Shown here: positions 1 through 64,000 of the stretch, piece after piece | Layout of the letters: each line of letters begins with the position of its first letter | How positions within the stretch are numbered: position 1 is the stretch's first letter | NCBI GenBank assembly: GCA_947493265.1 | Contig: CANLQL010000004.1 | Span: 186,001-250,000 of the forward strand | Source of the DNA: an uncultured Litoreibacter sp. | GTDB taxonomy: Bacteria > Pseudomonadota > Alphaproteobacteria > Rhodobacterales > Rhodobacteraceae | Direction of reading: 5' to 3' | DNA length: 64,000 bases | Program-made: the position numbers and the translations under genes | The notes under the pieces: generated by a model | The model's input: the letters and a program-made list of their open reading frames with translations, nothing else | Told to the model about the DNA's origin: nothing | Database searches by the model: none

Positions 1-1
1 T

Positions 2-565
2 GCGAATTTGCCGCAAGGCTGCGTGCTTGTGTTAGACGAGGCCTATATCGATTTAGCGCCCGAAGACGCCGCCCCAACCGTTTCAAAGATTAGTCCAAAC
101 GTCATCCGAATGCGGACGTTTTCAAAGGGGTACGGAATGGCAGGCGCGCGTGTCGGGTATGCAATCGGAACGGCCGAATTGATCACAGCATTCAACAAGA
201 TCCGAAACCACTTCGGGGTATCTCGCATCGCGCAAGCGGGCGCATTGGCAGCCCTTGCGGATCAGGCCTACCTTACTGATATCAAGTCAAAATTCACGAA
301 TTCTCGCGACCGAATTGCACAGATCGCACAGCAGAACGGTCTTGTGGCCCTGCCATCGGCCACGAATTTCGTCACGCTGGATTGCGGCCGGGACGGCGAT
401 TTTGCCCGGCGGGTTTTAGCGCATCTCATCTCGGAAGGTCTGTTCGTCCGGATGCCGTTTGTGGCCCCTCAGGATCGCGCCGTTCGGATCAGTTGTGGCA
501 CAGACGCGCAGATGGACCTGGTTGCAGAGAAACTTCCAATGGCCCTCAAAGCAGCGGCAAGCTAA
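2..565 (+). CDS. Pyridoxal-phosphate aminotransferase, HisC-like (C-terminal part, truncated by window start)
   Basis: Reads VLVLDEAYIDLAP...RTFSKGYGMAGARVGYAIG, the class I/II PLP-aminotransferase lysine motif; frame open to the left edge. Confidence 0.85.
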   Translation, partial: ANLPQGCVLVLDEAYIDLAPEDAAPTVSKISPNVIRMRTFSKGYGMAGARVGYAIGTAELITAFNKIRNHFGVSRIAQAGALAALADQAYLTDIKSKFTNSRDRIAQIAQQNGLVALPSATNFVTLDCGRDGDFARRVLAHLISEGLFVRMPFVAPQDRAVRISCGTDAQMDLVAEKLPMALKAAAS

Positions 566-630
566 CCAGTTTTTGACTTTTCCTTCAGGAATTTAGCGCT
601 AGGCTGCGATAAGCAACTATTGGACGACCG

Positions 631-807
631 ATGCCAGACCCGCATATGCGAGAGGTTGAAAACTATACAACGCCATTTCTGGCGATGATGTTTGTCATCT
701 TTTTCACCGCGTTATTTACGCTTTGGGCCATGTTTGGCTATGTCGCATCGCTGTTATCAGGGCTGGTGGTGCATCTGCTGATCGACCGGCTTCCGAAGCG
801 CGACTAG
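631..807 (+). CDS. Small membrane protein, 58 aa (MPDPHMREVENYTTPFLAMMFVIFFTALFTLWAMFGYVASLLSGLVVHLLIDRLPKRD)
   Basis: Own translation; below the ORF-track length cutoff; hydrophobic transmembrane core; ends at the CTAG shared with the opposite gene. Confidence 0.5.
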   Translation: MPDPHMREVENYTTPFLAMMFVIFFTALFTLWAMFGYVASLLSGLVVHLLIDRLPKRD

Positions 808-2006
808 CCGCGAACCGCACAAACCCGGGATGCAGCTTCCAAGGCACCGGACCCATGCGGTATCCCCAATGCCTTCATGCCAGCATCGATGCTACCAAGT
901 GTGCCCAGCAACATATGCGAGTTTAGGTGACCCATATGGCCGATCCGGAAATACCCGTCCGCATTGGGGTCGGTTTCATCTTCCATGCCAAGGCCAATGC
1001 CTAACGTTACCCCTGCGTTTTCTGTCAGCCAATTGCGTAACTGAGTGCCCGCAGGTGCACCGATCCGAACAGAGGTTACCGCATGACTGCGCGCTGCTGG
1101 ATCCGTGATATTCAACTCAAATGGGCCCTCCGTGGCCCAGGCATCAGCGGCCGCCCAAACCGCCCGCGCCAAAACCGCGTGGCGGTTGAAAACGGCAGGA
1201 AGCCCTTCTTCATGGACGATCATATTGAGTGCTTCACGTAGTCCGTAGACATGATGCGTCGGCGCGGTTCCGCACCAGTATTGGTAATAGCCTTGCGGAT
1301 TGGCACGTGGGCTCCAATTCCAATACCCGGAGACATAGTCGACCTGTGATTTCGCGGCCTCGGCCTTTTCGTTGAAGAAGACAAAGCACATGCCAGGCGG
1401 CGTCATCAGCCCTTTCTGGCTGCCTGTGACCATCACATCGACGCCCCAGGCGTCCATCTCGAACGCGTCACAAGCAAGGCAAGCGATGCAATCGCTCATC
1501 AACAAAGCGGGGTGAAGCGCGGCATCCATTGCCGCACGGATCGCAGCCGTATCGCTTTTTGCACTTGTCGAGGTGTCGACGAAAACGCTCAGCACCGCTT
1601 TGATCTTGTGATCTTTGTCGGCCTTTAAAGCCTCCTCAAGCTGGGCCGGGTCTACCGATGCACGCATCCCGAATTCGAGGATTTCGACCTCAATGCCCAT
1701 TTGCTGTGCCATCTCTGCCCAACCATGGGCAAATCTGCCCGTCGCCGGAACCAAAACCTTGTCGCCACGGTTCAAGGTGTTAGCCAAAGCCGCTTCCCAG
1801 GCCGCGTGCCCGTTTCCGACATACATCGCAACATTGCCGCTGGTTTGCGCAACCGCCTTCAGATCAGGAACGAGCGAGGCTGTAATGTCGATCAGCTCCC
1901 CGGTGTAGATGTTCGGGGCAGCACGATGCATCGCTTGAAGCACGCGATCCGGCATGATGGACGGGCCAGGAATTGCAAGCGTATGGCGACCGTTGGAAAG
2001 CGACAT
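804..2006 (-). CDS. Alanine--glyoxylate / serine--glyoxylate-type aminotransferase (class V)
   Basis: MSLSNGRHTLAIPGPSIMPDRVLQAMHR..., VTGSQKGLMTPPGM PLP-lysine region; start inferred at internal Met. Confidence 0.85.
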   Translation of the reverse strand: MSLSNGRHTLAIPGPSIMPDRVLQAMHRAAPNIYTGELIDITASLVPDLKAVAQTSGNVAMYVGNGHAAWEAALANTLNRGDKVLVPATGRFAHGWAEMAQQMGIEVEILEFGMRASVDPAQLEEALKADKDHKIKAVLSVFVDTSTSAKSDTAAIRAAMDAALHPALLMSDCIACLACDAFEMDAWGVDVMVTGSQKGLMTPPGMCFVFFNEKAEAAKSQVDYVSGYWNWSPRANPQGYYQYWCGTAPTHHVYGLREALNMIVHEEGLPAVFNRHAVLARAVWAAADAWATEGPFELNITDPAARSHAVTSVRIGAPAGTQLRNWLTENAGVTLGIGLGMEDETDPNADGYFRIGHMGHLNSHMLLGTLGSIDAGMKALGIPHGSGALEAASRVCAVRG

Positions 2007-2075
2007 GGGAACCTCAGGAATTGCTGTTCTGTCAGAGCTAGATCGCACGCGACCAGAGGTCAATCGGCGCATCTA

Positions 2076-2762
2076 TCAGCGTTTGTGATACGCACGGGCA
2101 AGTTTTTGTGGGTCTGCGCCCAACAGGTACCGGACAAGCGTCCATAAATTTCGCGCGCCGCGGTTTATCCAGCCGCTTTCGATATACCTTTGCGCCCCGG
2201 TCGTGACATAAGTCGGGAGCAGTAGAACCCTGCCCTTCAGCGCACGCGCGATCGCAACATCCTCCATCAGGGGAAGATCGGGATAACCGTTGATTTGATC
2301 ATAGAGCGTTCTGGAAATCAGCAATCCTTGATCGCCGTAGGGTAGGTCAAACACGCGGCTGCGAAAATTTGCCCAGGACCCAACCAAACGGGGCAATAGC
2401 CCATCAGCTTGAAATCTAAGCCGAAACACCGCCGCCTTGTGGGGCTGTTTCGCGATGTGAACCGATACTGCACCGACCCAATCGTCCGGCAGCTGTGTAT
2501 CTGCATGTAAAAAGAGCAACCAATCGGCTTTCGCAACTTCTGCCCCGCGTTGCAGCTGACCGCCTCTTCCTTTCGCGCCAGTGACAAGCTGTGCGCCGAC
2601 ATCGTCGGCCAAGGCAGGTGTGCCATCCGTACTGCCCCCGTCCGAGATCACCAAATCGCGGATCACTCCCGCAGATAGCCCCGGCAAAAGACTGTCCAAG
2701 CACCCCGGCAAAGAGCCCGCGGCATTCAGGGTTGGAATAATGATTGAAATTTGGCTGGCCAT
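2076..2762 (-). CDS. Family 2 glycosyltransferase (TIGR04283-like)
   Basis: ISIIIPTLNAAGSLPGCLDSL...VISDGGSTDGT...FLHADTQLP. Confidence 0.8.
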   Translation of the reverse strand: MASQISIIIPTLNAAGSLPGCLDSLLPGLSAGVIRDLVISDGGSTDGTPALADDVGAQLVTGAKGRGGQLQRGAEVAKADWLLFLHADTQLPDDWVGAVSVHIAKQPHKAAVFRLRFQADGLLPRLVGSWANFRSRVFDLPYGDQGLLISRTLYDQINGYPDLPLMEDVAIARALKGRVLLLPTYVTTGAQRYIESGWINRGARNLWTLVRYLLGADPQKLARAYHKR

Positions 2763-2858
2763 GGCATGGGGTCTGTTCAGCACACGCAGAGTGCCTATAT
2801 GATTTGAAGAAGACGGTTTTTCAGCGCCGTTGTACTGGACTTAGGACACAGACGCAAA

Positions 2859-3605
2859 ATGCCAGCAGAAACGATCCCCCTTCGGACAGTCTTGTCGATC
2901 ACCCGGCCCGATGCAGACAGCTTCCTGCAAGGCTTGGTCAGCAACGACATTTCGAAACTGGACAACGGTCTTGTCTATGCGGCGATGCTGTCGCCACAGG
3001 GTAAGTACCTGGCGGACTTCTTTTTGTTGCGTCAGGGCGACGCGATCCTGCTGGATGTTGCACAGGGCCTTAGTGACGGGCTGCTGAAACGTCTGAATAT
3101 GTATAAATTAAGGGCTGACGTGGCGATTTCGCTGCTCGATTTGCCGGTCAGCCGCGGGCTTGGTGACGTGCCGGACGGGGCATTCGCCGATCCACGTCAC
3201 CCAGCGCTGGGATGGCGCGCCTATGGTCTGGAGGCGACCGAAGGTAAAACGAATTGGGACGCTATTCGGGTAGAGCACTGCATCCCGGAAAGTCTGGTCG
3301 AGCTGATCCCGGATGATACTTACATTCTGGAAGCTGGGTTCGAGGCGCTGAACGGCGTTGATTTCAAGAAAGGGTGCTATGTCGGTCAGGAAGTAACCGC
3401 CCGGATGAAGCACAAAACAGAGCTGCGCAAAGGCTTTAGAACCGTCCATATCGACGGGGAAGTCCCGGTTGGAACAGAGATTGCCGCCAATGGAAAAACG
3501 ATTGGCAGCGTCTACACGCAGGCAAACGGTAAAGCGATTGCCTATCTGCGCTTTGATCGCATCGCACCGGGCATGACTGCCGGAACTGCCACGCTCAGCG
3601 CGTAG
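2859..3605 (+). CDS. ygfZ: YgfZ/GcvT-domain folate-binding protein
   Basis: LQGLVSNDI..., FKKGCYVGQEVTARMKHKTELRKG is the YgfZ signature (K-G-C-Y-x-G-Q-E). Confidence 0.88.
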   Translation: MPAETIPLRTVLSITRPDADSFLQGLVSNDISKLDNGLVYAAMLSPQGKYLADFFLLRQGDAILLDVAQGLSDGLLKRLNMYKLRADVAISLLDLPVSRGLGDVPDGAFADPRHPALGWRAYGLEATEGKTNWDAIRVEHCIPESLVELIPDDTYILEAGFEALNGVDFKKGCYVGQEVTARMKHKTELRKGFRTVHIDGEVPVGTEIAANGKTIGSVYTQANGKAIAYLRFDRIAPGMTAGTATLSA

Positions 3606-3611
3606 GCCAGC

Positions 3612-4403
3612 TTAGTCCCGCGCGCGGATCGTTTTGGAAAACGCCTCAAAAATCTCAGGATTGGCAGCGATCAGATGTCCTGTCTCCAGGATATCCTGGC
3701 CTTCGCGCAGCGGTTCGACGAAACCGCCCGCCTCTTTGACCAACAAGATACCAGCTGCGATGTCCCACGCCTGCACACCGCGTTCCCAATACCCATCGTA
3801 GCGCCCAGCAGCGACATAGGCCAAATCAAGGGCCGCAGCCCCCCAACGCCGAACACCCGCACATTGCGGAAGCAGCGCCGCAAAATCTTTCAGGACAGCA
3901 GGGAGGTATTTGTTGCCACCAAAGGGCACGCCGGTTGCATAGACGGTCTCTATCATCTTGTGACGTCCTGACACCCGCAAGCGCGCATCATTCATCCAAG
4001 CGCCCTGCCCTTTTTCGGCAAAGAACATTTCGTCCTTGGACGGATCATAAACCACGGCGGAAACGATCTCTCCCTTATGTTCCAGCGCGATGGATACGGC
4101 CCAATGGGGCATGCCGTGTAGAAAGTTTGTCGTGCCATCCAGCGGGTCCACGATCCACCGGCGGGTCGGGTCTTCGCCTTCGATGGCGTCGCTTTCCTCG
4201 GCCAGCCAACCGTAGGTCTTGCGCGCGCCCATCAACTCTTCCTTAAGAATTTCTTCGGCGGCGATATCGGCCTTGGAGACAAAATCGCCTGCACCCTTCA
4301 TCGACACCTGAAGGTTCTCAACTTCCCGGAAGTCCTTCGCAAGGCTGCGGCCAGCCAGACGGGCGGCTTTCATCATAAGGTTAAGATTGGCACTGCCTTG
4401 CAT
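3612..4403 (-). CDS. suhB: Inositol monophosphatase family protein
   Basis: WIVDPLDGTTNFLHGMPHWAVSIAL and WDIAAGILLVKEAGG motifs; start inferred at MQGSANLNLMMKAAR. Confidence 0.88.
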   Translation of the reverse strand: MQGSANLNLMMKAARLAGRSLAKDFREVENLQVSMKGAGDFVSKADIAAEEILKEELMGARKTYGWLAEESDAIEGEDPTRRWIVDPLDGTTNFLHGMPHWAVSIALEHKGEIVSAVVYDPSKDEMFFAEKGQGAWMNDARLRVSGRHKMIETVYATGVPFGGNKYLPAVLKDFAALLPQCAGVRRWGAAALDLAYVAAGRYDGYWERGVQAWDIAAGILLVKEAGGFVEPLREGQDILETGHLIAANPEIFEAFSKTIRARD

Positions 4404-4514
4404 AACAGGTCGCTCCGATTTGAGGGGTCCGGTCGCGCGTATAGCGAGGCTGCGCTCCAAGGGAAAGGGCGAAGACGCATTGCGCCCGCTGGGCACCCCC
4501 TCTAGCGTGCAGAA

Positions 4515-5423
4515 ATGCAAGCAGACAGACCCATAATCGGCATCCTTTTGATGATCGGCTTTTGCGCCTTGGCCCCTCTGGGCGATTCGCTGGCGAAATT
4601 GCTGGGCCAGACAATTCCTGTCCTGCAGCTGGTTTTCGTACGTTTTGCCGTACAGACGGTGATCCTGCTTCCGCTGGTCTGGTATCTTGGCCGCAGCATT
4701 CAGCTAAGCCCCCGGGTTCTGCGACTGACATTCGTGCGCACGGTTTTGCATATTATCGGCATTGGCGCGATGTTCACCTCACTGAAATTCCTGCCGCTGG
4801 CCGATGCAATTGCCATCGCCTTCGTAATGCCGTTCATCATGCTGCTGCTTGGCAAGTTCGTGCTGGGGGAAGAAGTTGGAGGCCGTCGCCTGGGGGCCTG
4901 CTGTGTGGGCTTCATCGGAACGCTTTTTGTCATCCAGCCAAGTTTTGCCGCCGTAGGAGCACCCGCGTTACTACCGCTTGTTGTGGCTGTGGTCTTTGCA
5001 CTTTTCATGCTGGTCACGCGCCAGATCGCCAAGGAAGCTGACCCGATCGCGCTGCAGGCCGTATCAGGCTTGATGGCAACCCCGCTATTGGCGTTGGTCT
5101 ACCTGATCCCGGTGCAAGCCCAGTCCGACATCTTGCGATTTGTCATACCTGATACGACCGAAGCACTGCTTTTGCTGACAATCGGCGTCGTGGGCACCAT
5201 CGCGCATCTGCTGATGACCTGGTCTTTGCGCTATGCACCATCAGCGACCGTCGCACCCGTGCAATACCTCGAGATTCCGTTCGCCACGATCATGGGATAC
5301 TTGATCTTTCGGGACTGGCCGAACGGGCTCGCGATGGTTGGTATCGCCATCACGATGGCGGCAGGGCTTTACATCCTGAACCGCGAACGGCAATTGGCAA
5401 AAGTCAGCCCCGCTGCAGCTTGA
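4515..5423 (+). CDS. DMT-superfamily (EamA) transporter
   Basis: About ten hydrophobic helices in two repeats. Confidence 0.82.
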   Translation: MQADRPIIGILLMIGFCALAPLGDSLAKLLGQTIPVLQLVFVRFAVQTVILLPLVWYLGRSIQLSPRVLRLTFVRTVLHIIGIGAMFTSLKFLPLADAIAIAFVMPFIMLLLGKFVLGEEVGGRRLGACCVGFIGTLFVIQPSFAAVGAPALLPLVVAVVFALFMLVTRQIAKEADPIALQAVSGLMATPLLALVYLIPVQAQSDILRFVIPDTTEALLLLTIGVVGTIAHLLMTWSLRYAPSATVAPVQYLEIPFATIMGYLIFRDWPNGLAMVGIAITMAAGLYILNRERQLAKVSPAAA

Positions 5424-6309
5424 CCGGTTCTGATCGCGCCAAGCGAATGACATTGGACATGAACGGTTTGGATGTATCTTCCACCCGTGTCGCCGCAAAC
5501 AGCCGCTTGGTGCGGCCGTCTTTCGTCAATGGTCGAGTGACATAGTCCGAATTATACCGCACCTCGCGCACAACCCAATCCGGCAAAACAGCGACACCAC
5601 GGTTGGAGGCCACAAGCAGAAGTATCACCGCCGTCAATTCCACCTGCCGCATTGCGCGTGGCTCAACCCCGGCTGGGATCAAAAGCTCGGTGAACACATC
5701 CAAACGGGTTCGGTCAACGGGATAGGTGATCAGCAATTGGTCGCGAAGATCTTCCGCGTCGATATAGTCTTTTTTTGCCAGAGGGTTCTGAGAAGATGCA
5801 ACAAAAACAGGCTCATAGTCAAAAAGCGGGGTGAAATCGACACCGGGCAGATCTTCGGGATCAGAGGAGACCACCAAATCGACCTCTTCCCGCAACAAGG
5901 CTGGCAACCCATCGAAGCTCAGGCCTGGGCGGATATCAACGTCGATATCAGGCCAAGCCTTGCGAAATCCTTCCAAGACAGGAAACAGCCACTCAAAACA
6001 GGCGTGGCATTCAATCGCGATGTGCAAACGTCCGGTTTTGCCGGACTTCAGCGACAGAAAATCTTCCTGCAGCGCCTCAACCTCTGGCAAAACCTTCTCG
6101 GCCAGTTTCAACAGCTTCATGCCAGCAGGCGACAGCTTCATCGGTTTGGAGCGGCGAATGAACAATTCCACGCCTGCCTGATCCTCAAGACCTTTGATCT
6201 GATGGCTCAGCGCAGACTGCGTGATGTTCAATTGATCGGCCGCTTTCGCAAGGCCACCCGCTTCATGGATTGCCTTGACCGTCCGAAGGTGGCGAAACTC
6301 TAAATGCAT
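5404..6309 (-). CDS. metR: LysR-family regulator, MetR-like
   Basis: LysR HTH (LNITQSALSHQIKGLEDQAG), MetR-like effector domain (IAIECHACFEWLFPVLEGFRKAWPDIDVDI); divergent from metF. Confidence 0.85.
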   Translation of the reverse strand: MHLEFRHLRTVKAIHEAGGLAKAADQLNITQSALSHQIKGLEDQAGVELFIRRSKPMKLSPAGMKLLKLAEKVLPEVEALQEDFLSLKSGKTGRLHIAIECHACFEWLFPVLEGFRKAWPDIDVDIRPGLSFDGLPALLREEVDLVVSSDPEDLPGVDFTPLFDYEPVFVASSQNPLAKKDYIDAEDLRDQLLITYPVDRTRLDVFTELLIPAGVEPRAMRQVELTAVILLLVASNRGVAVLPDWVVREVRYNSDYVTRPLTKDGRTKRLFAATRVEDTSKPFMSNVIRLARSEPVKLQRG

Positions 6310-6337
6310 AGCGCGCTCATAATAATCTTGAATGTTA

Positions 6338-6350
6338 TGAATTTGTTTCA
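6338..6350. promoter_or_regulatory. Candidate MetR box TGAATTTGTTTCA (TGAA-N5-TTCA)
   Basis: Exact match to the enterobacterial MetR consensus TGAANNNNNTTCA, between metR and metF; extra TGAA half-site at 6329-6332. Confidence 0.65.
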
Positions 6351-6397
6351 CAACCACGCCTATGAGACAAGGGATCAAATCTTATCGGAGCCCCGTG

Positions 6398-7264
6398 ATG
6401 TCCGCCCCAAACGTCTCATTTGAATTCTTCCCACCGCAATCCTTGCAGGCCAGTTTCAAGCTGTGGGAAACCGCGCAAACTTTGGCCCCGTTGGACCCGA
6501 ATTTCGTGTCCGTCACTTATGGCGCAGGTGGCACCACCCGCAAATTGACCCATGAGGCGGTGACAGCATTGCAGGCCAATATGGGCTTGAAGGTCGCGGC
6601 GCATCTAACCTGTGTGGACGCGACCCGCGAAGAAACCCTCGCGATTGCCGACACATACGCAAATTCTGGTGTGAAAGATATCGTCGCGTTGCGCGGGGAT
6701 GCCCCCAAAGGCGCTGACAGGTTCGAAGTTCATCCGGATGGCTTTGCGTCCTCCGTGGACCTGATCACTGCGTTGAAAGATCGCCACGATTTCACAATCC
6801 GCGTCGGGGCCTATCCTGACACACATCCCGAAGCGCGAGATCAGAAAGCGGATATCGAATTTCTCAAGCGCAAGTTTGACGCTGGCGCTGACGCGGCGAT
6901 TACGCAGTTTTTCTTTGAAGCTGATACGTTTTTCAGGTTCCGGGACGCCTGTGCGGCAGCGGGGATCGAAAACCAAATTATACCGGGTGTTTTCCCAATC
7001 GAAAACTGGACCAAGGCCCGAAATTTTGCCGCCCGGTGCGGCGCAAACGTACCCGCGTGGCTTGATGATACGTTCGCAACGGCGATCCGCGATGACCGTC
7101 ATGACCTGTTGGCGACAGCATTGGCGACTGAATTGTGTGACACGTTGATCCAAGGTGGCGTGGAGGACTTGCATTTCTACACGCTTAACAAACCTGACAT
7201 GACCCGCGACATCTGCGCAGCCCTCGGGATCACGCCAAAAATGGAGCTTGCGCAAGTCGCCTGA
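6398..7264 (+). CDS. metF: Methylenetetrahydrofolate reductase
   Basis: FEFFPPQS..., VSVTYGAGG, HLTCVDATREE, ALRGD, ITQFFFEADTF motifs. Confidence 0.95.
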   Translation: MSAPNVSFEFFPPQSLQASFKLWETAQTLAPLDPNFVSVTYGAGGTTRKLTHEAVTALQANMGLKVAAHLTCVDATREETLAIADTYANSGVKDIVALRGDAPKGADRFEVHPDGFASSVDLITALKDRHDFTIRVGAYPDTHPEARDQKADIEFLKRKFDAGADAAITQFFFEADTFFRFRDACAAAGIENQIIPGVFPIENWTKARNFAARCGANVPAWLDDTFATAIRDDRHDLLATALATELCDTLIQGGVEDLHFYTLNKPDMTRDICAALGITPKMELAQVA

Positions 7265-7317
7265 CTTGATCTCCCCTGCTCGGCCTCGTAACTCTTGCCC
7301 CAAACCAGGAGTGACCG

Positions 7318-7806
7318 ATGGCCGAGCCTTTTTTTGCCAAAACCGCTGATGATATTCTGACGCTGCCCGAAATTCTGGAGATGTCAGGGCTGGAATTTAT
7401 GCAGAAGATTCTGGAAGGGGAGATCCCGGCTCCACCAATATCAAGGACGCTAAACTTTAGGCTGGTCGAAGTCGCTGAAGGTCGTACGGTCTTTCAAGGC
7501 TCACCGCGATTTGAAGCCTTCAATCCGATCGGGACGGCGCATGGTGGATGGTACGGCACGATCCTAGATAGCGCGATGGCCTGCGCAGTCATGACGACGG
7601 TGCCAAAAGGGTCCGCTTACACGACGCTTGAGTACAAAGTGAACATTACCAGACCGATCCCGGAAGGGATGGAGGTCCGCGTAACAGGCGAGGTCGATCA
7701 TGCCGGAAGGTCAACCGGTGTTGCAAGCGGATGGATTCACGGGGTCGAGGATGGTAAACTTTATGCAACAGGATCAACAACTTGCTTGATCATGAAGCTT
7801 GCCTAG
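7318..7806 (+). CDS. PaaI-family hotdog thioesterase
   Basis: GTAHGGWYGTILDSAMACAV and EYKVNITRPIPEG hotdog-fold motifs. Confidence 0.8.
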   Translation: MAEPFFAKTADDILTLPEILEMSGLEFMQKILEGEIPAPPISRTLNFRLVEVAEGRTVFQGSPRFEAFNPIGTAHGGWYGTILDSAMACAVMTTVPKGSAYTTLEYKVNITRPIPEGMEVRVTGEVDHAGRSTGVASGWIHGVEDGKLYATGSTTCLIMKLA

Positions 7807-7875
7807 ATCACGGAGGCATCAAAAGCGCGTGACAGGTTCCCAACAACGCCTGCGCATCTGCGCACCTTATTCCCC

Positions 7876-7904
7876 CTGACATTTCCGGCCGGATTGTCTA
7901 TATA
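7876..7904 (+). promoter_or_regulatory. Sigma70-type promoter: -35 CTGACA, 17-nt spacer, -10 TATATA
   Basis: CTGACA (7876-7881), TTTCCGGCCGGATTGTC, TATATA (7899-7904), in a gap between convergent genes. Confidence 0.6.
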
Positions 7905-7910
7905 GGTCAT

Positions 7911-7977
7911 GTACTCCACTGCACGGCAGGGAGGCATGCAGGGCCGTTACGGGTCCACCCTTAGCGGCCCTGTTTTG
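7911..7977 (+). ncRNA. Candidate orphan small RNA (about 66 nt) ending in a hairpin plus U-tract
   Basis: Promoter directly upstream; CAGGGCCGTTACGGG-TCCA-CCCTTAGCGGCCCTG pairs over 15 positions (one C/T mismatch, one G.U), followed by TTTTG. Confidence 0.55.
7939..7976 (+). terminator. Rho-independent terminator-like hairpin
   Basis: Near-perfect stem 7939-7953/7958-7972, then TTTT. Confidence 0.6.
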
Positions 7978-7981
7978 TCTG

Positions 7982-8009
7982 GCGGGCGTTTCATTTTTGA
8001 AATGCCCGC
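7982..8009. repeat. 12-bp stem hairpin GCGGGCGTTTCA-TTTT-TGAAATGCCCGC
   Basis: Inverted repeat with one G.T wobble just downstream of the rraA-like gene stop; no clear U-tract on either strand. Confidence 0.6.
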
Positions 8010-8015
8010 TACAAA

Positions 8016-8717
8016 CTACTCCTCAATGAAATCCACCTGATCGCTGTCCAGAAGCTCCGCGATGCTGTCTGGAAGACCCAGACCGTTTGCGACCTCCGCA
8101 TCCAGATCGCCTTCGAGTTTTTTAACGGCGTCCAGCTTTTCAATGACGTGGTCGATTTTTTCAAATGGAACGACGACCACACCGTCTGTATCTGCCACAA
8201 TCATGTCACCTGTCGCGACTGTTTGACCGCCGATCTGCACGCGCAAGCCGACGCTGCCAGGACCGTTCGAAAATGGCGAGGCGGGGGTCAGACCCGTGCA
8301 CCAGACCGGAAGTCCAACATCGACGATACCGGCGTAGTCGCGCACGGGACCATCGGTCACGAACCCTGATGCGCCTTGGTTTTTCGTCATGCCTGTGACG
8401 CGGTCACCTGCGGCTGCACATCCTTGGAAACCGGCAAAAGACGCAATCACGATATCACCTGGCTGGATGTATTTCAGCGCTGCCAACGTACCAAGAATAT
8501 CGCCCGCGCTGTTACCAGCGGTTAGCGCCGGACCGGCGGCAACACACGGAATGTCGCGTCCTTCGCCCACAGGTTTGATATTGGCCGCGAGCGCGCCACC
8601 CCCCATCAACGCGTCAACGACAAATCCTGTCGGGATCCCCTGAAACGCATCGATCTGCGCTTTCGTCGGGCGTCGCATGGATTTGTTAATGGTCAGTAGT
8701 TTTGGCTCTTCGATCAT
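8016..8717 (-). CDS. RraA-family protein (4-hydroxy-4-methyl-2-oxoglutarate aldolase-like)
   Basis: GTLAALKYIQPGDIVIASFAGFQGCAAAGDRVTGMTKNQGASGFVTDGPVRDYAGI is the RraA-like core. Confidence 0.82.
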   Translation of the reverse strand: MIEEPKLLTINKSMRRPTKAQIDAFQGIPTGFVVDALMGGGALAANIKPVGEGRDIPCVAAGPALTAGNSAGDILGTLAALKYIQPGDIVIASFAGFQGCAAAGDRVTGMTKNQGASGFVTDGPVRDYAGIVDVGLPVWCTGLTPASPFSNGPGSVGLRVQIGGQTVATGDMIVADTDGVVVVPFEKIDHVIEKLDAVKKLEGDLDAEVANGLGLPDSIAELLDSDQVDFIEE

Positions 8718-8760
8718 CGAAACCTCCCAATTTCTGAAAACCCGGTCCGTAAGTCTGGCA

Positions 8761-9687
8761 CTATTTCCCGAGGCACCACCGCATGATGGCTTTCTGAGCG
8801 TGCAGACGGTTTTCCGCCTCATCAAAGATGACAGAGTTTTCGCCATCCATCACAGCGCTGGTCGCCTCATCATCCCGGTGGGCGGGAAGGCAATGCATGA
8901 ACAATGCGTCTGGTTTGGCATGGCTCATCAACTGTTCATTCACTTGGTAGCCACGTAGTTGGTTGTGGCGGCGTTCGCGTGCCGATTGCGGATCATGCAT
9001 CGACACCCAAGTATCTGTCACAACCAGATCAGCCCCCTCAACAGCCTTGGTTGCATCCCGCTCAATCTGAATATCTGATCCTTTGGCGCGGGCTTCGGCC
9101 ACAAATCCGGCCTCGGGGTCCAGTGTTTCTGGCCCCGTGAACGTCAAGTCGAACCCAAATTGTCCAGCTGCGTGGATGAAAGATGCGCAGACGTTGTTGC
9201 CATCGCCGCTCCAGACGACTTTCTTGCCTTTGATCGGACCGCGATGTTCCTCAAAGGTCATGATATCGGCCATGATCTGGCAAGGGTGTGTGCGGTCTGT
9301 CAGACCATTGATCACCGGCACCGTGGCGTATTGCGCCATCTCCAGCAGAGTGTCTTCCTCAAAGGTCCGCATCATGATCAGATCAACATAACGGGACAGA
9401 ACCCGCGCCGTGTCGGCAATCGTTTCGCCATGACCAAGCTGCATGTCAGAGCCGGACAGAACCATTGTCTGCCCCCCCATCTGACGCACACCGACATCGA
9501 ACGAAACGCGGGTCCGCGTTGACGGTTTTTCGAAAATCAGCGCGACCATGTGCCCGGCAAGTGGTGGGTCTTCGTCAAGCGCACCCTTCGGTTTACCGTT
9601 CCGAGCATCTTTTGCGACGCGGGCCTGATCGATGATCGACCTGAGGTCTTTTTTGTCCGTCTTGTGGATGTCTAAGAAGTGTTTCAC
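8761..9687 (-). CDS. argF: Ornithine carbamoyltransferase
   Basis: [38 protein letters not shown] motifs. Confidence 0.96.
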
Positions 9688-10862
9688 CCGCCGGCCTCCA
9701 ATTTCTTGGCAGCTGTTTCCAGGCGCGTGACGGCATCACCAAGCTCGGCCTCTGAAATGGTGAGTGCAGGCAAAATCCGGATAACGTTATCGCCGCCCGG
9801 AATGGTCAGAAGATGTTCGTCATAGCACGCATTTATGACGTCACTATTTGCCATTTTACACTTTAAACCGATCATCAAACCTGTGCCCCGGACCGTCTCA
9901 AACACGTCGGGATGCGCGGCAACCAAGCCTTCCAGTTTTTGCCGCAAGAAACCGGCTTTGCGGTTTACGTCCCCTAGAAATTCCGGCGTATTGATCAGAT
10001 CAACCACGGCTGATCCGACGGCACAGGCCAACGGGTTCCCACCATATGTGGACCCGTGTGTGCCAGCTGTCATACCAGAGGCCGCGTCTTCTGTTGCAAG
10101 GCACGCCCCCAAGGGGAAGCCGTTCCCGATACCTTTAGCGATGGCCATGATATCAGGTGCGATACCGGCCCATTCATGGGCAAAGAACTTGCCTGTCCGA
10201 CCAACACCACATTGAATTTCGTCGCAAATCATCAGCACGCCGGTTTCATCGCAAAGATCGCGCAATCCTTTGAGGCAAGAATCGGGCAAGGGCAAAATGC
10301 CTCCCTCACCTTGAACCGGCTCAATCACAACGGCAGCGACAGTGTCGTCCATCGCGGCCCGCAGAGCGTCGTGGTCCCCAAATTCAAGTGATATGAAGCC
10401 CGGCAATAGTGGGCCAAACCCTTTGGTCAGCTTTTCAGACGCCGCCGCCGAAATTGTCCCTAAGGACCGCCCATGGAAAGAGCCTTTGAAGGTGATAATA
10501 TTTGTCCGCTCTGGCTGACCTTTTTCATACCAGTATTTGCGGGCCATTTTCAGCGCGCACTCCATCGCCTCCACCCCGGAATTGGTGAAGAACATGGTGT
10601 CCGCAAAGGTAGCCTCGCGCAGTTTTTCGGCCAATTCTTCCTGTTTTGGAATGTGATACAGGTTGGAGGTATGCCAAAGTTGGGTCGCCTGTTCAGACAA
10701 GACCTTTGCCAATTCAGGATGCGCATGACCCAGTGATGCCACAGCGATACCGGCCCCCAGATCAAGGTAGCGTGTTCCGTCTCGGTCGATCAGCCAGCTG
10801 CCTTCCCCTTTTTCAAAAGTCATTTTCGCGCGGGAATAGGTCGGCAAAACGGCAGGTATCAT
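9684..10862 (-). CDS. argD: Acetylornithine transaminase
   Basis: Class III aminotransferase; overlaps argF by 4 bp. Confidence 0.92.
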
Positions 10863-11111
10863 GTGCATCGTCCTTTGGATGGCGGAAGTCCTGATATTCA
10901 GGATCATTTCTGGCAAGTCAATTGGAAGGGTGCGCTGAACGCGCAGGTGATCAGACGGCGAACGAAAGACGTCGGCGTCGCAGGGAAGGCATATGTGACT
11001 TCGTGATCATGAAAACCGCTTAGACCGACCGCGGTCACACTGTAAAGCGAATTTTGCGCGATACTTGTATCCCCTGCCGCGAACGCTTAAACTGAAGACA
11101 ACAAAATTCAG

Positions 11112-11126
11112 CCGCCCGCCGGGCGG
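11112..11126 (+). promoter_or_regulatory. GC-rich hairpin CCGCCC-GCC-GGGCGG plus TTTATT in the gcrA 5' region
   Basis: Perfect 6-bp stem 26 nt upstream of the gcrA ATG, followed by a T-rich stretch. Confidence 0.45.
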
Positions 11127-11151
11127 TTTATTCATTCAAAAAGGTTATGCG

Positions 11152-11712
11152 ATGTCCTGGACCGATGAGCGCGTCGAAGTTCTGAAAAAAATGTGGGGGG
11201 AAGGCAAATCCGCTTCCCAGATCGCCAAAGAACTTGGCGGCGTTACCCGCAATGCCGTGATCGGCAAAGTCCATCGTTTGGGCCTGTCCAACCGTTCTGG
11301 CGGGGCGAGCCCGGCGAAAGCGGCAGCCAAGGAAAAGCCAGCCGCGAAGGCAAAGGCGCCGGATAAGCCAAAGGCCGCACCGGCAGCAGAGCCGAAGCAG
11401 GAAAACACGGTTTCAAAGCCGGTTATCCGGCCAAAACTGATCGTGACCGCTGGTCAACCTTTGCCGCCACAACCGTCTGCCAATGAGATCAGCCCGGAAG
11501 CTTTGGCCTCTGTGCGCGAAGTTGAGAAGAAGGCGAAGAAGCTCAGCGTGATGGAGTTGACGGAACGCACCTGCAAATGGCCCGTCGGCGACCCAGCAAC
11601 CGAGGACTTCTGGTTTTGCGGACTGCCTGCGCAAGCTGGCAAGCCTTATTGCGAGGCGCATGTTGGCGTTGCATTCCAGCCAATGTCTTCGCGTCGGGAC
11701 CGTCGTCGCTAA
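11152..11712 (+). CDS. gcrA: GcrA cell-cycle regulator
   Basis: MSWTDERVEVLKKMWGEGKSASQIAKELGGVTRNAVIGKVHRLGLSNR N-terminus; C-terminal CKWPVGDP...FCG. Confidence 0.95.
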   Translation: MSWTDERVEVLKKMWGEGKSASQIAKELGGVTRNAVIGKVHRLGLSNRSGGASPAKAAAKEKPAAKAKAPDKPKAAPAAEPKQENTVSKPVIRPKLIVTAGQPLPPQPSANEISPEALASVREVEKKAKKLSVMELTERTCKWPVGDPATEDFWFCGLPAQAGKPYCEAHVGVAFQPMSSRRDRRR

Positions 11713-11715
11713 AGG

Positions 11716-13674
11716 TTAGTTACCGCCCAGCAAATCCAGCAGTTTCGACTTGGCTTTTTCTTTCAGCTGATCCTCAAGGCTTTGTTCCGGATCACTAGGA
11801 ACGCCCAGTTTTTCTGCAGCTTTCGCGCGTGCGGCGGCTTTCAACTCTTCCTCTTTGGCCTTGGCTTGTGCCTTCAACGCTTCCTTCTTGTCTTCCAGTT
11901 CCGTGTCGACAAGTGATTTGAGGTCAGGCCGGAAGCGAACGTTGCTCCAAGGTCCTTCGATAATCACGGGCACACGGATGCCTTTCGACAATTGCGCTGC
12001 AAGTGCCACCGGATCCACGCGGTAATTGACCGTCTGCGCACCGATCCCCAATTCACCGGCACCGGTTGCTGTCAGCAAATCGGCCTGAAAGTTAAGGTCA
12101 TCATTTCGCAATACGCCATTTGCAATGTCGAAGCTGGCGGTGATCGAATTGAACACCGTTTTTGCCCCCTCACCCTGATAGCTGCTGTCGAGGTTTTTGA
12201 TCATGCCCGCAATATCGAGGCCCTGAATCTCGCCGGTTCCAACCGCGAGCGATCCCGACCCAGACAGCGAATTCATAAGCGCGTTCATATTCGACCCAGA
12301 CGCCAGAAATTTCAGCCGCATCTGCGCATCGCCGAGGAGGCGATCATAACCCATAAAGTCCCGCAGAAGGCTTTGCATCGCCACGTTGGACGCAGACATA
12401 TCCCCACCCACTGAAAGGCCAGAGCGGTTGTTTACCACAAACTGCCCGGCAACATTTCCGTCAAACACAGAAACTTCACCGAGGTTCAGAACCATTCTGG
12501 AATTGTCGATCGTGCCGCTGATCTTGGTCTTGCCAAGCTGCACCGATCCAAGGTCCAACCCGTTGACATCCATAGCAAACGATCCATCCACAGCCCCGAT
12601 GCCGCTGACATCCAAAAACGCCTCTGACCAGCCGCCGGCACCCGCATTGGCAGCGCCATCGCCTTCGGTTGTGTCCGTACTCATCGCGGAAAAATCAATC
12701 TGATCGCCGGAAACGCGCGCTGTCACAATCGGCTTGTCCGCCAGTTCTACGTCGAAATCTCCTTGGAAACGATTTTGATCGAGGTCGATTACAGCATCAC
12801 GTAGGAAAATCTTGTTCTCAGGGGTCAGCGTGATTTGCCCGGTCAGTTTCGGGTGTTGTCCCATCCCTTGTGGAATGCGTGGCGGTGTTTGTCCCAGCAA
12901 GCCAAACAAGGCCTTCTGATCTGCAATATCTAGGCTCAGCTGCCCTGCCCCCTGTACCGGGTCCATCGCCGCTTTGCCTTTGAAACTTGCAAGGCTACCG
13001 CCTGTCGCAAACACAAGTTCTGCCGGTTGCAGCCCGCCATTGAGCAGTTGTTCAACCCCATCAAGCGAACCGTTGACGGAGAATGGCTGGCCTTCCTTGA
13101 TGGCAGCAAACGAAAATTCAACAAGTCCACGCAGGTCAGCAGCAGATAAATCAACCGCGACATCATCCAGCACATGGGTCACACCCGCCTGCCGGTCGAC
13201 ATAGGACAATGTGCCGCCCGTGATTGTGGCACTAGGCAAGGACACGGCACTTAGGTCTGTGTCGCCACCCGGCTCATCCGATCCGAACTCCGTCAGAAAT
13301 TTCCAGTTTTCGCTGCCATCGGCAGATTTTTCCAAACGTATGACCGGGTTTTCGATGGTGAACGCCTCAACGACAATGTCACCGCCAATCAACCCTGACA
13401 GCCCGACCCCCATATCGATTGCGTCAGCGACCAACATCGGTCCCTGATCCGACCAACTGGCATTGGCGATCTGAACGCCTTCAAGGCTAACGCCCAACCT
13501 TGGGTAGATCGTCGGCTGCACGCCACCGGTGATAACCAACGCACGTCCTGTGTTGTTTTCAAACTGGGTTTCCGCAAATCGGGCGATCCGGTCTGATGGG
13601 ATCAGGAACAGGCCCGCCACCACAACAACCGCGAGGATAACAAGCGTTACTAATATTCGGGCAATCCAGCGCAT
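11716..13674 (-). CDS. AsmA-family protein
   Basis: N-terminal TM segment, repetitive AsmA core with C-terminal LNFQADLLTATGAGELGIGAQTVNYRVDP. Confidence 0.82.
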   Translation of the reverse strand: MRWIARILVTLVILAVVVVAGLFLIPSDRIARFAETQFENNTGRALVITGGVQPTIYPRLGVSLEGVQIANASWSDQGPMLVADAIDMGVGLSGLIGGDIVVEAFTIENPVIRLEKSADGSENWKFLTEFGSDEPGGDTDLSAVSLPSATITGGTLSYVDRQAGVTHVLDDVAVDLSAADLRGLVEFSFAAIKEGQPFSVNGSLDGVEQLLNGGLQPAELVFATGGSLASFKGKAAMDPVQGAGQLSLDIADQKALFGLLGQTPPRIPQGMGQHPKLTGQITLTPENKIFLRDAVIDLDQNRFQGDFDVELADKPIVTARVSGDQIDFSAMSTDTTEGDGAANAGAGGWSEAFLDVSGIGAVDGSFAMDVNGLDLGSVQLGKTKISGTIDNSRMVLNLGEVSVFDGNVAGQFVVNNRSGLSVGGDMSASNVAMQSLLRDFMGYDRLLGDAQMRLKFLASGSNMNALMNSLSGSGSLAVGTGEIQGLDIAGMIKNLDSSYQGEGAKTVFNSITASFDIANGVLRNDDLNFQADLLTATGAGELGIGAQTVNYRVDPVALAAQLSKGIRVPVIIEGPWSNVRFRPDLKSLVDTELEDKKEALKAQAKAKEEELKAAARAKAAEKLGVPSDPEQSLEDQLKEKAKSKLLDLLGGN

Positions 13675-13770
13675 CTCGAAACCTCCGCCTTTTTTCTTTA
13701 GCCTAGTCGCTGCGGGGCGATGGCTCAACCGGACCTTTTGTTCCATCCGAAATTAAACTAAGAGCCGCAC

Positions 13771-15156
13771 ATGAGTACAAACCCACCCAATCTGCGCCCC
13801 GATCTGGCCCCGAAACCGCGGGTCAGCGAGCCTGTTCGCGACGGCCAGCCAAAAATCGGAATGGTCTCTCTGGGATGTCCCAAAGCCCTGGTGGACAGCG
13901 AACGGATTTTGACGCGCCTTCGTGCGGAGGGCTACGCGATAAGCCCGGACTATTCCGGGGCCGAAGCGGTGATTGTGAACACGTGCGGTTTTCTCGATTC
14001 AGCCAAAGCCGAAAGCCTGGAGGCGATCGGTGAAGCTTTGAACGAAAATGGTCGTGTGATCGTAACTGGATGTTTGGGCGCGGAAGAAGATTATATCCGC
14101 GGCACACATCCGTCGGTTTTGGCCGTCACTGGACCCCATCAATATGAACAGGTGCTGGATGCAGTGCATAAAGCGGTCCCGCCAAGCCCGGACCCGTTTG
14201 TCGATTTGCTGCCAGCAACCGGCGTGTCACTGACCCCGCGCCATTACAGCTATTTGAAAATCTCAGAAGGCTGCAACCACAAGTGCAAGTTCTGCATCAT
14301 CCCCGATATGCGCGGGCGTCTGGTCTCCCGGCCCGTCAACGCCGTATTGCGAGAAGCGGAGAGGCTGGTTGAGGCAGGTGTACGAGAGTTGCTTGTGATT
14401 TCGCAAGACACCTCCGCCTACGGGCTGGACCGCAAATACGACCTGCACGCTTGGAAAGACCGCGAGGTCCGCAGCCATGTCACCGATCTTGCGCGCGAAT
14501 TGGGCCAGCTGGGTGCGTGGGTGCGGATGCACTACGTCTACCCCTACCCACATGTGCGCGAATTGATCCCGTTGATGAACGAAGGCGGTGTGCTGCCCTA
14601 TCTCGACATTCCGTTTCAGCATGCTCATCCGGATGTTTTGAAGCGTATGGCCCGCCCGGCTGCCGGGTCCAAAACACTCGACGAAATCGCGGCTTGGCGG
14701 GCGATTTGCCCTGATATTACCCTGCGCTCCACGTTCATCGTTGGCTATCCCGGGGAGACCGAGGCGGAATTTCAGACACTTCTGGATTGGATGGATGAAG
14801 CCCAGTTGGATCGCGTCGGCTGCTTTCAATACGAAAACGTGGATGGCGCACGGTCGAACGCCCTGCCAGACCACGTCCCCGCGGAGATCAAGCAAGATCG
14901 CTGGGATCGCTTCATGGCGAAAGCGCAGGAAATTTCAGAGGCGAAGCTGGCGGCAAAAGTTGGAAAAGTGATCGATGTGATCGTGGACGAGGTCGACGAA
15001 GACGCCGCCACCTGCCGCACCAAAGCCGACGCCCCTGAGATCGATGGCAACCTGTTTATCGATGAAGGGTTCGAAACGCTTAGCCCCGGTGACATCGTCA
15101 CGGTGGAGGTTGATGAGGCCGGGGAATACGATCTTTGGGGACGGTTGAAGTCGTGA
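13771..15156 (+). CDS. rimO: Ribosomal protein S12 methylthiotransferase (radical SAM)
   Basis: [40 protein letters not shown]-terminus. Confidence 0.95.
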
Positions 15157-15193
15157 CAGAAAGCGATGCGCCAACATTGGCATGAATACGGAG

Positions 15194-15233
15194 CCAGACC
15201 CAACCCGCGAAATTGTTCGCAATCAGGGTCTGG
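15194..15233. repeat. Compound hairpin: 8-bp outer and 4-bp inner stems
   Basis: CCAGACCC-aaccc-GCGA-aattgt-TCGC-aatca-GGGTCTGG, symmetric 5-nt internal loops, between convergent genes. Confidence 0.55.
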
Positions 15234-15247
15234 AGTGCACCTGAGAC

Positions 15248-16228
15248 CTAGCGCTTGATCATGGAAAATACGTCGTAACCCATTTGCAAAAGGACATGGG
15301 GGACATCGACGAAAACCCAGTTTTCGACCAACAGATCACCTTCCCTTCGCCACCAGTCAGAGACACGCATGTAGACCCTTTCATTGGCCGGCCCCTGCCC
15401 CAGAAACGGCTTAACGTTGACACCAGTAAGTGACGGCCAACCACCAGAGCATGTGTAATTGCCCTCGCCGTAGCGGGTGAAATGTTTGGTCATGCCATTA
15501 TTGGCAGTCCCACCGGACCAGCCTTCAAATTGCGATTCAAAAGGGACCTGAAAAGAGGCGAATTGCTCGATTCCGATGAAAGATCCGAATGCGCCTGGCC
15601 CGTACCACATCATGTTTTCATGCCAGTACGGCCGCCATGCCTCATCCTTGGTTGCAAGCTTGGACAGCATATCTGTGACGATCCGGTAGCTAAGCGTACT
15701 TTCATCCGGGTCAGGAGCGTCTTTGATGATGCCGTCTTTGGTTGCAGGTCCGGGGATCATGCCGGTGTATCCGCGCGAAAGTGCTGGGCCGATATCGATT
15801 GGCCATTGCCCGCAGGCAACCATCAACTCCGGTATATCAAGGAAAATGTAGGTCTCGCGGGCTTGCCCGTCTTCCATCCGATGAAATTCGCCATAGCGAA
15901 GAAAACAAAGCTCGTTGCTGGCGCGAATACCAATCCAGTCGCGGCAAAAGTGCCCCGAATAATAGCCTGTCGCGCTGACCCATGATTGCCCGTCAAAGTC
16001 CCCCGCCATTACGATGTCATCGCGCCGATAAAGCCCTTCAAAACTGTTTTGCAATGGCTCGAAAAAATCTCGCTGAAAAGCGTCAGCGCCATCAATGGCA
16101 TTGAACGGATGTACGACGTTGATGACGCATTGCGGGTGGAAAAAGGTAGATGTTGCTTTTGAAAAGTCGCCCGGATGGCGTTGTTCTTCTGTGTAGGCGA
16201 TGTAGCTTGCCCGATCATGTGAAGACAT
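15248..16228 (-). CDS. SnoaL/NTF2-like fold protein, apparently two tandem domains
   Basis: Two aromatic-rich repeats of about 150 aa (DDIVMAGDFDGQSWVSATGYYSGHF / HFTRYGEGNYTCSGGWPSLTG). Confidence 0.6.
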   Translation of the reverse strand: MSSHDRASYIAYTEEQRHPGDFSKATSTFFHPQCVINVVHPFNAIDGADAFQRDFFEPLQNSFEGLYRRDDIVMAGDFDGQSWVSATGYYSGHFCRDWIGIRASNELCFLRYGEFHRMEDGQARETYIFLDIPELMVACGQWPIDIGPALSRGYTGMIPGPATKDGIIKDAPDPDESTLSYRIVTDMLSKLATKDEAWRPYWHENMMWYGPGAFGSFIGIEQFASFQVPFESQFEGWSGGTANNGMTKHFTRYGEGNYTCSGGWPSLTGVNVKPFLGQGPANERVYMRVSDWWRREGDLLVENWVFVDVPHVLLQMGYDVFSMIKR

Positions 16229-16474
16229 GATTGTTCCTTCCGATAAGATAAAAAACTTGTTTGTTCAGAGGAAGGTAGTCACGGGTCCCGCACGCATTCT
16301 TGCGAACGGTATGCGCCCGGGTCGTCTTGCCCGCTTCGCCAGCAAGCTTAGCATTGCCCTTAGACATTTCGCTTGCATTGAATGATCGCATCCTAGGCGC
16401 ATTATTCGAGCTTAGAGTAACAGCCAAGGTTTACAAGTTTTGTCCGATCGACGTGCGCGACATCGCTCGTTATC

Positions 16475-19400
16475 CTAAATCTCCTCGACCATCACGACGC
16501 CGCCAAGTGACTTGATCGCGCCTTTGACCTTTGGATTGATTGCGAACATGTCGCCGAGGTCCATTTCGACCTCTCCAGGGAGTTCGGGGTTCATCAAACA
16601 CAGTGAAACGGGACCGCGAGCACGTATCGATTTGTCGGCGGCAGAGCGTTCCAGGACCGATGCGATCGACGCGATTGCGCTGTCATCTTCGACGAAGATT
16701 TTCAGCCCCATCGATCCCGCTTCAACTGCCCCGTCGATCGGTTGCGCGGACCGGCACAGAAGTTTCAGTTGTTCGGCTTCGTAGGTGGCTTCAACAGTCA
16801 TCACAACATTTGCACCGGCAACCAGATGATCGCCAGATTTCTCCAACGTGTCGGAGAACACCGTGACTTCATAAAGGCCTGTCGGGTCGGATGCCTGAAC
16901 AAAGGCAAATCGATTGCCACGAGCTGACTTTCGATCTTGGCGACCTGCAATGGTTCCGGCGATCTTCACCGCCATCGCCCCGTTTTGAACCCGTTGTTCA
17001 ATTTCGGCCAGTGTCGCCACCTTTTTGCGTTTCAGTGACAGCATGTAGTCATCCAGTGGGTGGCCTGACAGATAGAAACCAACCGCTTTGTGTTCTTCGG
17101 CCAGTTTTTCACTGGGCAGCCAATCCTCAACCGGGGAAAGACGTGGTTCGGGTAGGTCATCGCCTGCTTCCCCGAATAGCGAAACCTGATCAGAGCTTCG
17201 CTGTTCGTGAATAGCCGCAGAATAGCCGACAAGCGCATCGAGGCTGTCGAAAACACGTCTGCGGTTGGGATCAAGCTGGTCAAACGCCCCGGACCGGGCA
17301 AGCATTTCCAGCGGACGTTTGCCGACGCGTTTCAGATCCACCCGACGGGCCAGATCAAAAAGCGTCGCAAACGGTTTGCCGTCCCGCGCGTCCGTGATCA
17401 GTTTCATCGCTTCAACGCCCACGTTCTTAAGTCCGCCGAGCGCGTAAACAACCTGCCCGTCATGAACACTGAACGTCGCCTCCGAACGGTTAACGCAAGG
17501 CGGTACGATGGTAATATCCAGCGTTTTGACGATCTCTTCCTTGTAGACGCCCAGCTTGTCGGTCAGGTGCAAATCGCAGTTCATGACGCCTGCCATGAAC
17601 TCCACCGGGTGGTTCGCCTTCAGCCAAGCAGTTTGATAGCTGACCACCGCATACGCCGCCGCATGAGATTTGTTGAATCCGTAGTTCGCGAATTTCTCAA
17701 GCAGGTCAAAGACTTCGCGGGCTTTCTTTGCGTCGACGCCATTTTTCTTCGCGCCCTCTTCGAATTTGGGACGTTCGGCATCCATCGCTTCCTTGATCTT
17801 CTTACCCATCGCCCGACGCAAAAGATCCGCCCCGCCCAGCGAGTAGCCCGCCATAACCTGCGCGATCTCCATCACCTGTTCTTGGTAAACGATGATGCCT
17901 TGGGTTTCGGCGAGAATGTGATCGATCAAAGGATGAATCGATTCAAGCTCTTTCAGGCCGTTCTTCACCTCGCAATAGGTCGGGATATTCTCCATTGGAC
18001 CGGGCCGGTACAGCGCCACCAATGCCACGATATCTTCGATGCAGGTCGGTTTCATGCGCCGCAGCGCGTCCATCATACCCGAACTTTCCACCTGAAACAC
18101 AGCAACCGTTTTGGCCGACGCGTAGAGGTCGTAGGATTTCTTGTCATCCAGCGGGATTGCACCAATATCGATATCGACACCGCGAAGCTTCAACAAATCC
18201 AACGCGTTCTGGATCACGGTTAAAGTCTTCAATCCGAGAAAGTCGAACTTCACGAGCCCGGCTTGTTCCACCCATTTCATATTAAATTGCGTTGCTGGCA
18301 TATCAGAGCGCGGGTCCTGGTAGAGTGGCACCAGCGCGTCCAAAGGACGATCCCCGATCACAACACCTGCCGCGTGGGTCGAGGCATTTCGCAACAGACC
18401 TTCGACCTGTTGGCCGTATTCCAGAAGCCTTGCCACGACCTCTTCGTTTTTGGCCTCTTCACGCAGTTTGGGTTCTTCGGCCAACGCCTTTTCAATAGAA
18501 ACCGGTTTCACGCCTTCCACCGGGATCAGCTTTGACAGTCGATCGACCTGCCCATACGGCATCTGCAGAACACGACCGACATCGCGCACGGCAGCTTTCG
18601 ACAAAAGCGCGCCGAAAGTGATGATTTGGCCCACTTTGTCGCGACCGTATTTTTCCTGCACATACCGGATAACCTCTTCCCGCCGGTCCATACAAAAATC
18701 GATGTCGAAATCGGGCATGGAAACCCGTTCGGGGTTCAGGAACCGTTCAAACAGCAGCGAATAGCGTAGCGGGTCAAGGTCGGTGATCATCAACGCATAG
18801 GCCACAAGGGACCCCGCACCGGACCCCCGCCCTGGGCCTACGGGAATATTGTTGTCTTTGGCGTATTTGATGAAGTCGGCAACGATTAGGAAGTAGCCGG
18901 GAAACCCCATGCCTTCGATAATCCCCAACTCAAAATCGAGCCGCTTTTGATACTCTTCGACCTCAGCAGCATGCGGGATAACGGCAAGTCGTTTCTGCAA
19001 CCCCTCATTGGCCTGACGGCGCAGTTCTTCGACCTCATCATCAGCGAACTTCGGCAAAATTGGATCGCGCTTGTAGGCTTTGAAGGCACAGCGGCGTGCG
19101 ACCTCTACGGTATTTTCAAGTGCTTCCGGCAGATCTGCAAACAATGCCGCCATTTCCTGCGGTGTTTTGAAATAGTGCTGGGGGGTCAACTTCCGACGAT
19201 TTTCCTGCTGATCGACATAGGCCCCTTGGGCGATACAAATCAGCGCGTCATGGGCCTCGTACATGTCTGATTTCGGGAAATAGACATCATTCGTCGCCAC
19301 CAACGGCAGTCCCATCGAATAGGCCATTTCAACATGGCCGCGCTCCGTCAGGGTTTCGGATTCTGGAAGGCCGTCTTCACCGGGGTGGCGCTGCAATTCG

Positions 19401-19918
19401 ACATAAAGCCTATCTGAATAAATCTCCGCCAACTGCCGCATCAAGGCTTCAGCTTTCGGATGCTGGCCTGCCCGCAGCAGCCGTCCAACGGGGCCATCTG
19501 GCCCCCCTGTGAGACAGATTAACCCGTCGGCATTCTGGGCCAACTCAGCCATTGAGACCTGTGGCAGCGCCCCTGCCTTGTCCAAATAAGCGCAAGAATT
19601 GAGCTTCATCAGATGCTCATAACCACGTTCATTCTGGGCCAGCAAAACGATCGGAGCCGGGTCGCGCGGCCGTTCGCCTGGGGCAGCCTGCATATAGGCC
19701 AAATCAAGCTGACATCCGATGATAGGCTGGACGCCTGCCGCACTGGCATATTCCGAAAACTCCAATGCTGCGAACATGTTATTGGTGTCTGTAACTGCGA
19801 CGGCAGGCATATTCAGGTCAGTACAAAGACCTGGCAATTTCTTCAGACGGATCGCGCCTTCCAGAAGCGAATATTCGGAATGCACACGAAGGTGGATGAA
19901 TCGGGGATCACTGCTCAT
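16475..19918 (-). CDS. dnaE: DNA polymerase III alpha subunit
   Basis: PHP N-terminus [42 protein letters not shown]. Confidence 0.97.
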
Positions 19919-20071
19919 TTTGGCAGCGTAGTGGGCGCGCCCCGGAAGGAAAACCCACACAAAAGACTTGCCAAACGATTTTTATGCGGTTTTGCTAAGG
20001 ACTGCATTTCTTCTACGCCGCATCGAAGGTTTGCAGGAACACTATTTGGTAACGCGGCGGGTCACATACTT

Positions 20072-21442
20072 ATGATTGTGACGTTTCTTCTCAATGGAAC
20101 GTGTGTCGAGGCTGAATGCACCAGTCCGACCGAGACGCTGTTGGATTGGTTGCGCGAAACCAAGCACCTCACGGGAACAAAAGAAGGCTGTAACGAAGGC
20201 GATTGCGGCGCGTGTTCGGTTATCGTGACGGGTGAAGACGGCGCGGCGCGGGCGATGAACGCCTGCATCCTGTTTCTTCCGCAAATTCACGGCCGCGCAG
20301 TGCGCACTGTCGAAGGGGTTTCAGGACCAGATGGCAGCTTGCACCCGGTTCAACGCGAGATGGTCACCCATCATGGCTCGCAATGTGGTTTTTGCACGCC
20401 TGGATTTATTGCCACGATGGCAGCAGCGCACAAAAACGGCGCGCAGGATCATGACGACCAATTGGCAGGAAATCTATGCCGCTGCACTGGCTACGCCCCG
20501 ATCATTCGGGCGGCAGAAGCTGCCCAGTCAGCGCATGTGCCCGATTGGATGCACGAGGATTTGAGCAGTCTGCCCGATCAACCTGCCCCGGTCGCAATGC
20601 CGGCAACCAGCGATGAGTTGGCCGCGTGGTACAAAGATCATCCGGATGGCACATTGATTGCCGGAGCGACAGATGTTGGTTTGTGGGTCACAAAACAGCT
20701 GCGTGATCTGGGCGATGTGGCCTTTCTTGGACGCTGTTCAGATTTGCAGACAATTGATGTGTCGGAGAATACGATCCGCATCGGGGCCGCCGTAACACTG
20801 AATACTGTGCGCGAGGCGATTGCGCCCTACCACCCTAGTTTTGCGGAATTGATCCGGCGCTACGGGTCTACCCAAGTGCGCAACGCAGCGACACTGGGGG
20901 GAAATATTGCCAATGGATCACCTATCGGGGATGCCCCGCCTGCCTTGATCGCGTTGGGGGCTATTTTGCACTTGCGCAACGGCAAAACGCGACGGGATCT
21001 GCCGCTTGAGGAGTTCTTCCTTGAATATGGCAAGCAAGACCGCGCGCCAGGCGAATTCGTGGAGGCCGTCAGCATCCCAAGGCAGCCGGACAATCTGCGG
21101 TGCTACAAGATCTCCAAACGGTTCGATCAGGATATTTCCGCACTATGCGGGTGTTTCAATATTGCGATCAACGAAGGCGTCGTCACTTCCGCGCGCATTG
21201 CGTTTGGTGGCATGGCGGGCATTCCCAAGCGGGCCGACGCGGTGGAGGCCGCGTTGATCGGACAGCCTTGGGACTTGGGTACCATTCAAGCCGCGAAAGC
21301 CGGATTCGAACAGGATTTTACGCCGTTAAGCGATATGCGGGCCTCTGCTGAATATCGGATGCAAACAGCCAAGGGGTTGTTGGAACGAGTTTATCAGGCA
21401 AGCCAAGGCATTGCCGCAGATGTCCTGGAGGTCCGGTCATGA
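20072..21442 (+). CDS. xdhA: Xanthine dehydrogenase small subunit ([2Fe-2S] + FAD)
   Basis: [36 protein letters not shown] domain; start moved from 19613 to 20072. Confidence 0.93.
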
Positions 21443-23718
21443 GCGTTCATAGCCCTGCCCCCCATGACGCGGGAACCCTGCATGTCAGCGGCCTCGCCCG
21501 CTATGTGGACGACATTGCGACCCCGCCCGGCACGCTTCATCTGGCATTCGGCCTGTCCGAGATCGCCCATGGCGACATCACAGCGATGGATTTGTCTGAT
21601 GTGCGCGCGGCACCGGATGTCGTCGCCGTCCTCACCGCAGAAGACATGCCTTTTGCCAACGACGTCTCCCCGTCGGCCCATGACGAACCCTGCTTGGCAA
21701 CAGGAAGCGTGCACTATATTGGACAGCCCGTTTTTGCGGTTGTCGCGCGATCCCATCTGGCCGCGCGCAAAGCGGCGAGGTTGGGCAAGATTGACTATGC
21801 GGAAAAGCCCGCAATCTTAACAATTGACGCGGCAATAGACGCTGGGTCCCGTTTCGAGGACGGGCCTAGGATTTACGAAAAAGGCAATGCCGAAGCCGCG
21901 ATGCAGTCCAGTGCCAATCACCTGACAGGAAGTCTGGAGATCGGCGGGCAAGAGCATTTCTATTTGGAAGGCCATGCGGCCCTCGCCTTGCCGCAAGAAG
22001 GCGGTGACATGGTGGTCCACGCGTCCTCCCAACACCCAACAGAGATTCAGCACAAGGTCGCAGAAGCGCTTGGCATCCCAATGCATGGTGTGCGGGTCGA
22101 AGTGCGCCGAATGGGCGGGGGGTTTGGCGGCAAGGAAAGTCAGGGCAATGCACTATGCGTGATCTGCGCGGTCGCGGCCAGACTGACCGGGCAACCCTGC
22201 AAGATGCGGTACGACCGCGATGATGATTTCGTGATCACCGGAAAGCGGCATGATTTCCGCATTGCCTATTCGGTCGGCTTTGACACGACCGGAAAGATTT
22301 CAGCATTGGAATTCACGCAATACGCACGCTGTGGATGGGCGCAAGATCTCAGCCTGCCTGTCGCTGATCGGGCGATGCTGCACGCCGATAATGCCTATCA
22401 TCTGGAGCACGTAAAAATCACGTCGCACCGTCTGAAAACAAACACCCAGAGCGCCACAGCCTTTCGCGGGTTCGGCGGGCCACAGGGGATGATCGGCATC
22501 GAGCGGGTGATGGATCACGTCGCGCATGAGCTGGGGATCGACCCATTGGCGGTGCGACGGGCGAACTACTATGCGCCGGGCAATGCGGGGCAGACCACAC
22601 CGTATGGAATGCAGGTCGAGGACTTCATTCTGCACGAAATGACCGACCATTTGCTTGCCACATCGGACTATGTCGCGCGGCGCAAAAAGATCGCGAAATG
22701 GAATGCGGAAAACCCTATTCTCAAGCGGGGAATTTCGATCACTCCGGTAAAGTTTGGTATTTCCTTCACGCTGACACATCTTAATCAGGCCGGTGCCTTG
22801 GTGCATCTTTACCAAGACGGCTCAATCCAGCTGAACCATGGCGGCACGGAAATGGGCCAAGGGTTGTTTACCAAAGTGGCGCAGGTAGCGGCCTCCGCTT
22901 TCGGACAACCGCTGGAGGCGGTCAAGATTACCGCTACGGATACAGGCAAGGTGCCAAATACCTCCGCCACGGCCGCATCGTCTGGCACAGATCTGAACGG
23001 TATGGCGGTTCTGGCAGCTTGCGACACACTGAAAGCCCGGATCACCGTATTTCTGAGCACCTATTTCGATGCGCCGGAGAAAAACATAACCTTTTCAAAC
23101 GGATCTGTAACGGTTGGTGATAAAACCCTGTCCTTCGCGGAAGCGGTCTCGCTTGCCTATACCCACAGGATATCGCTGTCTGCGACCGGGTTCTATGCCA
23201 CGCCAAAGGTTGCTTGGGACCGGATTAAAGGGCACGGACGGCCGTTTCTTTACTTCGCCTATGGGGCGGCGGTGACGGAAGTTGTTATCGACAGTTTAAC
23301 CGGTGAGAACAGGATACTTCGTACCGACATTCTTCACGATGCCGGCGCATCGCTGAACCCGGCCCTCGATATCGGCCAGGTCGAAGGCGGCTATGTGCAG
23401 GGTGCAGGTTGGCTGACCACGGAAGAACTTGTTTGGGACACAAAAGGCGAACTGAAGACGCATGCACCCTCGACCTATAAAATTCCGGCAGCGTCTGACC
23501 GCCCGGATGTGTTCAACGTAGCGCTCTGGGACGCTGAAAACGCTGAGAACACGATCCATAAATCGAAGGCCGTGGGGGAGCCGCCTTTGATGTTGGGCAT
23601 TTCTGCATGGTCAGCGCTTTGTGATGCGGTATCAGCGACGGGGCCAAACTATGCGGACCTGCAGACCCCGGCCACCGCCGAAGCAGTGCTGGCCGCCGTT
23701 CACCGGGCCAAAGCATGA
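21439..23718 (+). CDS. xdhB: Xanthine dehydrogenase molybdopterin-binding subunit
   Basis: [34 protein letters not shown]-type C-terminus. Confidence 0.95.
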
Positions 23719-24473
23719 GCGCGATTTGGGTGGAGATAACAGGGACACGCGGTTCTTGCCCGCGCGATGCGGGAACCGCGATGAAAGTCACGCCAACCCA
23801 AACGATCGGGACGATCGGTGGTGGAGCGTTGGAACTTCAAGCGATCGCGATGGCACGTGAAGTGCTTGGGGATTTGCAAGGCGATCTCGTGCGTACCATC
23901 CCGCTTGGCCCGGACTTGGGCCAATGCTGCGGCGGGGCAGTCACGCTTCGATTTACGCGTGATAACATGGACAAGTTCGTCGATAAGCCAGCGCCAGCCC
24001 CACAAGAACGTCACTGTGACCATCCCCCACCAAGGCAGCTTTGGCTGTGGGGTGCCGGACATGTCGGGCGGGCAGTGGTGCGCGCCTCACACCCGCAAGT
24101 CTATGAAATTACATGGGTTGATAGCGCCGCTGACAGGTTTCCTGCGCAAATCCCTCCCCATGTTAAACCTGTTTCCGCAGCCGATATGCCGTTACTTGCT
24201 GCCCGCGCCCCGCGCGAGGCACATCACTTGATATTCACCTATTCGCACGAGATTGATTTCGGTCTTTCCGCCGCCCTCTTGCAACGCGGAGCGGCCTCGA
24301 TCGGGTTGATCGGCTCAGACACAAAGCGGGCCCGGTTTTTCCGGCGGCTAAAAGCTTTGGGCTTGCAACCAGACCAGATCATTTGCCCCATTGGCGACAA
24401 AAGCTTGGGCAAATCGCCTGATCAAATTGCCACCGGTATTCTCCAGTCCTTCACCGCAGAGGTCATGACATGA
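23715..24473 (+). CDS. xdhC: Xanthine dehydrogenase accessory protein XdhC
   Basis: TRGSCPRDAGTAMKVT, GGGALE, LGPDLGQCCGG, GLIGSDTKRARF. Confidence 0.92.
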   Translation: MSAIWVEITGTRGSCPRDAGTAMKVTPTQTIGTIGGGALELQAIAMAREVLGDLQGDLVRTIPLGPDLGQCCGGAVTLRFTRDNMDKFVDKPAPAPQERHCDHPPPRQLWLWGAGHVGRAVVRASHPQVYEITWVDSAADRFPAQIPPHVKPVSAADMPLLAARAPREAHHLIFTYSHEIDFGLSAALLQRGAASIGLIGSDTKRARFFRRLKALGLQPDQIICPIGDKSLGKSPDQIATGILQSFTAEVMT

Positions 24474-25981
24474 ACGCATTGCTGGACCTTGACGGTCTAA
24501 CGAAAGCCTACCCCGGTGTCGTTGCCAATGACGATGTCAGTTTTTCCATTCAGGAGGGCGAAGTCCACGCGCTGCTTGGTGAAAACGGTGCCGGTAAATC
24601 GACCTTGGTCAAGATGATCTATGGGCTTGTGAAGCCCGACAGCGGGACAATGCAGCTGCGCGGCTCGTCTTTCGCGCCGCCTGAACCTCGTGCGGCACGG
24701 GCCTCGGGAGTTGCGATGGTTTTCCAGCACTTTTCCCTGTTTGAGGCGCTGGATGTCGCGGAAAACATCGCGCTTGGCATGGAAAACCCACCTGCGATGC
24801 GAGAACTTGCGGCCCGGATCACCGAAGTTTCGCAGAATTACGGCCTGCCATTGGACCCGTCACGACTTGTTGGCGAGTTATCAGCAGGTGAGCGCCAACG
24901 GGTGGAGATTATTCGCTGTCTTCTGCAGAACCCCAAACTTTTGATCATGGACGAGCCGACCAGCGTACTGACCCCTCAGGAGGTCGAAATCTTGTTCAAA
25001 ACGCTCGAGACATTGAAATCAGAGGGCACATCGATCCTGTATATCAGCCACAAGCTGGAAGAAATTCGCAGGCTTTGTGACAGCGCGACGATCTTGCGGC
25101 TGGGTAAGAAAGTGGCCACCTGCAACCCACGCGAAGAAACTGCGAAGGCAATGGCGGAGATGATGGTTGGGAGTACCCTGCACCAACCTGAACGGAAACC
25201 GCACAAGACCCAAGAAGTTGCTTTGCAACTGCATGACCTGACACTGCCGGCACAAAGCGCCTTTGGCACCACATTGAAAAACATAAGTTTTTCCGTCCAG
25301 AAGGGTGAGATTCTTGGTATTGGTGGCGTCGCAGGAAACGGCCAAGATGAGCTGACAGCCGCCCTTTCCGGTGAGGCATTGTCTGATGCAGGCGCGATTG
25401 AAATGCATGGCAAGCCGATCGGCCAGATGGGCCCGAATGCAAGGCGTGAAATCGGGCTTCTGGCCGCGCCGGAAGAACGTCTGGGGCACGCGGCGGCCCC
25501 CGATATGAGCTTGATCGAAAATGCGCTTCTGACAGGTGACATTCGCAAGGGACTTAGCCGCAGAGGGTTTCTCAACTGGCCCAAAGCGAAGGCATTTGCA
25601 GAAAACGTGATTGCGGAATTTGACGTGCGCACACCCGGACCTGGCAATGCGGCGCGCGCCCTTTCGGGGGGAAACTTACAGAAGTTCGTTATCGGGCGGG
25701 AGATATTGCAAGCCCCGGAAGTGCTTGTGATCAATCAGCCAACCTGGGGTGTTGATGCGGCAGCAGCCGCAGATATCCGGCAAGCCCTGCTGGATTTGGC
25801 CGCCAATGGGGCAGCGCTGGTTGTGATTTCCCAAGACCTCGACGAGCTTATGGAAATTTCAGACCGCTTTGCGGCGTTGAACGAAGGTCGTTTGACGGAA
25901 CCGGTGCCTGCGTTTGGCCTGAGTGTGGAACAGATTGGCCTGATGATGGGCGGCGCACATGATTTGGAGGCGGTGCAATGA
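24470..25981 (+). CDS. ABC transporter ATP-binding protein, double NBD, nucleoside/BMP type
   Basis: Walker A GENGAGKST, LSAGERQRVEI, degenerate second NBD LSGGNLQKFVIGRE. Confidence 0.92.
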   Translation: MNALLDLDGLTKAYPGVVANDDVSFSIQEGEVHALLGENGAGKSTLVKMIYGLVKPDSGTMQLRGSSFAPPEPRAARASGVAMVFQHFSLFEALDVAENIALGMENPPAMRELAARITEVSQNYGLPLDPSRLVGELSAGERQRVEIIRCLLQNPKLLIMDEPTSVLTPQEVEILFKTLETLKSEGTSILYISHKLEEIRRLCDSATILRLGKKVATCNPREETAKAMAEMMVGSTLHQPERKPHKTQEVALQLHDLTLPAQSAFGTTLKNISFSVQKGEILGIGGVAGNGQDELTAALSGEALSDAGAIEMHGKPIGQMGPNARREIGLLAAPEERLGHAAAPDMSLIENALLTGDIRKGLSRRGFLNWPKAKAFAENVIAEFDVRTPGPGNAARALSGGNLQKFVIGREILQAPEVLVINQPTWGVDAAAAADIRQALLDLAANGAALVVISQDLDELMEISDRFAALNEGRLTEPVPAFGLSVEQIGLMMGGAHDLEAVQ

Positions 25982-27060
25982 TTGCCTTGGAAAAACGTCC
26001 AACACCGTCGCGGTTCTGGACCGGGATCACTCCGTTTCTGGCGGTTCTCGCCACAATGATCGCAGGCGGCATCATGTTCGCGATTCTGGGCAAAGACCCT
26101 TTCGCGGCCATCCGCACAATTTTCTGGGACCCTGTTTTCGGGGAGTTTGCCTTCTACTACCGCAGCCAATTGCTGGTCAAAGCGGGACCGTTGATCTTGA
26201 TTGCAATCGGTTTGTCACTCGGGTTTCGCGCAGGCGTGTGGAATATCGGCGCAGAGGGCCAATATATCATCGGCGCAATTTGCGGCGCAGCGGTAGGTCT
26301 TGCATTTTACCCCACCGAAAGCTTTCTGATTTTCCCGGCGATGGTGATCGCTGGCGGCTTGGGTGGGTTCCTCTGGGCGATGATCCCCGGAATTCTGAAG
26401 GTGAAATTTCAAACCAACGAAATCCTGGTGTCCCTGCTGCTGGTCTATGTCGCGGAAGCGATCTTGGCCTCAATGGCCCTTGGCGCATTGAAAAACCCCG
26501 ACGGGGCAGGCTTTCCGGGAAGCCGCAATTTCCGGTCATACCCATCAGCCTATAATGAGGACCTGATTGCCAATACAGGCATGCACTGGGGCGTCGTATT
26601 CGCCTTCATCGCTGTGATATTCGCCTATATCCTGCTGTCCCGCCATATGTTGGGTTTCCAGATTAAATTGGCGGGGCAAGCGCCCCGTGCGGCCCGGTTT
26701 GGTGGAGTGAATCCGGACAGATTGATCCTATTTTGCCTTGGCGTCTCTGGCATGTTGGCCGGGTTAGCCGGGCTGTTTGAGGTTTCTGGCCCCGCGGGTC
26801 AGGTCAGCATCGATTTCAATGTGGGCTATGGATTCACGGCAATTATCGTTGCGTTTTTGGGTCGGTTGCATCCGATTGGCATACTTTTGGCGGGGCTGTT
26901 GATGGCCCTCACTTATATTGGCGGGGAACTTGCGCAATCCAATCTTGGCTTGCCCGCCGCCGCCATCCAAGCGTTCCAGGGGATGTTGCTGTTCTTCCTT
27001 CTTGCCGTGGATGTCCTGACCAACTACCGCCTGCGATTTGGCAACCGGGAGGTCGCGTAA
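25978..27060 (+). CDS. ABC transporter permease (nucleoside type)
   Basis: FRAGVWNIGAEGQYIIGAICG and multiple TM segments. Confidence 0.9.
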   Translation: MIALEKRPTPSRFWTGITPFLAVLATMIAGGIMFAILGKDPFAAIRTIFWDPVFGEFAFYYRSQLLVKAGPLILIAIGLSLGFRAGVWNIGAEGQYIIGAICGAAVGLAFYPTESFLIFPAMVIAGGLGGFLWAMIPGILKVKFQTNEILVSLLLVYVAEAILASMALGALKNPDGAGFPGSRNFRSYPSAYNEDLIANTGMHWGVVFAFIAVIFAYILLSRHMLGFQIKLAGQAPRAARFGGVNPDRLILFCLGVSGMLAGLAGLFEVSGPAGQVSIDFNVGYGFTAIIVAFLGRLHPIGILLAGLLMALTYIGGELAQSNLGLPAAAIQAFQGMLLFFLLAVDVLTNYRLRFGNREVA

Positions 27061-27992
27061 TGGATTTATCTTCAATCAGCCCGACACTTCTGATTGCGTC
27101 CTTAATGGTCGCGGCCACACCGATATTGCTAGCCGCGATCGGCGAATTAATCGTGGAAAAAGCAGGCGTTCTTAACCTTGGTGTCGAAGGGATGATGATC
27201 ACTGGCGCGATCTGTGGGTTTGCCATCGCGGTTGAAACCGGCTCTCCGGTGATCGGGTTTATTGCGGCCGCCGCAGGGGGCGCGTTGCTATCGCTGATTT
27301 TTGGCGTTTTGACCCAGTATTTGCTGTCCAATCAAGTGGCCACAGGTCTTGCCCTGACCCTGTTCGGGCTTGGTCTGTCCTCATTGATGGGACAGAGTTA
27401 TGTGGGCATCAAACCTCCGCAAACCAATAAACTAGACATCCCGGTCCTATCAGACATTCCGGTTCTGGGACCGATCCTGTTTAACCACGACATCATGGTT
27501 TACTTCGCCCTCGCACTTGTTGTGCTTGTCTGGCTGGGGTTGAACCGAACGCGCGCCGGTCTGGTCTTGCGGGCAGTTGGCGAAAATCACGACGCGGCCC
27601 ACGCTTTGGGCTATAAAGTTATCCGTGTTCGCCTGCTTGCGATTATGTTTGGGGGGGCTTGCGCGGGGCTTGGCGGGGCGTATCTGTCGCTGATCCGGGT
27701 GCCGCAATGGACAGAAGGCATGACCGCCGGTGCGGGCTGGATTGCATTGGCAATCGTTGTATTCGGGGCTTGGCGACCTTTCCGGGTTTTGCTTGGCGCC
27801 TATTTATTTGGCGGTGTCACCGTTTTGCAGCTAAACCTGCAAGCGGCTGGCCTCGCAATTCCGGTGGAGTACTTGTCCATGTCGCCATATCTGATAACCA
27901 TCGCTGTGCTGGTTGTCATGTCTGCCAAACGGGGGCGTACGTCACTCGCGGCGCCCGCCAGTCTGGGACGCATTTTCCACGCCTCGCAATGA
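27060..27992 (+). CDS. ABC transporter permease (nucleoside type)
   Basis: EKAGVLNLGVEGMMITGAICG; overlaps previous stop by 1 bp. Confidence 0.9.
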   Translation: MDLSSISPTLLIASLMVAATPILLAAIGELIVEKAGVLNLGVEGMMITGAICGFAIAVETGSPVIGFIAAAAGGALLSLIFGVLTQYLLSNQVATGLALTLFGLGLSSLMGQSYVGIKPPQTNKLDIPVLSDIPVLGPILFNHDIMVYFALALVVLVWLGLNRTRAGLVLRAVGENHDAAHALGYKVIRVRLLAIMFGGACAGLGGAYLSLIRVPQWTEGMTAGAGWIALAIVVFGAWRPFRVLLGAYLFGGVTVLQLNLQAAGLAIPVEYLSMSPYLITIAVLVVMSAKRGRTSLAAPASLGRIFHASQ

Positions 27993-28029
27993 GGCATTGC
28001 TGCTAATAATAAACTTGGGGAGATACCAA

Positions 28030-29112
28030 ATGAAAAGAAGAACAATCCTGGCCGGAGCCGTCGCGGCATTGGCCCTTACGGGCACTGCTTTTGCAGATGG
28101 CCACGCGAAAACCAAAGTCGGCTTCGTCTATGTCGGCCCTGTTGGTGACGGCGGTTGGACCTATGAGCATGACCAAGGTCGACTTGCTGTGGAAGCTGAG
28201 TTCGGCGACAAGGTCGAGACCGTTTACCAAGAAAATGTCCCTGAAGGGGCAGACGCCGAGCGCGTGATCACCCAGATGGCGCTGCAAGGTGCTGATATTA
28301 TCTTCACAACCTCCTTTGGCTATATGGACCCTACAAACGCGGTTGCCGCCAAATTCCCGGATGTGAAGTTTGAGCACGCAACAGGCTACAAGCGCGAGAC
28401 ACCGAATGTGTCCACATACTCGGCACGTTTCTATGAGGGCCGCGCTGTTCAAGGCCATATCGCAGGCAAGATGACCAAGACCAACAAAATTGGCTACATC
28501 GCGTCTTTCCCGATCCCGGAAGTTATCCGTGGCATCAACTCTGCCTATATTCACGCGAAACGCGTAAACCCGGATGTCGAGTTTAACATCGTGTGGGCTT
28601 ACACATGGTTTGACCCGGCGAAAGAAGCCGATGCGGCAACGGCGTTGATTGAACAAGGCGCAGACGTGATCTTGCAGCACACTGATTCCACAGCGCCTTT
28701 GGCGGCCGCCGAAAAAGCTGGGAACGTGATCGGGTTCGGTCAGGCATCCGACATGGCGGAATACAAGCCATCGCCGCGCGTCTCTTCGATCATCGACAAT
28801 TGGGCCCCTTACTACATCGCACGCGTTAAGGCTGTGATGGACGGTACTTGGGAAAGCGTTGACACATGGGACGGGATCGCACCCGGCATGGTCGAAATCG
28901 GTGAAATCACTGACGCTGTTCCGGCAGATATCAAAGCGGAAGCTCTTGCAATGGAGGCGGCGATGGCTGCGGGCGAATATAACCCGTTCACCGGTCCGCT
29001 GAACAAGCAGGACGGCTCCGTTTGGTTGGCAGAAGGCGAAACAGCGGATGACGGCACTTTGGCCGGCATGAGCTTTTTCGTCGAAGGACTGACAGGCGAT
29101 ATTCCGAACTAA
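28030..29112 (+). CDS. BMP-family ABC transporter substrate-binding protein
   Basis: Signal peptide MKRRTILAGAVAALALTGTAFA; VGFVYVGPVGDGGWTYEHDQGR. Confidence 0.92.
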   Translation: MKRRTILAGAVAALALTGTAFADGHAKTKVGFVYVGPVGDGGWTYEHDQGRLAVEAEFGDKVETVYQENVPEGADAERVITQMALQGADIIFTTSFGYMDPTNAVAAKFPDVKFEHATGYKRETPNVSTYSARFYEGRAVQGHIAGKMTKTNKIGYIASFPIPEVIRGINSAYIHAKRVNPDVEFNIVWAYTWFDPAKEADAATALIEQGADVILQHTDSTAPLAAAEKAGNVIGFGQASDMAEYKPSPRVSSIIDNWAPYYIARVKAVMDGTWESVDTWDGIAPGMVEIGEITDAVPADIKAEALAMEAAMAAGEYNPFTGPLNKQDGSVWLAEGETADDGTLAGMSFFVEGLTGDIPN

Positions 29113-29134
29113 TCGGCGATCAGCTTGAGCTTTG

Positions 29135-29165
29135 AAAGCCCGCACCGATCCGTGCGGGCTTTTTC
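29135..29165 (+). terminator. Rho-independent terminator of the xdh/ABC operon
   Basis: AGCCCGCAC-CGATCC-GTGCGGGCT followed by TTTTC. Confidence 0.85.
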
Positions 29166-29248
29166 TTGCCAACTCACGGGAGCGTTTCTCGACAGTACCG
29201 CGACAAGCAATTAGGACTTTATTCCAACGGTCCAAACGGGGGTTCGGA

Positions 29249-29842
29249 ATGGTAGATCTGAAGTTTATCAGGCGGTTTTGTGCGGTATTCGCGCTGACAA
29301 TCCTGGCTGCATGTGGTGTCCCGCAAGACACCTCGGCACCGGCAACGCAGAATGAAATTGACCAACTGAGCACAGGTATCCTGGCCCTTGGTCCAAATGT
29401 CGATCCTGCAGAAGCAGCACGCGCCGCCCGAATTGCGTTCAGCTATTCCAAGCAATTGGCGGTGGAATATCAGATCACTGACCCGCCCCTGATCCACAAT
29501 ATGAAGGTGAATTCCGGGACAAAACCGCGTGGGTTATGCTGGCATTGGGCAGATGATCTGGAGGCGCGTCTGGCACAGGAAAACTTCCAAACGTTGGATT
29601 TGCATCGGGCCATCGCCAATGCGGACAGGCCGCTTTTCATCGAGCATTCGACCGCTATTCTAAGCCCAAAAGGTTCAACCATGGCGAATGGCATGATCGT
29701 TGATCCCTGGCGCTATGGTGGCAAACTTTATTGGGGAAAAACGACCGAGGATAAGCGGTACACCTGGTATCCCCGCGCCAAAGTGTTTGAGTGGAAGCGC
29801 AACGGTAAGCGCGGCAGCTTGCGCAGTCTTGCCGCAAGCTAG
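29249..29842 (+). CDS. Predicted lipoprotein, possible Cys-His-Asp hydrolase-like fold
   Basis: Lipobox LTILAAC; GLCWHWADDL, FIEHSTAI, MIVDPWRYGG motifs. Confidence 0.6.
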   Translation: MVDLKFIRRFCAVFALTILAACGVPQDTSAPATQNEIDQLSTGILALGPNVDPAEAARAARIAFSYSKQLAVEYQITDPPLIHNMKVNSGTKPRGLCWHWADDLEARLAQENFQTLDLHRAIANADRPLFIEHSTAILSPKGSTMANGMIVDPWRYGGKLYWGKTTEDKRYTWYPRAKVFEWKRNGKRGSLRSLAAS

Positions 29843-29908
29843 TCGCCGCACGCGCTATTCACGCGATTTTTCTTTTCCGAACCGCGATCTCATGGCACCT
29901 ATTGCGCT

Positions 29909-30844
29909 ATGATTACTGAACTCAAAACGCGCTCTGGCGCGCCCGCCTCGCTGCTATGTTTCGGCGCAATGCAATTTGGGGAACGCGCAGATGGGGCTGC
30001 GTCCCGGTCGATGTATGAAGATTGCCGCAAGGCTGGAGTGAACTTCTTCGATACCGCGCACGCGTACACGGACGGAATGTCAGAAACTCTGCTGGGGGAA
30101 TTCGCAGCGTCCGAGCGTGACGACCTGATCATAGCCACCAAGGCAGGGTATGTCGGTGGAGCTGCGCGACAGAACATCTTAAGGACATTTGACGAAAGTC
30201 GCTCGCGCCTCGGAATGGACGAGATTGACTTGTTCTATATGCACCGCTTCGACGACGAAACGCCGTTGGAGGAAACTTTTGAGACCTTGGCAGGGCTGCA
30301 ATCTGACGGCAAAATTCGCTATGTCGGCGTTTCGAACTATGCAGCCTGGCAAGTGGTCAAAGCCCTCGGCGTGGCCGCAAAATTTGGAACGCGGATCGAC
30401 GTGTTGCAACCAATGTACAACCTTGTGAAACGACAAGCCGAGGTTGAGATTTTGCCCGCTTGTCTGTCTGAAGGCGTTGCTGTCGTGCCCTATTCACCGC
30501 TTGGCGGAGGGCTTCTGACGGGCAAATATGCCGCCGGGGAAACAGGGCGCTTGAACGAAGATAGCCGTTACAATGCGCGTTATGGACTGGATTGGATGCA
30601 CGCAGCCGGGGCGGCTTTGCCGGAAATCGCGGAAGCACATGACACCCATCCGGCGACATTGGCGGTGGCTTGGGTTGCGAAGAACCCAGCGGTTGCGGCC
30701 CCGATAATTTCGGCAAAATCATCCGCGCAACTGGCCCCATCTTTGGCCGCGATGCGCTACCGGATGTCAGACGCGCTTTATGCGCAGATGGCGGCGCTGA
30801 CACCGACTCCTGCCCCTGCGACGGATCGTTTGGAGGAAGCCTGA
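29909..30844 (+). CDS. Aldo/keto reductase
   Basis: FFDTAHAYTDGMSETLLGEF, YVGVSNY, YSPLGGGLLTGKY. Confidence 0.92.
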   Translation: MITELKTRSGAPASLLCFGAMQFGERADGAASRSMYEDCRKAGVNFFDTAHAYTDGMSETLLGEFAASERDDLIIATKAGYVGGAARQNILRTFDESRSRLGMDEIDLFYMHRFDDETPLEETFETLAGLQSDGKIRYVGVSNYAAWQVVKALGVAAKFGTRIDVLQPMYNLVKRQAEVEILPACLSEGVAVVPYSPLGGGLLTGKYAAGETGRLNEDSRYNARYGLDWMHAAGAALPEIAEAHDTHPATLAVAWVAKNPAVAAPIISAKSSAQLAPSLAAMRYRMSDALYAQMAALTPTPAPATDRLEEA

Positions 30845-30857
30845 CGAAACCCGCAGG

Positions 30858-31493
30858 CTAGGCCAAGCTTGGCAAATAGTCGCGCTGTTGAACCATTGGA
30901 TAGCGGACAGCCGGGAAAGCTTTTGCAGATTTCTTGCGAAGCTCCGGAAAGCGGCGCACCATTTCGGTGCGCGCATCTTCATCAACCCGCGCAACCGCTG
31001 ATCCGCTTGGCAAAAAGGATGCGACGGGAAGACCACTGGCCACGATGATTTCATGCTGGTCGAAGACGAAGTTATAAAACGTCTCATGGTCGGTATCGCG
31101 GTTGTAAAAACTTGCATCATTGGTGCCTGCAAGCGCACGTGCTTCAACCAAGCCACCCGGGCCTTCAAAGTCGCCAACCAGCTGATAGCCCGGCACCAGA
31201 ACGTGATGTCCGGGCGCAAGTGTCAGGGGGCGCTGCGGCATCATTGGACCAACGGCACGTGCGTTCAATGTCACCGGTGCGTTGGATGCTTTGGCGACAA
31301 TTTCACAAAGATCGATCTTGCGACGCCAGATGACTTGCACAGGGCGCAGCCCATTGTCGCGCGTTACGATCAAATCACCCGGACGGATGGAATCGGCCCG
31401 ACGCGGCCCACATGGTGTGCGCAACAAAGCATTTCCGCTGATCCCCGTTAACGGTGCAACCGCCGGTTTTTCAATCTTTTTAATGTAGCTCAT
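30858..31493 (-). CDS. Stand-alone Hint (Hedgehog/intein)-like domain protein
   Basis: RPGDLIVTRDNGLRPVQVIWRRK, LAPGHHVLVPGYQL, FVFDQHEIIVASGLPVASFLPSG. Confidence 0.75.
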   Translation of the reverse strand: MSYIKKIEKPAVAPLTGISGNALLRTPCGPRRADSIRPGDLIVTRDNGLRPVQVIWRRKIDLCEIVAKASNAPVTLNARAVGPMMPQRPLTLAPGHHVLVPGYQLVGDFEGPGGLVEARALAGTNDASFYNRDTDHETFYNFVFDQHEIIVASGLPVASFLPSGSAVARVDEDARTEMVRRFPELRKKSAKAFPAVRYPMVQQRDYLPSLA

Positions 31494-31667
31494 ATCTCAG
31501 TCCCCTCGACTTCGCTGAGGTTAAGAAACCACCAGAGTCTGGCACAAGTTGGGAAAGATCGTGCCGATTTGGGAAACAATAAGGCAGACATAGTTAAGCC
31601 TGCGTTTAGGGTTGCGGGGCCATTTGACCGCGCAACTCCTAAAGTTTTAAGCAAATTTTATGGGTGC

Positions 31668-34163
31668 TTACCCGTCGATGCGGATCACAGCGTTTGTTGG
31701 ATCATAGGGGCTGTCTTCCGTCACGACCGCATCCCAAAGCTTGCGCTGCATCCGCACTTTCAGCTTTGTTCCGGGCGTTGCCAATTCAGGTGTGACATAT
31801 CCCATCCCGATGCTTTTGCCGAAAGCCACGGAATATCCGCCTGATGTCAAACGCCCGACCTTGGTATCGCCATCATACAAGGCTTCCCTGCCCCAAGGGT
31901 CCGCGTCGTCCGGCCCGTCGATCAACAGGGTCACGCATTTGGACCGAATGCCCAGCGCTTCCATTGCAGCTTTCCCGCGGAAGTCTTTCGACAAGTCCAC
32001 AAAGCGCGGCAGATCCGCTTCCAAAGGTGTTGCGTCACGTCCCAACTCTGTCCCGAAGGCACGATAGGACTTTTCCTGACGCAGCCAGTTTTGCGCGCGC
32101 GCGCCAACCAGTTTGAGCCCAAGCGGTTCCCCAGCTTTTTCAAGCAGGTCAAACAGGTAGTTTTGCATCTCCATCGGATGGTGAAGTTCCCAACCCAGCT
32201 CTCCGGTATAAGCAACCCGGATTGCATTGACCGGGCACATGCCCAACTCGATCCGCTTGGCGGATAGCCACGGGAAGCGCTTGTTTGACAAAGCGGTTTC
32301 GGGATCGGCGTCTTTGATCACAGCCTTCAACAGATCGCGCGACTTGGGACCGGCAATCGCGAAGACCCCGTGTTGCGATGTGCAATCATCCAGCCACATC
32401 GGGCCAAACTCTGGGACCATGTCGTTGATTGATTTCGCAAGGAAGTCGCTGTCATAGGCCTGCCAGGCCCCGGCGCTGACAAGATAGAATGTATCTTCGG
32501 ACAGGCGCACGATTGTGTATTCTGTCCGTGTCGTGCCCGCTTCTGTCAACGCATAGGTCAGGTTGATCCGACCCACTTTTGGCAGTTTGTTAGTGGTGAA
32601 CCAGTTCAAAAACGCTTCGGCGCCCGGGCCGCGCAATTTGTGCTTGGTAAATGCTGTCGCGTCGATCAGGCCGACGCCTTCGCGGATCGCCTTGGCCTCA
32701 TCATGGGCATATTGCCACCACGCACCGCGCCGGAAGCTGCGTCCGTCGTGATCAAAGTTCTCTGGCGCATCAAGCGGGCCGAAATAATTGGGGCGTTCCC
32801 ACCCATTCACGCAGCCAAACTGCGCGCCACGGGCTTTCATCCGATCATAGCTGGGTGCGGTTTTCAGAGGACGACAAGCAGGACGCTCTTCATCAGGGTG
32901 GTGCAGGATATAGACGTGGTCGTAGCATTCCTCGTTCTTGCGCGCGGCGTATTCCGTCGTCATCCAGCTGCCGTAGCGTTTCGGATCAAGGGAGGCCATG
33001 TCGATCTCGGCCTCGCCCTCGACCATCATCTGCGCCAGATAGTGCCCGGTGCCACCGGCAGCAGTGATCCCGAAGGAGAACCCTTCCGCCAGCCACATAT
33101 TGCGCAGTCCCGGTGCAGGACCGACCAGCGGATTGCCGTCTGGCGTATAGCAAATAGGACCATTGAAATCGTCTTTCAGACCGCTTTCCTCGCAGGATGG
33201 GACGCGGTGGATCATCGCGAGATATTGTTCCTCGATCCGTTCCAGATCCAACTGGAACAGATCGGCGCGGAAACTGTCTGGCACACCATATTCAAACCGC
33301 GCGGGCGCATTCTTCTCGTAGACCCCCAAAATCCAGCCGCCGCGTTCTTCGCGCACATAGGATTGCGCGTCTGCGTCGCGGATGACGGGGTGTTCGGGGT
33401 TGGTTTTCCGAAACTCGACCAACGCCGGGTCCTGATCCATGACGATGAACTGATGCTCGACCGGGATCGCTGGGATCTTGATCTTCAGAAGCTCTGCTGT
33501 GCGCTGCGCGTGGTTGCCGGTGGCTGTGACGACATGTTCTGCCGTTATCACTGTCTGTTCGTCGGAAGCAACAAGATTGCCACCTTTTTCCACCATCTTG
33601 GTGCAGGTCACACGCCATTCTGAGCCGGTCCATTCATAGCCATCAACCTGCCATTTACGCTCAATCGAAACACTGCGTTGACGGGCACCTTTGGCCATCG
33701 CCATGGTGACATCTGCGGGGTTAATATAACCATCTGTTGGATGATAAATCGCGCCTTCAAGATCGTCTGTGCGGATCAGTGGCCAGCGTTCTTTGATCTG
33801 GTCAGGGGTCATCCAGTCAAATGGTACGCCCACAGTTTCTGCCGTCGTCGCGTATAGCATGTATTCATCCATACGCGCTTTCGTCTGGGCCATCCGCAGG
33901 TTGCCACAAACCGAGAAACCCGCGTTCAGGCCAGTTTCGTCCTCAAGCGTTTTGTAAAACCGGATCGAATAGTCATGAATATGCGTCGTGGCATAGCTCA
34001 TGTTGAAATACGGCAAGAGCCCAGCAGCATGCCAGGTCGAGCCCGAGGTCAACTCATCCCGCTCCAAAAGCATCGTATCCCATCCCGCCTTACCCAAATG
34101 GTAGGCAATCGACGTGCCGACAGCGCCACCGCCAACAACAAGTGCTTTTACGTGCGTTTTCAT
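31668..34163 (-). CDS. FAD-dependent oxidoreductase with GcvT domain (dimethylglycine/sarcosine dehydrogenase family)
   Basis: VVGGGAVGTSIAYHLGKAGW, GSTWHAAGLL, C-terminal GELGWELHHP GcvT region; 831 aa. Confidence 0.9.
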   Translation of the reverse strand: MKTHVKALVVGGGAVGTSIAYHLGKAGWDTMLLERDELTSGSTWHAAGLLPYFNMSYATTHIHDYSIRFYKTLEDETGLNAGFSVCGNLRMAQTKARMDEYMLYATTAETVGVPFDWMTPDQIKERWPLIRTDDLEGAIYHPTDGYINPADVTMAMAKGARQRSVSIERKWQVDGYEWTGSEWRVTCTKMVEKGGNLVASDEQTVITAEHVVTATGNHAQRTAELLKIKIPAIPVEHQFIVMDQDPALVEFRKTNPEHPVIRDADAQSYVREERGGWILGVYEKNAPARFEYGVPDSFRADLFQLDLERIEEQYLAMIHRVPSCEESGLKDDFNGPICYTPDGNPLVGPAPGLRNMWLAEGFSFGITAAGGTGHYLAQMMVEGEAEIDMASLDPKRYGSWMTTEYAARKNEECYDHVYILHHPDEERPACRPLKTAPSYDRMKARGAQFGCVNGWERPNYFGPLDAPENFDHDGRSFRRGAWWQYAHDEAKAIREGVGLIDATAFTKHKLRGPGAEAFLNWFTTNKLPKVGRINLTYALTEAGTTRTEYTIVRLSEDTFYLVSAGAWQAYDSDFLAKSINDMVPEFGPMWLDDCTSQHGVFAIAGPKSRDLLKAVIKDADPETALSNKRFPWLSAKRIELGMCPVNAIRVAYTGELGWELHHPMEMQNYLFDLLEKAGEPLGLKLVGARAQNWLRQEKSYRAFGTELGRDATPLEADLPRFVDLSKDFRGKAAMEALGIRSKCVTLLIDGPDDADPWGREALYDGDTKVGRLTSGGYSVAFGKSIGMGYVTPELATPGTKLKVRMQRKLWDAVVTEDSPYDPTNAVIRIDG

Positions 34164-34318
34164 GAGCATTCCCTCTCTCGTGCTGGCCTTTTCTAGCAAA
34201 CCAGTTGGAAGAAAGTTCACATCATTCGACGCAAATAGAACCGTTTCCGACAACCAAGCGGCGCGAGTGTCGAAATTGGCGGGAATAAACGACGCGAAAA
34301 GCGCGACTGAAGGCTTGG

Positions 34319-34912
34319 TCAGCCCTCGATTGGGTCACTGTCTGGACGAACTTCGGGCAACTCAAGCGCGATGGTGAATTGCGGCAAATCAAACAAGTTG
34401 TGCAGTTCCGCCAGGTCGCGATCCGTAAATTCGGTAAAGCGCAGAAGAGTGTCCTGTTCCGTCAGCGCAAAACGTCTTGCACTTTCAACGGCTTGTGCAT
34501 TTTCCTGAACCCTGTGAAGCTGACCGACAAGCACATCCAACGCAAAGATATAGTTGGAGACGTAGGACTGCGCGGACCCAGGTAGTGCCCGGTCCATTTC
34601 CACGCGACTCAGCAATTCAGGTTCTGGATGGTCCAGCAATTGTGCCATGCGATGCTTGGAAGTTGCTTTTGGCAAAGGCGAAGACCACGATTGCGGTCCG
34701 GCGATTTCTTCCAAAGTGCCTTCAAGGATATCTAGAAACCTTTTGGGCTTGGATTGCGGCGCCCCTTCCAATTGCAGTTCAAGGCGATAAGGCGCGTCGG
34801 GACGGGCTTCTACTTCAACAAGTTGCTTGTCCGCCATCCCGGTAAATCCTGGGGACGCAAAGCTAAATGCCAGCAGCGTGCTGCCGAAAATCATACTCAA
34901 AGACCATTTCAT
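34319..34912 (-). CDS. Hypothetical exported protein
   Basis: Signal-like N-terminus MKWSLSMIFGSTLLAFSFASPGFTGMA; no family recognised. Confidence 0.55.
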   Translation of the reverse strand: MKWSLSMIFGSTLLAFSFASPGFTGMADKQLVEVEARPDAPYRLELQLEGAPQSKPKRFLDILEGTLEEIAGPQSWSSPLPKATSKHRMAQLLDHPEPELLSRVEMDRALPGSAQSYVSNYIFALDVLVGQLHRVQENAQAVESARRFALTEQDTLLRFTEFTDRDLAELHNLFDLPQFTIALELPEVRPDSDPIEG

Positions 34913-34974
34913 CGCTGGAAGGTCTCATAATTCGCGCAAAAATTCCAGTTCACACACTGTTGCCAATTTGGCGA

Positions 34975-35961
34975 CTAAAGCATTCCGGGGACAACCTGAT
35001 CGGGTGGCCTGTGGCCATCTGCGAAGGTTTTGATGTTCAGAAGGACCTTCTCCCCCATTTCGATCCTTCCCTCCAACGTCGCCGACCCCATATGGGGCAG
35101 CAGCACAACATTGGAAAGCGCACGCAATCTGGGGTTCACCTCTGTGCCATGCTCGAAGACGTCCAGACCTGCGCCCGACAGCTCTCCGGCGCGCAGCATC
35201 CGGGTCAGGGCATTTTCGTCGATGACCTCTCCACGGGAGGTGTTCACGATCACCGCAGATGGCTTCATCAGCTTCAACCGCCGCGCGTTCATCAGGTGAT
35301 AGGTCGAAGGTGTATGCGGGCAGTTGACCGACACCACATCCATTCGAGCCACCATCTGATCCAAGCTTTCCCAATAGGTTGCCTCAAGATCTTCTTCGAT
35401 GCCTTTATGGACCGGGGTACGGTTGTGGTAATGCACCTGCATCCCAAAAACTTTCGCGCGCCGTGCAACGGCCTGGCCGATGCGACCCATGCCCAAAATG
35501 CCAAGACGGCGGCCAGAAATGCGACCCCCCATCAACGCGGTTGGGGACCATCCTTCCCAATCCCCTGACTGCATCTTGGCCAACCCTTCCGGGATGCGCC
35601 GGGTCACGGCCAGAATCAGCGCCAGCGTCATATCGGCCGTATCGTCGGTCAGAACATCGGATGTGTTGGACACCAGAATGCCCCGCTGGCGGGCCGTTTG
35701 GACATCGATATGATCGACGCCCGCCCCGTAATTCGCGATCAGTTTCAGCTTTTCACCTGCCTGACCCAAAAGTCCGGCGTCGATTTGATCGCCGATCGTT
35801 GGCACCAAGACGTCTGCGGTTTTGGCAGCTTCGATCAGTTCCGATTTGGTCATCGGCGTGTCATCTTCGCGCAACGAAACGTCGAAAAGCTCGGACATTC
35901 GCGTCTCGACGGCTTCGGGCAGGCGTCGCGTGACAACAACACTTAGCTTGCGATACGGCAT
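34975..35961 (-). CDS. D-isomer-specific 2-hydroxyacid dehydrogenase (glyoxylate/hydroxypyruvate reductase-like)
   Basis: GRRLGILGMGRIGQAVARRA, VNTSRGEVIDENAL, LLPHMGSAT. Confidence 0.9.
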   Translation of the reverse strand: MPYRKLSVVVTRRLPEAVETRMSELFDVSLREDDTPMTKSELIEAAKTADVLVPTIGDQIDAGLLGQAGEKLKLIANYGAGVDHIDVQTARQRGILVSNTSDVLTDDTADMTLALILAVTRRIPEGLAKMQSGDWEGWSPTALMGGRISGRRLGILGMGRIGQAVARRAKVFGMQVHYHNRTPVHKGIEEDLEATYWESLDQMVARMDVVSVNCPHTPSTYHLMNARRLKLMKPSAVIVNTSRGEVIDENALTRMLRAGELSGAGLDVFEHGTEVNPRLRALSNVVLLPHMGSATLEGRIEMGEKVLLNIKTFADGHRPPDQVVPGML

Positions 35962-36074
35962 CCACATCTCCCAAAGCACTGGAATTTCCGCTTCCATAGT
36001 GGCAACATCCCGACCAAAGGGGCAAGTCACAAAAGCCCTAAATTAAGAGCAAACGCAGTAAATACAGGTCGCCT

Positions 36075-36569
36075 ATGTTCCGCGCATTGATTGTCGCCGC
36101 CGCCTTGGTGGTTTCCCAAGTTGTTTCGGTCGCCGCATCCGAGCGCGGTCCCGAGACGAATTTACCAATTCCGCGCTTCGTGTCGATGAAAGCCGCTGAA
36201 GGGAACGTGCGCCGTGGACCTAGCCTAAGCCACAGAATTGATTGGGTTTTCAAGCATCGCTATATGCCGCTGCAAATCGTTGCAGAATATGGGAACTGGC
36301 GGCGCGTGATTGACCGCGAAGGGGCTGGTGGCTGGATGCACTACACACTCTTGTCAGGTGTGCGCACAGTTCGGGTCGATACGGATATGGTCGAATTGCA
36401 TAAACTGCCCGATGTGACGTCGCCAATCTCGGCCAAGACCGAACGCGGTGTGATCGCACGGCTGGGCCGCTGCGACACAACCTGGTGCCAGATTACCGCC
36501 AACGGCTCAAAGGGATGGGCGCGCCGGGATGACCTTTGGGGTCTGATGCCCGGCGAAGTTCGCGAATAG
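36075..36569 (+). CDS. Periplasmic SH3-domain protein
   Basis: Signal peptide; GNVRRGPSLSHRIDWVFKHRYMPLQIVAEYGNWRRV; second SH3-like repeat. Confidence 0.8.
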   Translation: MFRALIVAAALVVSQVVSVAASERGPETNLPIPRFVSMKAAEGNVRRGPSLSHRIDWVFKHRYMPLQIVAEYGNWRRVIDREGAGGWMHYTLLSGVRTVRVDTDMVELHKLPDVTSPISAKTERGVIARLGRCDTTWCQITANGSKGWARRDDLWGLMPGEVRE

Positions 36570-36571
36570 TC

Positions 36572-38602
36572 TTAGGCGACCTTGTCCAGCCCGCGCCCTT
36601 TCAGAAGCGCTTCAACACCCGGCAATCTGCCGCGAAATTCGGTGTAAAGCACATCTGCTTCGCGGGACCCGCCAGTCGACAGAATATGGTCCTCTAGCCG
36701 CTGCGCAGTGTCTGGATCAAACGCGCCGCCGGCTTCCTCAAAAGCTGCGAACGCGTCGGCATCCATCACCTCGGACCACATGTAGCTGTAATACGCGCTC
36801 GAATAGCCATCACCGGCAAACACATGCGCAAAGTGAGGGGTCGCGTGGCGCATCCGGATCGCGTGGGGCATCCCCAGATCCGCAAGCACTTTCGCTTGCT
36901 TCGCCATAGGGTCAGCCGGTGCCGGTCCATTGTGGAATTCCAAGTCAACCAAGGCAGAGGCCACGTATTCAACGGTCGCAAATCCTTGGTCATAGGTGGC
37001 GGCCGCCAACATTTTGTCCAGCAGGTCCTGCGGCATGGCTTCACCCGTTTCGGCATGCAAAGCGTGTTTTTGCAAGACTTCCGGAACTTCCAACCAGTGT
37101 TCGAAAAGCTGGCTTGGCAACTCAACGAAATCGCGGGCAACCGAGGTGCCGGAAATCGTCTCATAGGTGACGTCGCTGAGCATCTGGTGCAGGGCGTGTC
37201 CGAACTCATGAAACAGTGTGCGAGCATCATCATAGGACAACAGCGCCGGTTGGCCCGCTGCGGGTTTGGCAAAGTTACACACGTTGATCACATGCGGACG
37301 AATGTCACCGCCCAGCTTTTGTTGCGCGCGCAATGCGGAACACCAAGCGCCTGAACGTTTGCCACCCCGGGCAAAGTAATCCCCAATGAAAACAGCGATA
37401 TGTTTCCCGTTTCGGGTGATTTCCCAAGCCCGCGCATCCGGGTGGTGAAGATCAACATCCAACGGTTTTGCTTGCAGGCCAAACAGACGATGCGCGCAAT
37501 CAAATGCGGCGTCGATCATGTTATCGAGCTGCAGATACGGTTTGAGCGCCGTTTCTTCGAGATCATGTTCAGCAGCCCGCCGCTTCTCAGAATAATACCG
37601 CCAGTCCCACGCTTCCAGGTCGCCGTTGACACCGTCCGCGTGCATCATCTTCGTCAGCTTTTCGGCGTCTAGGTCAGCTTGCGCTTTCGCGGGCTCCCAA
37701 ACTTGCAACAACAACTCCCGGACGGCTTGCGGGGTTTTAGCCATTTCTGTTTCCAGCTTGTATGCCGCAAAATCCGGGTAACCTAGAAGATGCGCTCGTT
37801 CTTCCCGCAGGGCCAATGTTTCGGTTGCGATATCGCGGTTGTCTGTTTCCCCACCATTCGCACCACGGGCTGTCCAGGCCAAGTAAGCCTTTTCGCGCAA
37901 ATCGCGGCGCGGTGAGAACTGCAGGAACGGAACAATCAATGACCGCGACAATGTCACGACGTGACCGTCAATATCCTTTTCTTCGGCGGCAGATTTGGCC
38001 GTCGCAATCACGAAGTCCGGAAGTCCTTCCAGATCATCCTCGGCCAGCTCCATGAACCAGCCCCGCTCATCGGCCAGTAGGTTTTGAGTAAATTGCGTCC
38101 CCAAGACGGCCAGGCGTTCCTTGACCTCTTTCAAACGTTCGTAATCAGCCCCTTCAAGCTGTGCGCCAGCGCGGACAAATCCACGGCGGTGCAGTTCCAA
38201 AACGCGAAGCTGCTCTGGATTTAGACCCAGTGTTTCGCGGTCTTTCCAAAGCGCCTCCACGCGGGCGAAAAGCGCCCGGTTCATCATCACTTCGGAGCCC
38301 CAGGCTGCCAGTTTCGGCGAAAATTCCCGTTGCAGTTCTTCCCGCGCGGGCGTGCTGTCCACGCCTGCCAGCGTGTAAAACGGGCTAAGCACCTTGTGCA
38401 TATCTTCGCCCATCAGCTCGAGTGCTTCGATGGTGTTGGAAAAGGTTGGCGCATCCGGGTTTTCGGTGATCGCAGTCAGTTCTGCGCGCGCCGTTGCCAG
38501 CGCCTTTTCGAAACCGGCCGCAAAGTGGGCATCCTTGATGTCGGCGAAAGGCGGCAGTTCAAACGGAGTATTCCAAGCGGTCAAGAGCGGGTTGGTCATC
38601 AA
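36572..38602 (-). CDS. M3-family oligopeptidase (Dcp/PrlC-like)
   Basis: Zinc-binding TLFHEFGHALHQML. Confidence 0.93.
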   Translation of the reverse strand: MMTNPLLTAWNTPFELPPFADIKDAHFAAGFEKALATARAELTAITENPDAPTFSNTIEALELMGEDMHKVLSPFYTLAGVDSTPAREELQREFSPKLAAWGSEVMMNRALFARVEALWKDRETLGLNPEQLRVLELHRRGFVRAGAQLEGADYERLKEVKERLAVLGTQFTQNLLADERGWFMELAEDDLEGLPDFVIATAKSAAEEKDIDGHVVTLSRSLIVPFLQFSPRRDLREKAYLAWTARGANGGETDNRDIATETLALREERAHLLGYPDFAAYKLETEMAKTPQAVRELLLQVWEPAKAQADLDAEKLTKMMHADGVNGDLEAWDWRYYSEKRRAAEHDLEETALKPYLQLDNMIDAAFDCAHRLFGLQAKPLDVDLHHPDARAWEITRNGKHIAVFIGDYFARGGKRSGAWCSALRAQQKLGGDIRPHVINVCNFAKPAAGQPALLSYDDARTLFHEFGHALHQMLSDVTYETISGTSVARDFVELPSQLFEHWLEVPEVLQKHALHAETGEAMPQDLLDKMLAAATYDQGFATVEYVASALVDLEFHNGPAPADPMAKQAKVLADLGMPHAIRMRHATPHFAHVFAGDGYSSAYYSYMWSEVMDADAFAAFEEAGGAFDPDTAQRLEDHILSTGGSREADVLYTEFRGRLPGVEALLKGRGLDKVA

Positions 38603-38702
38603 AGATCAGCCTTCCAATGGTCAGATACAAACACTGTGCTGCGGCCGCGTTGTGCGTCCAGTCAACTCGGCGTCAGAAACGTTTCCCACGTCGTCTGTGA
38701 GA

Positions 38703-38954
38703 TTATTTCTTTTTCGACTTCGGCTCCAGCGCTTCAATCCGCGCTTTCAGCGCTTCATTTTCTTCGCGGGCTTTTTGCGCCATTGCGCGAACCGCTTCAA
38801 ATTCATCGCGGGTGACAAAATCACGATCCGCCAGCCAGCGGTCCATCATGTTCTTCATAGCACCTTCGGCCTCTGATTTCGCGCCCTGAGCCACGCCCAT
38901 CGCGTTGGTCATCAATTGCGACATGTCGTCAAAGAACTTATTGCGTGTTTGCAT
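38703..38954 (-). CDS. ubiK: UbiK-family accessory factor (BMFP/YqiC)
   Basis: 83 aa with FEAVRAMAQKAREENEALKARIEALE coiled coil. Confidence 0.8.
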   Translation of the reverse strand: MQTRNKFFDDMSQLMTNAMGVAQGAKSEAEGAMKNMMDRWLADRDFVTRDEFEAVRAMAQKAREENEALKARIEALEPKSKKK

Positions 38955-39083
38955 CGGAATACCTCGCTTTGCTGGCCTCTATATGGGCATAACCCTGCCT
39001 GATCTCAAGGCCGTGAATGCCGCAGGGCGTAACGGACAGGTTTCTGCGTTGACTTCGCCGCGGCACCGTCGCACTCAAGGAAC

Positions 39084-39971
39084 ATGTTGATTGCGACCCT
39101 GCCCTTCCCCGATATTTCGCCCGAAATCTTTGCGATTGATATTGGCGGGTTCAGCTTCGCCCTCAGATGGTATGCTCTGGCTTATATCGTTGGGTTGATC
39201 ATCGCCTGGCGCATCGTCGTCGGACTGATCAAACGCCCTGCCCTTTGGCCATCAAACAAAGCTCCGATGGAACCAAACCAGCCAGAAGACCTTTTAACCT
39301 GGGTCATTTTGGGCGTTATTTTGGGTGGACGCCTTGGGTTCGTGCTTTTCTATCAACCTGGATACTACCTGAGCAATCCAGCCGATATCCTGAAGGTCTG
39401 GGAAGGCGGCATGGCGTTTCATGGCGGGTTCCTGGGCGTCGTTGCGGCAGTCGTTCTTTATTGTCGAAAGCACCAGTTGCCGCTTGTCAGTGTCGGCGAT
39501 GCGATTGCGGTTTCAGCGCCTACAGGTTTGTTTCTCGGGCGGATTGCAAATTTCACAAACGCGGAGCTTTGGGGCCGGCCCAGTGATCTTCCATGGGCGG
39601 TACAATTTCCCGGCCAAGCCGCACAGTTTTGCCCGGGTGTCGAAGGGATATGCGCCCGCCACCCATCTCAGCTTTATGAAGCGCTTTTGGAAGGGCTCCT
39701 ACTTGGGGTCGTTTTGTTGTGGATGGCTTACCGAAAAGGAGCGCTGAAGCAACCCGGACGCCTGATCGGTGTATTTCTGGCAGGCTACGGCGCGGCGCGT
39801 TTCTTCGTCGAATTCTTCCGGCAGGCCGACGCGCAGTTTATCACCGACACGAACCCGCTTGGATATGTGGTGTCGCTTGGTCCTGTGGGTCTGTCGATGG
39901 GGCAACTCCTCAGTTTGCCAATGTTGTTGCTGGGGCTCGCAATCATACTGCTATCACGCAAGAAAACATGA
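39084..39971 (+). CDS. lgt: Prolipoprotein diacylglyceryl transferase
   Basis: [53 protein letters not shown]. Confidence 0.96.
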
Positions 39972-41020
39972 CCGACCTGGCCCGCCTGATAACGCGGCAA
40001 ATTCTTGAAACCGGGCCGATGAGCCTTGCGGAATACATGCAGCTTTGCTTGCTGCATCCTGAACATGGCTACTACGCCACCCGTGATCCGTTTGGGACCA
40101 GCGGGGATTTCGTAACCGCGCCAGAGATCAGTCAAATGTTTGGTGAATTGATGGGCCTGGCGTTGGGGCAGTCCTGGATTGATCAGGGGCGGCCATCAGA
40201 CGTTGTTCTGGCCGAACTTGGCCCCGGGCGCGGGACATTGATGCGCGATATGTGCCGCGCAATGTCCCAAATAGACGGGCTTGAGCCGAAAATATTCTTG
40301 GTGGAAGCCAGCGATACTCTGAAAGAAATACAAGCTGAAACGCTCAAAAATCACGACGTAACCTGGGTTGAGAACGCGGATGCCTTGCCAAATGCACCGC
40401 TTCTATTGATTGCAAACGAGTTTTTCGACGCACTTCCCATTCGACAATATGAACGTGCAGCGAAAGGCTGGTCAGAACGCCGAGTCTCGGTCGGTGACGG
40501 GCTTCAACTTGGTTTGACGGAACCACGTCAGGTTGAAGCTTTGGCAGGTCGGCTCGCAGATACCAAAACAGGTGATGTCGTTGAAATTTGCCCAGAGGCC
40601 GCACCGATTGTTCAGGCGATTTCAAATCGGATCGACACTCATGGCGGCGGGGCGATCCTGATCGATTACGGTGATTGGCGATCTTTGGGCGACACATTTC
40701 AGGCCGTCAAAGATCACACGTCTGTTTCCCCCTTCGATGTGCCAGGGACGGCTGATTTGACCGCTCATGTCGATTTTGAAGCGCTGAGCCGCGCTGCAAA
40801 TTGCGCTGTCAGCCAGATGACACCGCAAGGCGTCTTGCTGGAACGCCTCGGCATTGTTCAGCGTGCCCAAATTCTGGCCCGATCCCTTGAAGGTGACGCG
40901 TTGGAAAACCATATCGCCGCGTTCGAGCGCTTGACGCATCCTTCGAAAATGGGAAACTTATTCAAAGCTATTGCGTTGACCCCAAGATCTGCGCCTGAAA
41001 TGCCGGGATTTGTCTATTGA
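39968..41020 (+). CDS. SAM-dependent methyltransferase, MidA/NDUFAF7 family
   Basis: [46 protein letters not shown] overlap with lgt. Confidence 0.9.
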
Positions 41021-41769
41021 CGCTTGAGATAATCACCTCAGACAGTCTGGCCCCGTTTCATCACGGGTTTTTTACGCGTCGTGGCGGGGCGTCATCCGGG
41101 GTCTACGCTGGATTAAACTGCGGTTTCGGCTCCACTGATCAGCGGGAGGTCGTTGCAACCAACCGCGCCCGGGTCGCCCGCGCGATTGAGGTCGAAACTG
41201 GCAACCTCGTCTCGGTTCACCAACATCATTCCGCAGATGTCGTCACCGTCGAAGCGCCCTTTGAGACGGCCCCAAAAGCAGACGCAATGGTTACTGCAAC
41301 CCCAGGACTGGCACTGGGCATCCTGACCGCCGATTGTCAGCCAGTGCTGTTTGCCGACGCGGACGCGCATGTTGTCGGAGCGGCTCATGCCGGGTGGAGC
41401 GGCGCGATGTCAGGGGTGCTGGAAAATACGATCGACGCAATGATCGCCCTTGGCGCTAAACGCGACACGATCAAAGCCGTTATCGGCCCGTCGATCAGCC
41501 AGCCCTCATATGAAGTCGGCCAGGAATATTTCGAACGGTTCTTGGATGAAGACCCGGAAAACGCGCGGTTCTTCGCAAACGGATCAGGCGACAAGTTGCA
41601 ATTTGACTTGCCTGCCTACGGGTTGGCCAAATTGCGGGCAGCTGGTGTTTCGGCGGAATGGACCCGGCATTGCACCTACCGTGAACCCGAACGGTTCTAT
41701 TCTTACCGCCGATCCGTCCACAAGAAAGAGGCCGATTACGGACGGCTCATCTCGGTCATCCGGGCCTAG
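41017..41769 (+). CDS. pgeF: Peptidoglycan editing factor / polyphenol oxidase-family protein
   Basis: VHQHHSADVVTV, ADCQPVLFAD, GAAHAGWSG; TTG start overlapping upstream stop. Confidence 0.9.
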   Translation: MTLEIITSDSLAPFHHGFFTRRGGASSGVYAGLNCGFGSTDQREVVATNRARVARAIEVETGNLVSVHQHHSADVVTVEAPFETAPKADAMVTATPGLALGILTADCQPVLFADADAHVVGAAHAGWSGAMSGVLENTIDAMIALGAKRDTIKAVIGPSISQPSYEVGQEYFERFLDEDPENARFFANGSGDKLQFDLPAYGLAKLRAAGVSAEWTRHCTYREPERFYSYRRSVHKKEADYGRLISVIRA

Positions 41770-43427
41770 GCACCAAGCCTTTCATATTCCTCAATGAAGG
41801 GTTGCAACTCCTTTTCATATTTCTCCCAAGCCTTTGTGGAAGAAGCATAAATTGGCTGCCGGATTTGAACGGATGACAGGGTTTTTACCCGCGCACGATT
41901 TTGATGGAAGGACAAACACTGATCTTCCCATTCCAAACCTGCTGCGTCGATCAAAGCCCGCGAATGAGTTTCTGGATCAGCGATCAGGTCCTCATATGAA
42001 ATCGTCGTAAACGCGTCCGGGCAGGTTTCGCTCCAATAGGCCATTTGCGCTTCGAACAACCGCGTAAAGCGCGCGATGTTCTTCAAATTGGTTGAGTAGC
42101 GATGCAGTCCCGGTCGGAACAGGTTCTTATAGATCGACAAAGCGTTGTCGCGCGGGTCCCGCAAAACCACGATAATTTTCGCCTCGGGCAACATGCGTCG
42201 CACAAGCCCGATATTGGCGAAGGTTGAAATTGATTTGTCAGTCACATGGGCCGTGTCCGCGACACGATCCAGCGCTTTTAGGTAGGCTTTGCCATGTCCC
42301 TGCAGGACGTTCGACATCGCCGCGTCACTTCCAATAGCGCCTGCATGTTTGCGAAATTGCTTGATTTCTGGGCCCAGCTCCCCCAACTCCCCACCGGCGG
42401 TCACTGAGGAATGGGCGGCAATGATCTGTTCCACCAAAGTCGTGCCAGAACGCGGCATTCCGGTAACGAAGATCGGTTTTGTACCCGCTTGCCCGGTCGC
42501 CTTTGGAAACTTCTCCTCCAATCGCGCGGCCAAGGTTCGGATTTCGGCCATATCGGTTTGGTCCGCGTCGTAACCATATCCAAAATCCTTGTCGAAATCG
42601 CGATTTCCCACGGACAAGTATTTGAAAACCCGACTGGTTTGCTTCGTGTCTTCCATCGCTTTGGAAAGGGCAAACGCCAGATAACGGCGGTCTGGATGTT
42701 TTGCTGACTTACGCTCAAACAACTTTTCCATCTTGGCGATCAGGGGATCATCAGGTGTCATTTTCGCGATGCTGGCATAGGAATGATAAAGCTGCCGGTT
42801 TTCGGGCGATGCCGCAATCGCCTGTCTAGCTGCATCAAGCGCAAGGTCGAATTGCCCTGTATCGCGCAGCAAATCTGCCTTCTGGCTAAGCAGCAATGCG
42901 GACTTCGGAAATGCTTCAAGCCCATCGTCAAAACAGGCCAACGCCGCGTCTATGTCACCCTCTGAAGCCAGCGCATCAGCCAGTTCTGAAAAGAGCCGCT
43001 CCACCCGGACACCAGATGCCTTGGCCTTGCTCAAAAGCTCGGCGGATGGGTGGCCCTGACGCTTCTTCAGGCGGCCCGCGAAGTAGTCGATCAGCGGGTG
43101 TTTTTTCAAGGAAGCCGTTGCACGGGCAACCATTTTCTCAACGCCGTCAAGATCCGGGTGTTCCAGCACCAATTCCATGTAGCTTTGCCAAATCGCAGGT
43201 TCTGCAGGACGTATTTTCAACGCTTTTTCAAAAGCTTGTGCTGATTGCGCTTTTTTTCCGGTGAGTGCGTATACCTCCCCCAGATTGAAGTGAATTTCTG
43301 CCAAATCAGGCCGCGCAACTTGTAGTTTCAAAAATCTCCGCTCTGCCTCGACCAATTGGCCCTGCATTCGTGCGGTTCGCGCGGATTGAAACAGCGCTTT
43401 AACCTGATCATTGCTGAGTTTTGCCAT
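41766..43427 (-). CDS. TPR-repeat sulfotransferase family protein
   Basis: N-terminal TPRs; PIFVTGMPRSGTTLVEQIIAAHS PAPS-binding loop. Confidence 0.88.
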   Translation of the reverse strand: MAKLSNDQVKALFQSARTARMQGQLVEAERRFLKLQVARPDLAEIHFNLGEVYALTGKKAQSAQAFEKALKIRPAEPAIWQSYMELVLEHPDLDGVEKMVARATASLKKHPLIDYFAGRLKKRQGHPSAELLSKAKASGVRVERLFSELADALASEGDIDAALACFDDGLEAFPKSALLLSQKADLLRDTGQFDLALDAARQAIAASPENRQLYHSYASIAKMTPDDPLIAKMEKLFERKSAKHPDRRYLAFALSKAMEDTKQTSRVFKYLSVGNRDFDKDFGYGYDADQTDMAEIRTLAARLEEKFPKATGQAGTKPIFVTGMPRSGTTLVEQIIAAHSSVTAGGELGELGPEIKQFRKHAGAIGSDAAMSNVLQGHGKAYLKALDRVADTAHVTDKSISTFANIGLVRRMLPEAKIIVVLRDPRDNALSIYKNLFRPGLHRYSTNLKNIARFTRLFEAQMAYWSETCPDAFTTISYEDLIADPETHSRALIDAAGLEWEDQCLSFHQNRARVKTLSSVQIRQPIYASSTKAWEKYEKELQPFIEEYERLGA

Positions 43428-43444
43428 TTCGGATCAGACGCGGT

Positions 43445-45136
<1,692 letters not shown>

Positions 45137-45242
45137 AATAACCGCAGTCTTGGCTTGATCTCCCCTTATTTGGCGCGTTAGACGCCCTTAAAAGGCGCGC
45201 GAGCAACGTGTGCGATCGTTCTCAGAATTGAAAGAAGTCTTG

Positions 45243-46955
45243 ATGAACCCGCCAAATCTTACTCCGATCCCGGAGCTTTACGTCTCATATGAATCCGCTC
45301 AGAAGCTGAAACTTGAAGCGGCGGAACTGCCCTCCTGGGATCTGACACCCCGTCAGATTTGTGACCTCGAATTGCTGATGAATGGGGGCTTCAACCCGCT
45401 CAAAGGGTTCCTGTCCGAGGCGGACTACACCTCTGTTGTAGAAACGATGCGGCTGGAAGACGGCACGCTGTGGCCCATGCCAATCACGCTGGATATAGAT
45501 GACAAATTCGCCGCAGATATCGAGCCTGGGCAAGACGTCGCTTTGCGGGATCAGGAAGGTGTGATCCTTGCCATCATGTCTGTGACAGACAAATGGACAC
45601 CAAACAAATCTCACGAAGCCGAAAAGGTGTTCGGTGCCGATGACAGCGCGCATCCAGCAGTAAATTACCTGCACAATCAGGCAGGTAGCGTCTATCTGGG
45701 CGGCCCGGTCACTGGGATACAACAACCCGTTCACTATGATTTCAAAAGCCGTCGCGATACCCCAAACGAGCTGCGTGCCTATTTCCGAAAGCTGGGCTGG
45801 CGTCGTGTCGTCGCGTTCCAGACCCGCAACCCGCTGCACCGTGCGCATCAGGAACTGACCTTCCGGGCCGCCAAAGAACAACAGGCAAACCTGTTGATCC
45901 ATCCGGTGGTTGGACTGACCAAGCCCGGTGACATTGATCATTTCACGCGGGTCCGCTGCTACGAGGCTGTGCTGGACCAATACCCAAGCTCCACCACATC
46001 AATGAGCCTTCTGAACCTTGCCATGCGCATGGCAGGTCCGCGGGAGGCCGTCTGGCACGGATTGATCCGCAAAAACCACGGATGCACGCATTTCATCGTG
46101 GGTCGGGACCATGCAGGCCCCGGTAAGAACTCTGCCGGAGAGGATTTTTACGGGCCCTATGATGCGCAGGATCTGTTCCGCGAACATCAGGACGAAATGG
46201 GCATCGAAATGGTCGATTTCCGGCACATGGTCTATGTGCAGGACCGCGCGCAATACGAGCCTGCCGATGAGATCAAAGATAAAGACAGTGTCACGATCCT
46301 GAATATCTCGGGCACGGAATTGCGTCGTCGTTTGTCTGAAGGTTTGGAAATTCCGGAATGGTTTTCCTTCCCTCAGGTGGTCGAAGAACTGCGGAAGTCC
46401 CGCCCACCACGTGCCAATCAGGGCTTCACGGTCTTTTTCACCGGCTTTTCCGGGTCCGGTAAATCTACCGTCGCCAACGCGTTGATGGTGAAACTAATGG
46501 AAATGGGCGGGCGGCCGGTCACGCTTCTGGACGGCGACGTCGTGCGGAAAAACCTGTCCTCCGAGCTCGGGTTCTCAAAAGAACACCGCGATCTGAACAT
46601 TCGCCGCATCGGTTATGTCGCGTCCGAGATCACCAAGAACGGCGGTATCGCCATCTGTGCGCCGATCGCACCTTATGCCACGACCCGCCGTGCCGTCCGC
46701 GAAGAGATCGAGTCGTTCGGGGCCTTCATCGAAGTGCATGTTGCGACATCCATCGAGGAATGTGAGCGTCGCGACCGCAAAGGATTGTACAAGCTTGCGC
46801 GGGAGGGGAAAATTAAGGAATTTACCGGAATTTCAGACCCTTATGATGTTCCAGAAAACCCCGAACTGCGCCTTGAAACCGAAAACGTTGAGGTTGATCA
46901 CTGCGCGCATCAAGTATTGCTGAAGCTGGAGCAAATGGGGCTCGTCAAAGGCTAG
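45243..46955 (+). CDS. sat/cysC: Bifunctional sulfate adenylyltransferase / adenylylsulfate kinase
   Basis: FQTRNPLHRAHQEL and GRDHAGPGK (Sat); C-terminal GFSGSGKSTVANAL (APS kinase). Confidence 0.94.
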   Translation: MNPPNLTPIPELYVSYESAQKLKLEAAELPSWDLTPRQICDLELLMNGGFNPLKGFLSEADYTSVVETMRLEDGTLWPMPITLDIDDKFAADIEPGQDVALRDQEGVILAIMSVTDKWTPNKSHEAEKVFGADDSAHPAVNYLHNQAGSVYLGGPVTGIQQPVHYDFKSRRDTPNELRAYFRKLGWRRVVAFQTRNPLHRAHQELTFRAAKEQQANLLIHPVVGLTKPGDIDHFTRVRCYEAVLDQYPSSTTSMSLLNLAMRMAGPREAVWHGLIRKNHGCTHFIVGRDHAGPGKNSAGEDFYGPYDAQDLFREHQDEMGIEMVDFRHMVYVQDRAQYEPADEIKDKDSVTILNISGTELRRRLSEGLEIPEWFSFPQVVEELRKSRPPRANQGFTVFFTGFSGSGKSTVANALMVKLMEMGGRPVTLLDGDVVRKNLSSELGFSKEHRDLNIRRIGYVASEITKNGGIAICAPIAPYATTRRAVREEIESFGAFIEVHVATSIEECERRDRKGLYKLAREGKIKEFTGISDPYDVPENPELRLETENVEVDHCAHQVLLKLEQMGLVKG

Positions 46956-47052
46956 ACACCCCGCTTTTTTACCGCGCGAGGTTAGGGTCTGGGTAAGGCT
47001 GGCGCGCGGAGGTTTTAATTAAGATTAACAGCCGGGAGGTATCTCTCTCGGC

Positions 47053-48330
47053 ATGACAAAAGTTCGGTATTCCCTGGTCGCCCAATTTGTGCGGCTCCTG
47101 CCGTCACGGACTTCCATTGCGGTGGTCTGTGTGATCTCCATCATTTTGCTGATGATTGCGATGGCGATCCTTTTTCGCGAAACGGCCAATATTTCTGCAG
47201 ACCGTATTCTTGCAGAAAAGAAGCTTGCAGCGGCACATGAACTTACAACGGCCGCAAAGTCCGTAAAATTAGCCCGTTTGGAATGGTTGCTGGCCCCCAC
47301 ACCAAGCCGTGCGAAACAGTTCAAGAAGAAACGATCTGCCTTCATCGCGTTGTTGATGGCCCAAGATCGCGGGGTGTCTGGTGATGCACCTTCAGAAAAC
47401 CTAACCAAGGTCCTGCAGCTTGTCCGTCAAATCACTGCAATCACCCCGCAAATGTCTGACGACGAATTGCGACGCTCATTTCTGAATGGAGAATTGAGAC
47501 GGTTGAGTGACGCTATTTTTCACGTTCTGGCAAAAGAACAGATCCGTCTATCCGGCCAGATCGCACGCCGACGAGACCTGGAAAAACGCAATCAATCTGT
47601 GATCCTTCAAGTTTCTATCGTTCTGGGAACGTTGATTATCGCCCAGGCAGCGCAAGTAACCCAGCGGCTGCGCCATGAAAGGACCGCTGCCGTGCAGGAA
47701 AAATACCTCGAAAAGCTTGCGGAAGAACGCGACCGCGCGGATATTTTGGCCAGGGAACTCAGCCACCGGGTCAAAAACCTATTTTCCGTGATATCGTCTA
47801 TCGTTTCGATGACCGCACGGGGCGAGACAGACGCACAACTTGCCGCACAGAAAGCCTGTGCCCGGATCAATGCACTGGCCATTGCGCATAACCTTGCGAC
47901 CCAGAATGACATCAAGGAAAGCAGCAAGACGTACACCGTCTCTGACCTTGTAAACCGTGTGGTGGAGCCGTTCTGCTCCAACGATGGCACGCTGATTATC
48001 AAAGGCAGCAACGTTGTCTTGAAGCCTGCGATGGTCACACCGCTTGGTTTGATCGCAAACGAATTGGCGACAAATGCGTTGAAATACGGTGCGTGGTCAA
48101 CCACGTCAGGCACTGTCACAATTGACATTAATTGCATCCCTCAATCGCAAATGATTTCAGTGCTTTGGGCTGAATCAGGTGGCCCTTCTATAAGCGCAGG
48201 GCATGAAAATTCTGGCTTTGGAACAACGATGATCGACCTTTCCGTTCGCCAGATCGGTGGCACCCTGGAACGGGTTTGGCACGATGACGGATTGCAGGTG
48301 CGTATTTCATTTGAAGGGCAAGTCGGATGA
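47053..48330 (+). CDS. Membrane sensor histidine kinase, HWE/HisKA_2 type
   Basis: ILARELSHRVKNLFSVISSIV; HATPase C-terminus; N-terminal TM segments. Confidence 0.85.
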   Translation: MTKVRYSLVAQFVRLLPSRTSIAVVCVISIILLMIAMAILFRETANISADRILAEKKLAAAHELTTAAKSVKLARLEWLLAPTPSRAKQFKKKRSAFIALLMAQDRGVSGDAPSENLTKVLQLVRQITAITPQMSDDELRRSFLNGELRRLSDAIFHVLAKEQIRLSGQIARRRDLEKRNQSVILQVSIVLGTLIIAQAAQVTQRLRHERTAAVQEKYLEKLAEERDRADILARELSHRVKNLFSVISSIVSMTARGETDAQLAAQKACARINALAIAHNLATQNDIKESSKTYTVSDLVNRVVEPFCSNDGTLIIKGSNVVLKPAMVTPLGLIANELATNALKYGAWSTTSGTVTIDINCIPQSQMISVLWAESGGPSISAGHENSGFGTTMIDLSVRQIGGTLERVWHDDGLQVRISFEGQVG

Positions 48331-48782
48331 CCCAGGAACCACGCAGCATCGCTGGCAAGTACATTCTGATCGTCGAGGACGAAGCGCTCTTGGCGCTGGA
48401 TTTGTCACAATCTGTGCAACGGGCGGGTGCAACCGTTCAGGGCCCCTGCCACACCGTCGAGGATGCGTATATCTTGGCCTCCGCAAGTCAGGTTGAAGGC
48501 GCGATATTGGATGTCGATATCCGGGGCGTTCCGGTTTTCCCCGTTGCAGACCTGCTGGAGGCAAAAGGGGTTCCGATTGTGTTTCATACAGGACGCGCAC
48601 AGACCACAGATCTGAAAGGCCGCTATCAGGCCAGTCAGATTTGCGAAAAGCCCACCTCAACAGACACGCTGTTGGGAATTTTGGAGAAAGCCATAACCGG
48701 AGAGACGCCCGAGCAAACGCCGGACGTCCCGAAACTTAGTGAACCGTCACCGGAGAAAAATCGTTCTGACGGGCCAACGTGA
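48327..48782 (+). CDS. Single-domain response regulator
   Basis: ILIVEDEALLALDL, AILDVDIRG, CEKPTS; 4-bp overlap with kinase gene. Confidence 0.85.
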   Translation: MTQEPRSIAGKYILIVEDEALLALDLSQSVQRAGATVQGPCHTVEDAYILASASQVEGAILDVDIRGVPVFPVADLLEAKGVPIVFHTGRAQTTDLKGRYQASQICEKPTSTDTLLGILEKAITGETPEQTPDVPKLSEPSPEKNRSDGPT

Positions 48783-48969
48783 ATGCCAGTTGCCGATCTT
48801 TCACAAGCGCAAGACGTTCACCATCTGGCGCGTGCACTGCAAAGATCTGATCTACATTGGGAGTTTCTTGTTGCACATCATCGGGAAGCTCAGACACGTC
48901 CACGGGACGCACATAAACGATCCGGTCGGCAATTCCAGAATTAATGTCGAAATCAACTTTAGGTTTCAT
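48736..48969 (-). CDS. DUF1150-family small protein
   Basis: YVRPVDVSELPDDVQ...DQIFAVHAPDGERLALVKDRQLAFTLARQNDFSPVTVH; next to hsp20. Confidence 0.8.
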   Translation of the reverse strand: MKPKVDFDINSGIADRIVYVRPVDVSELPDDVQQETPNVDQIFAVHAPDGERLALVKDRQLAFTLARQNDFSPVTVH

Positions 48970-48981
48970 AAGGTCTGCCTC

Positions 48982-49404
48982 TCACTTGCTTGAGCTGATG
49001 TTGATTGTTTGGATAACGGCCTCTGGCACCGAGCGTTTCAGGTCGATATGAAGCAAACCGTTCTCAGTCGTTGCCCCGGCGACATCAACGCCCTCGGCCA
49101 ACACAAACGCCTTTTGGAACTGCCGTCCGGCAATACCGCGATGCAGGAAAATACGTCCGCTGTCTTCTTCCGGCTGCCGGCCCCGGATCACCAACTGGCG
49201 GTCTTCCAGCGTGATCGACAGGTCGTCTTCCGAAAACCCTGCAACGGCAAGGCTGATGCGGAACGCATGTTCTGAAGATTGTTCGATATTGAATGGCGGG
49301 TAGCTGTCGTTTCCGGACTTGGCCGTCCGTTCAACAAGGCGTTCCAGCTGGTCAAACCCCAGCAGAAACGGGTGCGCCCCGAAAGCAAGTTTTGTCATCG
49401 GCAT
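48982..49404 (-). CDS. Hsp20 small heat-shock protein
   Basis: YPPFNIEQSSEHAFRISLAVAGFSEDDLSITLEDRQLVIRG alpha-crystallin domain. Confidence 0.93.
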   Translation of the reverse strand: MPMTKLAFGAHPFLLGFDQLERLVERTAKSGNDSYPPFNIEQSSEHAFRISLAVAGFSEDDLSITLEDRQLVIRGRQPEEDSGRIFLHRGIAGRQFQKAFVLAEGVDVAGATTENGLLHIDLKRSVPEAVIQTINISSSK

Positions 49405-49601
49405 AGTCCTTTAAGCTCAGCGACTTTGCAATTTTCGGCCCCGTTAAGGCGACCGTGCTTAAGAATTGGGTATTTCCAAGTGATTGTGCAACCCTGAACG
49501 CCGCAATTTCCTTTGTTCAGGCAGCAAAATCGCGTATCAGAGAGGTCCTTCCTTTCGCTTGGCTACAAAGGCAGCGGTCCGCAATGAACTCCGCGAAAAA
49601 C

Positions 49602-49802
49602 ATGGATCACAACGACGTTTTACGCGTGCGACTGGAGGTCTTGCGTCAGGAGCATCGCGACCTTGACGAAGCGATTGCCGCTTTGCAGACAGCGCCCTCT
49701 GTCGATCAGCTGACCCTGCGACGGCTCAAGAAGCAGAAGTTGAAACTCAAAGATCAGATCGCGGTTATCGAAGACCAATTGACGCCGGATATCATTGCTT
49801 GA
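49602..49802 (+). CDS. DUF465 (YdcH-like) small protein
   Basis: RLEVLRQEHRDLDEAIAAL...LRRLKKQKLKLKDQIAVIED. Confidence 0.82.
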   Translation: MDHNDVLRVRLEVLRQEHRDLDEAIAALQTAPSVDQLTLRRLKKQKLKLKDQIAVIEDQLTPDIIA

Positions 49803-49888
49803 TCCGGCAATTCGTACAAATTCTTGCACAAACGCGGCACCTCGCTATAACAGCGCTTCCGCAGCGGCAGCGATAGGGGATCCCGCAC

Positions 49889-50389
49889 ATGGCTCAGACC
49901 AGCGCACCGATCAAGGTTGGCATCATCATGGGCAGTCAATCAGACTGGCCAACGATGCAACAAGCCGCCGAAATTCTTGACGAATTGGGGATCGATTATG
50001 AAAGCCGCATCGTGTCGGCCCATCGCACGCCAGACAGGTTGTGGGACTACGGAAAAACTGCCGTTTCCCGCGGTTTGCAGGTGATTATCGCAGGAGCTGG
50101 CGGAGCCGCACATTTGCCCGGCATGATGGCGTCGAAAACACGCGTCCCGGTGATCGGTGTGCCCGTGCAAACCAAAGCACTGTCAGGTGTCGACAGTCTT
50201 TATTCGATCGTTCAGATGCCAAAGGGATTCCCCGTAGCAACAATGGCAATCGGGGCAGCGGGTGCAGCCAATGCGGGCCTTTTGGCAGCGGGCATCCTCG
50301 CCCTGCAAGATACTGATCTTGCTGCGAAACTAGATAAATGGCGGGATGATTTATCAGCCTCCATCCCGGATGCCCCAGAAGATGAGTGA
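49889..50389 (+). CDS. purE: 5-(carboxyamino)imidazole ribonucleotide mutase
   Basis: [42 protein letters not shown]. Confidence 0.96.
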
Positions 50390-51452
50390 TCCTCTCCCAA
50401 CCGGTGCGACCATTGGCATCCTCGGCGGTGGTCAATTGGGCAGAATGCTCAGCGTTGCGGCTTCACGGCTCGGGTTCAAAACCCATATCTATGAACCCGG
50501 CGCGGCCCCTCCTGCGGGCCAAGTCGCTGACAAAGTTACGACCGCATCCTACGACGACCGTGACGCGCTTCAGGCGTTTTCGCGGTCTGTCGATGTCATC
50601 ACATACGAATTTGAAAATGTTCCATCTGCCGCCCTCGATCTGCTTGAAGCCGGATGTGAGGTCCGCCCCAATCGGCGGGCCCTGAAGACTTCGCAGGACC
50701 GGCTGGACGAGAAAGAGTATCTTGAGACACTTGGACTTCGCGTCGCGCCATTTGCAAATGTGACATCAGAACAAGAACTTGACGCGGCCCTGACAGCCAT
50801 TGGCGCGCCATCGATCCTGAAGACACGGCGCATGGGCTATGACGGCAAAGGTCAGGTCAGGATCAAGGAGGGTGACACCGCCAAAAACATCTGGCCTCAG
50901 ATGAATGAAACACCATGTGTGCTGGAAGGGTTCGTAGATTTCAGCCACGAGGTGTCGGTCATCGGCGCGCGCAGTGCAGACGGCCAGGTTGCCTGTTTCG
51001 ATCCCGGCGAAAACGTGCATCGCGCGGGCATACTGCACACCACGACAGTGCCTGCCAATCTGACTGCCGCACAACGCACCGACGCGGTTCTTCTTACGGG
51101 GAAAATCCTCAACGCGCTTGATTACATTGGCGTCTTGGGCGTGGAGCTTTTCGTGACCCCTGAAGGCCTCATCGTCAATGAGATCGCGCCGCGCGTTCAC
51201 AATTCCGGCCACTGGACGCAAAATGGATGCGTGATTGATCAGTTTGAACAACATATCCGCGCTGTCGCCGGCTGGCCTTTGGGCGATGGCGCACGGCACG
51301 CCAATGTCGTGATGGAAAACCTTATCGGTGCAGATATGGACCGGGTGCCAAAGCTTGCCGGCGACCCAAATATCGCGCTGCATCTCTATGGCAAGGCAGA
51401 GGTCAAATCCGGCCGAAAAATGGGCCATTTCAACGTGATAACACCGAAATAG
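50382..51452 (+). CDS. purK: 5-(carboxyamino)imidazole ribonucleotide synthase
   Basis: [16 protein letters not shown]-grasp, [12 protein letters not shown]. Confidence 0.95.
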
Positions 51453-51497
51453 CCTGAAGCCAGCCCAGTCTTTCTTTTGGCAAAGCCAGAAATGTCT

Positions 51498-52238
51498 TTA
51501 GTTGCCGCCGGACACTTCTTCGACGACATCCTCGACCACATCGACAATCGTCAGGTCCGGATCAAACGCGCCCGTCTCCAAAAATTCAATGGTTTGAGCG
51601 ACCACAAGTGGTGCATTCATCATGAATGTATGGGTCACTGGCAGTTCCAAAAAGTCCGCCATGCCTTCGATCTTGGCACTCTCGACAGAAACCTTCCCAT
51701 CATCCAGCCCCGGAATGATCGAGGAATAGAACGGGTTCAGGCTTTGCGTGCCGGCAATCACGCCCAACTCAAAAGTCACAGGGCCCAACTGGTTGGGAAC
51801 CGAATCTGGCCCGGAATGCAATTGATCGCCTGCCGGTCCATTCACCCAGCCAAACACGTCCCACCCCCGAAACTTATCAACAAGGACAGACCCTTTGTTG
51901 GGCGGCGACAACATCACCACGCGGCCCAGATTTTCGATCTCATTGTCTGCAACAAAAGCGCGCACCATGATCCCCCCCATTGAGTGGGTCACAAAGTGAA
52001 CAGGCGTGCTGCCTTCGCATTTTTCAACCGCAGGTGGGATTGCGGCTTGCGCCAAATCCCGGATCGTATCTGTTGTCGAGGCGTAGCTCGGATTGACCGT
52101 TCTGTAGCCCGCAAGTTTCAGGCTTTCTTCCATAACGCTCAGCGAGAACGAACTGCGCGCAAGCCCATGCAACAGCACGACACAATCGGCCATGGCCGTT
52201 GTGGGCAACAAAAGGAATATGATCAGCAAAGCGCGCAT
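51498..52238 (-). CDS. Exported alpha/beta-hydrolase (lipase/esterase-like)
   Basis: Signal peptide; [28 protein letters not shown]. Confidence 0.8.
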
Positions 52239-52316
52239 GTCTAATATGTAGAACACTTGTGCGCGCATTTCATCCCATGCTTGCATCAACCTCACGTCAT
52301 CGCGTAGCGAAGGTGC

Positions 52317-52766
52317 ATGTCAAAGCCTGTTCGCATCGCCACCCGCGCCATTATATTGCATGAATACCGACTGTTGCTGGTCAATGCCTGGGGCGGCGGG
52401 GTCTCTGATCTATGGTGCGCACCGGGCGGTGGGGTGGAGCCGCACAGCGCGCTGCCTGAAAACCTGAAACGCGAGGTTTATGAAGAAACCGGTCTAACTG
52501 TATCCGTCGGGGAAATTTGTCTGGTCAACGAATTTCACGCGCCTGAGAAAGACTTTCATCAGATCGACGTCTATTTCCGATGCCAGATTACCGATGGTAA
52601 TATCGACAAGAACTGGCGGGACCCAGAAGGGATCGTCACCAAACGGCAGTTTTTCAGCCGCACCGAAATGGCCGTGATCAGATTCAAACCGGACAGCCTT
52701 AGTGATGTCGCATTCTCTCCCGAGACTGCGATTTCATATGATGCTTTGGAGCCTTTGATCCGGTGA
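52317..52766 (+). CDS. NUDIX hydrolase
   Basis: [31 protein letters not shown] (Nudix-like box). Confidence 0.85.
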
Positions 52767-52849
52767 ATCTGACCAACACCTGTTGACATCCCCGCTAGAC
52801 CCGCCACATGTATCGCCGCCAGAGCCACCCTGTTTGAGGAAGAAATTTC

Positions 52850-55429
52850 ATGCCAGTTGTCGTCGTCGAGTCGCCTGCCAAGGCCAAGACAATCAACAAA
52901 TACCTCGGCTCTGACTACACAGTTTTAGCAAGCTACGGACATGTGCGCGACCTGCCGCCCAAAGATGGCTCGGTCGATCCAGACGCCGATTTCGACATGA
53001 AATGGGAAGTTGCGTCTGACAGCAAAAAGCATGTCAAAGCCATCGCCGACGCGCTGAAAGACGACAACAACCTGATCCTCGCAACCGACCCCGACCGCGA
53101 AGGCGAAGCGATCTCGTGGCATTTGGAAGAAGCCCTGCGCAACCGCAAGGCAATCAAGAAAGACACACCCGTCAGCCGGGTTGTGTTCAACGCGATCACC
53201 AAATCCGCAGTGACCGAAGCGATGCAAAACCCGCGTCAGGTCGATGAACCGCTGGTTCACGCCTATCTCGCCCGCCGCGCGCTGGATTATCTGGTGGGCT
53301 TCAAACTCAGCCCCGTTTTATGGCGCCGCCTGCCCGGCGCAAAGTCTGCCGGCCGCGTGCAATCGGTTTGTCTGCGCCTGATCGTCGAGCGCGAGATGGA
53401 GATCGAGAAATTCATCGCCCGCGAGTACTGGTCGGTCAAAGCCATGCTCGCCACGCCACGTGGCCAGGACTATGAAGCCCGCCTGACAGTGCTGGGCGGC
53501 AAAAAGCTCGATAAGTTCGATATTGAAAATGAAACTGCGGCGGAACTGGCAGTTCAAGCGATCAATTCGCGCGATTTGTCCATCAAATCAGTTGAAGCCA
53601 AACCCGGCACCCGCAACCCATCCGCGCCGTTCATGACCTCGACCTTGCAACAAGAAGCCAGCCGCAAATTCGGTATGGGCGCGCGTCAAACCATGTCCAA
53701 TGCGCAGCGCCTCTACGAGGCGGGTCATATCACTTATATGCGGACCGACGGTATCGATATGGCCCCCGAGGCCGTTCACGCGGCGCGTGATGCGATCAAA
53801 GCCAAATATGGGGACGAGTATGTCCCATCGTCGCCCCGTATGTACAAAAACAAGGCGAAAAACGCGCAGGAAGCCCATGAATGTATCCGGCCTACGGATA
53901 TGATGATGGACGCGGAAAGCCTAAAGATCGCTGATCCGGACCAGCGCAAGCTTTATGACTTGATCTACAAGCGCACGGTCTCCAGCCAGATGGAGGCGGC
54001 GCGTTTTGAACGGACAACTGTGATCATCGGCTCTGGCGACGATCAAGTTGAGCTGCGCGCGTCTGGTCAGGTTGTCCTCTTCGACGGCTTCCTGAAGATC
54101 TATGAAGAAGGCAAGGATGACGCGGTTGTTGATGATGACGACAAGCGCCTGCCACAAATCGCCGAAGGTGAAAGCGCAGACAAGCGCTCCGTCACACCGG
54201 AGCAGCATTTCACCCAACCGCCGCCCCGCTTCACGGAAGCCACGCTGGTCAAACGTATGGAAGAGCTGGGCATCGGCAGGCCTTCCACCTACGCCTCCAT
54301 CGTGACCACCATCCAGGACCGCGATTATGTGCGCAAAGACAAAAACCGCCTGATCCCGGAGGACAAAGGGCGGCTTGTCACAGCCTTCCTGTCAAACTTC
54401 TTCCGCAAGTACGTTGGCTACGAATTCACCGCCAATCTCGAGGAGGAACTTGATGACGTCTCCGCAGGCGAGCGGAACTACAAAAACGTGCTCGAACGGT
54501 TTTGGCGCGACTTTGCCGTGGCAATTTCCGAAGCGATGGACCTGTCGATCACCGAAGTTCTCGAAAAAATCAACGAGGTTCTGGCCCCCCATATCTTCCC
54601 GCCAATGGAAGATGGATCAGACCCTCGCCTTTGCCCCAATTGCGGCACCGGGCGCTTGTCCATGCGCACCGCGCGCTCGGGCGGGGCCTTTATTGGTTGC
54701 TCAAACTACCCCGAATGCCGCTATACGCGTGCCTTTGGCCCCCCCGGCGCTGAAGAAGACGGCGCGATCCCACCAGAAGGCAAACTGCTGGGCGAAGATG
54801 CAGGTGATAAGATCTGGATCCACAAGGGGCGCTTCGGACCCTATGTCCAGCGCGGCGAGGTCACCGACGACAACAAGAAACCACCGCGCCAATCGATCCC
54901 GAAAGAATGGCGCCCCGAAGAGCTGGAGCTGGAAACAGCCCTGAAGCTTCTATCGCTGCCGCGTGAAATTGGTCCGCATCCCGAAGATGGCATCATGGTG
55001 TGGTCAAATATCGGGCGCTACGGTCCCTACATCAAACATGCGCCAAGCACGTCTGATCGGGGCGGCACAAATGCCAATCTCGAAAGCCTGGACGAAGTCT
55101 TCACTGTCGGCATGAACCGCGCAGTGGAACTTTTGGCGCAAAAAGTCGCCTCGCGCGGGGGCCGTGGCGCGGCGGCCAAACCCATTCGCGAACTTGGTGA
55201 ACATCCCGATGAAGGCGGCCCGATCGCAATCATGGATGGAAAATACGGCGCATATGTCAAATGGGGCAAGATCAACGCCACATTGCCAAAAGACACGGAA
55301 GTCGCGGATCTGACTGTCGATCAAGCCGTGCAGCTTCTGGACGAAAAAGCAGCCAAATCCGGTAAGAAACGCAAAGCGCCTGCGAAAAAGAAACCTGCGG
55401 CCAAGAAGAAGGCGACAGCGAAGAAGTGA
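52850..55429 (+). CDS. topA: DNA topoisomerase I
   Basis: VVVESPAKAKTINKYLG, TDPDREGEAISWHL, YMRTDG; Lys/Ala-rich C-terminal tail. Confidence 0.97.
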   Translation: MPVVVVESPAKAKTINKYLGSDYTVLASYGHVRDLPPKDGSVDPDADFDMKWEVASDSKKHVKAIADALKDDNNLILATDPDREGEAISWHLEEALRNRKAIKKDTPVSRVVFNAITKSAVTEAMQNPRQVDEPLVHAYLARRALDYLVGFKLSPVLWRRLPGAKSAGRVQSVCLRLIVEREMEIEKFIAREYWSVKAMLATPRGQDYEARLTVLGGKKLDKFDIENETAAELAVQAINSRDLSIKSVEAKPGTRNPSAPFMTSTLQQEASRKFGMGARQTMSNAQRLYEAGHITYMRTDGIDMAPEAVHAARDAIKAKYGDEYVPSSPRMYKNKAKNAQEAHECIRPTDMMMDAESLKIADPDQRKLYDLIYKRTVSSQMEAARFERTTVIIGSGDDQVELRASGQVVLFDGFLKIYEEGKDDAVVDDDDKRLPQIAEGESADKRSVTPEQHFTQPPPRFTEATLVKRMEELGIGRPSTYASIVTTIQDRDYVRKDKNRLIPEDKGRLVTAFLSNFFRKYVGYEFTANLEEELDDVSAGERNYKNVLERFWRDFAVAISEAMDLSITEVLEKINEVLAPHIFPPMEDGSDPRLCPNCGTGRLSMRTARSGGAFIGCSNYPECRYTRAFGPPGAEEDGAIPPEGKLLGEDAGDKIWIHKGRFGPYVQRGEVTDDNKKPPRQSIPKEWRPEELELETALKLLSLPREIGPHPEDGIMVWSNIGRYGPYIKHAPSTSDRGGTNANLESLDEVFTVGMNRAVELLAQKVASRGGRGAAAKPIRELGEHPDEGGPIAIMDGKYGAYVKWGKINATLPKDTEVADLTVDQAVQLLDEKAAKSGKKRKAPAKKKPAAKKKATAKK

Positions 55430-55587
55430 TCAAAGGTTTGGCCTTGATCCTTTGCGTCTTGGCGCTGCTGATGGGCCTTCTGGTCTGGGCAAAATCGCAG
55501 CCTGCCCCAGGCCACGCGGGGTATCTTTTCGGACCAAATACCTCCGTCGGAGGCATTGAAATCTTTGCCGAAAGCACACGCATCTGA
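55426..55587 (+). CDS. Small membrane-anchored ORF, 53 aa, GTG start overlapping topA stop
   Basis: Own translation: (V/M)IKGLALILCVLALLMGLLVWAKSQPAPGHAGYLFGPNTSVGGIEIFAESTRI; GTGA overlap; absent from ORF track. Confidence 0.5.
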   Translation: MIKGLALILCVLALLMGLLVWAKSQPAPGHAGYLFGPNTSVGGIEIFAESTRI

Positions 55588-55649
55588 AACAGGTGCTTGA
55601 ACCTGACCACCGCAAAAGCCAAATAGGGATCAAGCAACGGGGGTCATTT

Positions 55650-56228
55650 ATGCCTGCACCAAATTCACATGCACTGGAATTTCTGCTGTCGCGACGCTCG
55701 CGCCCGCATAAAACGCTGACAACGCCTGTGCCCGATGATGCAGCGCTGACCCAAATCCTGACCGCGGCGGCCCGAACACCAGATCATGGCAAACTGGAAC
55801 CATGGCGCTTTATAATCCTGGAGCGCGCGGCGCTTCTGCGTCTGGGTGCTTTGGCCAGAAGTCGTGGGGCCGAACTCGGCAAACCCCCAGAAGATATCGA
55901 AAAAATCGGGTTCATGTTTGAAAACGCGCACCTGTCTGTGGCGGTCATCGCTTCCCCAAAACCATCCCCGAAAATCCCGGAGATAGAGCAAGTGCTGAGC
56001 GCTGGTGCCGCCTGCCTGGGGCTTTTGAACGCCGCTTTGGCTATGGGATGGGGTGCGAACTGGTTGTCAGCCTGGACCGCACATGATCCGGTTTTCCTGA
56101 GTGAGGGCCTCAACCTTGCGCCAAAAGAAATCGTTGCAGGTTTCATCCATCTGGGGTCAGAAACCTCAACACCCCCAGACAGGCCGCGCCCTGATCTGGC
56201 AGCAATTACCACGCGGATGATGTCATGA
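55650..56228 (+). CDS. Nitroreductase family protein (YdjA-like)
   Basis: LLSRRSRPHKTLTTPVPDDAALTQILTAAARTPDHGKLEPWRFIIL. Confidence 0.85.
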   Translation: MPAPNSHALEFLLSRRSRPHKTLTTPVPDDAALTQILTAAARTPDHGKLEPWRFIILERAALLRLGALARSRGAELGKPPEDIEKIGFMFENAHLSVAVIASPKPSPKIPEIEQVLSAGAACLGLLNAALAMGWGANWLSAWTAHDPVFLSEGLNLAPKEIVAGFIHLGSETSTPPDRPRPDLAAITTRMMS

Positions 56229-56914
56229 TCGTCTCAGATGCCCTGAAAGCGGTCGGACAAATCGGAGATCCGAAATTCACCCGTGTTCTGATCATGGGTG
56301 TCGGGCTGACCATCGCGCTTCTCTTTGCATTTACTGTGGCGTTTTATTGGACCATTGGCCTCGTTGTGCCCGACACGTTTACCCTCCCCTGGATCGGAGA
56401 GATCACCTGGGTCGACAATATCGCCAGCCTGGCGATCATTCCGGTGATGATGTTTGCATCGATCTTCCTGATGGTTCCGGTGGCCTCTGCCTTTACCGGG
56501 TTTTTTCTAGATGACGTCATGGACGCGGTTGAAGCACAGCACTACCCGGCCCTGCCCTTAGCCCCGCGGCTCAGTATCAGCGACGGGCTGGTGGACTCCA
56601 TTCGCTTCCTTGGCCTTTTGCTGGGTGTAAACCTTGTCGCGCTGATCTTGTACTTGCTGTTTGCCCCCTTCGCGCCACTGATTTTCTGGGGCGTCAACGG
56701 GTTGCTTCTGGGGCGGGAATACATCCAGCTTGTCGCCAAGCGCCGCCTTGGTGCCGCAGGTGCACGGGCGTTTCGCAGCAAACACTGGGCGCAGATTTGG
56801 GCCACAGGCACCCTGATGGCGGTTCCTTTGACAGTGCCCGTCGTGAACTTGCTGATCCCAATTCTAGGTGTCGCGACCTTCACGCATCTGTTTCATCGCC
56901 TGAACCGCACCTAA
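56225..56914 (+). CDS. EI24-domain (CysZ-like) membrane protein
   Basis: Hydrophobic helices; GREYIQLVAKRRLG motif; ATGA overlap with nitroreductase gene. Confidence 0.75.
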   Translation: MIVSDALKAVGQIGDPKFTRVLIMGVGLTIALLFAFTVAFYWTIGLVVPDTFTLPWIGEITWVDNIASLAIIPVMMFASIFLMVPVASAFTGFFLDDVMDAVEAQHYPALPLAPRLSISDGLVDSIRFLGLLLGVNLVALILYLLFAPFAPLIFWGVNGLLLGREYIQLVAKRRLGAAGARAFRSKHWAQIWATGTLMAVPLTVPVVNLLIPILGVATFTHLFHRLNRT

Positions 56915-56924
56915 GCGCTGAACG

Positions 56925-57203
56925 TCACGAACTGCCCGGCCCAATACGATCATAAAGGTTGATCGTGTCTGTGGTCAGGTAGCCATAGATGATCGCAAGG
57001 CACAGCGGCACCCAAATCACGAATGCAATCGCCGACGTAATTTTAAATTTGCGGCGCATTTGCGGGTTTGACGGTGCCGAGGCCGGGGTGCCCGGCACAA
57101 TATCACCTGCGTCGCCTTGGCTTTTCATCCGCAATGGCAGGATGCAAAACAACGTCAGAAACCAAAGGACGGCATAGACCACAAGGGCAGAGGTAATTGC
57201 CAT
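56925..57203 (-). CDS. DUF1467-family membrane protein
   Basis: VYAVLWFLTLFCILPLRMKSQGDAGDIVPGTPASAPSNPQMRRK. Confidence 0.8.
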   Translation of the reverse strand: MAITSALVVYAVLWFLTLFCILPLRMKSQGDAGDIVPGTPASAPSNPQMRRKFKITSAIAFVIWVPLCLAIIYGYLTTDTINLYDRIGPGSS

Positions 57204-57607
57204 CAGGCTTGCTCCAACTCGACCAGGGTGCCTGTGAAATCCTTTGGGTGCAGGAACAAAACTGGCTTCCCATGCGCCCCGATTTTCGGCTCACCCGACC
57301 CCAAGACCCGCGCGCCTGACGCCTGCAATTTATCGCGCGCGGCCAGAATGTCATCAACTTCATAGCAAATGTGATGAATGCCGCCGGACGGGTTCTTTTC
57401 CAAAAATCCATTGATCGGGCTGTCGTCACCCAGCGGGTGCAAAAGCTCGATCTTGGTATTCGTCAGTTCGATGAACACTACCGTCACACCATGGTCAGGC
57501 TCTGGCGTCGCTGGGCCCACAATCGCGCCCAAAGTGTCGCGGTATTGCGCGCTTGCAGCGTCCAGATCCGGCACGGCTATGGCCACGTGGTTCAGTCTTC
57601 CGATCAT
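57203..57607 (-). CDS. mce: Methylmalonyl-CoA epimerase
   Basis: IGRLNHVAIAVPDLDAA, GIHHICYEVDDI; overlaps DUF1467 start. Confidence 0.93.
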   Translation of the reverse strand: MIGRLNHVAIAVPDLDAASAQYRDTLGAIVGPATPEPDHGVTVVFIELTNTKIELLHPLGDDSPINGFLEKNPSGGIHHICYEVDDILAARDKLQASGARVLGSGEPKIGAHGKPVLFLHPKDFTGTLVELEQA

Positions 57608-57799
57608 CGCAAGGATCCCTCTTGGATTGGTAAATTCTTGGCGCTGTTATGCGCGTGTGCGGGCGGGCTCGCAAGCGACCCGGTGCCGCAGGTCCTAAGA
57701 GTTTGAAAATAACGACGCATGATTCACGAACTGTTAGGCAAGTTAAAGCCACTGTCAGGAACAGACCGACTCACTTTCGCAAGATGTGGAGCACCTGAT

Positions 57800-58522
57800 A
57801 TGCCTGACGACCTGGGATTACTGGCCTTGAATATGCGCGCAACTGCCATGCGCCCTTTGCTTGGCTTAACTGTATTGGTTGTGGAAGACAGCCGTTTCGC
57901 CTCAGAAGCCGTGAGGCTCCTGTGCATCCGGTCAGGTGCCCGGATCAGACGCGCAGACAGCCTAAGCGCGGCGCATAGGCACTTAAAAGTGTACAGGCCA
58001 GCCGTTGTCATCGTCGATATGGGCCTGCCTGACGGGTCTGGCCTGGAACTAATCACCAAGTTTTCCACCGAAGATGCGACAGCACGCCCGGTTATTCTGG
58101 CCTGCAGTGGCGCAGACGATGAAACCTTGGTGGAGCAAGCATTCGCTGCCGGCGCTGACGAGTTCTTGGTCAAGCCAATCGACTCCGTGGCATCGTTCCA
58201 GCAAGTGATCTTGAAGCATCTACCGGAAGATATGCGACCCAACGGTCCTCGCTTGCTAAGCAACGAGCCGATTGAACCTGACGAATTGGCGCTGAACGAA
58301 GATTTGTCGCATCTTGATACGTTGCTACAATCGGGTAATGACACGCTGCCTTACGTCGCCCCATTTCTGCAGGGACTGGCCCGCCTATCTGGCGATGAGA
58401 CGCTGAAAAAGGCCTCGGATGGGCTGACCAAAGCGATGGTCGCGGGAAAAGAGCGCAGCTCAGCAATCGCTCATGTCCGGGAAGTTATCACAACAAGGCT
58501 GAGTACGTCAGAACTGGTCTAG
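57800..58522 (+). CDS. Orphan response regulator with C-terminal helical extension
   Basis: VLVVEDSRFASEAVRLLC, VVIVDMGLPDGSGLEL, FLVKPID. Confidence 0.8.
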   Translation: MPDDLGLLALNMRATAMRPLLGLTVLVVEDSRFASEAVRLLCIRSGARIRRADSLSAAHRHLKVYRPAVVIVDMGLPDGSGLELITKFSTEDATARPVILACSGADDETLVEQAFAAGADEFLVKPIDSVASFQQVILKHLPEDMRPNGPRLLSNEPIEPDELALNEDLSHLDTLLQSGNDTLPYVAPFLQGLARLSGDETLKKASDGLTKAMVAGKERSSAIAHVREVITTRLSTSELV

Positions 58523-59235
58523 CGAAGCGCAGGGTCCGTCGCGACAAGTGCAGTGTTTGTGCCATCTGAAAGCGCCGACTTTTGCGATCCGTCGGGCGAG
58601 AAATTCGAAGGTGCCAGCCAGGTTTCAAAGGCGCTTTTGAGCGCGGGCCAATCTGTGTCGATCGCTGCGAACCAAGCGGTATCGCGGTTGCGACCCTTAT
58701 AGACAGTTGCGTTCCGAAACACGCCTTCAAAGCTCAACCCAAACCGTTGGGCCGCGCGTCGCGATGCTATGTTTAACGCATCACATTTCCATTCGAAACG
58801 CCGGTAGCCCGCATCAAAACCCCAATTCATCAATAGATAAATAGCTTCAGTTGCCGCAGGCGTGCGCTGCAAGGCCGGGCTGAGATTGATATGTCCGACC
58901 TCGATTGATCCACTTTCCGGTTTGACCCGCAGAAAGCTCATCACGCCTTCTGCACGGCCTGTTTTTCGGGGCAGCACGGCAAAGAAGTACGGATCGGGCG
59001 CGTTTTCTACGCTTGTGACCCACGAGGCATAGGACGGAACGTTGTCAAACGGTCCGTAGGGCAGATAGTCCCAAATCTGATCATCGGCAGAGTTTGCATG
59101 AAACAGCGCTTCTGCATGCTGGTCTGCGGACAGCTTTTCCAGCCTGACCCAATGACCATCAAGCGCTGAAATCTGCGGGGCTGGTGGCGGGGTCCAATCG
59201 CCAACAGATGCGCCGAATGTCTTGTTGGTCATCAC
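58519..59235 (-). CDS. GNAT N-acetyltransferase (RimJ-like)
   Basis: GHINLSPALQRTPAATEAIYLLMNWGFDAGYRRFEWKCDALNIASRRAAQRFG. Confidence 0.88.
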   Translation of the reverse strand: MMTNKTFGASVGDWTPPPAPQISALDGHWVRLEKLSADQHAEALFHANSADDQIWDYLPYGPFDNVPSYASWVTSVENAPDPYFFAVLPRKTGRAEGVMSFLRVKPESGSIEVGHINLSPALQRTPAATEAIYLLMNWGFDAGYRRFEWKCDALNIASRRAAQRFGLSFEGVFRNATVYKGRNRDTAWFAAIDTDWPALKSAFETWLAPSNFSPDGSQKSALSDGTNTALVATDPALR

Positions 59236-59257
59236 CGGGCCCCTTTGTCAGTCTGCG

Positions 59258-61036
59258 CTAGGTATCTTGCGGGATAACGCGCAGCCCAAGCTCCATCAAT
59301 TGATCGCTCCTCGGCTCACTTGGGGCGGCCATCATCAGATCTTCGGCGCGCTGGTTCATCGGGAACAGAATGACTTCGCGGATATTTGCCTCGTCGGCCA
59401 GCAGCATCACGATCCGGTCGATCCCAGCCGCGGATCCCCCGTGGGGCGGCGCACCATATTTGAACGCGTTGACCATACCGCCGAAGCGTTTGCGCACTTC
59501 GTCTTCGCCGTAACCTGCCAGTTCAAACGCTTTGAACATGATCTCTGGCTTATGGTTCCGGATCGCACCCGAGATTAGCTCGTAGCCGTTGCAGGCAAGG
59601 TCATATTGGTAGCCCAAGACATCCAGCGGATCGCCAGACAGCGCCTCCATTCCGCCTTGCGGCATGGAGAACGGGTTGTGCGAGAAATCGATCTTGCCGG
59701 TTTCCTCGTCTGCTTCATACATCGGGAAATCGACGATCCAAGCAAACGCGAACCGGTTCAAATCGGTCAAGCCAAGTTCGTTGCCGATCTCGACACGTGC
59801 GCGGCCTGCGACACCTTCAAATGCGGATGGCTTCCCACCAAGGAAAAACGCCGCATCGCCGACCTCTAGCCCAAGTTGCTGGCGGATAGCCTCTGTGCGC
59901 TCTGGGCCAATGTTTTTGGCCAGGGGTCCTGCCGCTTCCATACCCTCGCCCTGATCGCGCCAGAAGATGTACCCCATCCCGGGCAAACCTTCTTTTTGGG
60001 CGAAGGCGTTCATCCGGTCGCAGAATTTCCGTGACCCGCCAGCGGGCGCAGGGATGGCACGAATTTCTGTCCCTTCCTGCTCCAAAATCTTTGCGAAAAT
60101 CGCAAAGCCAGAATCGCGGAAGTGATCAGAGACCACTTGCATCTTGATCGGGTTACGCAGGTCGGGCTTATCGGTGCCGTACCATTTGGCGCTGTCCTTG
60201 TAGGAGATTTGCTCCCAGTTTGTGTCCACTGTTCGACCGCCGCCAAATTCTTCAAACACGCCTTGGATGACCGGTTGGATCGTGTCGAATACGTCCTGCT
60301 GCTCCACAAAACTCATTTCCAGATCGAGCTGGTAGAAATCCGTGGGGGAGCGGTCGGCACGCGGGTCTTCGTCGCGGAAGCAAGGCGCAATCTGGAAGTA
60401 TTTGTCAAAACCAGACACCATCAACAGCTGTTTGAATTGCTGCGGGGCTTGCGGCAGCGCGTAGAACTTGCCGGGATGCAGCCTGGACGGCACCAAAAAG
60501 TCGCGCGCGCCTTCGGGGCTGGATGCCGTGATAATCGGTGTTTGGAATTCCTTGAAATCCAGATCCCACATCCGGCGGCGCATCGACGACACCACGTCCG
60601 AACGCAAGGTCATGTTGCGCTGCAGTTTTTCGCGGCGCAGATCGAGGAAGCGATATTTCAGACGGGTTTCTTCTGGATATTCCTGATCGCCGAACACCAT
60701 CAATGGAAGCTCATCTGCTGCCCCCAAAACTTCAATATCGCGGATGAAAACTTCCACTTCCCCGGTTGGGATCTTGTCGTTCACAAGGCTTGCGTCACGG
60801 GCTTTCACCTCGCCATCAATCCGGATGCACCATTCGGAGCGCACTTTCTCAACCTCGGCAAAAACCGGGCTGTCCGGATCGGCCAGAACTTGGGTCATCC
60901 CGTAATGGTCACGCAGATCGATGAAGAGAACCCCACCGTGATCGCGCACCCGGTGGACCCATCCGGACAAGCGGACTGTGTTTCCGACATGGGAGGCGTT
61001 CAATTCAGAACAGGTATGGCTGCGGTATGCGTGCAT
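59258..61036 (-). CDS. aspS: Aspartyl-tRNA synthetase
   Basis: [48 protein letters not shown]-terminal GIDRIVMLL. Confidence 0.96.
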
Positions 61037-61380
61037 CGGTTTCGCCCTTAGACAATATGTGTTTCGGCCCGATACACATGCGCACAGCGCGGAAGTCAAG
61101 GGAGCGGAGCCGACCAATCTGTGCGCGCCCGGCTCCAAGTTTCAGATTTCGCCGTCAAGATTACGCAACGACAGCCAAGCAAAAGGGCCAATCCAGACGC
61201 TCAAATGGCAGGAATTTGCTCATTTTCACCAAGTTGACGCTCCCGTAACCCTGCCCATTGTTTAGAAAAAATCTGCAAAGGTAAGGTTTTTGTGCCCTTG
61301 CTCTTAGCGCCGACCACTCTAGTGTGGAAAAAGGGAACAAGCGGTGGCAAATAAGCCAGATATTTGAGGGGCAAACGGAA

Positions 61381-62619
61381 ATGTGGGGCAATCTGCTAAT
61401 AAAGATGCTCGACCGATTGGTAAAACGCGGTGCGCTGACACTGACGATGCCAAACGGCGAGGATTTTCGATTTGGGGACGGGACGTCTCCGAAAGTCGGT
61501 GTGCGGATTACAGATGTTAACCTGCCTCTGAAGCTTCTCAAGAACCCTGAACTGGCGATGGGCGAAGCGTATATGGACGGCACGCTCCTGATTGAAGGGG
61601 ATGACGTTCGGGGTTTCCTGAAGCTGGTCATTTCCAATCATGAAGACGGCAACCTGCCCGGCTGGCAGAAGCTGATGAAGTCGTTTCGGATCGCAAAGCG
61701 GGTGTGGGATCAGTGGATCCCGCAAAAGCAGGCAAAATCAAACGCCGAGCACCACTACGATATCTCGACAGAGTTTTACTACCTGTTTCTCGACGAAGAC
61801 CGTCAGTACACCTGCGCGTATTTCAAAGACCCAGACGACACATTAGAGCAGGCGCAAATCAACAAGAAACGTCATATCGGTGAGAAGCTTCTGATCGAAC
61901 CCGGTATGAAAGTGCTCGATATCGGCTCTGGCTGGGGTGGTTTGGCGATTACATTGGCAAAGGAATACGGCGCGAATGTTGTCGGCGTCACCTTGTCCGA
62001 GGAACAATTGAAAGCTGCGCGCATCCGGGCCGAAGAAGCCGGGGTCGCCGATAAGGTAGAGTTCCGCCTAACGGATTACCGCAATGTCGATGAAACCTTC
62101 GACCGGATCGTTTCTGTCGGTATGCTGGAACATGTGGGCCAGCCGCAATACGCCACGTATTTCGAAAAGATCGACCAGAACCTTGCGGATGATGGGGTTG
62201 CATTAATCCACTTCATCGGACGCACGTCACCTCCAGGCAATCTAAGCCCGTGGTTCCAGAAGTACATTTTCCCAGGCGGGTATACCCCTGCCCTTTCCGA
62301 AGTTTTGCAGCGGGTCGAAAAAACCAAACTGCAACAAGCCGATGTCGAGGTTTGGCGCACGCATTATGACCGGACGCTCAACGCGTGGTTGCAAAGGTTT
62401 GAAGCCCGCCTGCCCGAAGTTCGCGCTATGGGCTATGACGAGCGGTTTATCCGGATGTGGCGCTACTACTTGATCGCGTCCGAGCTTTCGATGTCTGACA
62501 TGCCGCATGTGCTGTTTCACCTGCAATTGGCAAAGCACCAAGACACCGTCCCCGTCACCCGGGACTATCTGTACACAGAGACACAGGAAAAAGTCGTGGA
62601 CCTTCGCGCCGCGGAATAG
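61381..62619 (+). CDS. cfa: Cyclopropane-fatty-acyl-phospholipid synthase family methyltransferase
   Basis: HHYDISTEFYYLFLDEDRQYTCAYF, VLDIGSGWGGLAITLAKEYGANVVGVTLSEEQ. Confidence 0.93.
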   Translation: MWGNLLIKMLDRLVKRGALTLTMPNGEDFRFGDGTSPKVGVRITDVNLPLKLLKNPELAMGEAYMDGTLLIEGDDVRGFLKLVISNHEDGNLPGWQKLMKSFRIAKRVWDQWIPQKQAKSNAEHHYDISTEFYYLFLDEDRQYTCAYFKDPDDTLEQAQINKKRHIGEKLLIEPGMKVLDIGSGWGGLAITLAKEYGANVVGVTLSEEQLKAARIRAEEAGVADKVEFRLTDYRNVDETFDRIVSVGMLEHVGQPQYATYFEKIDQNLADDGVALIHFIGRTSPPGNLSPWFQKYIFPGGYTPALSEVLQRVEKTKLQQADVEVWRTHYDRTLNAWLQRFEARLPEVRAMGYDERFIRMWRYYLIASELSMSDMPHVLFHLQLAKHQDTVPVTRDYLYTETQEKVVDLRAAE

Positions 62620-62629
62620 TCCTGAGCGC

Positions 62630-63742
62630 CTAGGCCTCTGACAGTTTCAACCTTACCGCAACGTGCCGCAGTGAATTGCGATAGCTCGCAAGCGGGCGTT
62701 CAAACAGCGCTGCGAAAGCAAAACAGATCGTTAGCGTCATCCCAAGCAGCACGACATCATAGCCGGGGAGCGTTTCCGGCAGAGTTGCATCAAGTAGGTG
62801 CAGCGTCGGGTAGTGCATCACATAAATGGAAAAGCTTGCCCCTGCGAACCAACGCACAAACCGCGCGATCGGTGCGGTTTCGCTCAAAGTCAGGCGCGAT
62901 GATAGATGGAAGACACCAAGAAGGTGGGCCGCCACGCAGGCCGCAGTAACCGAATTCCAAAGCACTTCATCGGAGAAAAAGAGGACCGATTTAACGTCTG
63001 CCACACCGATCACCTGCCCTGTCTGCTGCAACAGCATGTCAGGCAATCCGGCTATCCGGAACAAGATCAGACTAGCGACAGGAAGAACAGCCAACGCAGT
63101 GGCTGCCGGGATGGACATTACCGGGCTTCGCGCCTTCTGGATATGGCCCCACAGCATGGCACCCAAGGCCCACGCAGGCAGCAACAGCAAGATCGGTAGC
63201 CCCGCGATGATTGCAAAAAGCGCCAGCAGAACCCAACGCAACGCGCCCTTGATGAAGATCAAGACGGCGAACATGGCGTAATAGACAATCTCGTAGCTCA
63301 GCGACCAAATTGGCCCGTTGGTGCCAAGCCGGACCCGGTCCATCAATCCATTCCATTCGGGCGAAAGTGTCAGCCCCCTGAAAAGAAACTCCCCCAATGG
63401 AAGATCTACGTAATAGGGCCAGGGGTAAGCAGACATGTTGATCCGCGTTCCGATCCCGTCAAACAGAAGCGTTAAGAAAAGCGCGGGGACAATGACAGTC
63501 AGCAAACGCGTGGCGCGATTGAAGGCAAATTTGCCCAAGGAACCATCCCGCCCCGCGGCATAAGCAATCACAACCCCAGACAGAACGAAAAATACGGCAA
63601 CCGCGTCACTGGCGATGTTGATTTCGCGCAGGACGTAGTAGTCGCCGCGGGTGAACCGGATATGCGCCATATGGCCAAACAAAACGGCCAGGGCCGCCAG
63701 GCTGCGCAGAACATCCAGCCACAATGAGAACCCGCGCGTCAT
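62630..63742 (-). CDS. Acyltransferase family 3 membrane protein
   Basis: FSLWLDVLRSLAALAVLFGHMAHI; FVLSGVVIAYA; multi-TM. Confidence 0.85.
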   Translation of the reverse strand: MTRGFSLWLDVLRSLAALAVLFGHMAHIRFTRGDYYVLREINIASDAVAVFFVLSGVVIAYAAGRDGSLGKFAFNRATRLLTVIVPALFLTLLFDGIGTRINMSAYPWPYYVDLPLGEFLFRGLTLSPEWNGLMDRVRLGTNGPIWSLSYEIVYYAMFAVLIFIKGALRWVLLALFAIIAGLPILLLLPAWALGAMLWGHIQKARSPVMSIPAATALAVLPVASLILFRIAGLPDMLLQQTGQVIGVADVKSVLFFSDEVLWNSVTAACVAAHLLGVFHLSSRLTLSETAPIARFVRWFAGASFSIYVMHYPTLHLLDATLPETLPGYDVVLLGMTLTICFAFAALFERPLASYRNSLRHVAVRLKLSEA

Positions 63743-64000
63743 GGATCGCGCACCGGTGTGTTTTGCGGATCCGCTTTGAGGCGCGACGGCCGCAGAACAG
63801 CCCAGCTGTCTGCAAATGGCTTGAACATGGCTGCCCGCAGGGTCGGGTGTGGCTGTTCGATCGGCTGGCCATTGGCATCCGATACGCCAAAGACAAGATC
63901 TTCTTTGTGGGGCGGGATATACAGCGTGCCGAACATCCAATCCCATAGGGCAAAGATCGACCCAAAATTCTTGTCATGGTGTTTGATCGCAACAGAATGG
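63739..64000 (-). CDS. Sterol desaturase/fatty-acid hydroxylase-like protein (C-terminal part, runs off right edge)
   Basis: Edge translation HSVAIKHHDKNFGSIFALWDWMFGTLYIPPHKEDLVFGVSD; ATGA overlap with the acyltransferase start. Confidence 0.7.
   Translation of the reverse strand, partial: HSVAIKHHDKNFGSIFALWDWMFGTLYIPPHKEDLVFGVSDANGQPIEQPHPTLRAAMFKPFADSWAVLRPSRLKADPQNTPVRDP

Follow-up and report, generated by a model that had tools for sequence, protein, structure and literature searches.

A probable genus-restricted small RNA with an invariant 5' hairpin between a thioesterase gene and argF in Litoreibacter

The locus and its promoter

The window (the whole stretch of 64,000 nt of uncultured Litoreibacter DNA analysed here) contains the 209-bp gap reported in the preliminary description, which separates a 4HBT thioesterase gene, whose stop is at 7806, from a convergent rraA-like gene with its stop at 8016, with argF as the next conserved neighbour (Table 1). 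This setting is shared: argF is present in 21/21 genomes of the genus, and in those carrying the RNA described below, the thioesterase gene (often together with metF) lies upstream of the RNA and argF downstream. Between the two, a fasciclin-like gene, rraA and other genes vary among carriers, the gene names in the relatives' loci having been read off translations and tested against profiles for only some. The fasciclin-like gene, recognized by eye from its translation, is a minus-strand gene that many members of the genus have between the thioesterase gene and either the RNA or rraA (L002, L004, L006 and L008, where it is upstream of the core, and L103-L112); the window lacks it. Since it is present in some members and missing from others, the thioesterase-argF interval can be regarded as a hot spot for the gain and loss of genes.

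Table 1. Coordinates of the features at the locus, numbered from the first position of the window.
Feature	Position	Strand	Remark
4HBT thioesterase gene	7318..7806	+	Upstream flank, same strand as the RNA; Pfam PF03061, E 4e-12
Inverted repeat TGCGCATCTGCGCA	7851..7864	+	Candidate regulator site; relatives have GCGCA...TGCGC with a spacing of 2, 7 or 15
-35 element CTGACA	7876..7881	+	Sequence
-10 element TATATA	7899..7904	+	Sequence; TATNT counterpart in relatives
5' module GUACUCCACUGCACRGCAGGGAGGCA	7911..7936	+	Predicted start 7911; identity and fold in nine species
5' hairpin	7914-7922 with 7926-7933	+	Bulged A 7918, loop 7923-7925; alike in 9/9 predicted folds
GGGAGG, SD-like 3' arm of the 5' hairpin	7929..7934	+	Unpaired probability 0.00-0.06 (mean over nine species)
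Hairpin 1, TCCA loop	7939..7972	+	Likely intrinsic terminator stem; 96% of cells paired
TTTT	7973..7976	+	Predicted 3' end after hairpin 1; sequence
Hairpin 2, 12 bp	7982..8009	+	Either an optional 3' part of the RNA or the terminator of the convergent gene
rraA-like gene	8016..8720	-	Convergent flank; Pfam PF03737, E 6e-29
argF (ornithine carbamoyltransferase)	8761..9687	-	Conserved neighbour; Pfam PF00185/PF02729

The promoter proposed earlier for the plus strand of this gap is present as described, with a 17-nt spacer between its two hexamers, an arrangement that predicts a start at 7911. Among relatives the -35 box is weak and shows no conservation, and TATNT occurs at -12 to -8 from the conserved core in eight of the nine carriers (counted per column), being shifted in L002. 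At the level of sequence, a promoter of its own, as expected of a trans-encoded sRNA, is indicated by the constant distance at which 8/9 carriers have a -10 box ahead of the conserved 5' end. A simple promoter and terminator scan, uninformative alone here, called no promoter and returned terminators at shuffle level. Transcription would begin near 7911, from a promoter of the sigma-70 type, and would probably be assisted by a regulator bound at the inverted repeat further upstream.

Conservation among relatives points to the same start. A blastn search with 7800-8020 gave clear matches in eight further genomes of the genus, all starting at 7909-7911, and mean pairwise identity among the nine species is 0.98 over 7911-7936 (core positions 1-26) vs 0.35-0.41 over the 60 bp upstream of the core, the latter anchored without gaps. 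Given this step in identity and the TATNT fixed in 8/9, the conserved block begins at the predicted start. The RNA is shared by nine species, and the preliminary description, which a lack of conservation outside the strain would have contradicted, is not refuted.

Distribution in the genus and the paired 3' part

The nine sequences were used to build a covariance model, which gave nine strong matches, one per genome, in 21 genomes of the genus, the RNA being single-copy. An exact-pattern scan of named genomes placed it in Litoreibacter meonggei, L. ascidiaceicola, L. albidus and L. arenae, in an uncultured Litoreibacter and in a Paracoccaceae MAG, and it is by these named matches that the genus is called Litoreibacter. 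Across 298 family genomes (about 300 other genera of the family), the model gave just one weak, terminator-like match (G232), the core pattern with up to 3 mismatches had no match outside the genus among 395 Rhodobacterales genomes, and a viral collection, searched for a phage-borne RNA, held 0 exact core matches. A pattern match in Paenibacillus was discarded as being at chance level and failing to extend.

Within the genus, the RNA is absent from 12 of the 21 genomes, three of these assemblies being incomplete (57-82%); it is not essential, since more than half of the genomes lack it. In an unrooted tree of two proteins, ArgF and the thioesterase, the non-carriers G001 and G014 fall within a clade (support 99) that holds five carriers. 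Comparison of the non-carrier G001 (L101, 700-900) with L008 (G012) shows the upstream flank to be kept and the -10 box and the RNA to be missing, an apparent deletion. As G001 and G014 nest among carriers and G001 retains the upstream flank, loss of the RNA seems more likely than repeated gain. The nine carriers and their close non-carriers, including these apparent natural losses, would make a precise test object for the roles of lineage-specific sRNAs.

Both hairpins of the preliminary description, the stem with a TCCA loop followed by TTTT and the 12-bp hairpin behind it, are present in the window as it had them. Compensatory changes, which it had suggested seeking among relatives in the first stem, were found: the outer sequence and the loop of hairpin 1 vary while pairing persists, in 12 cells across the nine carriers both partners of a pair are altered, vs 4.3 such cells in shuffles, and the covariation score is 0.261 vs at most 0.100 when the alignment is slid, whereby pairing is lost; as the controls are based on nine related sequences, they should be taken as a guide and not as exact values. 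A counterpart of hairpin 2 occurs in 6/9 carriers, where the sequences differ and still pair through compensatory changes, and it is absent in three carriers in which rraA ends soon after hairpin 1. The 66 nt of 7911-7976 fold at -39.1 vs -22.3 kcal/mol in shuffles (z -5.95), the 102 nt of 7911-8012 at -64.4 vs -34.4 kcal/mol (z -8.15), in neither case with a shuffle as good, and all nine carrier sequences (9/9) share a predicted two-hairpin fold of the 5' hairpin and hairpin 1, with z from -3.6 to -6.6.

The transcript would end after hairpin 1, at about 66 nt, and read-through to hairpin 2 could extend it to about 100 nt. The length of 66 nt had been put forward with confidence and has to be relaxed: the T-run after hairpin 1 is replaced by other bases in several relatives, which makes the 3' end uncertain, and 6/9 carriers have a further covarying hairpin behind it. 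Hairpin 2 itself seems to go with the RNA locus, because most non-carriers lack a comparable hairpin after rraA; among the folded non-carriers, none of comparable strength was found, with one possible exception (L107).

The position of both hairpins between convergent genes, together with the lack of a plus-strand T-run after hairpin 2, would also suit a mere terminator region serving the minus-strand rraA-like or argF genes, in which case there would be no RNA of its own here. Such a reading is very improbable, as hairpin 2 has a T-run on neither strand and hairpin 1 has none on the minus strand, folded non-carriers (again with L107 as the possible exception) do not show a comparably strong hairpin after rraA, the structure persists at loci that have argF or a different gene in the convergent position, and the invariant 26-nt core starting just past the -10 box would be left unexplained. 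The comparative evidence therefore appears best explained, as first proposed, by a discrete small RNA that lies between genes and has a promoter of its own: conservation starts at the predicted start, the distance to the -10 box is kept and the hairpins pair despite sequence change. That this is a genuine sRNA is, on these grounds, highly probable.

The 5' module and its possible partners

Two domains are predicted for the RNA: at the 5' end a hairpin of 26 nt that is almost invariant, and behind it a 3' stem in which sequence varies while pairing is kept. The 5' hairpin, in which CUCC-A-CUGC pairs with GCAG-GGAG, is the most conserved part of the RNA and had been overlooked in the preliminary description. 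The GGGAGG segment noted there lies at the position given, but it is not a free seed ahead of the hairpin, as in all nine species it pairs with the 5' end, namely with CUCC (7914-7917) and with the G of GCAG. Neither the two arms nor the bulge vary, and almost the whole loop is constant as well, the ten pairs being invariant with zero covariation. Since both arms stay fixed while hairpin 1 drifts, the 5' module would be read as sequence, which suggests that it is held for its sequence as well as its shape. A 26-nt hairpin that hardly changes within a genus whose ArgF is only about 84% identical to that of the window would imply a strong constraint imposed by a partner.

The functional part would thus be the 5' module, and the most economical mechanism, and the most likely one, would be base pairing in trans once this modest hairpin (-11 kcal/mol) has been opened, with a chaperone if any takes part. 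The CUCC arm, anti-Shine-Dalgarno in character, would then block the ribosome sites of mRNAs; less likely, the SD-like GGGAGG arm would pair with CU-rich RNAs. Against trans pairing speaks the closure of both candidate seeds in the predicted fold. Perfect complementary matches in the nine carrier genomes (TGCCTCCCTGC, TGCAGTGGAGT) lay in unrelated genes, and among carriers no perfect 11-nt site near a start codon was recurrent. A stand-alone, Litoreibacter-restricted sRNA with its own promoter that acts in trans through the invariant 5' hairpin is nevertheless the reading that we hold to be reasonably probable.

The invariance of GGGAGG would also be expected of an RNA sponge whose SD-like GCAGGGAGGCAG arm binds sRNAs with anti-SD CCUCC(C) motifs. 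Duplex energies of -12.7 kcal/mol with an aR8-like motif and of -14.9 kcal/mol with a cuckoo-like motif would allow such binding, which has a precedent in CrfA and the aR8 sRNAs (PMC12559287). Nevertheless, sponging appears unlikely: opening the paired arm costs 11.4 kcal/mol in the predicted fold, leaving a small net gain, and comparable energies would come from any similar purine-rich stretch.

The fixed arms, bulge and nearly whole loop, and the absence of covariation in the ten pairs, would equally suit recognition of a folded shape together with its sequence, i.e., a protein-binding or RNA-stabilizing element by which the RNA titrates or guides a protein instead of pairing. This is a distinctly unlikely reading, for which there is no candidate protein, and base-pairing sRNAs keep their seed regions likewise. 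A switchable, dual-function sRNA, whose CUCC and GGGAGG arms are locked on each other in one hairpin, seems quite improbable; if it were true, opening of the hairpin would expose a seed that blocks translation and, at the same time, a sponge for anti-SD sRNAs.

Known RNAs and candidate regulators

No known RNA family could be assigned in the preliminary description, and a covariance search of 4227 Rfam families agrees, as no family was matched at gathering score and the only two hits below that threshold, up to E 10, are attributable to chance. The literature searched held nothing on Litoreibacter sRNAs or on argF-linked sRNAs. It is very likely, judging from sequence comparison, that the RNA is an undescribed, genus-restricted regulatory RNA, and it would add a new sRNA family, found from sequence alone with comparative backing, to those of marine Rhodobacterales.

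Cuckoo/CcsR RNAs of Rhodobacterales are small, have two hairpins and carry a loop motif of the CCUCCUCCC type. The Litoreibacter RNA resembles them in being small with two hairpins in the same order, and differs in that no CCUCCUCCC-type loop motif occurs on the plus strand of its alignment and in that its locus, unlike theirs, is not beside a DUF1127 gene. Intergenic sRNAs defined by RNA-seq, many of them lineage-specific, have been described in Ruegeria pomeroyi and Paracoccus denitrificans, which belong to the same order (PMC4809877, PMC5107571); argF is not mentioned in the main text of either paper.

Among alphaproteobacterial sRNAs, CrfA of Caulobacter crescentus is a sponge that sequesters the aR8 sRNAs SisA-D via their anti-SD-signature 10-mer (PMC12559287). 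The SD-like GGGAGG of the Litoreibacter RNA could likewise pair with an anti-SD motif; however, it lies inside a hairpin, and the RNA has no Rfam match. The aR8 family (MmgR of Sinorhizobium, SisA-D of Caulobacter) shares with the present RNA its being a short alphaproteobacterial sRNA, whereas what is conserved here, in single copy, is a GGGAGG/CUCC hairpin and not the anti-SD 10-mer. Taking CCUCCC as the motif of that 10-mer, none is found on the plus strand of 7911-8012.

The gene for MmgR is a reported target of PhaR, whose site in Rhodobacter sphaeroides is CTGCNNNGCAG (PMC12542648). PhaR occurs in Litoreibacter, and the CTGCACRGCAG invariant in the nine species would, by comparison with the R. 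sphaeroides-type site, allow the conserved stretch to be mainly a DNA element, with CTGC-N3-GCAG as a PhaR operator just past the start site. This is extremely unlikely. On a PhaR matrix made from sites of the pha region of the same genus, the core site scores 3-5, and all but one of the 32 distinct pha-region sites score 17.5-28; 24-54 places in the 64-kb window score equally; moreover, 26 nt are fixed rather than 11, and hairpin 1 covaries. A PhaR operator at the RNA promoter is accordingly rejected by the genus-specific matrix despite the invariant CTGC-N3-GCAG and the mmgR precedent, and, unlike mmgR, the Litoreibacter RNA has no genus-type operator that could be found. Sites of the PhaR type, CTGC-R-N-Y-GCAG with AT-rich flanks, do occur in the pha region of the genus (L138, L154-L173; phaP and phaR leaders).

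The inverted repeat upstream of the promoter remains the candidate regulator site. GCGCA-N0-20-TGCGC lies within -90 to -30 in 7/9 carriers vs 0.011/9 in shuffles, a contrast inflated by the relatedness of the carriers and the mononucleotide shuffling. The N15 form is common to four carriers, which probably have it by descent, so that the count overstates independence. With regard to a regulon, exact matches to the 25-bp consensus were seen in four genomes, in each case at the promoter of the RNA itself and nowhere else.

Elsewhere in the window, TGCGCAATAATATTTCACAAATGCGCA at 43988-44014 shares the GCGCA-N15-TGCGC arrangement of the repeat of the four relatives and lies between a divergent Lrp/AsnC-family regulator gene (43445-43945, minus strand) and trxB (plus strand), and the element is near-identical in G011. 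It is the 1 perfect match in the window vs 0.31 expected, which is weak evidence. The Lrp/AsnC-family regulator beside trxB is, as a lead only, a possible controller of the RNA.
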